This document shows positions 1 to 64,000 of a stretch of 64,000 bases of DNA, piece by piece. The notes below the pieces were generated by a model. That model saw nothing but the letters and a program-made list of their open reading frames with translations, did no database searches and had not been told where the DNA came from. A program made the translations under genes and the position numbers. Origin of the DNA: Scleroderma bovista (Eukaryota; Basidiomycota; Agaricomycetes; Boletales; Sclerodermataceae); NCBI GenBank assembly GCA_037178675.1, contig JAYMGJ010000418.1:1-64000 (forward strand). Reading direction: 5' to 3'. The stretch's first letter is position 1. The number at the start of each line of letters is the position of its first letter.

Positions 1-724
1 TTTGTGGTGCAGAGTCGTCAGGTTCTGTAGGCATAGTATCCTCGCTGGTAATAGGTAAAGGGGGTTCTGGAGGTACATCCCTGAAGCGTGCAGGTAAGCG
101 CCTTGTTCGTAATGGCCTGCCTGTGTCATTGGCTTCGGGACCCGTGGGCAACGAGAGAGGTGGGGGTTCCTTCAATGGAGAGCTCTCTGTTGACTCTGAG
201 ACTAATCCGCCTGACATGACTATATTAGTATGGCGGGTGTCAGGCTCGTGCAAGGTCTGGGATGTCACAAGTTGAGCAAGGAATCCATCGGACACCGTAG
301 ATGAACATACCGATCCATCGGACACTGTGACTATATTGGTGTGGCGGGCGTCAGACTCATGCAAGGCTTGGGATGTCATGAGTTGATCAAGGGGTCCATT
401 GGACACCGTAGATGAAGATACTGATGTGTTGGCAGATGGTAAATGGAGCAGGGCTACCTCATGATTTGTGGAATCAGATGGGTCCTAGAGATAGTATGAT
501 AAACGTCAGAGTGCTTCGAATAATTTTTGGTAACTCACGGTATCCAATTCAACTCTTGCCTTCTTTGATGCTCTCGATACATTGACCCACGAGCGTTTAC
601 GTGGTAAATCTGACTGCAAAGCACGATGCTCCTGGTGGTGGACGCAGCATGAACGATGGCATTCGAGGCCTCTACAGGTGTTGAATGAACGCTCACAAGG
701 GGTACAATGAAATATGTCACTCAT
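1..724 (-). CDS. Plavaka-type transposase, N-terminal part (runs off left edge)
   Basis: Partial gene. Exon 1 is 724..539 and exon 2 is 484..1, joined by a GTGAGT...CTAG intron in phase 0. The protein opens with a zinc-finger-like stretch (CTPCERSFNTCRGLECH, then more His/Cys). A Ser/Thr-rich acidic linker follows, then a basic stretch, RRLPARFRDVPPEPPLP. That order (N-terminal zinc finger, 'RRLP-RFRD' block, then the catalytic body) is what I know from Plavaka elements of the CACTA-related group in Agaricomycetes. The catalytic domain would lie left of position 1, so activity cannot be judged. Reading is open across the visible part. Family assignment rests on motifs recalled, not on a search. 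Confidence 0.7.
213..421 (-). repeat. in-frame 111-bp tandem duplication in the Plavaka gene
   Basis: Two imperfect units (about 213-310 and 324-421) lie 111 bp apart, which is 37 codons, so the frame is kept. The shared core GACACCGTAGATGAA occurs at 291 and 402. The duplicated part is the Ser/Thr-rich linker between the zinc finger and the RFRD block. Confidence 0.8.
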
Positions 725-1039
725 GAGAGAGAAAATAGAGAGTAGTGTGGTTGCGACCAGTAGAAAGCGCATTGGGTGCTGCATGATGCAGCAATGGGAG
801 TGAGACAAGCTGGTGTCTATTACTAGCACAGGATGTTCTTCAGGGGCTGTGCTAATCACATGCTTACAATTTTTACAGGAGCAGTTTCAGCGAAGGGACT
901 CGGACTCAGATAGTAAGGGTGTGGTTGCGGGACCAGGTAAAGGTCACAGGTGGAGCAAAACATGATAGTTGTATCTACTGTGCCCAGCTTTTTATACACC
1001 GGAAATGCACTCTAAACCACAATTCCAATATGACTACGA

Positions 1040-1651
1040 CTACTTCTCACCAAACTGTTCCTCGATCCATTGAGCAGAAACATGGCTCTCCACTAAAAAA
1101 CCTTCCAACTCTCGCAACGCCTCAATTCCCTGTAGGACCCACTCATGTGTTCCCCATGCTAAGTCACCATGCACGATTGTAATACCCCTCAGTGTAGAGT
1201 GCAAAGTATGAAGTCTCTCCATATCTGCAAGACCTATTGCAGTCTTAGTGATATAGCAATAACCAGGAACGATGTCCTGTGTGTCTGATTAATGGGTAAG
1301 GGAGCAAATTAGCAATCCAAAGGCCATTGACTCACTGGGAGGCGAGGAAAGTGTGACAGATGCAGGTGTTGCAAGAGTATAGTCAGTGTGTGTGCCAGAA
1401 ATTTGGTACACAACAGACCCCGATGATTTGGCAGAGGAGAATGTGACAGTAATTGCCCATCGAGAATCGCTGCTGGATGCACATGTCGATGAAGAGATTT
1501 GAATGAAATGGGCAACCGCAAGTTCAGAAAATGGTGGCATGATGAATTCTGTGGTGGGTGACAGGGTCAGGAAGCGGGAAATCTGAGGAGGGGAGAAGGA
1601 ATTATATGGGGGAACCTGTGCTGCTAAGTAAAATTGAACAAGTCCTGGCAT
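1040..1651 (-). CDS. hypothetical protein, 183 aa, two exons
   Basis: Exon 1 is 1651..1336 and exon 2 is 1275..1040. The GTGAGT...ACACACAG intron restores one frame (552 nt, 183 codons plus stop). I do not recognise the family. The first half is rich in Ser and Thr with short hydrophobic runs (TPASVTLSSPP). The second half is a plausible amphipathic stretch, GIEALRELEGFLVESHVSAQW. It is read in the same direction as the Plavaka gene about 315 bp downstream and could be cargo or a host gene. The 725-1039 gap shows nothing else. Confidence 0.4.
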
Positions 1652-2073
1652 CGTGCATTGTTACGCTATGTGCTTGCCGAGTTTTTCAATACTTACTAAA
1701 AGTTAGGAACAACTCGAAAAGGCTTTGAAGCACTCTGATTGGACAGAGACGAAATTTACAAAAAGAAACACCGGGGAGTACATACGTGCAGAGCACCAAG
1801 AGGCGCCGCCTCTTAGCTGAGCCTATTTCCTTCCTCAAATACAACCTACTTAGTTCGAAACGCAGTGGCGGTGTCAGTAAAGTACCATACAGGGAAGGCT
1901 GCACTGTGCCCCCCCCACCCCCCAGGATGAGCGAAACCGGCGACGAGGGATAGCACAACACCGGTACTCCGGCATTACTCGTACTACTTACTAGTGTAGT
2001 GGGTAGGCACTGGTTAGCCTTACTATTGCAGAGCGTCAGTCGGTCGGGAACTGACAGGATCGTTCATTTGGCA
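1652..2073. other. no gene seen
   Basis: No supported coding region. A short C-tract lies near 1911. The 11-mer GGCATTACTCG occurs at about 1971 and 2070, the second copy at the edge of the kinase fragment. It may mark an insertion boundary, but this is weak. Confidence 0.4.
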
Positions 2074-2443
2074 TTACTCGCTCGGGAAACCACAACATAT
2101 GAGATCAGTAGGCATTGTCATCTTCTTCTCCATTATTCGGTCGTACTTCTGTTTCTTGGTGGCGGCTTTGAGGCCCTGCCAGGGGAGAGCACCGCAGAGG
2201 AAGTACATCAGAACATAAGCAAGGGACTCGAGGTCATCCCTGTGTGCCTGCTCGACGCCCAAGTGAGTATTGATAGACGTATAGCAAGTGGTACCCGTAA
2301 GGTTCTTGTTCTCCCTGTATGGAATATGAAGGTGGGTCTTAGGGTCACGGAACTTTTTAGCAAGACCGAAGTCGATGATGTTGACTTGATTCCTGTGCTT
2401 GCCAATGCCCATCAGGAAATTGTCAGGCTTGATATCGCGATGG
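2074..2443 (-). pseudogene. casein kinase 1 catalytic-domain fragment
   Basis: The minus strand encodes the middle of a CK1 kinase domain, from the catalytic loop [12 protein letters not shown] through [14 protein letters not shown] and [11 protein letters not shown] to [15 protein letters not shown], ending at a stop after GFPSE. The N-lobe and the rest of the C-lobe are missing, so it cannot be a working kinase. Compared with the basidiomycete CK1 consensus as I recall it, changed residues are mostly Arg to Cys/His, Ala to Thr and Thr to Met. At the codon level these are nearly all C:G to T:A changes. It abuts a partial second copy of cyclin sequence on its 5' side. Confidence 0.85.
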
Positions 2444-2484
2444 CTAAGGGATGTAGTTTAGTGCGGTGGAGGGCATATGCCCCA

Positions 2485-2592
2485 GAAGAGGACAGCGGCA
2501 AGCAAATAGGTGAGTGACGAATTTGGCGCATATGCGCAATATGTGCTTACCGGGTGAGGATAAGGTATCCGGGGGTGAGAGGTGTTGTGTGT
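2485..2592 (-). repeat. partial second copy of cyclin-gene sequence, fused to the CK1 fragment
   Basis: This stretch resembles 3247-3478. The CAGAAGAGGACA block is near both starts, and 2543-2592 matches 3418-3467 with a single mismatch; an internal piece present in the longer copy is missing. It joins cyclin sequence directly to the CK1 piece near 2480. Confidence 0.75.
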
Positions 2593-2824
2593 TGTATGAA
2601 AGGGAGATGCCGGACGGGGGGTCAACAATCATGGCCAGGTCCATGCATGTATATACATACCTGTCGCCTGTCCACTCTTGGTGGCACCCGAGCGCTGAAC
2701 GGCAGGACTGCAGATCACAACGGGGTGAGGCAACAAGTGGGGGAGAATGGTAGGGTACAGTGGGAGCATACAACATCAGTTGTATGCCAAATTGTGAAGG
2801 GTCTGCTTAGCGGAGGGAGGGGCA

Positions 2825-2912
2825 CAAGTGCACCCACACACCAGTGTCAAGAAAACCAATCCCCCAGAACCCAATAAGACGAGCGGGAGGGGTGCAAGTG
2901 CACCCACACACC
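2825..2912. repeat. short tandem repeat, 70-bp spacing
   Basis: The 18-mer CAAGTGCACCCACACACC occurs at 2825 and again at 2895, within a near-duplicate unit about 70 bp long, just past the end of the cyclin homology. Confidence 0.8.
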
Positions 2913-2920
2913 GGCCCATC

Positions 2921-3300
2921 TCAAATTCCTTCCACGTCGCCGGATCCACATTCAATTCCCACTCTAGATACTGGCACATCTCTCTCTCCATCTGATTTAT
3001 CTCCCTGAGTTGGAACATCCCCTGGGCGACGATTGACCATGATTTGTTCGAATAAGTACAGTCGCAGATGACCTTGCTGGCCAACATGAACGCAGATACG
3101 AAGAGACGATGGCCCGATGATCCCCGTGCAGTGGGGAAACGAGCCTTGAGTCGTTGAAGAAGGACAAGGGCCGCAAACGTGACCGAGGGGTGTAGTTTCA
3201 TCTGATGGAGAGTGTACGCGATAAATTAGGGCAGCTTCAACGTTGAGCCAGAAGAGGACAGGGGCAACCCAGGGCAGGCGAAGAGGTGGGTGACGAATTC
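2921..3300 (-). pseudogene. PCL-type cyclin fragment
   Basis: The minus strand reads EFVTHLFAC, then FIAYTLHQMKLHPSVTFAAL, LLQRLKARFPTARGSSGHR, SAFMLASKVICD, NKSWSIVAQGMFQLREINQ and EMCQYLEWELNVDPATWKEFE. This is the core of a fungal cyclin box of the Pcl/Pho80 type. An in-frame TAA separates the first block from FIAYTL, and after KEFE the reading runs into the CACCCACACACC tandem repeat instead of cyclin sequence. I read this as a truncated copy. A possible 5' exon (to about 3551) is Pro/Ser-rich and not diagnostic. Confidence 0.75.
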
Positions 3301-3557
3301 GCATAGGTGCGATATGGGCTCGTGGCCATAGAAGGGGTCAGGTTGCCGGGAAACAGACGCTGCCAATTGGGGTTTCTGATGTGCGTTGGAAGGTGTATGG
3401 AAGATAGAAGAGAGTGAGTGCTTACCGGGTGAGGATAAGGTATCCGGGGGTGAGAGGCGTTGTGTACGAGTTGACCAGAGAGGGGAAGTACAGTGCGGGC
3501 CACACTGCTTGGTATGTCAGTACAATTCTGAAAGGAAGCTGCCACTGTCACGGGGGC

Positions 3558-4340
3558 TCACCGATTGACCAAGATCGTTGGCAGCGACGACGCTGAGCGC
3601 TGAGATCTGAGAGCTGAGAAATAACGAGCAAGGAGAGACCTGTTAAGGGAAGCTGGGTGAATTATACACAGTTTGACAATAGCGGGCTGTGTTGCCATTC
3701 GGGTTAGCAGTGCGGAGTACATAAAAAGAGAAGATACAACCATGCTCAGAACAGAGCATGAAACAATGACCAGACCTGCTATCCGAGCAATGCTGTCCAA
3801 TCCCGGAAACGACATGAGAGTGACCACAGACAGCAGGGATGATCATAGCCACCAAGTACCTGCGCAATAGACAGCGCAGCAGGCATGGTGGGACAGGATT
3901 CCATAGCAGAGGGGAGAAACTCAGCGTGGATGTCAACAATGCTTCCACCATGTTGAGTTCGAGGGAAAGACCACACTGACATCACGGGGTGAGCGCCAGC
4001 TGACAGGGTTGGCTAGGAAGTTTGGGAGCCAAAACGAGGGCGGCTGGAGACGTCACGACAGAATGGATCGGGGTCTTCAGTGATGACGCATGTTAGAGAG
4101 GAGGCGGTAAGGCGACGGGAGAGGGGGAACCGGAGGACTTGAGGGATCTGGTGACGACGGAGCATTGAACCAAAACGAGGACTTGGGGGCTAAAGTTAGT
4201 TGAGATCCTGTTGGGTTGAAGTGCACGTTATCAGATTGGCAGTGAGTCGAGATGGACCAGTTGGAGACGCCCTCATGGTGAGAGCCAGCGTCCGAAGTCA
4301 GCCAGGAGCTGCCCTCCCGAAGGCCATTGATATCTTCCAT
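3558..4340 (-). other. uncertain coding remnants
   Basis: Several overlapping minus-strand frames exist, one with a hydrophobic run (LVIVSCSVLSMVVSSLFMYS, about 3727-3786) that could be a membrane segment, but I cannot join them into one gene. A Pro-rich frame covers 4077-4340. Treat as unassigned; some may be real exons of an unknown membrane protein. Confidence 0.2.
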
Positions 4341-5896
4341 CCGAAATGATTGACGAGGTTTGGCCCAACTGGGGGCAGCTCTACCTGATCATCAACGCAA
4401 ACCAAAGCCTTGTAGATGACATGGCGTCACAGGCCTCAGCGGAGGCAATTGAGCTGCTGAAGTACTTGGTGGAAACTTGCTAAATATAATGAGTACTGTT
4501 CGGCGTGGCCATATTGTCTCTACATCAAAGTAGCTGATGTATCCTGCCCTGTCGATGAGGAAGGGGGTGCCAAGGCAAAGTATTCCTCCGACATCCCTAG
4601 GATTGGCACCTGCTTTGCAGTAGGTTGGTGGCCAATGTCGCAGGGAGGCCTGTGCAGCCTGAAGTGGACTCAGCACCAGTGTGTTGGGCATGGTTGGGAA
4701 GAAGTGAGAGGACAGCAGAGTTGCTTCAGCGAGTTGAGACATGAGTTGGGATGAAAGGGAAATAGCGTACTCTTCTCAGTCCTAGGCGTCGACGCACTAT
4801 CTAGAGGGCCAATGATGGGAACTAGCCTGCGTAAAGCTTGTCAGTGCAAAGGTCATGAAACACATTGATCGCTGACAGCACCAAAATGACTTTGTATAGT
4901 GAGTGGAATGGAATCTGTGGCAGGCATCAGCATGTTGTCAAGTAGTCTGCGTTCCATACGATAAGAAGTACATCAAGGCTCACTCTGGTATATCTGTGGG
5001 CGACATAGTAGCTTGTGCCGGCACAACTGGTTGAAATTGGGCAAACTTGGGATCGATAAGCAGGTCTTCCTGGGCACTACTCGTGTCATTCAGTTCACAC
5101 TCGACATTGGAGGTCAGTAGGTAAACATACCGGATAAGTGCCCTGCTCTAAACCAGACCCAATTCCCTATGACTCGAATTGTGCCAGGTTGTGCATCCCG
5201 TTCCTGCTCGCACAGTGAATGGGGCGACACTTTATCCACCAAGTTCTTGCTTGAGTCTGCAGAGAGGCTGGTCTGATTGCACGGAGGACTGATGATTGTG
5301 CAGCTATGGAGTCCCAGTTTTGAGTGTACAGAGGTGGTAGCTAGGTCACCAGTACAGCACATAGTTGTGACGCTGGCTCTGCGCTAGAAAGATCCTGGTG
5401 TCGAAATTGCGCAGTGATCGGATGCTGTATATATATCTGCCCCTACCCTGGTAGAGTGCCGCATACACGTTAAATATGCTAGGACCACGTTTTGGTGGTG
5501 CTGTGATGCGACATGTACCGTGTTCTGTCGAGTATGCGCAGAGTTCTTAGCCACGGCCCAGCACTTTGTCGTGAGTCTGCCATAGAGGTAGCTGAGTTGG
5601 CGAAAAATGAAGTGTCGTAATATTATGGGCATCGTAGACAGATGTGCAAGTTTCTAGTACTATAGACTGATTGCGACTGGCAGTGTCATGGACGTGTGTG
5701 CGCACAGGAGTGCAACCACTGCAGAATGCGCCATCGGGACCTAAAGACCAAGTAAACTAGGTTCTCTGCAAGCAAGGGTGAGGCAGCATTTCAAGCTCTT
5801 ATTTTGCCTGAAGATACTGATAGCACCATACATGTAGTACACGGATTCACAATCATACACTAATAATCGTAGCATCAGAGGAAATAGACATTGTGA
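4341..5896. other. no gene supported
   Basis: Only short open frames with no recognisable motifs. A 32-codon plus-strand piece near 4387-4482 has coding-like composition but no context. No repeats were noticed by eye. Confidence 0.4.
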
Positions 5897-6190
5897 GGCC
5901 TTGTTTTCGAATCCCCTTTCATGATCTGAAGTATTTCGGCAAGTACCTCAGTCTGCTTTCCAAGTAACTCCTGCACTCCTTTAATCGCTGTAGGGGGTGA
6001 GTCCCTTGAAGGCGCGAAAATGGGTGTCCGCCCAAGGAGACCTGGTCTGGCTTGACTAGGGGAGCTAAGGAGAATAGAGCACAGGAGCGCACTCGGAGGT
6101 TCCGGGAGTCGAGAGAGAGCAGAGTAGGGGTGAGGAACGCAGCGAAAATGCGCAGGGAGTGCGCGACTAGGGAGTAGGGAGGTTGCCTAG
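5897..6190 (-). other. possible gag-like or LTR-downstream remnant
   Basis: The minus strand is open for about 98 codons without a start Met. It ends in a helical, coiled-coil-like stretch (VQELLGKQTEVLAEILQIMK) followed by a stop. Upstream on the same strand a TATA-like AGTATATAGCC (about 6400) is followed by a pyrimidine-rich stretch. That order suits an LTR promoter with the start of a gag reading frame, but no second LTR, protease or RT was seen. A guess, not an assignment. Confidence 0.2.
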
Positions 6191-6599
6191 TGTGTGTAGA
6201 CACGCGCTAGGGAGAGCTGGGAATAGCGGGATCCACCGGAAATCGTTGGAGCGCCGAATAGGGTCGTCTAGGGTCGTCAGAAAACAAAGAGAGAGTGGCA
6301 GGACACGAGAGAAACGACAGAGAAACACCAGAAACGACAGAACTCACACTTAGACACTCAGACGGGGGCGGAAAAGAAACTTCTTATTTTTGTGAGGACT
6401 AGGGCTATATACTGAAGCCTAATCCAGGGGGAAGGGTACAAGCGACCCGAAGAGAAGGAGAGAGGATGACAGCGCTAAGAGGGAACGTAATACTAACATA
6501 ATGACAGCTGTCAGGGACGCTAAAGCGAGGGGAAAGGCTGAGGGACACAAAGGCAGAAGCTAAAGTGACAGGAAGAGAAGTGGAGAGCAAACCCTATGT

Positions 6600-6942
6600 A
6601 GTGCGGCCCTATGCAGTGCGATGCGACCCTATGCAGCGCGATGCGGCCCTATGCAGTGAGACCCTATGCAGGAGAGTGACCCGACCCGATGCAACACGAC
6701 CCGATGCAATGCGACCCGATGCAATGTGACCCGATGCAATGCGACCCGATGCAATGCGACCCTATGCAGTGAGACCCTACGCAGGAGAGTGACCTGACAC
6801 AATGCAGTGCGACCCGATGCGATGTAGTGTGACCCGATGCGATGTAGTGTGACTCGATGCGATGTAGCGCAACCCGATGCGATGTAGCGCGACCCGATGC
6901 GATGTAGCGTGACCCGATGCGATGTAGTAGTGCGACTCGATG
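6600..6942. repeat. two adjacent short minisatellites
   Basis: About 6685-6770 holds repeats of the 15-mer GACCCGATGCAATGC. About 6808-6940 holds repeats of a 20-mer close to GACCCGATGCGATGTAGTGT. Related CCCTATGCAGTG units flank them. The shared GACCCGATGC core suggests both grew from one seed. Confidence 0.9.
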
Positions 6943-7775
6943 CTACTCCAAGTGACTGAGACAGTCAGGAAGGGATAGGGATGAGCTACGCATGCAGGAC
7001 CTTCGCAGGGCCCTATCGGGTGTACCAAGCTGCGCATTGGAGAGCTCTCGTGCGGGTAGGGTGCGGGTGGCTGTGCTGAGTAGCGTGGGCTAGTCCAAAC
7101 AGACCCGAAGCTATTCCAAGTGATCGCGACGCTCGCAGGAAGAGATAGGGAATAGCTACTCATGTGGGACCTTCGCAGGACCCTAATGGGTGTACCAAGC
7201 TGCGCATTGGAGAGCTCTCGTGCGGGTTGGGTGTGGGTGGCTGTGCTGAGTAGCGTGGACTAGTTCAAACAGACCCAAAGCTATTCCGAGTGATCACGAC
7301 GCTCGCAGGAAGAGACAGGGAATAGCTACTCATGTGGGACCTTCGCAGGACCCTAATGGGTGTACCAAGCTGCGCATTGGAGAGCTCTCGTGCGGGTTGG
7401 GTGTGGGTGGCTGTGCTGAGTAGCATGGACTAGTTCAAACAGACCCAAAGCTATTCCGAGTGATCACGACGCTCGCAGGAAGAGACAGGGAATAGCTACT
7501 CATGCGGGACCTTCGCAGGACCCTATTGGGTGTACCAAGCTGCGTACTGGAGAGCTCTCGTGCGGGTTGGGTGTGGGTGGCTGTGCTGAGTAGCGCGGAC
7601 TAGTCCAAACAGACCTGAAGCTATTCCGAGTGATTGCGACGCTCACAGGAAGAGATAGGGAATAGCTACTCATGCGGGACCTTCACAGGACCCTATTGGG
7701 TGTACCAAGCTGTGCATTGGAGAGCTCTCGTGCGGGTTGGGTGCGGGTGGCTGTGCTGAGTAGCACGAGCGAGTT
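6943..7775. repeat. 170-bp tandem satellite, about five units
   Basis: The landmark AGACC(C/T)(G/A)AAGCTATTCC starts at 7101, 7271, 7441 and 7611, exactly 170 bp apart. A first, more diverged unit begins at about 6943. Inner units differ at only a few positions; the first and last are more diverged. No open frame spans the array, so I take it as non-coding. Confidence 0.95.
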
Positions 7776-7822
7776 CGGGTGAATCCTGATTGGTATATGT
7801 GCACCTAGAGATGCATGCGTCT

Positions 7823-8482
7823 CTACATCGCGTCTTCAAGCCCTTCCCTACAAGATTTGGAGTCCATCTTGGGCTCAAACGGTTCGAGTAGTCGAGGGCG
7901 CTTGACCTGATGTGGCACTGGAACAGAATTTTCTTGTACATTAGTACGACTCTTACGACGTGGCGTCTTGTAGATAGATCAGCTCGGCATTCCACCTATC
8001 ATGTAAGACCAACTTACCTGTGGCTGAGGATCGTTTTCATCCGACCTCTGTCTTTTCAGACCAGCAATCAATTCTCTGGTAGCCTGTTTCATTGCATCAG
8101 TACAGATTGAAATAGTTAATGGATTTGGGTACATCACCTGTGCACCTCCCGATTGCTGATTTGGAGATGGAGCTACATCTTCTACTCCAGCGTGGTATGC
8201 AGGCCATATTCCCCCTCCTCTTTGACTCGGGTTTTCTGGGGGACTACCAGAGCTCGGATCTTTGCGGCCATCAGACACGTGGCCGTTGCCCTCTCCATCC
8301 TCCCTTCCGCCAGTACCAAGCTGCATACAAACCCATCAGTAATCTAAGTACAGACACGGACTTGATCACCAAACCTCTTCAGAATTGCTAGTACCCTGGG
8401 CCCTCCGAGAAATAGATTGGGAATCGTTGTGTGTGGAGGAGCGAGGGCGATCACTGTAGCTGGGAGGGAGCTTTCGAGACAT
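7823..8482 (-). CDS. hypothetical basic protein, 184 aa, three exons
   Basis: Exons 8482..8375, 8320..8018 and 7966..7823 join through phase-0 introns (GTTTGG...GCAG and GTAAGT...AAG) into one 184-codon frame. The protein is hydrophilic and rich in Ser, Pro and Gly. It has a predicted helix (CTDAMKQATRELIAGLKRQR) and basic clusters (TPRRKSR, VKRPRLLEP) that would suit nuclear import. I do not recognise the family. It is divergent from the DUF6698 gene 1.1 kb away; both may belong to one accessory block. The agreement of three independent splice phases is the main support. Confidence 0.5.
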
Positions 8483-9613
8483 TGAGCTGAAACAGGTGGG
8501 TCAGCTTAGCCTTTGAAGCCTCCCACTTTTTTCATTCAGAAAATTAGGCCCAGATTGTAGTACTGTTATGGTGGTCGGTCAGAACTTCACAAACCTTCGA
8601 GCATTTTTGCCGCCGTCCCTGATGGACTTGACAATGTTGAGTTCCCCACATCGAACTATCGCTTATGTGACCATACCATTCTTTGCAGTGCAGTGCCACT
8701 TCATGCAGCACCATGAAGTTCGTACGTACGTACGATGACCCTGACCCGGGTCACCCGGGCCAAACGTTGGTCCTGATTACCACTAATTTGACCAGCTGTG
8801 TACACGCACTAGTGCTAATCTGGTAGTTTTGCCACTGAGGTGAACTGAGGTGAGTCGAAGTGGATACCGGTTCATGTCACTTCACACTATCCAATTTTCA
8901 CTTTCAGTTACCTTCGAACTGAATTGAAGTTGTCAATTTCGAACAAGGGGAAGAACTGAAAACTTCACCTTGCGAGCTACAGTGTTGGTCTCCAGCCAGC
9001 TCACTGCCTTGTTTTCCAGCAGTCATTGTTGCTTCTGTTTGTATTGCAAGAAGGTGGCATGTGTTGAGATTGAGAGAGGGGCTGAGCTAACGCATCCCTG
9101 CCTTTCACAGGTTCGTGTACTCTGTACTTTCTCTCTGCGCAGACTTTCCGTCAGCTCCAGGTCATATACTCACATATTTGGCTATAGATTTGACCAAGTC
9201 TAGCCGCCTGACCCACGATGCCAGTTTCAACGGGGAGCTCGAAAACTCAAACCCGATTCCCGTCCAATCGGTAATTCTGTATTGGTGAGTACCAGGGCCA
9301 GTGCTTGTGTCCTAGAAGCTCAGTGCTAACCCTCTGGGGAAGTGTTGAACAGGCTGAAAACCTAACCTCATGCTCGCAAAGTCTAATCACCCTATCCCAA
9401 CAGTCTGGGAACCAATGAAATGAACACCAATGAAAGCTGTGTACTCCGTGTGTTGATGGCGATGGCGGAATCCAACTGATCATCGCTCGTTTGTTCCAGC
9501 AACCGGAGCAATCAATTAGTCATTCTGCTCCGGGGCTCACCAGATCATGTCTGTGTCCAGTACTTGTTAAAAGAAAATATATCGAGCCTGAGGAAGTCTC
9601 AATTTTGCCTGCG
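8483..9613. other. intergenic region between two divergent genes
   Basis: No coding region supported. Near 8720-8760 lies a cluster of small palindromes (CGTACGTACGTACG, then ACCCGGGTCACCCGGG). It would serve as the promoter region of both flanking genes if they are transcribed. Confidence 0.4.
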
Positions 9614-10723
9614 ATGTCTGACACTCCTGCTTCGCTGAAATGCCGAATTGCTGCACTGGAGGAAGCGAACAACCAACTCCTTGCAAAGTTTGTGAGAAAG
9701 CCGTAGGTCCTTAGAGTATTTAAATGTTTCCCTGAACTCACAGCGCACACATTTCCTAGCACACATTCTTATTGTCTTGAAGGACGGGCCATACGTCGGC
9801 TTGTCGATCTTGCTAAACCTATCTCTGACTTGATCGCAGAACATGATCGTCGTCTTGAGCTTGGAGCAGATGATGAGGCATCTGCGGATGCCGTTGAAGG
9901 CTCTACTGAGTATGCACTTTTTTATCTTCGATTTGGACAAGTCTGAATCTATTACCGTTTGTTCTGAAGGGAGGAGTACACCTACCGCTCATTCAAAAAA
10001 CTGGTTCACTGGTGCCCGTCAATCAAGAAAACCTTAGGTTTGGATCCAGACAACCATGACATAGTTCTAGCATTTCAAGAGGTAAGATTGAGTACTATTT
10101 TATGGAAGCCCTTTTCTATATGATGGCACTTTTGAAGCTAAGGAAAGGTGCAGATGGGGCAAGGGGCGATGATGCCAATGCACTGAAGATCGCTATCGTG
10201 AATTGGTTGAATGAGGCATCATCGCGTCCAGAACCCCTTCTCAGTCCTACTGACAAGTTGGAACGGGGGTTTTATAACGACGTAACCGGCCGACTTCTGT
10301 GTCCAGTGGACTATGATTGGTGTGACGCTTTGTATGTTTCATCAATCTGTCGGTTGTTCTGCCAGATTACTAACAATGGATAATAGCATTCGTTCTGCAA
10401 TCCGTGAATATCATCCTAAGTATCCGGTAACTGCACATACATATCCGGCCTTTGTATATCTCAGGGGTCAATATGACCCAATGAATCCTTCTAAAGGGCT
10501 TTTTAAAGGGGAACTACTTGTAAGGGTAAGGCATTATGGTTATTGTGCGCCAATTTTATGCTCTGACTTGCCATGTATAGGCATTTTGCTCCATCTTCAC
10601 ATCACCAAGCTCAGCTCGAGCTGAACTTGATGACAACGAAGATGCGGTGGGCTCTTCCAGAAAGGCCCGGAAGACCACGCGTGGTACAAGAACTCGCTGT
10701 GATGTTGCAGGATTGTTGTCAAG

Positions 10724-11498
10724 CACCTACAATCTCCGCCTTGCTGCTAGGTGCTACTCCGATGAAAAAGGGGACAAGTCCGACAGGAGGAGGTACAACT
10801 CCGAAAGGAGGAGACGCAAGTCCGACGTAGAGGAGGACAAGTCCTACAGAGGAGGAGTTCAGCACCTGAAGAAGGGAAAGGAAGACGTAGGGGGTGAGGG
10901 CGTCAGCTTCAGCTTATGTGCTGCGCCCTTGGACAGGCTCAGCCCTCGTATTTCGGAGGAGCGGAGGAGTGACAAAGGAGTAGGAGGAGGAGGAGGAGGA
11001 GGAACTTAGAGTCAGACAGAAGCAAGATGGGGACGGGGCTTTGTTGATATTCGTACTCAGGTACGAGGAAATACACAGAGGCTTATATACTAACTGAAAG
11101 GACAGGATCCTTGTGATAAACACAAGACATGTGAAAGGCGGAGTAGGAGAAACACATGAGAGGAGGAAACACATGGAAGGAGTACGTAGCAACAGGGTGA
11201 CAAGTAAGTGACAGGAAGGAAACAGGGTATGTACCTGGAGGTATGACAGAAGTGGGCCGGACAGGCCGGAGGAACAGAGTAGGAGTTCGGAGTAGAAACA
11301 TCGGAGATGGTAGGAGATGTGTCGGAGCAAAATAGGAGATACATCGGAGTTGGTAGGAGATACGTCGGAGTTGGTAGGAGATACGTCGGAGCAAAGAGGA
11401 GATGCGTTGGAGCAAGTAGGAGATATGTAGGAGTTGGCATGGATGTGACAATTGTTGAAGATGAGGTCTGTGGATCCTCGTGCCATCGCATACACCAC
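10724..11498. mobile_element. 775-bp insertion in the DUF6698 gene with 8-bp direct repeats
   Basis: TTGTCAAG lies directly left (10716-10723) and right (11499-11506) of this segment, as an 8-bp target duplication would. No convincing terminal inverted repeats were found. Inside are short purine-rich repeats, a (GGA)n run near 10981, a minus-strand TATA (AGTATATAAGCC, about 11077-11088) and a 21-bp minisatellite. The TATA and no coding capacity suit a solo LTR, while 8 bp suits a hAT-like element; the class stays open. Confidence 0.5.
11317..11440. repeat. 21-bp minisatellite
   Basis: About six units close to AGGAGATACGTCGGAGTTGGT, with variants, inside the insertion described above. Confidence 0.85.
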
Positions 11499-11837
11499 TT
11501 GTCAAGTAAGTGCTTGTATTCTTGTATCACGTCTATTTATTGGCCCAAAATAGCTTCGCTTCGCGCTATCGAGCTCCACGTCATGGAATTTACATGACGA
11601 AGAGTTTGACTACAATGTGCTTTACCATAACATCATCGATTACTTCGAACAGCCTTTGTCACCCAAGAAGTCTGCCGAGGTTAAAGACTTACTGCTTTGG
11701 TGGAACCGGTGAGTAATTGAATGCAGGATGCCGCATGTTTTTAATTTCACATTAGGAAAGTTTTTGGTCGTCGCAATGCATCCTTCTACCAGCCCCAGCG
11801 TGTGGACACACTCTCGGTTGCTCTTGCAAGAATGTGA

Positions 11838-13692
11838 ATGGCCAAACCGTCTGTTGTGACGTTCCCATACCCTCACACACTCAAATTCAGATTTTTTTCA
11901 ACAAAAGTCTGTTTCCATGTATGTCTACGAGTTTCTCTCCTTCATGTACTCGCCACCACCATTTATTGGTGTATGCTGTATTTTACACCAGCTCGGTGTT
12001 GTACTTCACTGTAACTCACAGCTGTACCTGTAACACTACTGTAACCAATTTGACCGCATTTCATTCCAAGCTAATGAGGCCCATGCTTTTGCTGCCATCT
12101 GAATAGTGCCACGAAGGGCACAGCATGTGCAATACCCTAAAAATGCTGAGCATTCACAAGTGTGAGAAGGTTTTCAGCTCGTTTCCACGGTTAAAATGTT
12201 TGGCATTGTTTCTTCATTTCACATAACTCCAGTTCAGTAGCCCCAGACCGAGATACATGCCAGTAAATTTCCTACTAGTAATAATTTCTCTACATTACGA
12301 ACCAGAAATGATTTTCCCACTGTTTAGGCATCAAAATCATAGCATGTAACATGCTGCAAGATAGAAAATCGGAATAAACCTGACCTATATGTTAATTGTT
12401 ATGCAGGCTTCAGAAATCTCACAAGGTCTGAAAGCATTGAACTTGAGCATGGATGTTGTCAAAGATGCAGGACATAGGGGTTGTTTGGCCTTACTAATAA
12501 AACTTCCACAAGAGCAGAATATGGGATAGATCGAGTTCAAATGAGCACTTTTCAATACCTGTTAGTGGTTCAGAAAATGGATTGTAGTGATTGTATTGGT
12601 CCACCCTTGGCAACATTACATTGATGCCACTGGAGGACTGTAATGCCATAAAATGGCAAATGGAATGCAACAAAGGTTTCACCTTGTCCGAGCTACCAGG
12701 TTTAAGTCATTTGGAAATCCAGAGAATAAGTAGGTTCATTAGCAGATCCGAAGTCCTTTAAAAGGCCACATAGAACTTTGTATGGTACATTGGCATATTC
12801 TTTGAAATTATGACCTTTGGTCAGTTTATAATGGCAATATAATGACTTTATAAAAAAACTACGATTTCAGTGATGACAAGGGTTCTGGGACTTCGTTGTA
12901 TCGTGAGAACATCCTACGACTGAACTTTTTGCCTTCTTTGGAAGTTTTACCTTTCAATACACTTCAGTAGTAAGCAAATTGTACTCCTTGAATAACTGTA
13001 ATTCACTTTCGCCATTCCATTCAATTCGTCAAGCAAGGGTTCTGCCGACGCAGGCGGCATTTCGAGCTAGATGGTCTGATTGAAACTCGATATTGCAGAG
13101 CAGGATGTCCACCTGTTTCCCCATTTGGGTTATGATGACTCCCAGTCACGTGCGTCTGGGCTGATCAACGTGATCACTCACATGATTCAGTTGGTGGACC
13201 AAGGAGCCGCGGTAGGGATTGCTACTAGCGTGACTTCGAGGACAGGCTATTTACACAACATCCAAGCTAATTTCTTCGACAGGAAGACCAACCACTGGCG
13301 GCACTAGATGCGGAGGCAGAAGACATACGCCAAGCAAAGATAGGCCAAGCCCACATTGTGAATACACATGCGGTCATCCTCATATTGTTCAATTACTGAC
13401 AAAATAGTCCGAAACGTCGACCACCTTGTCTACCTATGTATATTCTATCATAATTCCTTCTCCAGACATGGCCGAAGGAGTGTTTAATAAGAAGAAGGAC
13501 GGAGCTCTAAATACAACCGGAAAATAAAAAGAAGACAATCGCGGCAGTTCAAAAATGTCCCAGTTCTTAGGGTCGTAGCGCCCTTATAAGCAAGGTGATT
13601 TGAACTTTTATCTACCCCCCCTCCCCTCCCATCTTGTGCTCTAATAAAATTGTTATTTTATCTCTTTCTAGATTCTCTCCAACCTAAATCCT
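11838..13692. other. AT-rich intergenic region; left edge of the duplication near 13130
   Basis: No gene supported up to 13.1 kb. From about 13130 the sequence resembles the region upstream of the second FunK1 gene (shared CAGTCACGTGCGT and GCTGATCAACG blocks, at about 13143 and 17755), so the promoter was duplicated with the gene. A pyrimidine tract at about 13614-13640 lies shortly before the FunK1 start. Confidence 0.5.
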
Positions 13693-16030
13693 ATGGCTGA
13701 CGAGCGGACTAATACTACTAAACCTCCAGCTACGCCTACTCCCATCGCACTGCACACCATCCCTTGTTCGCATGACACAGTAAGCGCCCGTACAGAGGCC
13801 CTGCTCCGCAGAAGAGTAGCGGTACTCCAAGACCTCGGCCCAATCCCTGTTGTGCCACTCGAATACTTCAACTTGGCTGGCCTGCCTCCGCTGCGCAGCG
13901 GCATTGACGTCCAGAACATCGAGCGTGCGCTGCAAGCATCTGGCCGGATCACATCGGGACAGTGGCGTGAACTTTATCCGTCGAACCCCAGCAATGGCAC
14001 CGCGAACGAGGAAGACTACTACAAGCACCTTTGCATTATCTTTAAAGCAGTTGTGACACAGGCCACGAAGGGCACCAGGACAAACCCAACGGTCGATTTC
14101 ATTTACAAGCCTAACGTGTCTGCACGGACGCACACCTCCAACCCTGATGGTTACTTGCGATTGACAGAGGGAAAGAGTGTCCGACTCCCTGGAACTGAAT
14201 CTCGGGATTCTTGGGACGATGTCGCGGTTTCGTTTGAATTCAACAAGTATGATAATAACAAGGATGTAAGTTGGACGTCACTTCGAGGCGCACAATGTGA
14301 CTGATATGTGGGAAGAATGAGCGGAAATTGATCTGGAGCCTTCATCACATTATGCGCAGTGACCCTTGCAGACGTTCTACGCTTGGTGTAACGATTGGGG
14401 GTGCCAACATGAGATTGTGGTTCACTTGTCGGTCGGTGACAATGGTGTCCGAGCCCTTCGATTTTATCAAGGTCAGTTTACCGCCGTTGTTATCGATCAC
14501 AGACATACTGAGCATGCATGACCAGGCTACCTCTCAGCTCATTCATTTTTTTTGTGCGGTGGCATTTGCCGACGATCATCAACTCGGTTGGGATCCGACC
14601 ATCGGGCGGATACTTGTTAACGACCGTGTGCAGTATGAGATCACTCTGAATCCTCCTGATGGACCGTCTACTACATATGTAACTACCAACATCATTGCGG
14701 ACTTCGGAGCAGAACCCATGGAGGGCAGAGGCACTCGAGTCTTCCAAGGATATCGCAAAGGAGATCCCGACAAGATACCAGTAGTCATCAAGGACACGTG
14801 GAGAGCCTTCGATTGCAAGAAGGAAGATGTCATTCTCAAAGAAATCTATACTGACATGGTAAAGGTGATGGGCGAGGCCGAGGCGAAAGATACTCAGAAG
14901 CATTTTCTTACTGTCCTTGATGCCGACGACGTAGTGATTGAGGGGAACCTGGACGATACCCTCTGTCTTTTGCATGGAAACAATCCTCCATCCAAATGCA
15001 AAACGTATGAAATACCTCTTGAAGAACATTCGAACGCAGACGAGCTTCCAAGCGAGACTACGCTGACTCACACAGTTGCTGACTTCAAAGTTTCCCATAA
15101 GGTTCATACACGCATCGTGTTCAAAGAAGTTTGCGAGACACTATATTCGGTTCGCGATCTCCGTGGTGTCATGCAAATGTTACTGGATGTGCTCAAAGGT
15201 GTGAACACGAGGTCGTCACGACGCTTTGTCCATCTAACCAGTTGATAGTACTTCAATTATTGCACAGAAGCGGGTGGCTTCACCGGGACATTAGTCCCGG
15301 CAATCTCATGCGAATAGGGGGATCGGTGAAGCTTGCTGACCTAGAGTATGCGAAACGACTAGATTCCGATAAGACCCATGACTTTCGTACGGTGAGTTTT
15401 ACTACTTGCTTGATGGCAGTGCTGGTAGTAACAATTGTATAGGGTACTCACCACTTCATGGCCTGCGAAGTGGAAGCGCACAGGTACCTCTTCCATTTGA
15501 AGCAATCGGGCAACAATGCAGATCTTGATATGGAAAACTTTTCAAGTGAACCTGCGAAACCGCCATTCGCATATAACCCTGTCCACGACCTTGAGTCATT
15601 GTGGTGGATCTGGGTCTGGGTCATGTACTTCTATGTCGATAAGGATGGAATGACGCATTCCCCCGAACAAGCGAAAGCTTTCCGATTGCTGTTTCCCGAT
15701 TACATACCCGCGGAGCGCGTGCGGCACTTTTTAGCCTCCCTGCGAGCGGATGTTTCCCCGGCTTTCCAGCACCGAATCGACGGCATTGAACTGATTCGTC
15801 GGAACTTGGAAATAACATATTTCAACATGGAAAGATCACTGCCCCCGGATTACGCACTTTTCCTTCCACGCCTCACGGGTTATTTTCTCAGAGTGCTACA
15901 AATCGCTGTGGACCGTACTGGGGATATCAAACTTTATATTCCTGTTGAACACCCCAAACGCAAGGAGCCTGAATGCGAAGAGGGAAACCTATTTTCATCC
16001 ACCTCAATTAAGCGAAACAAGCAGGGATGA
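13693..16030 (+). CDS. FunK1-type fungal protein kinase, copy 1 (710 aa)
   Basis: Exons 13693..14265, 14316..14471, 14526..15198, 15249..15391 and 15443..16030 give one frame of 710 codons. The N-terminal region ends in DDVAVSFEFNKY. The kinase core has RVFQGYRKGD and VVIKDTW (probable VAIK lysine), the catalytic loop HRDISPGNLM, and LADLEYAKRL where most kinases have DFG. It ends with the FunK1 block HDLESLWWIWVWVMYF. FunK1 (Pkinase_fungal) is expanded in Agaricomycetes; its substrates are unknown. The C-terminus is basic (KRKEP, IKRNKQG). All splice phases agree with copy 2. Confidence 0.9.
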
Positions 16031-16405
16031 TGATGTTTAGAAGTAGGTTGTGATTGGTTTTCCTGACCTGTCTCGCTCAAGAGTCAACACTTTGTTACCA
16101 GCGCGCAATTACAATGTGATGTAATGAACAGGCTATAACAAACTGTCGTGTGCTTTGGCTACAGCACTGCGGTTGAAATTAATTCAATGTTTGAAGAGTC
16201 TGCGCTATCCAGGTTGCATCGACGATGTATCACTTTGAAATACTATCCGTTCTACTCGACTCACATATCCCGTTCATCCCAAATATCGGGAGGCGCAAAG
16301 CTCCCCGAAGCTGGTATCGCAGTTGTGAGTTCTGTTAAATCAATAAGTTCCAAGATCTGCTCGCTTAAGTGAACTGTCTTCGTCGTTCCATGCAACAAGA
16401 GGAGG

Positions 16406-16641
16406 GAGTTCTCTTGGAACGTAAACGGGCTGCGGCCGTGAATGAAAAGTAAATGCGACATGCAAAGCTCAAAAACGAGCCATTACCTCTCCATAAAGAC
16501 GGAAGGACATCGTAGGATGCTGCAAAGCGTGCGGGAGTGTCATACGCATTTCAGGTCGACAAACCTCGAGGGTGTGGACAGTAGTTTGTGAGAATAACGA
16601 TTTGACAGCATATATTACTGTTGTGCTTCATTACCATGATC
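16406..16641 (-). pseudogene. captured Rho-GEF (CNH-domain) exon fragment, copy 1
   Basis: This minus-strand segment matches the Rho-GEF gene at about 63270-63505. It covers the end of an intron, the exon from FSQTTVHTLE to MSFRLYGE, the next intron, and the first codons of the following exon (VYVPREL), after which similarity stops. Because introns are included it is a DNA-level copy, not a retrocopy. It lies between the FunK1 gene and the lectin and cannot encode a CNH domain. Confidence 0.85.
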
Positions 16642-16818
16642 AGTGCAACAACCAACGATCTTTACCATCTTGATGTCCCACTGACCTTGGTCTTGGGACT
16701 CGAGCATTATTTCAGTCATGGGCCAGTGTATCCTATACAAAAATCATTGATAAGCTTCACCGAAAAACAAGGGCACATCATAATCGCAAAACGTGTTCTC
16801 TTCTGCCGGAACACGTAC

Positions 16819-17200
16819 CTCTCTGATGAACCACGCAACTGGGTAATCACTAGCAACGACATATGCTTCTTTTGACAGGGATTTCACTGAAAGATATTTG
16901 CCCGTACGTCTTGAGATTCTTATGTAATAGAATGCCCGGCACCCAATGGGCTAATATCCCACCGTTATGACGATATATATGAGAAACGCCTCTCGCTGGG
17001 ATACGCAGGCAGTGACCCACCTTCTGTGTCTCGATCTCCTCGGGCGGCATCCCTGTAACGAAAAATGGCGGAAATGAAAGTGGCTGCAATGATGGTAAAC
17101 AGCTGTAGAACTGACCGATTACCGAGAGGTCGTACTTATTTCCATAGCTGTCTCACTCTGGCGGTTGACGAAAGTGTACGTTCCACGAGAGATTGGCATT
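16819..17200 (-). pseudogene. ricin-B-type lectin-like gene, decayed copy 1
   Basis: A start at 17200 gives MPISRGTYTFVNRQS; further blocks are GMPPEEIETQK, WDISPLGAGHSI and YVVASDYPVAWFIRE, as in the intact lectin at 21765-22647. A TATA box lies near 17246. Compared with copy 2 there are two 4-bp insertions in the exon after GAGHSI, which break the frame, and small deletions in exon 1. The final trefoil blocks are missing. Confidence 0.75.
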
Positions 17201-17903
17201 GTGCATTAATGAGGGAGTGGTCACAAACGAGATGGACAAACTGGGTTTATATAGCCCCCGCCTCCAATAAAAGGGTGTACGTCGAAGCTGGAAGATGCCG
17301 AGGGTACCAGTACGCTTGCAGAAGGATACGAAAAGATCAGCCCAGACCTGCAGACGTCAGAGACTCCTGCATTGATGTTACAATTGGTTTCGAAAGGTCT
17401 CGAATCAGCGAGCTACAGGCCGCACGGGTTCCCTGGATGTGTTCTCCTATTCATGCGATGCGCCGGTAATTTGGCCTGCTGGGTGTCTGCAGCATGTCCA
17501 CTGAAAGTCACAAGAACGTTTCCCGTTTGACATGCGATTTCAGGTCTCGGACAGGCGGCGTCGTTCCCCTTGAAACCTCCATCGGCAGTAAGAAAACTGA
17601 CGAACCAATATCGGTGATCGTAGGGAAAAGGAAAGGCTCACCTGGTGATGGTCTTACGGGAATTATGAGACCTTGTGGTCGACACGTCCAATCATGGTAT
17701 GAAAGAGAGGAAGGGCGAGCAAGTGGGTTGAAAAGAGGAACCTGATTGGGTGACAGTCACGTGCGTGTCGTGGAATGCTCGCTGATCAACGCGACCACTC
17801 AGTTCAAAGTTGCTTGAATGCGATCGTTTGAACTTGTGTCTTTCATCATCTTTGCAGCCTGCACTCTAACTTTACCTTTGAACCTCTTTCTAGATCAACT
17901 CCT
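17201..17903. promoter_or_regulatory. intergenic: lectin promoter and FunK1 copy 2 upstream region
   Basis: A minus-strand TATATAAACC (about 17246-17255) lies roughly 50 bp upstream of the lectin start. From about 17745 the duplicated FunK1 upstream sequence begins. Nothing else is seen in 17260-17745. Confidence 0.5.
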
Positions 17904-20268
17904 ATGACCGACAAGCAGACTAACACCACGCCACCTCGAACTACTCCCTCGTCCATCGCACCGGACACCGTCCCTCGTTCGCGCCACACAGGCACGCCCT
18001 CTTATCGTACAGGGGATCTGCTCCGCGGCAGAGTAGCAGTACTCAAAGACCTCGGCCCAATCCCTGTTGTACCACTCAAGTACTTCAACTCGGCCGTCCT
18101 GCCTCCGCTACGCAACGACATCGACGTCCAGAAGATCGAGCGTGCGCTGCAAGCATCCGGGAAAATAACATCGGGGCAGTGGCGTGAATATCAGTCGAAC
18201 CCCAGCAATGGCTCCGCGAACGAGGAAGACTACAACAAGCACCTTTGCAGTATCTTTGAAGCAGTTACGAAGCAAGTCAAGAAGGGCACTGGGACAGGCA
18301 CAACGGTCGATTTCATCCAGAAGCCTAATTCAGCACCCATGTCTGAGCGGGCGAACAGCTCCAGACCAGATGGTTACATGCTATTGAAAAAGAAAAAGAG
18401 TGTCAAATCCGGAACCGACTCTCGAGATTTTTGGGACGATGTCGCGGTTTCGTTCGAATTCAAGAAGTATGGTAAAGACAACGACAAACAGGATGTAAGT
18501 TTGATGCCACTTCTAGGCGCACAATGTGACTGATATGAGGAAAGAGTGAGCGCAAGTTCATCTGGAGCCTTCATCATATCATGCGCAGTGACCCTTGCAG
18601 ACGTTCTACGCTTGGCGTAACGATCGAGGGCGCAAACATGAGGTTGTGGTTCACTTGTCGGTCGGTGACAATGGTGTCCGAGCCCTTCGACTTTATAAAA
18701 GTCAGTTTACCGCCGTTGTTATCGATCGCAGACATACTCAGCGTGCATGAGCAGGATACCTCTCAGCTCATTTACTTTTTTTGCTCGGTGGCATTTGCCG
18801 ACGATCACGAATTCGGTTGGGATCCATCTATCCTGCGGATCCTTGTTGATGGCCATGCGCAGTACGAGATTACTCTGAATTCTGCTAATGGATCGTCTGT
18901 ATATGTAACTACTGACACCCTTGCGGATTTCGGAGCGGAAGCTATGAGGGGCAGGGGCACTCGAGTCTTCAAAGGATATTGCAAAGGAGATCCCAACAAT
19001 ACGCCGGTAGCCATCAAGGACACGTGGAGAGCCAGCGATCGCGAAAGGGAAGATGTCACTCTTAATGAAATTTTTGCCAACATGGCAAAGGTGATGGATA
19101 AGGCCGAGGTGGAAGATGCTCAGAAGCATTTTCTCACTGTTCGTGATGCCGGCGACGTAGTGATCAAGGGGAAGGTGGACGATACCCTCTGTCTATTGCG
19201 TGGCGAAAATCCCCCGTCCGACTGCAAAATGTATGAGATACTTCCCGAAGAACCTCCAAGCATAGACAAGCTTTCAAAAGGGACTGCGATGCCTCACACG
19301 ACGGTGCCCCCAGTTTCCGACTTCAAAGTCTCTAGGGTTCATATACGCATCGTGTTCAAAGAAGTGTGCGAGACATTATATGCGGTTCGCGATCTCCGTG
19401 GTGTCATGCAAATGTTACTGGATGTGCTCAAAGGTGTGAACGCGAGGTAGTCACGACGCGTTGTCCATCTAACCTGTTCATAGTACTTCAGTTATTGCAC
19501 AAAAGTGGTTGGGTTCACCGGGACATTAGTCCCGGCAATCTCATGCGAATAGGGGGATCGGTGAAGCTTGCTGACCTAGAGTACGCGAAACGACTGGATT
19601 CCGATAAGACCCATGACTTTCGTACGGTGAGTTTTACTATTTGCTTGATGGTAGTGCTGGTAGTAACAATTGTACAGGGTACTCACCACTTCATGGCATG
19701 CGAAGTGGAAGCGCATGACTACGTCTTACGCTTGAAGAAAAGGACACTTTACGATCCAGAAGTTGATCTGCAAATTTTTTCAAGTGGACCTCCGACACCT
19801 CCATTCACATTTAACCCTATCCACGACCTCGAATCATTGTGGTGGATCTGGGTCTGGGTCATGTACTTCTATGTTGATAAGGATGGAATGACGCGTTCCC
19901 CCGAACAAGCGAAAGCCTTTCGATTGCTGTTCCCCGATTACATACCCGCAGAGCGTGTGCGGCATTTTATAGCCTCCCTTCGAGCGGACGTTCCCCCGGC
20001 TTTCTGGGACGTAATCCGCTGTACTGAATTAGTGCGTCAGCGGTTGGTAGATACATATTTCGACATGGAAATATCACTACCCCTCGATTTCGCACCGTTC
20101 CTTCCGGAACTCATGGATTATTTTCTCGGATCACTACAACTCGCTGTGGATCGCGCTGGGGATATCAAACTTTATATTCCTGTTGAACACCGCAAACGCA
20201 AGGAGCCTGAACGCGAAGAGGGAAACCTGTTGTCATCCACCTCAAATAAGCGAAACAAGCAGGGATGA
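17904..20268 (+). CDS. FunK1-type fungal protein kinase, copy 2 (719 aa)
   Basis: Exons 17904..18494, 18545..18700, 18755..19433, 19484..19626 and 19678..20268 give 719 codons with the same intron positions and phases as copy 1. Key motifs are kept: VAIKDTW, HRDISPGNLM, LADLEYAKRL, HDLESLWWIWVWVMYF. Differences cluster in the N-terminal linker, the stretch after ACEVEAH and the last 150 residues; the HRD exon is nearly identical. That contrast suggests uneven constraint or gene conversion between the copies. No lesions were seen, so both copies look functional. Confidence 0.9.
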
Positions 20269-20650
20269 TATTTAGAAGTAGGTTGCGATTGATTTTCCTG
20301 ACCTGTCTGTCTCGCTCCAGAGTCAACACTTTGTTACCAGCGCGCAATTACAATATGTGATGTAATGAACAGGCTATAACCAGCTGTCGTGTGCTTTGGC
20401 TACAGCACTGCGATTGCAATTAATTCAATGTTTTAGTAGTCTGCGCTATCCAGGTTGCAATCACTTTGTAATACCATCCGTTCTACTTGACTCACATATC
20501 CCACTCATCCCAGATACGGGAGGCGCAAAGCTCCCCGAAGCTGGTGTCGCAGGCGTGAGTTCTGTTGTATCAATGAGTTCCAAGATCTGCTTGCTTAAGT
20601 AAACACGGTCCTCGTCGTTCCTTCCACGCCATGCAACAAGAGACGGGCTC

Positions 20651-20886
20651 GAGTTCTTTTGGAACGTAAAGCTGCGGCCGTGAACGAAAAGTAAATGCAA
20701 TGTGCAGAGCTCAAAAACAAGCCATTACCTCTCCATAAAGACGGAAGGACATTGTGGAATGTTGCAAAGCGTGCGGGGATGTCATACGCATCTCAGGTCG
20801 ACAAGCCTCGAGGGTGTGGACAGTAGTTTGTGAAACTAACGATTTGACAGCGTACATATATTACTATTGTGCTTCATTACCATGAT
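20651..20886 (-). pseudogene. captured Rho-GEF (CNH-domain) exon fragment, copy 2
   Basis: Same fragment as at 16406-16641, duplicated with the FunK1 unit, so its capture predates the tandem duplication. It shares the homology limits of copy 1. Confidence 0.8.
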
Positions 20887-20904
20887 GTACAACAACCAAC
20901 GATC

Positions 20905-21257
20905 TTTACCATCTCCATGCCCTCACTGACATTAGACTTCTTGACAGGAATTTAACTGAAAGATATTTGCCCGTCTTGAGATTCTTAATAGAATGCCCAG
21001 CACCCAATGGGCTAATATCCCACTATGGTGATAGATACGAGAAACGCCTCTCGCTGGAATATGCAGTGACCCACCTTCTATGACTCGATCTCCTTAGGCG
21101 GCATGCCTGTAACGAAAAACGGAAATGAAAGTGGCTGCAATGATAGTAAACAGCTGTAGCTCTGACCGATAACCGAGTGGTCGGTCGTACTCATTTCCAT
21201 GGCTGTCCCACTGCTCTGACGGTCGACGAAAGTGTACGTTCCATGAGAGATCGGCAT
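20905..21257 (-). pseudogene. ricin-B-type lectin-like gene, decayed copy 2
   Basis: A start at 21257 gives MPISHGTYTFVDRQSSGTAM, then GMPPKEIES followed by an in-frame TAG where copy 1 has CAG, then an undamaged WDISPLGAGHSIKNLKTGKY. The VASDYPVAW exon part is removed by a deletion of about 200 bp. A TATA motif (TATATAAACC on the minus strand, about 21303) is kept. Confidence 0.75.
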
Positions 21258-21339
21258 TGTATATTAATGAGGGAGTGGTCACAAACGAGATGGACAGACT
21301 GGGTTTATATAGACCCCCCTTCCTTCAATAAAAGGGTGT

Positions 21340-21764
21340 ACGTCCATGTTAGCAATGTGGCATGCGTCTTACGCACGGTCTGGTCCCCATGTGCGGAGGC
21401 AATGCCGGGAAGCTACAGGAAACCACGATGCAGCTCAGTGAAATGGTGCAAGTTAATCAGTGTATAGACTGAGTGAATGGGATGGTATCCAGTGGCGATG
21501 GCACACCTTGCATTGAAGAGCGATTAGAAACGGCGAACCACTCAGTGGATTCGCCCACTCGAAATATACTCAAACGCCGATTACATCCTCACTTCACAAT
21601 ACTACAGATAGCGGACTGCCTAACATACTGAAGATCGATCATTGTCCATAATATCCGGTAGGAATGGAAGGGCGTCAGTGATGGTGGCACCTGTCTGGCA
21701 GTGTCGATACAGATCAAGTAGGGAGGATATACAGGTATCAGAACGTACAGCTTATAAACGGCCT
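21340..21764. other. no gene seen
   Basis: Region between the duplicated unit and the intact lectin gene. Only short frames; no repeat or promoter motif recognised. Confidence 0.4.
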
Positions 21765-22647
21765 CTACGATGATTCAAACTCCAATTTCGTCACCAGAGA
21801 GGTAGTTCCGGGGCCGCTTTGGTGTGCATTGGAAATGCTAGCCTTATTTCCCATATTTGCGAATGCGACTATGTCATTTGAGTGGGAATTATTCAGCCTT
21901 GGAACTAGGCGAGATGCAGGGCGTGGAGGTCCTGGCTTGATTTGCGGGCCCCTTATGGGGATGGAAAATGACATGATAGTCCTCTCAGGCTGCGCCCCTC
22001 TGGTGCTTGTAAGGACGCGGCAGCAAACGGCTCTCCAAAGCCTGCATCGTTGCGCATATCCCTCTGCTGAAGGATCCTGATGAGCTCAAATGCAATTAGT
22101 GGTAACTTGTATTCCCAAGCATGACCTACCCGTGACCATGGAGCCCTACGCCCATTGTCAGCCACCTCAAACATGAATTCGGCATTTGGCCATCGAATCC
22201 TTTCACGTCGCACGTGAGCCTAACTTCAAGTCATCGGGCGTATCTCACTCGAAACTCACTCGAAAAATGCAGCATTCTCCTCGATAACGAATATCTTCTT
22301 CATGTGCCACGCGATCGGAAAATTGGAGGCTACGATTGGTTCTTTTCTTGTAGCGTGGAGAACGGTTAAATACTTCCCAGTCTTGACATTGCGGATGGTG
22401 TGGCCAGCACCAAGTGGCGCAACTTCCCACTACAAATCCTGTATGGAATAGCACATGCTCCCGAGATGGGTGTACTGACCTTTTGGCTATCCGAGTCATT
22501 TGGTGGTATTCCTGTGCAGGGGATGTCAAGTCTGTGTCTGTGAGAAGAGCAAGAGAAATACATGCCTACAAGTAGATTATCATTACCAATCAAGTCCATC
22601 GCCGTACCACTCTGGCGGTTGATGAAGACATATATTCCATGACGCAT
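21765..22647 (-). CDS. ricin-B-type (beta-trefoil) lectin-like protein, 221 aa
   Basis: Exons 22647..22566, 22511..22480, 22429..22260, 22199..22130 and 22076..21765 give 221 codons. The trefoil blocks run in order: GIYVFINRQSGTAMDLIGND, WEVAPLGAGHTIRNVKTGKY, PIVASNFPIAWHM, IRWPNAEFMFEVADNGRR and AQRCRLWRAV. A C-terminal tail of about 80 residues rich in Ser, Pro and Gly follows and is unusual. No signal peptide is seen, so a cytoplasmic protein is likely. Intron 1 starts with GC (TAG|GCATGT). Homologues are usually sugar-binding and many mushroom members act in defence against grazers; the ligand here is unknown. Confidence 0.8.
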
Positions 22648-23687
22648 TTGAGTAAAGTCAATGATAAACCTTGAGGGGAGAGAAACGTTGCGACGCTGGG
22701 CAGTGGAAGTGTTAAGTATGAAGGAAGCACAAGCGGCACAGCAGTGTCGCCTCGTTCATGGGAGGGAGATTCCTGGGTGTCAGGTGTCAGGGTATCTGAC
22801 CAGATCTGATCTGCGACGAACAAGATATCATGTTCCCATAATCCACAGGGATCTTAGGCTAACGACAGGTGAACGTTTGAACCTCTGCTGGTGGGTGTGA
22901 TGTGCAAGGCCTCCCTGTGAAGGTATCTCAGCTTGAGAGTTAATCCACAAACCATCCATGCGGAGCTAATGGCGAACAGCAACCATTCGAACGGTAATAC
23001 TGCGACTGCAACTCCATGCTTCTAGAAATAATAAGGAAGTGCCAACCTATAGCAAAATACGGCCTTATAAATGCCTCCGAAATTCTTTATCTCCGCATGC
23101 GCACCTGTGATATCTTTATCCAGTCTGAGCTTGATCATGTTGCGTTAGCGGCAGACAAGCGATGCGGAATATGATTTAGGACTACAAAAGTAAGGTCTCC
23201 AGTTGAACATTCTACGGACGCCCTTCCCGATCCACGAAATTTCAAAGCGATACTAGCCAGGAGGTAGGTGCAATCATCTTGCTTGACAAGGTTTCTGCCG
23301 CCCCAGGCTGTAATCCGTGCTATGGGACCGTGCAGTCACCATCAGATCACGTAGACCTTTGGAACACACCACGGGAACGGGCCTAATATTAGTGCTCACC
23401 CATCTAATACGTTGTTAGTGACTGCTAGGTCAAATAAAAGATACGCACTTGATGAGACTCTACTTTTCTGTGACCTTGGACTCCAGGACTGTCGTCCGTG
23501 AGCGAGAATGAGTCACAAGACAGGCCTAAAATACAGCGATTTTTGGTCAGACCTGATGCGGGTTCCTGGTTAGTATTAACTGACGCCTGCGCCAAGTCTC
23601 ACACACGACGTAGTTTTTCTTCGCACCACCACATTTCAGGGGGACGACCGCCAGCAGAGTCTTGTATGCAAACTCGTTGTAATATAG
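22648..23687. other. intergenic; possible exons of the next gene
   Basis: No complete gene. A plus-strand stretch at about 23270-23382 (LLDKVSAAPGCNPCYG...HVDLWNTPRERA) has coding character and may be an upstream exon of the 23688 gene, but I could not join it with confidence. Confidence 0.3.
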
Positions 23688-24096
23688 GCACTACCACTTC
23701 GGCTTTCAGCCTACGTCGCTCCACAAGAGGGAGATCTATGACTTCTGCCTTGATATCTTCGTCGACTTTGGCGAGTCGAGGAAACGGTTACATTTTCTTT
23801 ACAACATAACTCTTGGACTCGAGGGTCTTGTCAGCGGGAAGGCAGAAAACTCCGAGGAGGTAAATAAACTGCATTCGCACCTCACCAGAAATGTCTACTC
23901 CATCATCCACCTACTCTCTCGCGAGATTAGAATCATCTATTCAGGGCGAAGCTCTAGTTTTGCAGAACGTCAAGTTCTTCACCATCGAATTATGTATACT
24001 TTGGCGTTTAAGAAAGAACTGATTCAGTTGGTTGCTGTCAACCTGAAGCAGCTGGGAGGTGGGCTGCAAGAGCAGGCATGCCACTATGGCAGTTAG
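23688..24096 (+). CDS. unknown helical protein, last exon
   Basis: After an ATATAG acceptor the frame is open for 135 codons to a TAG. It looks fully helical: LHKREIYDFCLDIFVDFGES, RNVYSIIHLLSREIRIIYSG, KKELIQLVAVNLKQLGGGL. It may be the end of a larger protein whose upstream exons lie at 23260-23600, where stops and unclear splice sites block a full model. I do not recognise the family; it could be a broken gene. Confidence 0.35.
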
Positions 24097-24807
24097 CTTG
24101 CCGTACACAGATTATAAATGATTAACTTGGCGAAATCTGAGCCGTGTTACAGGATGACTCTGAACACTTACCATGTACCCTGCGTGTAGTTCCGTCTTCC
24201 AGCATCGTTCCTACCACTACTGCGCTACCCATGTCTGCACGACAGACCTGCAAGAAACTGCGCCCTATGGTTATAGAAGAGGGATAGACATCTTCAGAGA
24301 CTACCCTACTATTCAACCAAGAACAGGGCAACGGTTGCAGCTCGCTGATGTCAGATTCCTTGTGGGTCTTGAGAGGGTGTCAACGTATTGCAATGCAGTG
24401 ATCGTGTAGGATGCAAGGCAGTTGGGTCATGGCTACGTCCATATCTCAAGTATTGACAATTGCACGAGTGTTCAACGTTCTCTGCAGATACTAGTTGCCA
24501 CAGATAACATTGCACCACAATCAAAATGGGACCTGAGTGGGCCGTCAACTTGTACGAATGCGGCTGGACCAAGGCTGGACATTTGGATCAATATATAGTA
24601 CCGTCAAAGGCTTCAAGATTCAATGGGCGCCCTGCATCCCATAAACCAACCTTGGGAGGCACACGTTGGGCTTAGGGGCGTCGAAATTGCACCGCCTGCT
24701 TTTTGTGGAGAGAGATATAGATAACCAACATTCTCCGTCCTTCTATAGCGCTCTCCAGCTCACATCCATCATCCTCACCAGCTACCTCTACCAGCACCAT
24801 TGCCACC
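24097..24807. other. intergenic, upstream of the DM9 gene
   Basis: A minus-strand frame at about 24170-24340 (SSITIGRSFLQVCRADMGSA, LEDGTTRRVHG before a GTAAGT) is coding-like and may be a relic of a divergent neighbour. A TATA-like AATATATAG lies near 24590, about 215 bp upstream of the DM9 start. Confidence 0.3.
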
Positions 24808-25466
24808 ATGATGTTCCGCGACAAGTACTCGAAGAGGGATCTCAATGATCAGCCTGAGACCCCTCCTCCAACATACTCAGAGCCTGAGCATAAAACTTTC
24901 CCTTCAGGCTATCGCATCGCTCTCGACGCCTCGTCTGATTTCCCGCCACTCTCCAGCACCGGGGAGCCCCCCTGTCTCGATGCTGATGAAAAGTCTCCCG
25001 TCTTCATTGGCTCCGCTCTCATGGCGGACCATTCTGTCCACCCATGCAAAATTGCACCAGGACTTCTGCCCGCTTGCCGCGTCCCGTACGCAGGTGTAGA
25101 GCTAGCGCATTACGGTCGTTATGACCTCCTCCCGTTTGATTCGGCCACTATGGAGTGGGTTACGACCAGTCGCGGTCGAATTCCCTACGGTCGCGAGCCA
25201 GTGCAGGGGGGTATGGAGGAGGATGGTTCGCCATTGTATCATGCCATCGGCGTAGTAGATGGCGTGAGAGTCCCAGGGAAGACCGGAGTACACTTGGTGC
25301 GTGTATTTACTGCTTCGCGGTCGTTTGTTAACACCACATTAGAGTGGTTGCAACATAGCTTTTGGTGGTAGTGAACATACGATTACACACAACTACGAAA
25401 TTTTGTAAGTTGGCACGTCATGACAAATTCAAATGCTGATTGCGGCACATTAGATGTTGGAAGTGA
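24808..25466 (+). CDS. DM9-repeat (DUF3421) protein, 187 aa
   Basis: Exons 24808..25296, 25343..25404 and 25454..25466 give 187 codons. After a short Pro-rich N-terminus with a PPPTY motif comes a DM9 region: PVFIGSALMADHSVHPCKIA, CRVPYAGVE, GRYDLLPFD, TMEWVTTSRGRIPYGREPV, ALYHA-type LYHAIGVVDGVRVPGKTG, and the end SGCNIAFGGSEHTITHNYEI then LCWK. DM9 proteins in other eukaryotes bind mannose or act in defence; the role in fungi is unknown. No signal peptide. The last exon codes only four residues, but it completes the family's usual ending. Confidence 0.8.
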
Positions 25467-26129
25467 CTCGGAATCTACGTGATTGTGTTCCATGTGGGGA
25501 GGGGAGTAATTGGTTACGGTGTCTGTTTGTACACATGCTGGCGTTGTATAGTACGATAGAACGGGATCATACCTTTGTTCCTCCGAGTCGTTTAATGTAT
25601 CAACTGAAGAGGCCCGATGTCAGTACAGAGCGCTGTGTAAGAGACAGGAGGTAGTTGACGAAAAATAGTGCCATCAAGCACCTTGTTTACCGGGCAGGCA
25701 TGCGAAAATTGAGACAAAGCATACTATGATAATGTATACAGGTACGAGGAAATCATAAACAAAGAAGTTCCCTTGCTCGCAGAGCAAAGCTGGGACTTCG
25801 TTATATCGTAACGTAATCCTACGAGCGTCTAAGTGAGCGCAAAAGGGTGTAGTCCTTCCGAACGGAGGTTGCCATTCCATGCCCATTCCTTGCCACGACC
25901 AGCAACTTCACAACTTCAAGTTGAGGAACACAGTGTGGATTTGGTGTGGATAGTTTCGCGATTCCGAGTCGTCGAAGTCAAGATGTGCCGCGGAATTCCG
26001 ACGGAATGGTTCCTGGTTGGAAACGCGTGGTTCTTGTCCACAACGCGTTGTACTTGGACGTAAGATTACAGACAGCTGGTACTAGACAAAGACGCGCCCC
26101 AAAACATGGAACAACAAATGTCCGACATA
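25467..26129. other. no gene seen; left flank of the Harbinger element
   Basis: No coding region. About 35 bp near 25790-25825 (CTGGGACTTCGTTATATCGT...) resemble 12886-12921, perhaps relics of one old repeat. Confidence 0.4.
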
Positions 26130-26132
26130 TAA

Positions 26133-26233
26133 GAGCTAGTTCGGGAGGAAAGTCCCATGATAAATCTAGGTAAAAAGACCCACAAAAAAATCCACAAGGA
26201 CTGTTGACATAAGCTGCAACATTCCGGCGGAGT
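26133..26233 (+). repeat. Harbinger terminal inverted repeat, left (101 bp)
   Basis: Matches the reverse complement of 29455-29555 with one difference (GCATTCC[G/A]GCGG side), including an identical A7 run. Confidence 0.95.
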
Positions 26234-26293
26234 AGTAATTACACAGTTCTAGTACTGTCGATAATCGCAAAATAACTTTCACTCCCATCCATC

Positions 26294-27735
26294 ATGGCCG
26301 AGCACCCTTTAGATATCGATGAAGAATTCGTTGAGTGGGATACAATCGTGGACTGTGGGCAAGATGTTGACGAGGTGGAAGTGATTGATGGGGAGATCGA
26401 AGAAATCGACGACACCTATCCTATGACTCAATTTCATACTCGATTCAAGCTCCAATTCGAGGCCCTATACGCCATATCTGTTACTATCATCGAGGCGATT
26501 GCTCTAGCGACTCAGAGAGCCGAACCGATCCCATACCACACCTCTATCCTCTCTGGTGAAGGATGGATGCTGGAACTCTTGAATGGTCACCCCGAAAGGA
26601 TCCGCACCGAACTTGGCGTTCATAAGCAGGTTTTTAAGATCCTAGTGGATGAGCTTCAGCGCCATGGATTCAATCACTCAAAGCATGTCACTCTCGAGGA
26701 GCAACTCGGGATTTTTCTATATACCGCTGTTACTGGCCTGACAATCAGACATGTTGGAGAGCGTTTCCAGCGATCGAACGGTACCATCTCAAAGTAAGCA
26801 TTGAATTGACATGTCTCGTATGACTGCTCATGATTAGTAGATACTTCAAGGAGATGCTCTTCGCATTTTCGTCACCCGGAATTTACACAAAATATGTACA
26901 ACTTCCCCGTACTGACGCTCTGGTCCACGCTTCTATCCTTGACAACCCCAAGTTCCACCCATTTTTTGAAGATACGATCGGTGCAATTGATGGGACACAC
27001 ATTGCATGTGCCCCATCTGCGGAGGAAAGAGATGCGTCGCGAAATCGCAAAGGATTCATGTCGCAGAATTGTCTCCTATGTTGCGACTTCGACATGCAAT
27101 TCACGTACGTGCTCAGTGGCTGGGAAGGCTCAATGGCGGATGCATCAATCTACCATGATGCACGGTTGAGCGACCTAGCTATCCCTGACGACAAATACTA
27201 CCTCGCTGACGCAGGGTTTCCGAATTGCCGCCAGCTATTGGTTCCCTATCGTGGGCAACGGTATCATTTAGCAGAGTGGGGCCGCGCACAGACCCGGTGA
27301 GTTTATTCTAGTCTTCTTTAATTCACAATGACTCACTTCACATCAAGGCCTGTCAACGCACAGGAGCTGTATAACCTCCGCCATGCACAGCTCCGCAATG
27401 TCGTCGAGCGCATCATTGGTGTACTCAAGCGCCGCTTCCGAGTTCTTATCGTGCCTCCGGAATATTCTATGGACATTCAGGCTCGCATCCCACCCGCTTT
27501 GGCTTGCATGCACAACATTATCCGTACATGGGACCCGGTAGAGCTGGAAGAGGTTGAGGCCGGAGCTATTCCATCGCTGCAGACCTCTGAAGGCATGTCT
27601 GGCTTGATCGCTGATGGTGTCCCCACTAACGCAGATCGTGAGTGGATGTCTGCAAAGCGGGACAGGATTGCCCAAGATATGTGGGCCAGTTACACTGCAG
27701 AACGCACGCGGAGGGGTGATCCAGTCGCACTTTAA
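26294..27735 (+). CDS. PIF/Harbinger transposase (DDE_Tnp_4), 448 aa
   Basis: Exons 26294..26793, 26838..27296 and 27348..27735 give 448 codons. A helix-turn-helix-like part (EEQLGIFLYTAVTGLTIRHV, ERFQRSNGTISN) precedes the nuclease domain. Likely catalytic residues are D218 (IGAIDGTH), D268 (GSMADASIY) and E340 (RNVVERIIGVLKRRF), with the family's conserved DAGFPNCRQLLVPYRG between them. No stop or frameshift. It starts about 60 bp inside the left TIR, so the TIR region probably contains the promoter. It needs the Myb-like partner for DNA binding or nuclear import, by analogy with studied Harbinger systems. Confidence 0.92.
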
Positions 27736-27857
27736 CTAGTTGATACATACTCTCGCATACCAGTAGGAATTCACGCATCACTCGAATAAAGAGAGATGAT
27801 GACACCCGATGCAAAGACAATACAGTAGCATGAAAGAACTACAAATGTGATGTGTAA

Positions 27858-29358
27858 CTAAGTTTCCCGTATCTCTTTGAGCCGCAACTCAATCCATGCC
27901 TTGCGACCAGCAGCGAAACGGACGGGATCCTTTGTGAGCGAAAGATATGTATCAGCAAAAATGACATTGTCAGTGAGAAGATCCAAGAAACGAGCCAACT
28001 CATCAGGTGAGACGAGGGCCATATCAAGCTCGAGGAATTGCTCCCTTGCCTTCCGGGATAGCGGATGAGTTGGAATGCGTGCCATGGCTGAGGGGCTAGT
28101 AGCTACAGATCCCTCCGAGACGGTGCTCTTTTCACCCTTCCAAGTCTCCCTAAACTCGGCTTGGATACCTTCCAACCGGTGCTCCAAACGCCCTATCACC
28201 TCACTATTCCCAGCACGTCGCTTTCGAGCCGATGATGAATTGGAGACCCTGGATCCAGCCAAGGAACTTGATATAATCGAAGAGCCATCACCGTCTGCCT
28301 TCCGCTTCTGAGAGCGCTCGATACGAGCTGAGACACTAGATGACGGTTTGATTGAGCTAATATTTGAACCATTAAACGAAGAGGGTGCGGTCGGAGGAGT
28401 GAAGCTTGTTGGCGTGGCAGGAATTCCAGCAGATTGGTCGGAAGGCCAACTGAAGGCAGTCTGGGTGTTGGTTGGAACAGTGCACGGCGCGGAAGGTGCG
28501 AGAGGGGGAGATGAATCCACTGGTACATGGTTGGAAGGCCAACTGAAGGCAGTCTGGGTGTTGGTTGGAACAGTGCACGACGCGGAAGGTGCGAGAGGGG
28601 GAGATGAATCCACTGGTACATGTTGAGGGGCATACATCTCCATGTCGTTAGCAGTGCATGGAGCGACAGAGAGTCCCCCCACGGTGCTATTACTACCTTC
28701 GTCATGCGAACTGCTACCGGTGGAAATGCCATCAGTAGTAGAACGCGGAGCACTGAGGCTTAACGCAGAGAAACGATTTAAGCCCTTGCCCTTAGAGGGC
28801 ATGAGCGGCTTCATTTTATCATAGTGTACCCAGCCTTTTGTTTTGAAAGTAGTTGCATCCTTGTGTATCTGTCAACATTACCGTTAGCCTAGATCAGCGT
28901 CCTTCTTATGGTGATGTACCTTGACGTATCCATCCCACACAGCCTTGTTCTCCAGACCGATATTGGCCCCTAATTCAAGCGAATATGCGAACCCGGACGT
29001 ATTCACAATGTGATCAACGACTTCGAACATCTTTCTCAGCTGCCATAGGCAATATCAGTTGATTATTCCATTAGTATTTAGGTCAAAAATTACTCACCCT
29101 TTTGTACTTGTCCTTACATCCTTTGGGAGTCTTGGGTCCTCCTTTGCTGGGGTTGGCAAGAGCAGCAGCAACCCCATTCCAAAAAGGTGCCCGGAAATTC
29201 ATGCCCTGGCCAGCCGATGCCTTGTGAGAAATAGCCAGATCAAGGAGAGTATCAATGTCTGCATCTGACCATGATGCCGATCCCGATGGCGGCATGGCTG
29301 CTTGGTGAGAAGTAGATGTACCCTTGGTGGGTGAGCGTGATGACTTCTTGGAGGGCAT
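27858..29358 (-). CDS. Harbinger Myb/SANT-like partner protein, 463 aa
   Basis: Exons 29358..29098, 29039..28920 and 28868..27858 give 463 codons. A basic N-terminus (MPSKKSSRSPTKG) leads into a Myb/SANT-like domain: SWSDADIDTLLDLAIS, FWNGVAAAL, CKDKYKR|LRKMFEVV, then WDGYVKIHKDATTFKTKGW. The middle is Ser/Pro-rich with a 31-residue tandem repeat. The C-terminus has KRRAGN and a helical end, KAREQFLELDMALVSPDELA. It converges on the transposase with 122 bp between stops. It starts about 97 bp inside the right TIR. Confidence 0.88.
28440..28625 (-). repeat. 93-bp in-frame tandem duplication in the Myb-like gene
   Basis: Two units 93 bp (31 codons) apart are almost identical, giving VDSSPPLAPSA[S/P]CTVPT twice. 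The near-identity points to recent slippage. Confidence 0.9.
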
Positions 29359-29454
29359 GACAGAAAGAGAGAGCAAGAGAGCGACGTGTGAGCCACACTG
29401 CGGTGTTGATACTACTAACCCCGCCTCCAACACGGCATCTCGGCCAGAGCCTGA

Positions 29455-29555
29455 ACTCCGCTGGAATGTTGCAGCTTATGTCAACAGTCCTTGTGGATTT
29501 TTTTGTGGGTCTTTTTACCTAGATTTATCATGGGACTTTCCTCCCGAACTAGCTC
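29455..29555 (-). repeat. Harbinger terminal inverted repeat, right (101 bp)
   Basis: Inverted copy of 26133-26233; followed directly by TAA. Confidence 0.95.
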
Positions 29556-29628
29556 TAAAGGACACCACTGGTCTTGCTCATCCCCCATCCTCCCTTTCTT
29601 TCTTTCATAACCACTTTGCACGATCATC

Positions 29629-30000
29629 ATGCCCAAGAACTCCAGCAACGGCGGTTACTCCTATACGAGCAGTGGCACCAACAGTCAGGTGGGTTGGTCA
29701 CCTTGATGCCATGTTGAATCTTGGTGACGCGTCCGTCGTGCTCATTTATCGTGCATTCTCAAGGGAAACCACTACTGCTCTCGTGACTATGGCGATGCTG
29801 GAACTGGCTACCACTACTCCAACCAGTGTGTCTTGTCTCACAATTGTCCATTGTCAGCATATCAATGTTCTGCCCATAGGGACGATAGCTACTATTACAG
29901 CAACCCTAATGGGTCGACCTACTATAACAACGGGTCTGGTTACTCCCAGTACACATCTCCCAGTGGTGATGTATACAAGTCTTACGACTCCAAGAAGTAA
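29629..30000 (+). CDS. small Tyr/Ser/Asn-rich protein, 80 aa
   Basis: Exons 29629..29688, 29764..29825 and 29880..30000 give 80 codons. The sequence is low-complexity: MPKNSSNGGYSYTSSGTNSQ, NHYCSRDYGDAGTGYHYSNQ, SYYYSNPNGSTYYNNGSGYS. Similar short Tyr-rich proteins (YHYSN...GSYYYSNPDGSTYYN) are familiar to me from many agaricomycete genomes, without known function. No signal peptide. The Harbinger element ends 70 bp upstream of the ATG, so its original upstream promoter has been pushed away. Confidence 0.7.
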
Positions 30001-30399
30001 ATGTTTTTGTGAGTGTAACTCCCTTCAGACGGTTGAACGCTTTCTGAGATGGTAGTTTCTGGGATGTTGCGTCAGTTTTTGGTGTCAACGTGATGGCGCG
30101 TTATGACTACTTAGATTGAGTCAAATTGAATGCAGTGATTGGCCAGCCTACATCTGATTGCCTGATAAGACGGCCCTCTGACGCCAATTAAGCTGGAGGT
30201 AAGGTAGAGGACATCGCAACTTGATTATTGTGTTTTACACGACACGGAAAACGAAGACAACTGTGTTTTCATGACTACGCCTTGGGTTAGATCCCCATAA
30301 CCAATAGAATGAGACGATATAGCGTCGAACTTGAAATAAACACGATTTGGAACCACCTAGCAATTGCAGAGATGTTTGGCAAGCTTTGAGCTTCCTCGA
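30001..30399. other. intergenic between converging genes
   Basis: Nothing recognised; it holds the 3' ends of the small Tyr-rich gene and of the P450 gene. Confidence 0.5.
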
Positions 30400-32591
30400 T
30401 TACTCGTCCACTGTATTGCTCGCACGAATCAATTGTTCCGCCTCCGCAGACCTTGGCTTAATGGAACAAGGAAATGGTTTGGGGTGTCTGTCAGCATCTG
30501 TCAGCGCACTACATTTGGAACAGATGTAGAGTGCGCACACGACGATGCCTGTTGTAAATTCCGGCTGAATATCAATTTCATTTCCAAGCTCATCCTTTGC
30601 CTTCGTGATATGAAGCGTGGCCAAGATGGACACCATCAGGGACCAAACGCTTTGATCTGCAAGATGTCTGCCTGGACAAATACGCCTAGAAAAAAAATCA
30701 CTTCAGTAATGCGGCAGTTCTAATTGACAGACTTACCGTCCGAACCCAAATACAGGAGCAGAGTCTTCTGCACATTTACCATCTGGATTCAAATGTCTCT
30801 CAGGAGTAAAGACAGCCGGATTTGGATAGTGTTCCTCGTTTTGGGTTATCGCCCTCGTGGAACTTAGCTTCCTACAAGTGAGCAAAATTAATTAGTCACA
30901 CACCAGGTATTTATCAACACGGTTGAGCCTACATGCATGCGTCAATATTTATTCCGAACACGGTCTGAGGGGTAAATATAACCTTTGGGGACGTACATCC
31001 CATCGTATATATCGTCAGACATTGTTGCGTGTGGAACGGCTGCAGTGACCAGTATCATTCCACAAAGTTATTTTCTGAGGTCCCCAAGATTATGGACTCA
31101 CCAAGGGGAGCAACCGGCTTCCATCGCATGGTCTCGATGAAAACGCATTGGACGTATGGAAGGTTTTCACGGTCACTGAAGTCCGGTAAACGATCCTGAC
31201 CGACCACTCGATCTATTTCTTCTTGGGCTTTAATTTGCACCTCCGGATACAAGATCATGGCGAGCATGAACACCAACATTGTTGAAAATGTCTGTAGGCT
31301 CTGTAGGTAAAATTCAGTAGGCGTAGGTCACACTCACAGTATCCTGTGCCGCTGTTAAAGCATCAGCCCCATACGCACAGAAAAAGATATACGGCATAAA
31401 CTCAAACTCACCCAAGAACGCAGTAGCCGCTGCTTCTTTTACAACTTCTTCGTGACCACAACTCTCATTCCGGCCAATATCTCTCGCAAGTAGGATATTT
31501 ACTAATGAGTTCCTGACTGAGCTGGTGGACTATGTATACCAAATAAGCTCTGTCATTGACTCGGAGTGCAGGGCCCTACCATGTTCTGTTTAACATAATT
31601 GACTGGATCATCTCTAACTTCCCTCCCCAAATCACGGATTTGTCCTGCCCATTGCTTGTAGCGTCCCCCAGGCATCCATAAAGGGATATATGACACTGAA
31701 ACCGTTGTTGACCTGTCTGTTAACGCGAGGTCATACGAGTAAACTCACAGATCGGAAACGCGCTGTATATAGCAGCGCGCTCTGTGGTGACCACGTTGAT
31801 AACAAGTTCAGCATGGCGCATGGCCTTGGATACGAAAGGATCGTTCTCTGGCATAGCATTGTATCCGTAGGAAATGGCCATAATAACTGACCCCGAAAAT
31901 CTTGGAACGGTGAAAATCCGCGGATTTTCTGAAGGAACTGAACCTACGCCTCAGCATGCTTGACGTAGTCCTGCGGTGTGGCAATCAACCTCTGGAGCAT
32001 CTGGCGGACTTTCTGTATCTGCATTGGTTTGTATGTCATGGAGGCTTGCTTGTTGAAGGCGAGATTGAACATCTTCCGGTGAAGCCTCCACCGCTTTCCA
32101 TATGGTTTGATAGCCGTATTAAAATCCAGACCAAAACTAATTCGAAACAAGATCAGTCTATGTTCAACAGCACTTAGCATACTCACGAATTAATGAATGA
32201 CATGGTCGGTCGGTCGGCATAAATTGCACCTCGTCGTTCCAGCAATTCTTGTACAATCTTCTTGTCATTTATGATAACGAAATCACGGCCGAATAAAGTA
32301 CAGTAAACTATGCCACCTTCCGAATAAGATGCTGCTATTAGATGTAATCCACAATACCCACCGGAAACACTAACCGTATCGCTTTCCCCACTCGGTGTAT
32401 GTCAGCCAAGGCGCGGCGATGTTGATGTCGAACATGTTGCCTATAAGGGGAAGCCCCCTGGGACCAGGGAGTGAACGAAGGCCGCTCCTATGCGTCCCAT
32501 TGCTCCGCAAAGTTCTGAGCACCACAAATGCGAAGGAGGCGATCAAAGCAGAGTATAGAATGGGCACTGCGAAATCCATACTTGGACTCAA
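30400..32591 (-). CDS. cytochrome P450 monooxygenase A
   Basis: Reads from [20 protein letters not shown] (membrane anchor) and the Pro-rich hinge [15 protein letters not shown]. Later blocks are [42 protein letters not shown] (I-helix, unusual Q where A/G-A-D-T is usual), [23 protein letters not shown] (ExxR), FTPERHL and the haem loop [12 protein letters not shown], then [13 protein letters not shown]. More than ten introns of 45-60 nt can be placed with matching phases, so the gene looks intact (around 500 aa). Family within P450 not assigned; microsomal oxidation of an unknown substrate. An upstream in-frame Met (32591) precedes MDF by four codons. Confidence 0.88.
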
Positions 32592-33803
32592 ACTAAGAGG
32601 TGGACAAAATGGTGACCTAGGCCTACCTTATATACAGTACATGGTGTGCCGGTTGTCATGCGGGCGAATGAACATCCAGCTTTCCACAGGATCATTTGAC
32701 AGGGGTGAGTTTGCATAGTGACATAATGGTTCCGGAGTGTTTGGGATACCTAACAGGCGCCCATACCTCCTGAACCTGACTTAGTCATAGTTGGCCACTC
32801 TAGGAGCCGAGACCCTGCAAAATTTTGAGATGAACTAGGCAAGGACTTCGAATCATACATGGCTTACAGCTGGTTTCAAAACGTTAGATTTGTTACTTTT
32901 GTAAGTTCGGGGCTTTCGTTTACAAGTGAGGAAAACAAATATAGCCAAACAGTACTTAGCAAGGTCGATAGTAGTACTAGCCTAACTGGGGTTAAGGTGA
33001 TTTTCATTGTCTGGATTGCGAAACACGGACAGCGAGATCCTACCGACGAAGGTAGGGTTTCCACTTTTTATGAAGTTATTCCTGTTGACGGACTTACGAT
33101 AACGTGAGGTAGTGCATCGAGTCACGCATTCGAAGTATGCAATACTGCTCAGAGAATGGAAAAACGCGCAGCATACCTACTCGTACAATTTGTGAGTTTT
33201 CCAGCCGCGTAATTACTAAAGACAAACAGATGAACGGAACGTTTTCCTAAAAGTGCACAGATAAGAATCTAAAGTCAGCGCTAATATTTGCATTCCCACA
33301 CAGGCCATATAAGCCCACTGAGCGCAAGGATCGTTGGTTTTCTGTTTCGGCCCGTCACGGTCTGCGTGCGTTTGTTTCGTGTTCGTCACTGTGTCTCGTG
33401 GCTTGGTTCACCCTTTGTGGTTTGTACGTCATTCTGATATTGGGCACTCTGCTAAATTTCACTCCGACCACGATCCCATGTGTATGGTCTATGGGTGATT
33501 ATATCCAAACGAAAGTGCCCTCAATGCAATGGACTACGCGATGCGCTGCGAATTGAAATAGGTGAAATAGGTGAATAGAGCAGATCACGGGCACAAGGCC
33601 TACAACCTGCGCGAGTAAGCAAGGAACTTACGCTGGTCACTTCCAAACAGGGGTGAAATTCCCAGACTGACCATCTTTCCCCGCGTAATCTGCAGATCCC
33701 ACAGCCCTCGGAGTTCCTAGTAAGTTATCAAAGGGTGGGGGGGATTACTTATGTGCCCGAGTTGCAACCTTGCTATCCCACCCTCCTTTTTTTCCGGCAC
33801 ACT
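32592..33803. promoter_or_regulatory. 1.2-kb divergent promoter region between the two P450 genes
   Basis: No coding region supported. TATA-like TATATACAG near 32629 lies just upstream of P450 A. A polypyrimidine-rich stretch precedes P450 B. A shared regulatory region is possible but no operator was recognised. Confidence 0.4.
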
Positions 33804-35935
33804 ATGTTCTGGTCAACGACTTGGCTGATATTTCTCGCTGCTGCTATCCTGTGGCTTACTAGCCGAGCAGTCTTCAGGCGTCGTCCAGCTCCCCTGCCCC
33901 CTGGTCCCAGACCACTCCCATTGATCGGCAACATATTTGATATGCCAACCACCAAGCAATGGCTAACATTTTCCGATTGGGCCAAGTATGGTGCGTACCA
34001 AACTTCGTTAAGTTGCAACTTTGTCATGATTCGACTGTTTCAGGGGACATATCTCATATTGAGATCATGGGGAAACATATCGTGGTGCTCAATTCCTTCG
34101 ACGCGGCTATGGAGATGTTGCATAAAAAGAGTTCAAAATATTCTGACAGACCCATTCTTCCGATGTGTGGTGAACTTGTCGGGTGTAAATACACCTTACC
34201 ACTCCTTCCTTATGGAGATCTCTTCCGAGAAACCCGTAGAAAGTTTCACCGTTTTATAGGTACTCACGCAATGGTGAAAGAATGTCACGAGAATGGGCAA
34301 CTGGAAGTCCATAGATTTTTGAAGCGGATGCTTGAGCATCCTGAACAGCTTGCCCTGCACATTCGCAGGTATGGCCACCGTTAGTTACTAGATTTGGACT
34401 GAAACCGCTCTAGGACAGTCGGTTCCGTGATTTTACGCATTTCGCATGGATATCAAGTAAAGGATGATCATGATCCATTTTTGGAGCTTGCAGAGAATGC
34501 ATTGCGCATTTTTGCAAAGTGTACTACTCAGGGCGCTTTCTTAGTTGATGCCTTTCCATTTCGTAGGTCACGTTTACATGCAACTTTGGCAAACACTAAA
34601 CACTACATAGTCCAATATGTTCCTGAGTGGTTTCCTGGTGCTGGCTTCAGGACCGCAGCACGCAAGTGGAAAGTAGAGATCCTAGAAATGGTTAATCAGC
34701 CACATCAGTGGGTAAAGGAACAGGTGGTGGGTTATTTTATGACTTGTTTGAATGGATGGTCTGTTGAGATCCAGTAAGGCGGCGGGGGTAGCTGCCAAGT
34801 CCTTTACATCGACCCTGATAGATGTCCCTTCACTGACTGAGGAGGAGGATCATGCGATTAAATGGTCTGCTGCTTCTTTCTATGGTGGTATGGTCTTCAG
34901 CCTTCATTCCCTTTGGCTTTTCACTGTTGTTCTTTCATACCAGGCGGCGCAGACACAGTGAGTAGCTGCCAGCTTTTTAAACAGTTGTCTATGTCAACTA
35001 CTCCATTAGAGCGTTTCGGCCATGAGCGCGTTCTTCTTGGCTATGACCCTCTTTCCAGAAGCTCAGGAGAAAGCTCAAGCCGAGATTGATGCCGTGATAG
35101 GAACTGATCGCCTCCCAACGTACACTGACCGCGAGTCCCTCCCTTTCGTTGAAGCTGTTGTCAAGGAGGTCCTCCGTTGGCATGTTACCCTCCCTCTAGG
35201 TAACGTTGTATAGACACGGTTCTGCATTGCATTTGTATTCAAATTTGTATGGTGTAGGTTTTCCTCATGTTGTTTCAGAAGAGGACGTCCACGACGGATA
35301 TTATATTCCGAAAGGTACTATCGTGATACCCAATGCCTGGTATGGTATTTTGCTACAGCGCACTGTGCCAGTTTGTCATCATGTCGTTCGGCAGGTTCAT
35401 GCTGCACGATCCTCGGGTATATTCCAGTCCTATGGAGTTTTGCCCCGAACGATTCCTTGCTTGCGGGGACAAGGAACCAGAGACTGATCCTCTTAAGATA
35501 GCCTTTGGGTTTGGACGACGGTAAGTCCCCCCAAAGGAGTATTGCTCTTGCTTGACGTGCTTTTTTTTGTCACGTATTTGTAGCATTTGTCCTGGTCGGT
35601 CCAGCTCTCTTGAGGGAACATACATGTCATCAAACTCATATCGGTACTATTGTTTCAGGCATACATGTTGCAAATGAGTCCCTCTGGCTCTCAGCAGTCG
35701 CGTCGTTGGCTGTCTTCAACATCTCGAAAGCAGTGGTGAACGGAGTTGAAATCATACCGGAAGTCGATCCTTCGTCCCATAATATTAGGTATGCTCCTGG
35801 AGTGGCGGCTTTGCAATCCCCCTCTGCGAGCTGCAAACTGACATGCGTACCAGCCACCCAAAGCCATTTCAGTGCTCCATCAAGCCAAGATCCGCGAGAG
35901 CGCTTGAACTTATACAGCAAGACACGTATTGTTGA
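33804..35935 (+). CDS. cytochrome P450 monooxygenase B
   Basis: Starts [20 protein letters not shown] (anchor), then [19 protein letters not shown]. Further blocks: [65 protein letters not shown] (I-helix), [25 protein letters not shown] (ExxR), [28 protein letters not shown] and the end [20 protein letters not shown]. All introns can be phased, including a short GGADT exon. The haem-loop exon boundary gives ICPGIHVANE, where Arg or Leu is usual after G. It is only loosely similar to P450 A, so the pair is not a recent duplicate. Confidence 0.88.
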
Positions 35936-36270
35936 GGTGGACACGGCCGCCCCTGCTAATTAGTCATGTCTATGCAAGCTGTACAATAGTTCCAGCAATC
36001 TCTAACTCACTGCGTGGACTTCATGACTTTGATCAGTCCTTTTTTCGCATATTCCAAACCGAAGTTGTGAGTATAAAATGGAGGTACGCAAACTAGACGT
36101 GATAAACATAGCGGGCATCTGTCAGAGCTCATTGATCAAATGGCACTGGAGTGCGGCTCTTATGCTGACAATCGCTCAGTCACTTAAGGCGTCTCCTCTG
36201 AGACGTGACATGTTACCAAAACGCCAGGGTAGTGTCACATCAAGGAGATACATCACTGAGGTCGCCTAAA
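35936..36270. other. intergenic, tail to tail
   Basis: 3' region between P450 B and eIF3e; no motif recognised. Confidence 0.5.
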
Positions 36271-37867
36271 TCATCTCGCACCTTCCACCACCGTGGGTTG
36301 AGATTGATTCTGCACAGGTTGCTGAGGATGGAGCATTCCAGCGCCCATTGCCTGAGTCCGAAATGCCAGTCCGCGCGTCTTTTCGATAACCGTTTGGTAT
36401 ACCGGTAGTGGTGAGCGGTGAATCTCAATTACGTTCTGGGTCGTATATTCAGATAATGAAATGACATTTGTTGGCAAAAGACACACCTTCTCGAGATCGA
36501 TCTTCGCGTCTGCACCCATCCGAGTCTCACGAATGAGATTGACAATCCATTTCTCACCTTCGTCATGAGAAAGATTCAATCTCTCCGACAGGTCTCTGCA
36601 GAGCGGTTAGTCATCACATGGTTCAAAAGCAAAAAACAAATAGTTACCCGATGTCAATTCGCTGGTGAATGCGGCAATATGCTTCGCTAATGAGGTAGCG
36701 GGCATTATCCAAGAACTCCTCCCGGAATTCGCCAAGGAAAAAGTCATCCCCCACTACCCTTTCTGCGAGTGTCAGCTCCCGCTGAGCGGCCTCGAAATCG
36801 AACTCGATATAAAGTTCCTTGAGGAATGACGTCACGGGATCTTGGTACTGGTACTCCTCCATCTGAATGACCTTGACGACCTCCCGGATGGAATTCCGCA
36901 CGCGCGAGGACGTGGTGCTGCCCCCGGCTGCCGATTTACGAGAAAGAATTGCTGCTGCGGCAATGTAGCGCAGGACCCACGGACACGATGTTTGTATGGT
37001 ATTGAGATACGTAGGAGACATGAACGTCTCGAGAAGGAGGGTGCGTCCTTGTGGGTGGTTAAAGTACACGAATAGCGACCAATGGACAAGCCAGGTCCGC
37101 GAGTGAAGCTGCGTCAACGCAGCTGGTTCAGCTGAACTCGCCAGAAGCGTCAACGGCGATCGAGAGTCGACGACATCTCGCAAGGTGTTAAGTTCTTCCA
37201 GGGCAGTGTCCCACTTCCCCGTGAGAATATCAGAGGCGAGCTTGCCCCAGTGAGCCGATGTGTTGAGCTCGTTGTTTGTTGAGAGTACACGGAAATGATA
37301 CAAGTAATCTGCCGCACCGCTGTAGTTCCCGTATGTGTATTGGAATTTCCCGAAGTGGTACAATGCGTTGATATGTTCCAAGGTGACCTGATCGTCCAGA
37401 GATGATGCCGATGTGAGAGGGTTACAGGGACCAGCAATCGAAAACCTACGTCATAGTTATCCTTGAGGTATGTCAAATTTTGGTTTTTGTCCTGACGAAG
37501 GGCTTGAGCAACATCTGGATTTTCGATGACGTCCAATACAGCCTGCGCTTCTTGTTGTAGGTGCTCGTTCTTGGAGACCGCCTCCTCTCTTTTTCTCGAA
37601 AATTCTGCGGATAACGTCCTCGGACCTCACAATAAAATCATACACAACCCGAAACGCACCATCTGGAACCATTTTGTTTGGGTACAGCTGCTCGAACAAG
37701 CTGATGGCATAGTCCACCATGTTGGTTTCCTTGGCGAGCTCATACTGTGCTGTCTGCACCTGCTCGACGGGGAACAGCTGTGTCTCGACGAGATGAGCGA
37801 GTAGCGGGAATGCCAGGTGGCGATCCAAGTAGGGTATGATCGTCTTCGTTAAATCGTACTCGGCCAT
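36271..37867 (-). CDS. INT6: eukaryotic translation initiation factor 3 subunit e
   Basis: Exons 37867..37450, 37387..36648 and 36595..36271. Start [20 protein letters not shown] matches the eIF3e N-terminus; later come [50 protein letters not shown] and a PCI-domain end, [20 protein letters not shown]. It binds the 40S subunit within eIF3. The exons total 1483 nt, one too many: after RIFEKK (about 37592) the reading must shift by +1 to reach EEAVSKNEH. The surplus base lies in a GAGAAAAAGAGAGG stretch. In an essential gene this suggests a sequencing error or fresh mutation. Confidence 0.92.
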
Positions 37868-37998
37868 TTTATTTTGCTTTTGCTCTTCGTTCGAAGCAGG
37901 GGCATCGAAATTTGAGGGCACCAAAAATGGAAGGGAAGCACAGCCACTCGATACACGTATGTTTGTCTGTGTAAGTTCATAACTTATCCACATCCACC
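37868..37998. promoter_or_regulatory. 131-bp bidirectional promoter (eIF3e / MPDU1)
   Basis: The two start codons face away from each other with only 131 bp between them, so the genes must share this promoter. No TATA box is obvious. Confidence 0.7.
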
Positions 37999-38994
37999 AT
38001 GACCGCAATTACACGAAACTTGCCTTGGTTTATTGCTGATGTGGGTGCAGCTGTCATCGGACAAGCGAGTAGAAATTTCAAAACTGTATGATTCTTGACT
38101 AACTAGTGCGTCTCAGAAATGCTACTCATCGCTAGTGGAGAACCTAAACATCGGAGACGTAGAGTGTCTCAAATACGCGCTTTCCAAGGGCTTAGGCTTC
38201 GGAATCGTAGTCGGGGGATCCATAATGAAGGTTCCTCAGCTGTTACTCAGTGGGTCATGGATCCTCATTGTCGCTGTTCTGTTGCCTCACCCTCCACAGT
38301 CCTTTCTGCGCAATCCGCACGTGGGCTCTCGCTTCCCGCGAATGTCCTTGAGACGCTTTCCTATGCGATCACATCTGCATATTCGTATAGGAATGATTTC
38401 CCGTTCTCCACTTATGGAGAGAACCTGTTCTTAACAATTCAAAATACCCTAATCACACTCCTAATCATATACTTCCCCCCCTCATCCCGCCAGGGGCAGG
38501 ATCCTACAGGAAAACTCGTTGTCGCATCTCTTGCGGCACTTGCATCGGGCGTCGCGCTATATGCCATGCCCACAGAAAGCCTTGCAGTTCTTCAGCTTAT
38601 TCCACTTGCATTATTCTCCAAGTTACCCCAGATTATGCAAAACGCTCGCGCGCGATCTACGGGTCAACTATCGGCGTTTGCTGTCATATCACAAATCGTA
38701 GGGTGCTTGGCGCGTTTGTTCACAATCGCGACCGAAGTGGGCGATCTTATCGTAACCGCTTCGTTTGTTCTCGCCCTTATTCTCAACATAGTGTTGGGTG
38801 TACAGATGTGGATCTACTGGGGCAAGGACGGAAAGGATGCCTACTCAAAGGCACCTATAGGTGTTGTAAGTGAGAAAGAGAAGGAGGATTGGGTGTCTGA
38901 GAGACAAAGCAGAGTCGATGTTGTTGTTACATCCCCAGTACCACGCCATACCGCGTCACCCACGGGAAGGAAATGGGCCCGTAAGATCGATTAG
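37999..38994 (+). CDS. MPDU1: MPDU1/Lec35-like protein (PQ-loop), 297 aa
   Basis: Exons 37999..38064, 38117..38249 and 38300..38994 give 297 codons. Family blocks: KCYSSLVENLNIGDVECLK, SKGLGFGIVVGGSIMKVPQL (first PQ loop), LIPLALFSKLPQIMQNARAR (second PQ loop), STGQLSAFAVISQIVGCLAR. Several hydrophobic helices fit an ER membrane protein. MPDU1 homologues are needed to use dolichol-linked mannose and glucose in glycan and GPI-anchor assembly. Intron 1 begins with GC (CAA|GCGAGT); no GT site gives the right frame. Confidence 0.9.
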
Positions 38995-39096
38995 ATTTTC
39001 TTCTCTTCTTTCATCCACTCGGATAATGCATGCTATTTATCTATTGGAACCTTGATGGAGGATGCCCTGACTGTGTCCATTAATTGACAAACTATG

Positions 39097-40850
39097 TTAG
39101 CTTGGTGACTTCGGTGACTGGTTGTCTTGCCACTGCCGCCACCATGCAGGTGTCTGTGCCACTCGGGCCTCCTCGAGTTTGTGTAATTTTTCAACTTCTG
39201 CCTTGAAGAAGCCTTGCAAACCCTCTACAACCTTTTTCGCATCGGTACGTCTAGGGGGAAACTGGATGACCTTGATTTGATCTACGTCGATATTAGACAG
39301 AGTCTACAAGATGATTCAGCTAGCCAGAAAGAGAACTAGGTCTAGATCGCACCTTTGTCATTTCCCTGAGTCTGACGACATCCTCGCCCAGTTGCATCCA
39401 ATCCTGGACAGGTACAACCTCTTCTTTTGTCCACTCACGTACTCGGTGGTCAGCCATATTAACAGGCTGTTTGCTAGTGAGTTGAGGGGCAGCATCGCTG
39501 TCTTCAAAGAAAGTCGACATCCACGAGCAAAGCTCTTCAGAGATGTTTGCGTGGCTTCGGGGAGCAATTAAATGCGGTGAAAACCGGCATTTACTGTCGG
39601 AGACATTGCAAATGAAATCCTCATCATCAAGGTACTCTTGGGCTGGAAGTCGTTCGAGGTTGGAGTCGCCTACAAAGTGGACATAGTGCCGTCCCTGATA
39701 TATGGACAATGGATTTGGCAACCGGAGGGCAGTGCGTTGTGGTACAACTTACGGGCTCTGAATGTGCCTCTACGATTATTGTTACACGAGAATATGGCCC
39801 CATAGGCACATACTGCAATACATACACAGGTATGAGCACAGGATAAGCTGCTACCTGTGAGTCATCGATGACAGAGTCTGGTTGTGCAGAGGTAGGCAGT
39901 ACTCACGAGGTTGAATTTTACGGATCGAGGGTCAAACCGGAACTGGTCGTCGACCCTGATTGGCCCATAGGATAAGCTATGCATTCGGCTAAGTAGCTCC
40001 AGAGGATCAATGTTGTAAGGAAGACATTGGACCTCGACACCATGCTGTCGGGTGAGAGAAGAGGAGAAAGACTGGGCATGCTCATATAACAGGTTCTCGT
40101 CACGAAGAGATATGCGCCCCAGTTCCATGCCAAGGCCTTAAGACCATTAGACGCGCACCGAGTAGTATGGGGATGAATGAGCCCTACCCGGTAGTTCTCT
40201 ACAAGAACCGACAGAAAACGAAGTATGAATACCATGCGATTTCAGCCGAGCGCAGACTTACGCATGTCTGAATTGCACGGTGACACTCTGCAAGGTAGAG
40301 ACGTTATGGGGAAACCTTCCACCTTCCAATATGCCACTGTTACTTACCTCGGGACTGTCTTCTGTATCTGAAAACCATGCCTTGGCTTCTGCTTCTGCGT
40401 CAATGCACCACGAAGGGTAGTACAACGCCTGCGTCCTCTCTGGCTGGATTGCCTTGAAGCCAGCCCCAGAGAAATACCTGGCGAAAAATGATCCAATCAG
40501 ACGACGCAATTCCTCCTTCAGCGCCGGTGACGAGTATGTCTGCGTTGCGAGGGCAGCCGTGATACCCACGTGCGTAACAGCGGCATCTGGGGAGAAAGCG
40601 AATGGAATTGCTAAAAAGCTTGGTCAAAGACTTGCACAAGACATGATATCGAAGTCAAATAACCTCTGACTTTTGGGTGGTAATCTGGAATGGCAGCGGC
40701 TGAGTAGCACCTGCGCCGACAAGTCGAGCACGTTCGGTGTAGGAAGGTCGCTCGCGCCAGCATCGGCCTTCTTCAGTCCCTCTACTATTTCTTCGACTTG
40801 TTGGCTGTGAAGTTTAGCTCGGTTGACCCTCCGACATATATCATGGTCAC
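39097..40850 (-). CDS. conserved fungal protein of unknown function
   Basis: Multi-exon gene ending at 39097 (KLHKLEEARVAQTPAWWRQW near the C-terminus). Blocks in order: VLDLSAQVLLSRCHSRLPPK, ITAALATQTYSSPALKEELR, FFARYFSGAGFKAIQPE, ALYYPSWCIDAEAEAKAW, LSYGPIRVDDQFRFDPRSV, YVPMGPYSRVTIIVEAHSE and DWMQLGEDVVRLREMT. I recall this arrangement from other Agaricomycetes but know no function. A hydrophobic stretch near LIPVYVLQYV may be membrane-associated. The start exon is not resolved; the first sure codons are near 40840, close to the divergent DnaJ gene at 40917. Confidence 0.6.
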
Positions 40851-40916
40851 GTGTCCAGCCAAGAAACCATACGTGGTCGATCCGACAAGTGAATGACTTA
40901 AACTTGTACGAGTACA

Positions 40917-42546
40917 ATGCGGCCAACGTCGCTCTTTGCCGTTCTCTTCGTGCTATTTGGATTCGTCTCCGCCGCAACCGATCTTTACAAAGCCCTAGAG
41001 TGTCAGTCCAAGGCGCGCACCCATTCCACCACACCGCACGTTAACTGATATGTATTGCATCCACAGTATCCGGAGATGCATCGGAACAGGACATAAGGAA
41101 GGCCTATAAACGCCTCAGTCGAAAATACCACCCGGACAAGAACAAGGACCCAGGTGCGGAAGAGAAATTCGTAGAAATAGCCCACGGTAAGCAAATACTA
41201 TTTACCTGTCCCGGCTCGCGCACTCAGAGTGCCATAGCGTACGAGGTGTTGTCGGACGAAAATGTAGGTATGCTCGAGCACTCTTTCTACTCATACTCAG
41301 CGTTCCTAGAAACGGCGAATATACGATCAATTTGGCGAGGTGTGTTCCTCGCTGTGAACATGCGAGCTACAGCCTTACATTCGATCAAAGGATGGCCTAC
41401 GAGCACATGAAGGCGGTCAACAGCAATATGCTAATCCCTTCGACGTGTTCTCGAGTTTCTTCGGCGGAGGATGTAAGTGTTTCTTCGTTCTGAACATGTC
41501 CAAATTCACACCATGTTTTGGTTAGTTGGAGGACAACAGACGCATCGCGGGCCCACTTCCATATTTGAGGTGGAGGTCTCACTGGCTGACATGTATGTCC
41601 TCGTCTCTTTGCACTTGCCCTGGTATTCTCATCCGCGACTAGGTACACTGGTGCAAGCTTAGACGTAGGTTGCAGTCGTGTTGATAGCATCAACTGACTA
41701 ACCTCCAACAGCTCTCCATAAAGAAGAACATTCTCTGTGATCACTGTCGCGGTTCAGGTGCAGCATCCGACCGCGACATCCATACATGCCGTGCATGTGG
41801 AGGTTCAGGTGTCAAGATTTCGAAACAACAAATCTTCCCTGGCATGTTTGCCCAGACACAAACCACATGTAACGAATGTGGTGGCCGCGGATCTGTTATT
41901 GTTAAGAAATGCCCGCATTGCAGCGGCCAAAAGGTCGTTGAATACATGCAGCCTAACACACTCGATATTCGGCCAGGGATGCCTGAGGGTCATGAGGTGG
42001 TACTTGAGGGTGAGGGTGATGAGAATCCTGATTGGGAAGCGGGCGACATAATTCTGCGGGTACGGAGTAAAAAGGAGCAAGGTGGGTGGCGGAGGAAAGA
42101 AACAAGTCTCTATTGGCGAGAAACCATCGGTGTCGACGAGGTATGCAGGCGCTTCTCTTGCAGGGGATATTTCCTCAGCAGTTCGCAGGCACTTTTGGGT
42201 TTCAAACGCAATCTTACTCATCTGGGTGGACATGTTATAGAACTGCACCACAAAAGTGTCACACAACCAGGCGAGTACCTTCTGTATCATGTGCCGCCCT
42301 CGCTTATAATATACCCACAGGCTATGTCCAGGTGATAGAAGGAGAAGGGATGCCTGTCTTCGAACAATCAGGGTATGGTGACCTTTACATAGAATACAAC
42401 GTTGTCCTACCCGTGAATCTTGGTTCAGATATGCGTAAAAGTGAGACACTCACTCCTACGACACCTGCTAACTCACCATTCACTTGTTTACAGAACTTGG
42501 AGAAGCTTTTTATGGGTCAGCATACCATGGCAGAGATGAGCTGTAG
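40917..42546 (+). CDS. SCJ1: ER-luminal DnaJ co-chaperone (Scj1/ERdj3-like), 371 aa
   Basis: Eleven exons (40917..41001, 41067..41186, 41238..41263, 41310..41339, 41391..41472, 41526..41592, 41643..41664, 41712..42140, 42189..42270, 42321..42440, 42494..42546) total 1116 nt. A signal peptide ([20 protein letters not shown]) precedes the J domain with its HPD ([12 protein letters not shown]), a Gly/Phe part, four zinc motifs ([30 protein letters not shown]) and the substrate domain. It ends YHGRDEL, an ER-retrieval type tail. It would work with BiP in folding and ERAD. Exons of 22, 26 and 30 nt are notable; one intron starts with GC (CCAG|GCGAGT). Confidence 0.93.
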
Positions 42547-43144
42547 ACCGGTGCCTGGAGTGTATGCGATCTTATAACAGCGTAGACTTCCTTCATCCAC
42601 CAGTGCTTGTGAGAACCCTCTCAAGTTTTGAGGTGAGTTTTGTAAACTAAGGGGGATAATCTTCGTCGTTACACAATCCACTACCAAGCGACGCACAAGT
42701 CACTTAGCAGGCCCTATGAACGGATAGAGCATTCGAAAAGAGGGTGGTGAACTCGAACGTGCAGTATCATGAATGGAGAGCGAGCCTTTGCAGCAGATAT
42801 CGTCAATGCATTTTTTGAGCTCCCTTGTCCCCCAAAACAATCATCCACTTAACTGAAACCAATGCCCCTTTCCGGTCCGCGGACTCGGGAGTCTGCATGG
42901 TGGAACAGAATTGACTGTCAAGAAGTCGCACAGATCTACATAGAACGCACGGGAACAAGGTAAAACCGAAGGCAAAATCACCCTTCGCCTCTGATGCCAG
43001 AGTTCTCGGATAAGAACTTGTAATGAACTCGAACTGAGTCAGTGACTCCCACCTAGCACATGGTGCCTCTACTCGTCAGCGTTGATACGTGCTTCCGTAT
43101 CGAAGCCAGCATGGCAGGTACTCCTTAGATCGGACGTACTTGCC
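42547..43144. other. no gene seen
   Basis: 3' flank of the DnaJ gene and upstream part of repeat R1. No coding region or repeat recognised. Confidence 0.5.
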
Positions 43145-44266
43145 AAGTTGGGATGTGGCCCGTGCGAGTAACCGGCCCTAAAGTGCAGAGACTTGATATA
43201 ACCCCACGCTTTGTTCCCTTTTTTCTTTGGGAAACCCCTTCGGTGGCGTGATGGTGAGCTGCATTTGGTGACCTCGTACATTAATTATCCCTAAAGCTTA
43301 CCTTCCAAGCCGGCCGTTGTTGTGCTTCATCGCGTGGTGGACGCGGTTAGTATTTATATGTCTTGAGGCACGAATTGCTAACGCCTCTTCTTCTACAGCT
43401 GCGCTGTGTTGTGTGTACCTTTGACCTGGCGATTGAGATCGAACGTTGACCTTAGCCATTCCTAGGCGTTTGTTGGTATCGTAGGCGTTGACCTCGGTGA
43501 CCATTTTGGTAGGCTTCCCTGATACATCTTTGTGGTCATCGTTCAACTCGTACCAGGTACTTGGACGGCGTTGTGTGAGGCCGAGACTCTGGTTTCGCAA
43601 TACCAGGTGTTGTATTAGCGAAGAGCATGGATCACCACCTGTCGCGAGTCGTTTTGATTACCCCTTGAATTTGATGGAGTCTCAGTCTGCAATGGCGAGT
43701 ACCCTTGGACATGAGGTACTTCTGTCTCTCAGTCTACCATTCTACCTACTTACCTTGCATTTTTTCAGCAGGCGTCATCGGGTGGTAGTATGTTGAGGTG
43801 GTTCGGATACCGTGCATCTTTGGATGCTGAAGTTCTGATCGGTTCACCAAATGCTTCATGCTTTAGGTGGCCAACCAGCCCAGTTGGGTTCGGATTGAGT
43901 ATGTGTTTACCTTACCACGGCATGACACTCGCTAATATGCTTTTAGGGTTTTCCTCTGCTAGCAAGACTCCAGACTTGAGACACATAGCTGACAAGGCCC
44001 TCGTAAGAGCGTGTCGAGCCAGAGGTGCACCCTATGTTCACTTTGTGCCTGCTCGAGCTCGAGTGCTGGTATTTTTGGGGGTTGTTCCCCGGGTCTTTGG
44101 GAGTATTTCCCTGTCTTATGGGGTGTATTCCCCGTCTTTGGGGTGTTTTCCCCGTTTCTCTCAAATCAATTACCCCAGGCCATTCAAGTCTTGGAGGACA
44201 ACTGTCTTCTGAGCCTACATGTCTTTGTCAAGTAGTAGTGACGTGTAGCAATATATTTGTGTTCCT
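43145..44266 (+). repeat. R1: copy of an unidentified TATA-driven repeat or gene family
   Basis: Shares with R2 and R3 a head (GCGAGTAACCGGCCCTAAAG, a TATA-like GATATAACC, then GGGAAACCCCTTCGGTGG) and a tail (CAAATCAATTACCCCAGGCC ... GTGTAGCAATATA). The middle differs. Several splice-like CAG sites and a small tandem repeat (ATTCCCCGTCTTTGGGGTG type, about 44085-44155) lie inside. Short frames exist (e.g. SKTPDLRHIADKALVRACRA) but none is shared by all copies. The mariner element begins just beyond its tail. Confidence 0.65.
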
Positions 44267-44270
44267 TTTA

Positions 44271-44339
44271 CAGCTGTTTTCGGAAAGGTTGGCAGTCGTG
44301 TCGTGATTTTTTTGTTTACACATTGTTTGTACTCAGTAG
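44271..44339 (+). repeat. mariner terminal inverted repeat, left (69 bp)
   Basis: Identical, base for base, to the reverse complement of 47170-47238, including a T7 run. Confidence 0.95.
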
Positions 44340-44354
44340 AAATTCGTACTGTGA

Positions 44355-45946
44355 ATGGATTCATACGCTGGGATGGATCCAACAACTTCGCGGGTTCTGC
44401 AGGTCCTAGACTTACCTCAACTTATGCTCGAAGAAGATGACTATGCCTCTGACAGTGATCACGATCTTACTCTCAATGGTTCAGCTATCACATATGATGG
44501 CAGCCGAGCTGACCCTGAAGATGACGACACGACACTCAACCCTGATGACGATGAGCTAGACTTGCCAAACCCCCTTCAGAGCAAGCCTCCAACCCCCACA
44601 CCCCCTCCGATTGTTGGCAAGAAGCGCAAACGAGGTAAGCTAGCGCATATATTGTGTCTGAACAGCCATGACCACTTTGTACATAATCGTACTTCATAGG
44701 CAAGGAAAACACGACCCCAGAGGAGCCCAAAGGTCCAAAGGAGGTCTCATACCTTGTGTCTATCTTCTCTGCAGCTGAGATGAAGAAGGCAAAGAGCAAA
44801 CGAGAGCCAATGAACGAGTCTATTGACCTCTCGATCGAGGTGCCCTGGGACACCCTCAAGGCACAGGTTCTCGCCAAAATTGTGAAGACCCTGAAGCCAG
44901 AACTCATCAAATTCGAGGACTATACCATGACGTACTATATCAGCCGTATTCTCCCCAAACCTGGCCTATCTCTTGCTGTCCAAGAAGACTTTGATGGGCT
45001 GATGAAGCGCGTGAAAGGAATGCCATCGAAGGTCCCGATCGTGAATATTGTTGTTGTCCAAGTCACTCAGCCACCTGTGGCTACGCAGGGACAGAAGTTG
45101 GACCCTCGGAGTGATGACGAGGCTGCTGTACCTGCCGCAAAGGGTCCAAAACGTGTATGATAGATCTTATTTACAGTCAACCTACCTGGCTTTGCACATA
45201 ACTCACATTTTTCGTAGAAGGAATCAGCTGCAGTTCTCCCTGGAAACGAGAAAAAAATCAAGAACATTCAGCTTCTCCGTGACAAGTGGACCTGTAAGAA
45301 ACCTGACTCGGCGTGTTCATCCACGCACTGTTATGTGCTGCCGGACACTGGGGAGCACTTCCCACTTGGGCACGAACACTTTGATTGTTGGGCAGCTGCA
45401 ATGGTACAAATACAGTCGTCTAATTGTTCAATTACTGACATCGTAATTGAGTCGAAGAATGACAATGACCCATCTTGTGCCACAGTGGACAAGCCACCCA
45501 ACCACCGTCTTTTCGATGCCAAGAAGTCATCACTTAGCCCCGTCCTGCAAAGGCGCCTTGACATGCAGTCCAAGGCTTCTGCCTCAACACAGGCTTCGGC
45601 ACCTGTCTTCAATTTTACGATCGGGAATGAGCTCGCCAGTCTCTTCCGCCCTCAAGTACCCCTGCCAGTTCCTCCCACAATACAATCAGTCTCTGCACCC
45701 TTCGAAGAGAATGGATTGCTCATTCCATCAGGCCGTGCCACTGGACCTGACATGCCTATCATTCGTTTTTGCCTTGCTTACCAACTTGATGACAGCATTG
45801 CCGAGAAGTTTGTGTCACACTCATTGAAAGAGGCACGTTTATTGCGGTTTGTGCAGTTTGCTGACCTGAAGGAGATGGGATTCAAGTTCGGAGAAATTGC
45901 TGCTCTTCGTGATGCTATTGAAAAATGGTCTATCCCTGCTGTCTAG
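44355..45946 (+). CDS. companion protein of the mariner element, 487 aa, SAM-like C-terminus
   Basis: Exons 44355..44634, 44700..45154 and 45218..45946 give 487 codons. Residues 1-80 are acidic (LEEDDYASDSDHD, DPEDDDTTLNPDDDELDL). KKRKRGK (about 90) looks like a nuclear signal. A folded part follows (SIEVPWDTLKAQVLAKIVKT ... KFEDYTMTYYISRILPKPG) that resembles a ubiquitin-like/PB1 fold. Next is a Cys/His cluster (WTCKKPDSACSSTHCY, EHFPLGHEHFDCW), possibly zinc-binding. The last 65 residues resemble a SAM domain (RFVQFADLKEMGFKFGEIAA, LRDAIEKW). It lies wholly inside the element and starts 15 bp from the left TIR. Function unknown; a DNA-binding or assembly partner of the transposase is my inference. 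Confidence 0.8.
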
Positions 45947-46053
45947 TAATTTCCTTGCAGTGTTCAGCTCGAGTCTCATGACTTGTAACATATCATTGTG
46001 TACTACTGCTATGTCATAATACATTGGTCCATGTCGAGTAGCAAACATTTGGC

Positions 46054-47130
46054 TCAAAAGTAACCTCCATGCATAAAGTATCCGTGTGCATCATCAGCTG
46101 TGATGATTTCACAGACCTCATAGAGATCATACATGATTGCATCCCCACGCTCCGATCCTCCATAGTATGCCTGGTTGCGACGAAGAAAATACTTGATCTT
46201 GGAGAAGGCTTCTTCAATAGGGTTGAGATCTGGTGAGTAAGGTGGAAGGAATTCAATCCGAACACCTATGGACATCAAATCAATCAGTACGAGTAAGCTA
46301 GAAAAGGCGACAAAACATACCAAAATGATCTGCGAGCTCAAGGATTTCGGGGCCATGATGAATGGATGCATTGTCCATCACGAGGACACTGAGTGGGCCA
46401 GGATACGGAGAACACTTTGGCAGCTAGAAAAAGGTGAGTAAGTCGGCCAGATACAAATAGAACAAGTGCATACAATGGTATATTCCAACCACTGAAGGAA
46501 TAACGCCTTGGTCATTGCACCCTCAATGACTGTGGCTGCTGATATGCCCTCGAGAGTGAGCAGGGCATCCATCGTGAATCGTCGGCCACGAATGAATGGT
46601 TGTTTCTTCACTGCTCGAATTCCCTTCTGGGATCGTCCATACCGCCTCCCAATTGTCCGCTCATCTTTTGAAACCTCGTCAATGAATCCAATCTCACTGG
46701 CATCATACTGAGCCATGCGAGCAATGAATTCAGCACGACGACCTTCATCACGCTCCATTGCAATACGTTTCAGCTTCTTGTAGCTCACACCAGCACGTTG
46801 GAGCTCTGCAAAGACTGTCTTGAAATGGATAGAGATGAATCGGTTGGTGCGGAGAAGGGTGACAAGTTCATCCAGGAAGTAGTCAGGATTGCTGCGAATA
46901 AGCTGAAGGAGATAATCAAGGTCCTCGCGATCAAGTTGACGAGCACGACCACGGATCCCTGTTGGGTGATTGACGACATCACCTGTCTCCCTCCAGAGCT
47001 TCAGGATGCGAAACCAGGTCCTCTTGGAGATGCTACAGCAGTCAAGGATCTCCTGCAGCCTTAGCAGTCGACGTTCATAAAGCCTGATGGCTGCGAGCTT
47101 GACATCGCGACTGATCTTTCGATATGCCAT
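46054..47130 (-). CDS. Tc1/mariner transposase (DD34E), 323 aa
   Basis: Exons 47130..46474, 46423..46321 and 46265..46054 give 323 codons. A helix-turn-helix N-terminus (MAYRKISRDVKLAAIRLYER, CCSISKRTWFRILKLW) and a second such part (DREDLDYLLQLIRSNPDYFL) precede the DDE domain. The catalytic motifs are IGFIDEVSKDERT, VLVMDNASIHHG and LPPYSPDLNPIEEAFSKIKY, with 34 residues between the second D and E. No lesions. Two introns (GTATGC...TCTAG and GTATGT...CATAG) lie in the catalytic part, uncommon for this class. The start is 40 bp inside the right TIR. Confidence 0.93.
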
Positions 47131-47169
47131 GTATTAGCTAGTAGGGAACTTCGGACTCGGAGGTGCTGA

Positions 47170-47238
47170 CTACTGAGTACAAACAATGTGTAAACAAAAA
47201 AATCACGACACGACTGCCAACCTTTCCGAAAACAGCTG
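47170..47238 (-). repeat. mariner terminal inverted repeat, right (69 bp)
   Basis: Inverted copy of 44271-44339, followed by TA. Confidence 0.95.
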
Positions 47239-47329
47239 TAAACCGGCTTTCTTCCTGAGCTATGCACTGCATCCACTCCACTCCTGTGGTTAAATGACAT
47301 GCTTTGCTGGGTGTTTTAATCATTGCAGT

Positions 47330-48205
47330 CCATGTGACCCTGCGAGTGACCAGCCCTAAAGGTGACCTTGCCTATATAAGCTCACTGTTAACACGCCGCT
47401 TAGCCTTGGGGAACCCCTTCAGTGGGCTGACGGCGGTGCGCGTCAACTGTGCTGACCGATTCATCTTGTTCTAATTCTTGTTTTCAGAGCCGACTGATGC
47501 TGAAGATTGATACATGCCTGCTGAAACATGTATGTACCTGCAACCTGATTCTAAACATCGAGCATTGTCCTTAGATCTTTTTCCAGGCGGCATGTTTGGA
47601 CACTGGTGTTGTTGGTGGTGCCGGCGCCAACGCCCAGCAACAGTTGGTCTAACTTGGCTTGCCTGTGGCGACCGCTCATGTATTCGCAGAATCGAATCCA
47701 AATACGTGGGACCTGGCTTCTGTACCGCCATCGTTGCCATTGGTGGTGCCTAGGCTGAGTTTCTCGTGTCTGGAAGGGAAAATATGAAACATACTTGAAC
47801 AAACTTGAAACACAGACCGATGCAAATGAGCTTGACAGTGGCAACCAGTCGGGTGATTTGCATCATAATACATCATGACCAACTACGAATGCGAACCGAG
47901 TGTTTAACAGGATGGCCAAATCAGCTTTGTCTGGTATTGGAGCCAGTATGTATTTTTACCCATGTGTGGGCCCTCGCTCATCTTTCCCTAGTACCTTTTG
48001 CACTAGCAACTGAAGCAACCGAAACATCGCAGAACTTACAAATAGCCGAGCCCTGTGCTCAATCTTGAATCACATTTGGGGTGCCCCCCCTTCCTTTCAA
48101 ATCAATTAACCCAGGCCACCCAAGTCTCGGAGAATGTGCAGTCCTCTGAGCCTACATGTCCTTTGTCAAGTAGTGATGTGTAGCAATATACATTTGTGTT
48201 CTCAA
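47330..48205 (+). repeat. R2: second copy of the TATA-driven repeat or gene family
   Basis: Head: GCGAGTGACCAGCCCTAAAG, then CTATATAAGC, then CTTGGGGAACCCCTTC and GGGCTGACGG. Tail: CAAATCAATTAACCCAGGCC ... TGTAGCAATATA. GGGGAACCCC could fold as a hairpin. A 79-codon frame (47514-47753) contains FCTAIVAIGGA, which has a partner, FCAAIVAIGIA, in R3 (about 49661) but not in R1. Confidence 0.65.
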
Positions 48206-49154
48206 TTCTCGTGCCACTAAGACCCGCTGAAGATATCGAACATGAAACCCTGTTGCTGATGGTGTTTCATTAATAGATCTAAACCATCTGTGCCATTCCC
48301 CGTCTCTGACTGCCATCTATGGAGGTCGTGTGCGAAGTTGTTGACAACTTGACGGCCCTAGCACTGTCCAGTGCAGTTAGCATTACATGAAATGAAATGA
48401 ACTGATATTACGGCCGACTACGCTACGACCTTACTATCACTTGACCGGTATTGCAAAATGAAAACACCATGTCTCATAGCTACACAACCACATAAGTAAG
48501 TATTGTACAAATTACATAGGCAGGTAGGAGACCATGTATGAAGGAACTTGAGATAGAAATTAAAGCAATATGTGAGGTGTAGAGGCTGCCAGAACGATGC
48601 CGGTTTATCGCACAAAATGAGCAGTTGCAAGTGTTCCCATCCGCCAAATGGAGAGCTGTCACCCAGTGTCACACCTTACTTTACAACTCCGACGCTTTGA
48701 TAACCAAATGCCGTGCAACGACCGCTGAAGGGTAGTAGCTTATGTAAGACTCTTTTACGCACTGTGGTGGCTGCTGATCCTCACTCCGCCAGTACTCCGC
48801 TTGACATTGTCACGCTCTTGCATCACTTCATTGCAATGTCCTCTTGACTGCGTCCAAAAATTTTGTAGGAAGTGGGGAAGTATATGAAGAATCTCATTTC
48901 AGCTTTGTATGTTTATCTGGTGTGATTTGATTTCAGCCCTGACGAGTTGTTCTGAAAATAGCCCCTTTGGAGCAGTAAATGGTGTCCTGCTCGTGTACAG
49001 ACATATTTTATTGAAAAAAAAAAGGATATAACAGTATAATATGCTCTATATACGACTACTTGGCTTGGATTGAAGTGTTGCGTGTTGTAGTTAGTGTTTT
49101 GCATCTCCGTGTCATTTTGCAATACCGGTCAAGTGATAGTACAGCTCGAGGAAT
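48206..49154. other. no gene seen
   Basis: Spacer between R2 and R3. The piece TTGCAAAATGAAAACAC near 48450 and a stretch near 49106-49135 (ATTTTGCAATACCGGTCAAG...) are inverted to each other (TTGACCGGTATTGCAAAAT), hinting at a small element about 690 bp long between them. Confidence 0.35.
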
Positions 49155-49975
49155 TCTGACCATGTGACTGCGGGTGACCAGCCCTAAGGTACTGGCTTAT
49201 CTATAAAACCCTATCATTTGCACAGTACTTTCCCTTGGGGCACCCCTTCGGTGGGCTGACGGTGGGCTTCGTCTGTACTAACCTTTGATTCATTGGTTCT
49301 AACTATCGTCTTCACAGCCGACCGTTGTTGAATTTTGGCATGATCACGCTCCCGGGACGGTGAGCACCCCGTAGTTGTCGAGCTCAATCGTGTACAGTTC
49401 GCTAACGCCCTGCGTATATAGTGATCGATATAGTGATAACTCATGCTCGCTAACAGGTATGTGCCCGAAACCCGATCCTAAACATTGGCCACTGGTCTAA
49501 GACGTGTCGCTAGGCGGCGATTAGGATTTATGTTCGTACCTATGGTATGGACTGAAAAACTCGGCACCAATGGCTGTCAGTTTCTTTTTATTGATTTGGC
49601 TTGGTGTCGCGCGCTTATTGTGCACTCGCAGGAGAAATTTATGTTCAACTGACCTAGCTTCTGTGCCGCCATTGTTGCCATTGGCATTGCGCAGTCTGGG
49701 TCTGAAGCAAGTTTTTCCCCTTCGGGGGTCTTCAATGCGTTTAGCCTTGGCAGTGGCAACCAGTTCAGGCGATCCGTATCATATCTGAAGAATGTCGTGC
49801 TGGTCCCCCACAGGAAACTGTTATTTGATCTGGTTCTTGTCCAGCAAGACCAGAGTTGATTTGGGTTCCCCCATTTTTGGCAAATTAATTACCCCAGGCC
49901 ATTGAAGTGTCAATGCTTTTGCGTACATATCTGTTGTCAAGTAGTGAGGTGTAGCAATATGCATTGATGATGTCG
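49155..49975 (+). repeat. R3: third copy of the TATA-driven repeat or gene family
   Basis: Head: TGTGACTGCGGGTGACCAGC, CCTAAGG, TCTATAAAACC, then CTTGGGGCACCCCTTCGGTG. Tail: CAAATTAATTACCCCAGGCC ... GTGTAGCAATATG. The TGTGACTG is the exact reverse of the HomolD box (CAGTCACA) known from fission yeast ribosomal-protein promoters. A CAGCCGACCGTTGTTG acceptor-like block matches R1. Confidence 0.65.
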
Positions 49976-50113
49976 ATTCTTGCGACTAAGTACATGTGCG
50001 TGGTAAGTACACTAAAGAACAGCCATTATTACGCTGTAGCGGTTGCGATATGGGCGAGGTCACAGAGTAGTAGGTAATACAGATCTGCACGCGAGAAGGT
50101 AATGAAACCGAAA

Positions 50114-53087
50114 CTAAGCCTTCTCGTCGTGGTGAGTTAGTGACAGGACATAAAAAGAACTCAAGACCCACCAAGTAATTGTATGACTTTCGATCTTCGC
50201 AACGGTCCAGATACTCCCGCTGATCGAAACCGTAAGTATAGGTTGCTGGATACACATTGGTAGATGTTACCACTTACATCTATTAAATGCTCGATGCGCT
50301 TCTTGATACTTTGTGGATTGGGTTGAAATCGGGTGGCAAGCTGTCTTGTCACCTCATTGATCAGATCGATATGGGTCATATGCTTGCGATCTTTCATTAC
50401 GCGAACAATGCATGCCTGCGTTCGGGATCAATGTCTGGTCATAACTGAAGCAGTCAGTGTGACGAACCTCCATCTGGTATTGTCGCTCTTCATCAATGCG
50501 TTCTTTTGTTTCCTTCCGCTCTTCCGTCGTCTCAACTTTGGCGGATACAGTGCTAATCTTGATCTTCAGTGTAGGACACGTAAAGTCGTGGTTGAATGAA
50601 AACGAATCCGACGGCTCGATTTCGCGACCAGGAGGATGTTTCTTCAGGATCTTGTATTTGGCGCAAGCTAGTGACTGTAGATGCCGCTTGAGTTCCACAC
50701 CTGGCATCGAGGTTGCCGACTGCAAGTCCTATGGAAGAATGGATAGGTTGAACGGGTCGTCGACTCGTCGTATTTTCGCCTTACCTCGTATGTCAAGAAT
50801 TCATTTTCGCCGAGGTTCTCAAAGAGAAGAAGTATTACTAGTGCGAAGGTCGATACGTTCAAGTCATGTTTCCTAGCCTTAAATTGGACACGGACATCGA
50901 CGTTTCCGAGCGATGGCTGCCACGTTAACCGTCGACCAGAATGACGAGATAGATAGAACTGTTCGAAAGACCTGCAGGATTTCAAGAGGATTTCGGGAAG
51001 TATGCACGTTGCAGGGGAATGTGACATCGGCCAGAACGTCGAGGTCATCACGGTGACGGATATTTCAACTTCCGGTGCCTAGCCAAGCATAAGGAACGTT
51101 TGCAAAGGGGAGGCCAAACGTACCGTGGTATTTTGCATATGCCTTCGGTATGCTTGCATAGTGTCTGATGATACCTTCATGTCCTGGAACATGCCTTCCA
51201 ACTTTTGCGTGAATTGGTATCCACACTCGACCTTGAGTTTAGCCAGCATGCCTCGTTCCGCATCATCAGATACGGATCTTCCGAGCAGAAGGCGTTTCGC
51301 CAAGTGGTTCTTGTAATATCGCTCGAAGGCGTCCTTCTCAGTGAGGTACCGGAAGACGGTGATCGTCTTCTCCAATATGATGTCGACCTCCATTTCCGAT
51401 TTCTGTCGAGGTACCATGAATACTGGAACACATTGACGCAAAGCTTTCTCAGACGCACCCCCTTGAGACCCTTCTTCAAGTTTTCGTCGATGAACAACGA
51501 AATGAATTCTGGTGCCTTTTCGTTCAAATTGATAAAATCTTCGAAAGCCTGACATTTGACATGAGTCTCGGAGAAACGAGAAGACGCCATTCATTACCTC
51601 ATTTGTAGAAGTTTCAATGTCCCTATTACTATCGAAGGCTTCCTTCCACCCCTTGTCAAACTTGTCCTTGAGATTCAGTACATCTTGTACCCATTTCAGT
51701 GCGGATGTTAGGTTTTGAGACGGGATTCCACCCGCGCGGGCCTTGGCTTTTCCTTTTGCTGATTTCGCCTCCGTCTTATCTGCCTCAATCTCAGCATCAT
51801 CCCCGCCTTCGGCGCACATGGACGCCTGATTGACTTCTTTCCCCCTGCGTATAATAGAATATTTGAGGCCACGCCGGAGGGAAGGAAGCCCGCTCGGGAC
51901 CATGCTGAATAACCGATATAGACGACTTAGATCCTCGATTTTGTCCAAGTCGATCATGGGATCCAGACCAGAATTGGGCATATCAATGATAGTGGATAAA
52001 TTCTGGGCTAGAAGATGCTCTTCCAATATTTTCCGCAAAGGCGGTCCGGTCTGGGAATGAAGGTAGTGGTATGTGCGCGATTTCTCCGACTCAAACCGGG
52101 CTTCAACCTACAGGTGAATTTTCAGCGAACGCAGAATGTGGGGGAAGAATGTGATGCCTACTCTTCGTAGGAATTCGGAGGCATCGCACGAAGCACGAAG
52201 CCGCTCCGCTTCTGCAATATAGAACATTTCGCTAGCCCGAAGAACCTCCGGTTCCACGTCTCGCTTGTACACGGTCTCCCCATCCTGGCTGACACTGAGC
52301 TGGAGAAGCACGTCCACGCATTCCTTAACCGCAGACCGACTAATCACATAACCGTCCCGCTCGATCTGAACCAAACTGAGGATGGCAGCGACGACATGGT
52401 CCCGTATTGGTGGGCGAATGATGTGCTTCAAAAATAGATCCAGACCTGCATCCCATATCTCAGGTACCTCGTGCGACTTGGTGTACACGCGGTCCTCGGA
52501 GTGGATGAGCACGACGAACAGAAGACATCAAGCGAACCCGTTACCATATACTTGAGGAGATCCCGCAATTTAGACATGTTCCCTGTGTGGTCATCCCACA
52601 CGCGTCTAAGTGCCCGCAGCAGGAGCTCGTTCTCCTGTCCTTGCTGCACCGGATCGTTGCTGGACCCTTTCGGAAAGGCAGATATGATGTCTTCCTCAGC
52701 CAGCCTTTCCACGTTCTCGGCCACAAGTTGGCAAACGCCCTTGTACAACATCGGCCCGTTCTTGTACATCACCATGTTGTAGGCATAGCGGTAGTTTTCT
52801 TCAAAGGAAAGCGAGGACGCATTGTGCTTATGTATCTCGCGAATGTTGTTGGACAATCGATTCCATGTATCTTCTGGTGAGAACTCTTCGTGCTGCAGCA
52901 GTTTAGTGTGATGGTATTACAGATCATTGAGCACGTGCATCACCTTGCGGGCTGGTTTCTGAGCGGCGGTACACGCGATGGACCACGGTCAGGAAGGGCA
53001 TACCCAGGAGACTGAGCCACGCACGATCTTAGGCTTTGTTACCCTACGGGCTGAAGTGCCATTAGAATGTAAACCAAAGCGCAGCAT
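50114..53087 (-). CDS. CUL3: cullin-3, scaffold of BTB-type ubiquitin ligases
   Basis: Start 53087 (MLRFGLHSNG, then KPKIVRGS). Blocks: DTWNRLSNNIREIHKHNASS, SLSFEENYRYAYNMVMYKNG, LDLFLKHIIRPPIRDHV, AFEDFINLNEKAPEFISLFI, RYYKNHLAKRLLLGRS, ECGYQFTQKLEGMFQDMKVS, CILPEILLKSCRSFEQFYLS, and the neddylation part ACIVRVMKDRKHMTHIDLIN with LIDREYLDRCEDRKSYNYL. A last 50-nt intron brings in codons GCT TAG, giving the usual YLA ending at 50114. An Ala/Lys-rich insert (DKTEAKSAKGKAKARAGG) is unlike most cullins. The N-terminal helix and 'HNASSLSFEE' mark it as CUL3 rather than CUL1 or CUL4. Confidence 0.92.
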
Positions 53088-53282
53088 CTAGATTACCCAC
53101 TGGTTGCCATATTGTTTTACCGTTTCAAATGGGTCTGCTGGCTCATTGGTCGAGCGCGGTGTTTGCGCTCCATTGTCGTTGTTAGGATCAAAAGCCTTTG
53201 ACAAACAAACCGCTGAACACCCTCTGGATTAGGAAATACTTAGGAGCGTATAGTAAGTACGTCGTGGACAAGGACACCTATG

Positions 53283-56200
53283 CTACGAGACTTGAGATCT
53301 GGACGATCTCACAAACTCAGTAAAGTATCTTCTAAACCCCTTGTTGTCTAAGTCCCTCAACTTCATGGTAAACTCCATTGCCGTATCTGCAGGCCAGTTT
53401 TGCGATGGAAGAAAGACAGAGATAAAGAACTCGTGTGCCTCTGTTTTTCTGGTCTTATACACAATCTGAAGGAAGTTGGCGATCTCCAGTAGCACCTTGA
53501 GGTTACGATGCTTCAGTAGGATAGCGTGTGACGGTAACAAGTCCAGCTTACCATCAACGTCTGGCCATCTTTGGGGTTAAACTGTGGCAAGGACGGAACC
53601 GAGAAAGCGGTGGGAAGTAGTCGCTCGTATACGAAACGCTCGAACCCCGGTAAGTGATGCGATGCACTGCCATTAAGAGTTGGCGATTCTGGACTGCACC
53701 AAACTTGCACCGCCCGCCCAAAGAACGTAAACACGGCCTTTTGGCTGTATGGATCCGATGTGTCTTGGGCTATTTGACACATGTTCTCGAGAAGCGGTTC
53801 GAGTGCGTTTTTATTACCTGTAGCCGTGAAAACTGAGATGCGCCGTCGACCATGGGGGTTCTGAAATTAACTCACGTTCGGAAATGAAGACACCCTGCAG
53901 TCCTGAAGATATCATACCCGTGAGAAGTGCAAGATAAGAACGTTTCGTTTCGACATGAGTCACCCCATCGTCTGTTCCTGTGACAGGCTGAGACAACAGG
54001 CTTGAGATATGGGCATTGAGCGGCCCGAGTAGTTCGTCCACGACATCGAACATATCCTTCTACATAGAAAACCAGTCAATAACTAGTCAGTTGACCCCAG
54101 ATCGTACGCACATCGAGCTTGTGGATGAGAAGGCCAATGAAGTTCATGAAATCAACCAGTTCGGACGGTTCAAAGTGTGCCAAAAGGTTAGCCATCAGTG
54201 GGGGAATGAGGTCCGTGACATTAGAGCCCGTAGTTGCTATGATGCGTGCAAAGGCATGTCTTGCCTTGATTGTGGTCAGCATACATTTATCGATAACAAT
54301 GCAACACTGCCACTTACCGCATCGCGAACGGCCTTGAAGGCTTTCATGGCTTCCAAAGCAACAAGGATCGCGCGAGACACCTGTCGAAACACTTCCAGAG
54401 GAGCGAACGAATATCCTTCTGGAACAGGGGAGGGGTAGTCGGGGAAGCCCTTGGCAATGTTACCCAGGGCCATTATGGCGTGATGAACATTCAAAATAGG
54501 TATCACGTCTTTATCACTTTTCACCAATGACAGATTGGCCGACAAGACGTCCATTAGCGGCGTAACAATCGACAAAAGAACACTGGCTTGTTGTTCCGGA
54601 TTTTTGGATAGTAAAGAAACCAGACTGCCAACTGTCTCGAAGATGTACAGCTGTGAGTCGAACAAACCCGGATTCTTGATCGCCTCCGCGAGCAAGTCAT
54701 CCTCGGGACTTTCTAGTGTTGGTAGATCCACTTGAATAATGAGAAGATCTCGGATACCCTCTAGTAGACTGAAGGCGAGTTCGGACGAGATGTCATTTTT
54801 GCCTTCCCTGATGAATCGGTGGAAAAGGTAATACGTTCGTCGCCGAACAGACTGGTCAGAGCTGTGAAGTCCCCTAAGAAGAAACCTTAGATAACAATCA
54901 TCCATCCCAAGCTGCTCGATAACTTACCGCCCATCCACCATAGCCTCGAGGGTTGGCATGATGCAATCTTTACGTATCTTGAAAAAGTCACCATATCGGG
55001 CAGCAGTCTCGAAGAACTGCATGACGACCGCACGGTGAGGATACGCCGAGATACCAGACTGTATGAGCGCCAAAAGAATTTCTCCATGTGGGGTAAGAGG
55101 ATACTCCGAATATTCAACCTCCCTTCTTTTGTCCTTTGGAACTGCAGGCGCCAAGCAAAACGCTGCACGACCTTTGCCTCCGCCTGGTAATAATTCTAGT
55201 CAGTTTCATGCCTCGGGATCGATCTGAGCGACATACTTTTGCTCACTTCCCCAAATATGTAGATGAGGAAAACCGCAAGTTCAGCATCATGCCACTCGAC
55301 ACTGAGGCCATTGCGATATCTGGAGAGCGTATTAAGGACCAATGTTCGGACTGCTTGGGTGACAAGATCTGGTTCGATGGTCAAAATGGAATCCATAAAC
55401 GACCGGAGATCCTAGCAAGACTATGAGCGGATATTCTGGTAGTGTCGAAAAGGTATTACCTTGCGGAGAAGTTCGAATGCAGTGATATCATCTTCATCCA
55501 TATCATTGGTGTCTTTGTCCTTGTCCCACCGCATCTTTTGCAAAATAACGTCAAGCAAAGAAGTGAGGAATGATCGTGTTGATTCGTCTAATGGAACTGG
55601 CGCCACTTTTTTGCTCCTTTTATACTGTGATGCAGTCAATACGAGAATCGAACAGCACAGACATGTGTGACGTACATTCATAAGAACCGTTTGAAGTAGA
55701 GGGAATATAGTGGAGCAAGTGTCGTCGTATTCATCAGCCATGAATCGTAGCATGACAGACAAGATCTGGTTCAAATGCTGGTTTGCTTCGGCGGCGACCT
55801 CAGGCTTGGGGCAGTCCTAACCAACAGTCGCATGAGTGTGATGCATGCATGAAGTGCCGAGCGAGGAACGCACTTCGATTAGTTTTGATATCTCAAGACC
55901 CAGTGCGTTCAAAAGCTTTCCGAGAGCCTCTCTATACGATTCCTCCCCCTCGTCCTCGTCGGGGCCTCTCTCGATCTGTTGTGCGCGTGTTTTGGCTTCA
56001 AGTGCACCGATAACTTCACCCAAAGAAAGCACTTTGAACAATTTCAATTTGTCTTCAGGCTCCTTCAGACCCTTCGAAACAATGCGTAGCAGTGCTGCTG
56101 ATGTTGCAAGTCTGATAGCAAGCGACGGATCTGCGAGCAAGGAGAAGAGTAGTGGTACGGTAGTTGGAGTTACCGTCAAATTAATATCGATCCATCCTGT

Positions 56201-57191
56201 TCCCCGGGGTCGCACGTAAATTGCACACTCTCAGACAATTAAAGTACTTACCAACGTATGAAGCAAAAGTCCTGACTCCCCAGTCTACGATCTCCACATC
56301 CTCGTCCAATGATGTCGACTCTGTACCAGATTTCCTTGACATGGCCATTCTCTCGGCTGCGTCAGCAATAATAGTCAGAACTGCCTCGTTGAGCATAGCA
56401 GCATCCCGTTCCCGCACAGCGTCCCTTACGCGGCCGTCTCTTGCATGACGGGTTTGGCTGAATGTCCGAGCAGACTTGAGTGTCTGATCAGCAACCTCGC
56501 CCGATATTTCGGTGATGAGATGAAAGAGAAGGAGGGAGATATGACGGTTGAGTGTTAATTGCTGCGAGGTTCCGTTCCGGATGAGCTGGAATAGGTCCGC
56601 GAAGAATGTTGGCCACTGCTCGACATATGTGCAGAGGAAGAACAGTGTAAGGGTGTGAGAGAACTTGTTGCGAAGGACTAGTCATGTGTATGTAATTAGA
56701 CATGCGAAGCAGTCGTGTGTCACGTACATTTTGCATCGGATTCTGCTGAACCATAAATGTACTCTGATTGGATGTAAGACAAAATGGATTCTTGCAGGGA
56801 GCGGACAGTTTCGTCGTCTAGTGGTTCGAACCTATATTGTGCAAATAAGTATCAAGAAACACTTTTGATGCATAGTAGAGAGGCATGATGCGAAGAAAAT
56901 GCAGTTCAGAAGCAAGCCCCAGTGGGCATTGGAGAGGTATGTAGGAGCTCACCGGTTATCAAAGAACTCGTCTAGCATGCGCAGAGCGTTAAAGCGTGCT
57001 TGTGGAGGATATTTCCGGGTGTGCCCGCTCGGATCTGTGTCCACGAATACTTTGAGAGCAAGTCGCCATGACTCATGTGCGTTCTGCTGGACATGGGCCA
57101 AATAATCCAGCGCTTGCTGATGGAGAGCAACCTGCGATGGATCGCATGCTATGAGGATGGCCCGTACGAATCTGTCGATTTCTTGCTCCAT
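53283..57191 (-). CDS. LOS1: exportin-T (tRNA exporter)
   Basis: Start taken at 57191 (MEQEIDRFVRAILIACDPSQ), the second in-frame Met, which fits the family start. Importin-beta-like helices follow through many exons: HESWRLALKVFVDTDPSG, MLDEFFDNR, VDWGVRTFASYVG, WIDINLTVTPTTVPLLFSLL, LRFMADEYDDTC, DLVTQAVRTLVLNTLSRYRN, RRTYYLFHRFIREGKND, IFETVGSLVSLLSKNPEQQA and the end MKLRDLDNKGFRRYFTEFVR. Exportin-T carries tRNAs out of the nucleus with Ran-GTP. No lesions noticed. It shares a 612-bp divergent upstream region with the 57804 gene. Confidence 0.88.
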
Positions 57192-57803
57192 GAAGCTGTT
57201 CTCGTGGATGGACACCAGTGGAAGGCGAGCTCAATGGCGTGGTCGGGTTGTATGTGGCTGCACGACAGATGGCCACTGATCCCGTTGTATCCCTGCTGAG
57301 ATCAGAGGTCTTTTGGCAGTGAGAAAGCGTTGTTGGTTCCGATCGACAATTGCTAGTGTGCTAGTGGACGGACTCAAGGGCCTGGTCTTCTGAATCTCTC
57401 ACTGCTCACGTGCAAAACTAGACAGGGGCTTTTGACTAAATCACTACGATGCTGTAGACAACTCGAAAGTCGCTTGTGCCATCGGACCACACTGGGAACA
57501 ACAGTCACGATGACTAGAAAGGACGTTAGTACGTGGCAACCTGCTACGAGCTGCTGCGGGCGTGCGTGTACAACACGACGTCACTACGTGTCCTGGGAGT
57601 GCGTGCTATCGCACTTGGGGGGCCTCCACTGAACCGAACAGGCCATACTAGAATGAGTGCACAACATCCCTAGGCCGCCTTGCAGACCAGACACGTTTTT
57701 GTGTTAGTCTTTTTATGTACGCCAGTGGTAGTCGAAGCCCGTGAGAAAATGCCATGCTGGGTGGATACAAAAGCCCTGCACCCCTTTCAACTCTACACCC
57801 ACC
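57192..57803. promoter_or_regulatory. divergent promoter region
   Basis: Between the exportin-T start and the next gene's start. Only short frames. A CT-rich stretch (CCCCTTTCAACTCTACACCC) lies directly before the 57804 start. Confidence 0.45.
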
Positions 57804-60262
57804 ATGAATCCTTTGCAGCCTTCAGTAGGACCTCAATCCATGCTGGAACCCACCGAACGTCCAGCATCTTCTGAACCAGAGAGTCTCTCTGACTCGGATT
57901 GGCTCGACATCTCTAGTACAGACAGAGAGTCTGATAACGATTCCATCTTCTCGTCCAGCAGGGGCACTGATCATGAACGTCCGTCGAGGTCAAGGCAATC
58001 CTCCGTGAGCTACGGTAGCTCCCGAGACGGCGATATCGATGTATGGGAAGGGATGATCGACGATAGCGCCGATGAGGAATCTCCCGAGCAGTTACAGATG
58101 TCCTCTCCTGTTCATCCCGCTCACCATGTGGACAGCCACGCCGCCGTCCAAACCCATGACGAGACTTCACCTGAAGAGTTGCGTGTAAAGGACGGTCTCG
58201 ACCAGAGCATGGTCAGCACCCTGAGCTCGTCACGATCTAGCTCCCTCCATGCATCCACCATCCACAACTCACTGCGTGACCTCCGTCTGACCTTCCCGGA
58301 TCCAATCACAAGTTCCCGGGAGGACCTTGCTACATCATCCTACGAAGATGTCAGGACAGTTTCTGATGCCACCCACTCTACTTCAGACTCTTACGTTATC
58401 CCGACTCTCCAGCAAGACGAGAAAGAAGCAGCCGAGCAAACAATAACACCTTCCTCGGAACCCAAACTCGGTGGATCTGAATTTAATGTCTTCCTTTATG
58501 GTCTCTCCACTTCATTCAAGTGGTCTATTACCCTCGACTTGCTGGAGAAAGTCGCACAAGGTGCTGGTGTCACACTTACAACCCCATCCGAGGGTTCCGA
58601 TGATGGCCCAGTCCGCCAACTTGCCGTTACCACTCGTTCAGAGCAAAATGCCTTCCCTTCCGCCATCACGATAACTGACAAGACTCGTCAACAGAACTCC
58701 CCGGAGGGTGTAGGTTGTTTCTGTCTTTCTCTTTCGGAATTAATTGCAACCTTTCACAGCCATCCTTGATATATGCTAATTCGTTCCCCTCCCTCGCCAT
58801 CGTTTTTATGCCCTGTTGCCATCGTCCACATTTTCCCGAATCCTTGTTTTATCTCCCCGTCCTGGCTCCTTCTGAATTAGAGGCGTTTGGCAATGATGCC
58901 CCTTGTAGTCTCATGCATGTGGCTCAGGGGACATGGGATATGTTCCACATTCCTGGGCGTCAAGTCCTTCGCCTGACAGAGAATGGGACCCGAACTGTCG
59001 TCGATAAACGTACAATCGACGACTTAGATCCGACATTTGCTTATCGTGCATTTAATGGTATGTGGTCCGCCAAAAGAAAGGCTGCGATTAGGACATCCAT
59101 GAGTGGTATTCATACCTTGACAATGTATGTTTGTCATTCTTGTTTCTTCTGCCGTTTTACTTACCGTTCTTTTTGGCCCAGCCTCGCTGTCCTGTCCTTG
59201 CTCCTTGGCGTTGTTATCCGTTCCACATTCTCGGCGGCGGGTCGTGTGGTTACCGTCACCCCCCCAGTCGTCGTCGTTCCTGATAATTGCAGCTCGACCT
59301 CTTTATGGCAGCTTCTCCGGCCCGGTATAAGTCGTCAAAGGGAAATCCCGCCTCCCCCCACTGTACAGTCATCTTCGGTCGCCATGCCCGCGTCGCTCAA
59401 AGAATTCGCACTCTCCATCTTCAGTGCTGAGTCGACGTCTATCTCCGTCCCCCTTGCGCATTCACCTAACGTGCGTCGGGTGCCACCTCAGACACTACAC
59501 GAGCGCCTGCTGTCTTCCAGGGACCTTGTTTTGCGACCTACTTTTTCTCTCGCCACGGAAAATCAGCCAAAGGCTGTTTCTGTGGTATCGACCGTTACAC
59601 AGGGTCAACACCCCAGCCCTACCTCTACCCCGCCGTCGCTGTCGGCTGTGATCCGCACTTCCGCTCCTGACGTCATAAAGGAGTACGCGCCGATCATATA
59701 TAGCGAAATCGCGAATGACATGCAAGCCATCCTTGATGCACTCGATGCGTTGGTCCAAGCCATCTCCAAACAGGTCCGCACCGTCGTGGCTGAAACGGCC
59801 CTTTTAGTGCAGCGGTCCAAGTTTCATCTGGAAATGGGCGCGGAGAAGCTGGAGGGTTTCAAGGATGCGCTGTACACGCGCAACGCCCGTGCGAAGAAGC
59901 GAGCAAAGCAGCTCAAGGAGCGCGGTACACAGTGGCTGTTCGAAGCCAGCGAGGTTGTCACAAGTCGTGCCAAGCTGGCGAAAGGGAAACGACACAAGGT
60001 CGTCGAAGAAACGAGGGGGTTCGTGGAGGGGATGGCTAGCCGTGTTCGGCGGGCGAGGCGCAATGCGAAGCGAAGTGCGAAGCGAGCGGCGGAGGAGATC
60101 CAAGGGCTTCTACAGGAACAGGAGAAGTTGGCGTTCCGAGCATGGGATATGGGTGAGCAGCAGTGGAAGCAGCAGTGGAAGCATTGGCGGAAACATCCCG
60201 GCAATGCGTGTAAGCCGAAGCGGTCTCTCACTGTGAAGAAGGGCAAGCTCTGTGGATTGTAA
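57804..60262 (+). CDS. unknown single-pass membrane protein, 783 aa
   Basis: Exons 57804..58709, 58760..59124 and 59182..60262 give 783 codons. The start (CACCCACCATGAAT) has a good context. The N-terminal third is acidic and Ser-rich (SLSDSDWLDISSTDRESDND). A conserved-looking middle (EFNVFLYGLSTSFKWSITLD; GTWDMFHIPGRQVLRLTENG) precedes a likely membrane helix, ILAVLSLLLGVVIRSTF (about 417-433). The C-terminal 200 residues are helical and basic (RARRNAKRSAKRAAEEIQGL) and end in KKGKLCGL. I do not recognise the family; an ER or nuclear-envelope protein with a basic coiled domain is possible. Confidence 0.7.
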
Positions 60263-60584
60263 TGTCTTTCTAGAACGTTTATCGGTTGGTTGTTGTGTGT
60301 ACTCCTAGGTGTATGTAACATCATGTAAGTACCAATTTCCTTTGTAACCTGTTACCTTAAGTTGTATGCCCTTTGAATGTATCTGTTCTCTGCTCTCTTT
60401 TTGAGTTTTAGACTTGGTCAAAGAATCGGATGCACGAAACACGTGACTGCGATGATAGCTATGACGGAAAACAAACTAAGCGAATGCCGCTGTTGTACTT
60501 TGACTGAGGTTATTTCCCGCACCGGACTATTCCTGTGTATTTCTAGTCGCAGCCTTGTACATTCTGTAACAAAACCACCTACTG
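60263..60584. other. intergenic
   Basis: Short gap with a T-rich stretch near 60385-60410; no gene or motif recognised. Confidence 0.4.
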
Positions 60585-63500
60585 ATGCAGAACCATCGTG
60601 CACAACCTCATATTGCGATTCCGAAGCGGACACGGTCGCCCGTATATGTGCCCTCTTCGACCGCGGAAGTCTCCTCTCCGTATCCCTTTGAACTTGGTTC
60701 GCAGCAATCACAAAGTCTGCTGAGCGCCAGCTGGGAACCAACTCCTACTACCAGACACCCTCCCACCAGCTTTGACGTCCCAGGCAGACCGCGCAATCGC
60801 ACACGCAGCACTTTTGGCTCTGCTTCATCGCCCATCGCCTTCCCTGAGCCGGAAATATATAGATCCGCATCACAGCGATCGACCCTTCGCCCAAAGCACC
60901 ATCGATTAAGCAAGTCAGAGGCAGGTTCATCTGGGAGGACGCCTGAGGACAATTTCTTGTCTCGCTCATACACACCTGCGACACCTGCCTCTACTTCATC
61001 GATCGAGCTCTCCGCTCGTACGACCGACGGCGTATGTACTATCTTATCTCCGTACCTGCACTGGCTCGCTTACGATGCTGCATTTACTAGCCCAGCATCA
61101 ACGTCAATAGGCTCACAAGCGAATTATCAAGTATGATGTATGTAAATGGACTCTGGCACATGATTACACATTGGGCCGGCTTTTGACTATGTTTTGGGTT
61201 CTTGACAGGCTTGAATCGGATGAAGGGCTAATGCGTTTCCAAAATGGCCAGTTGCAAGAAAAAGACGAGGAATGGCACTTGCTCGTCCCGCCAGAGGCGC
61301 GTGAAGCCCTTGGTAAACGTGAAGTCGAGCGGCAATCTGTTCTATTCGAGGTCTTCAAGTCTGAGCGAGACTACGTGTACGACCTGAGACTTATTCGAGA
61401 GGTGAGACTGGCATTGTGGTGGAATTGCTATGATAACTCTACTGTTAGGTTTTCATCGAACCGCTGAGATCGGCTTCTCCGCCTGTTATCTCTCCGGGAG
61501 AGCGTCGTCAGAAATTTCTCTCAGAGGTGTTCTGGAATCTGAATGAGATCATCGCCCACCACGATCGATTAGTGGCAGCGTTATTCGACCGACAGCGAGA
61601 GCAGCATCCGCTCGTGCAAAGTGTATCCGATACCATCCTTGATGGTGAGTTAGCAACCGCTTCATATCCAGTCATATTCTCAAGTTCTCTCAGCCGTTTT
61701 ACAATTCAAGGCGGACTATGAATCGTATATCGAACACTACCCTCTAGCAGAGGAGCGTCATCGCACAGAGCTCAATTGTAACAAAGATTATCAAGACTTT
61801 TTACAACGCTGTTCACGTGATCCTCGTACGAAGAAACGCGATCTGATTACTTTTTTGTCGAGACCAGTAACGCGTCTACCTCGTCTAAATCTGATGCTCG
61901 AGCATATACATAAACTAACCGAATCAGACCACCCAGATGCCAATGAACTACCGCTTGTCTTGTCCGTTTTGAATGCTTTCCTGAAGAGCACCCAGCCCGG
62001 GATTGCCGCAGCAGAGAGCAAGGTCAAGTTCTGGAACTTATGCGACAGCCTCGTTTTTAACAATGCAGAGATTATTGTAAGGCCGCCATGTTCGGAGTTG
62101 CGCGCAGGTTCCTGTTTACCGTTCCAGGAACTGGACCGATATACCGATTCACGTTACCTCATTCATGCGGGGACCCTGGCCAGACGCTCAAAGTCTGAGA
62201 TGGATTGGAATCCATGGTATGATCTTTACGTTGCGCTGCTAGACAATTACTGTAGGACCATCGGTTACTTCATCGATCGATACTGATCGTCAGACAGTGT
62301 TGATCACCAAAGAGGAAAAGCGACCCAGCGGTATTATCAAACGTCTAGTCGTTTCAAGAGTGAGTAATCCCAGTGACTTACTTATAACGTTGTAGTCACC
62401 GAACTCTTGCCAGCCTATACCTTTGGCATATCTCAGACTTGGCAGCTTTGATGGTCCTCCCGAGAACAGAAGAGAGAGACCTGAGGAAGGAAGCTTCCTT
62501 CGTTCCTCATATAGATCGGTGTATCCCTTCGCGGTCTATCACGCTTCCGAGAAATCTGCCCGACATTATGTACTATATGCACCATCTGAGGCAGCAAGAG
62601 CAAAGTGGCGAGATGCCCTTATCGATGCAAAAGGTGTAGATGATGCCAGACGAGAAGGGAATCGAGTAAATGGCACAAAACTGTCCACATACTGTTGGCT
62701 GATGACGTTCCAGTGGTTTGTCCCGCATAATTTCGAAAACAGCACGTTCCGTGTGCCTGGTCCTCGAAGTGGCCGATCGAGGAAAACTCCTTCGGGCAAA
62801 GTGCTTCAAGCCATTCCGTTTAGTAGGTGTCACCGCCATTCATGAGACACGTTTCGGGATTTGAACCAACCTGCAGCTGCCAGTGGAGGCAAGAAATTCG
62901 TGGCAATAAGTTGTGCGTCTGGCATATTTATTGGTCGTCGCGGCGAAAGTGTGCATTTCTACACCTGTGATCGTGCCTCCACAGGTCTCATTATCCATTC
63001 TAGCGTTCCGCCAAATTCTTGCTTTCGAAAATGCGAAGAACATTATCGTATTGCAGGATTTTAACAAAATTCTCATCCACCATGATGGTTACTTGCTTTC
63101 CTATTCTCTCGAAGTGCTTGCCAGAGTAGCCCAATATCAGTCACCTGCAAGTGCCTTGGATGCATCCCTCGAAACCATTGCGGGTCAGGATGGCAACGTC
63201 ATTGTTTGTGAGGCTGGTGTCATAAAGGGGCGAACTGTAGGTAAGTGCCTGACTACTGGCTGTCGCACGGATCATGATAATGAAGTACAACAGTAATGTA
63301 TGCTGTCAAAACATTATTCTCACAAACTACTGTCCACACCCTCGAGGCTTGTCGGCCTGAGATGCGTATGACATCCCCGCGCGCTTTGCAGCATCCCACG
63401 ATGTCCTTCCGTCTTTATGGAGAGGTAAAAGCTTGTTTTTGAGCTTTGCACATTACATTTACTTTTCATTCACGATTGCAGCCCATCTACGTTCCAAGAG

Positions 63501-64000
63501 AACTCTACTCGCTGATGCCATTGACGAAGTCGATTGCCATGTGTACTGATCGTGGCACTGTAATCGCTGATCCCCAAAAGTGAAGACGCCCACTTTAAAT
63601 TATTCACTTTATTGTTAACCAGTTCTATGCAGCACAACGAAGCCCATCATTTCGATTGTTCCAGACTTCACTGGTGCCTCCTCTAATCCAAATATGACAG
63701 ACCTGAAGGCCCACTGCGAGAACGCCCGCCCACTTGGGCTTATTCGATATGATGCATCCGAGCTGATGGCCATATATGACAGTAAGCCATTTTTAAAGTC
63801 AATTCATGCGTGATAGAGATCTTTGTCTAGCCATGGGTTGCTACATCACGAAGCATGGCAAACCTTCCCGTGACTCCAACTTCATCCGCTGGGAGATCAA
63901 GGCAAATTCCTTCTTATATCGCACCCCACATGTTCTTCTGTTCTCCTCCGAGTTCATCGAAGTAAGGGATACGCGGACCGGGAGACTTGACCAAGTCATA
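60585..64000 (+). CDS. Rho guanine-nucleotide exchange factor (DH-PH-CNH), partial
   Basis: Start at 60585 (MQNHRAQPHIAIPKRTRSPV); runs off the right edge. The N-terminus is Ser/Pro-rich and disordered. The DH domain begins at RQSVLFEVFKSERDYVYDLR and includes FLSRPVTRLPRLNLMLEHIH. A PH-like part follows (VLITKEEKRPSGIIKRLV, FAVYHASEKSARHYVLYAPS, RAKWRDAL). The CNH domain includes KKFVAISCASGIFIG, KILIHHDGYLLSYSLEVLAR, VPDFTGASSNPNMTDLK, NARPLGLIRYDASELMAIYD and LLFSSEFIEVRDTRTGRLDQ. This order matches Rom1/Rom2-type activators of Rho1 in cell-wall signalling. One CNH exon region (63270-63505) also occurs as fragments at 16.4 and 20.7 kb. Confidence 0.88.
63270..63505 (+). repeat. source copy of the fragment found beside the FunK1 genes
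   Basis: Intron end, the exon encoding FSQTTVHTLEACRPEMRM ... SFRLYGE, next intron and the first codons of the following exon, matching 16406-16641 and 20651-20886 in inverse orientation. Here the reading continues normally on both sides, so this is the parent. Confidence 0.85.

Follow-up and report, generated by a model that had tools for sequence, protein, structure and literature searches.

The stretch of DNA that we analysed (the window; 64,000 nucleotides of Scleroderma bovista contig JAYMGJ010000418.1, forward strand) carries at 44271-47238 an element of 2968 bp, which has terminal inverted repeats (TIRs) at both ends and a TA duplication lying within a TTAA site (Table 1). It holds two genes, encoding a transposase and a second protein, here called the companion, which are convergent, with 107 bp between the two stop codons. 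An earlier note on this DNA had described a TA target duplication, TIRs identical over their whole length and two intact convergent genes. Re-measurement found the duplication and the identical repeats, and in each of the three complete copies of the element the two genes are open once their GT..AG introns are removed. The inverted identity of the ends extends to 73 bp, because the flanks themselves read TTTA and TAAA.

Table 1. Features of the two-gene element in the window
Feature	Position	Strand	Remarks
Left TA of target-site duplication	44269..44270	.	target = TTAA
Left TIR, 69 bp	44271..44339	+	69/69 identical to right TIR
Companion gene, 471 aa	44355..45946	+	open in 3/3 complete copies; exons predicted
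Transposase gene, 323 aa	46054..47130	-	DDE_3, D151 D236 E271; exons predicted
Right TIR, 69 bp	47170..47238	-	69/69 identical to left TIR
Right TA of target-site duplication	47239..47240	.	

The introns of both genes are predictions from sequence. For the companion the predicted exons are 44355-44634, 44700-45154, 45218-45403 and 45452-45946, separated by introns at 44635-44699, 45155-45217 and 45404-45451, the third of which, at 48 bp, is in frame and was recognised because aligned homologues lack the residues it would encode. For the transposase the predicted exons are 47130-46474, 46423-46321 and 46265-46054, with introns at 46473-46424 and 46320-46266. The genes had been said to start 15 and 40 bp inside the TIRs; the first figure holds for the companion ATG (44355), and the transposase ATG (47130) lies 39 bp inside its own repeat. 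For six transposases in other copies, alignment to the first residue starts 18-81 bp inside the TIR, giving a range of 15-81 bp over the eight distances measured, and such short distances favour the view that the TIRs likely serve as promoters of both genes. That the companion is a chance open reading frame is ruled out by the copying of the whole unit and by homologues in other genera.

The transposase matches the Pfam family DDE_3 at 91.7 bits against a cut-off of 28.6 and is of the DD34E type (D151, D236 and E271, with 34 residues separating the last two), within the DD34-39D/E spacing that goes with a DDE_3-type domain in Tc1/mariner elements. The other marks of that superfamily, TIRs and a TA duplication, are present in all 16 elements read to both ends, of which 15 are full-length and one is a 1068-bp derivative. 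No Harbinger-type domain was found in the transposase, whose only Pfam matches at E <= 1 are DDE_3, HTH_23, HTH_33, HTH_32 and DDE_1, and no Myb/SANT or YqaJ domain was found in the companion (E <= 1) or among 30 of its homologues (E <= 0.1). Membership of Harbinger is ruled out by this Pfam content of the transposase, the companion and the companion homologues. With Tc1-like DD34E elements, the elements described here share the DDE_3 transposase, the spacing of the catalytic residues, the TA duplication and TIRs starting CAG. However, they differ in that each full-length copy read has a second gene, and in that all 16, among them the window copy with its ends at 44266-44270 and 47239-47242, lie in TTAA although the duplication is TA only; by way of background, 103 of the 3029 TA sites in the window are TTAA. 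The same genome contains an ordinary single-gene Tc1 element (C64), with a single frame of 351 codons, TIRs that agree at 211/225 bp and a TA duplication in a site that is not TTAA; it is 1615 bp long, whereas the binary elements are about 3 kb.

Searches of the genome (51.8 Mb, 850 contigs) with the companion and the transposase gave counts that are lower bounds. At least 37 substantial companion loci were found, with at least 15 shorter fragments tallied separately. A convergent transposase match lies at a gap of 46-633 bp from 34 of the 37, where about 0.003 such neighbours per companion locus would be expected by chance; the three loci without a facing transposase are a split copy of the window family (C595), C476 and C32. 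The short fragments adjoin a transposase match in three of 15 cases and do not in the other 12. Seen from the other side, a companion or companion fragment lies alongside 37 of 53 transposase loci, and the 16 without an adjoining companion match (11 of them judged by search matches alone) make solo forms possible. These 16 include C722 and C504, which are at contig ends, C353, where no companion was seen from the transposase up to the contig end, and C743 and C151, where reading showed no companion beyond, at most, a trace of 24 residues. The companion is present in each of the 15 full-length elements with both ends read (2836-3263 bp). This set is not a blind sample, as seven or eight were found through companion matches or copies of the window element; the entry point for C354, C191, C60, C777, C535, C19 and C15 was a transposase match. 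The genome has at least 94 DDE_3 matches, and the unrelated ones include C64, C331, C125, C466 and C487. The proposal in the earlier note, of a binary, Harbinger-like build within Tc1/mariner, is thus borne out by the 34 facing pairs and the 15 full-length elements. Within this genome neither companion-less elements as the normal state nor a companion that is mostly a host gene was encountered, and among the matches listed by the companion searches none is clearly a host gene standing by itself, although C476 and C32 lack a transposase match alongside.

A broken N-terminal piece of one type of companion (group 2, below) recurs seven times in near-identical form, on C1 (for example at 159506-160331), C12, C181, C193, C489 and C546, with no transposase match alongside. 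The C1 fragment sits in a composite repeat and is not a simple deletion derivative.

The three complete copies of the window element in this genome are nearly the same, the other two differing from the window copy by three and seven bases, which fits the recent movement that had been supposed from the TIRs. Several damaged copies of the family are also present. One (C590, 22596-31904) is interrupted by some 6.3 kb of other sequence, and its parts overlap by 5 bp (nt 152-156), as expected if something had inserted later and duplicated 5 bp; another (C373) retains nt 1-2430 only. The C595 copy is in two halves, at 65185-66582 and 85137-86698, which are oppositely oriented, separated by about 20 kb and overlapping by 8 bp; an inversion that broke within the element would leave this arrangement, as would an assembly error. 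The 1068-bp derivative (C546) arose by internal deletion, with nt 1-587 joined to 2488-2968, and keeps both ends and its own TTAA site. A search for the empty site with the joined flanks of the window element gave only the locus in the window and two incomplete repeats of the left flank. The left flank (44160-44265) is a local repeat, with partners downstream at 48097-48201 and 49881-49960 that are 83% and 77% identical to it.

Four groups can be told apart among the companions. HHalign aligns the profiles of groups 1 and 2 across 304 columns with a probability of 94.8% (E 5e-8), whereas group 4 (C15 and C19) matches group 1 weakly, at a collinear place (10%, E 0.003), and group 2 at 0.7% (E 0.08), so that the kinship of the group 4 companions rests partly on position and layout. 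Across 13 families the transposase and companion trees have nine of ten splits in common, where 5000 label shuffles gave at most four, and the discordant split involves C684, represented by a short transposase piece of 137 aa. Distances between transposases and between companions correlate at 0.87 (reached in 0 of 20000 permutations), and at 0.79 in the six group-1 families alone (84 of 20000). The deep branch lengths of the companion tree are rough, because the alignments were built from joined pieces, and some supports in the transposase tree are low (for example 0.32 for C256 with C426). The matching trees suggest that transposase and companion have long evolved together, and it is likely, on this comparison of sequences, that movement needs both proteins.

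What the companion might contribute can be approached through its predicted structure. The protein has an acidic N-terminus followed by a basic stretch, KKRKRGK, and basic runs are present in group-2 companions too. A version of 487 aa, with the third intron read through, matched no Pfam family at E <= 1, a companion profile found no match in a sequence search of the PDB, and Foldseek gave no match at E <= 0.001. In the structure model of a Suillus homologue a PB1 beta-grasp fold is predicted, and the same model probably contains a SAM fold as well; the AlphaFold model of a group-2 companion is poor (mean pLDDT 39.8). The conserved portion of the companion in the homologue alignment is the folded region from the predicted PB1 to the predicted SAM domain.

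Homologues of the companion occur in other fungi. At least 39 were found, the 7994 candidates sharing most words having been scored, and those with a named host come from Suillus, Scleroderma, Melanogaster, Paxillus, Hygrophoropsis, Tricholomella, Flammula, Rhizopogon, Pisolithus, Pholiota, Phlegmacium and Mycena. Scleroderma yunnanense supplies the listed homologue closest by identity (65% over 80%), and Suillus tomentosus the best one by E-value; at least six group-2 homologues have Pisolithus and Scleroderma as named hosts. In Flammula alnicola a companion and a transposase (P0012 and P0091) have consecutive locus tags (1755027 and 1755026; contig 490114), and two further pairs (P0037/P0074, 8807; P0030/P0161, 3787) lie on equally sized contigs. 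The transposase partners of these three companions were found among the matches listed, 120 of 2490, in a transposase protein search. Linkage of the two genes in other species is thus indicated indirectly, by equally sized contigs, with Flammula as the strongest case. One Suillus fuscotomentosus protein of 648 aa (P0009) combines a companion homologue with DUF6830 (PF20722) in one gene model, which is either a fusion or a merged gene model.

We propose that the window holds a complete two-gene Tc1/mariner element, present in three near-identical copies, whose companion, with its predicted PB1 and SAM-like domains, probably multimerises and works as a partner to the transposase, and we put the probability of this reading at roughly 0.55. 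Both genes form one repeated unit between identical TIRs, and related pairs with matching trees make up at least 13 families; the best reading of these sequences is a deep binary branch of Tc1/mariner in the Agaricomycetes. The mRNAs of both genes would begin in or just outside the identical TIRs, and this would hold the two proteins in balance. The companion may enter the nucleus via its basic stretch, self-assemble through PB1 and SAM, and aid transposase molecules at the two ends of the element to pair, or to engage TTAA targets. A stronger version, which we advance tentatively and regard as doubtful, is that in this ancient mushroom branch the PB1-SAM scaffold polymerises on transposase-bound TIRs and narrows the TA target to TTAA. 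Tc1/mariner elements are widely regarded as requiring the transposase alone, and if this version is true there would be an obligate two-protein transpososome in a superfamily taken as a model of single-protein transposition.

The most serious alternative is that the element keeps the companion for its action on the host, where it would oppose silencing or regulate transcription from the TIRs with no role in the DNA reaction. PB1- and SAM-type interaction domains are also found in signalling and chromatin proteins, and the co-divergence with the transposase would follow from physical linkage alone too. However, Pfam found nothing in the companion or its homologues that is known to act in silencing or chromatin, and action on the host does not by itself explain the common TTAA preference, though the transposase alone could account for that; on balance we consider this explanation rather unlikely. 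It is less probable still that the companion serves chiefly as a factor for localisation or stability, importing the transposase into the nucleus or protecting it without joining the end complex. The basic stretch after the acidic N-terminus and the basic runs of group 2 are what such a factor might show, but the conserved PB1 to SAM region exceeds the needs of an import signal. Captured host genes are carried by some transposons, but that the companion is such a passenger is rejected on the 34/37 pairing and the matching trees, and is made still more improbable by the want of a clear free-standing host gene among the genome matches listed.

The likely multimerising partner proposed here has to be placed beside other transposons with additional genes. 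Ciliate TBE, Tec, Sardine, Thon, Anchois and Tennessee elements are described, in the available parts of the papers, as Tc1/mariner elements with extra ORFs: TBE has three, which are reported to be under purifying selection and one of which encodes a zinc-finger/kinase protein, Tec and Sardine have a recombinase, and Anchois has two hypothetical ORFs (PMC3464196, PMC7325037, PMC12242761). They resemble the present elements in combining further ORFs with a transposase of the IS630-Tc1 group but, as far as these accounts go, differ in having three or four ORFs, partners that are zinc-finger/kinase proteins, tyrosine recombinases or of no known type, and ciliate hosts; TBEs are flanked by ANT (PMC12242761), the present elements by TA. 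Our element has two genes, where TBE/Tec elements have at least three ORFs, and neither a recombinase nor a zinc-finger/kinase domain by Pfam; the companion was set apart from the ciliate partners by their descriptions and Pfam domains. We class the element in Tc1/mariner, its second gene being the unusual feature; extra ORFs are already known in ciliates, with other protein types.

A binary build is usual in the PHIS superfamily (PIF/Harbinger, ISL2EU, Pangu and Nuwa), where the portion of the source seen describes a transposase and a second ORF between the TIRs, but with another transposase family, other duplications and a second protein that is Myb/SANT, YqaJ or without known motif (PMC4482050). 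In fungi, the mariner family MarorTcMar-18 of Marasmius oreades is 3,972 bp long and has a derivative of 1,120 bp that is newly inserted (PMC9674265); both sizes resemble those of the present elements. Neither a fungal binary Tc1/mariner element nor a PB1-SAM transposon partner was found by searches, several of them narrow, of the open-licence literature, a scope with Repbase, Dfam and most subscription journals outside it. The authors of a 2025 study of Oxytricha TBEs regard accessory proteins as a surprise in the Tc1/mariner superfamily (PMC12242761), and the PHIS paper describes the function of the extra ORFs as still unknown (PMC4482050). A second gene that tracks the transposase through 13 families of one fungal genome makes the accessory-protein question testable, and for such tests there is an element that is intact and recently copied, together with a 1068-bp derivative produced by natural deletion.

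Elsewhere in the window, two similar long ORFs lie at 14328-15245 and 18581-20268, and a following frame carries a kinase-like HRDISPGN motif, which may be that of fungal FunK1-type kinases.
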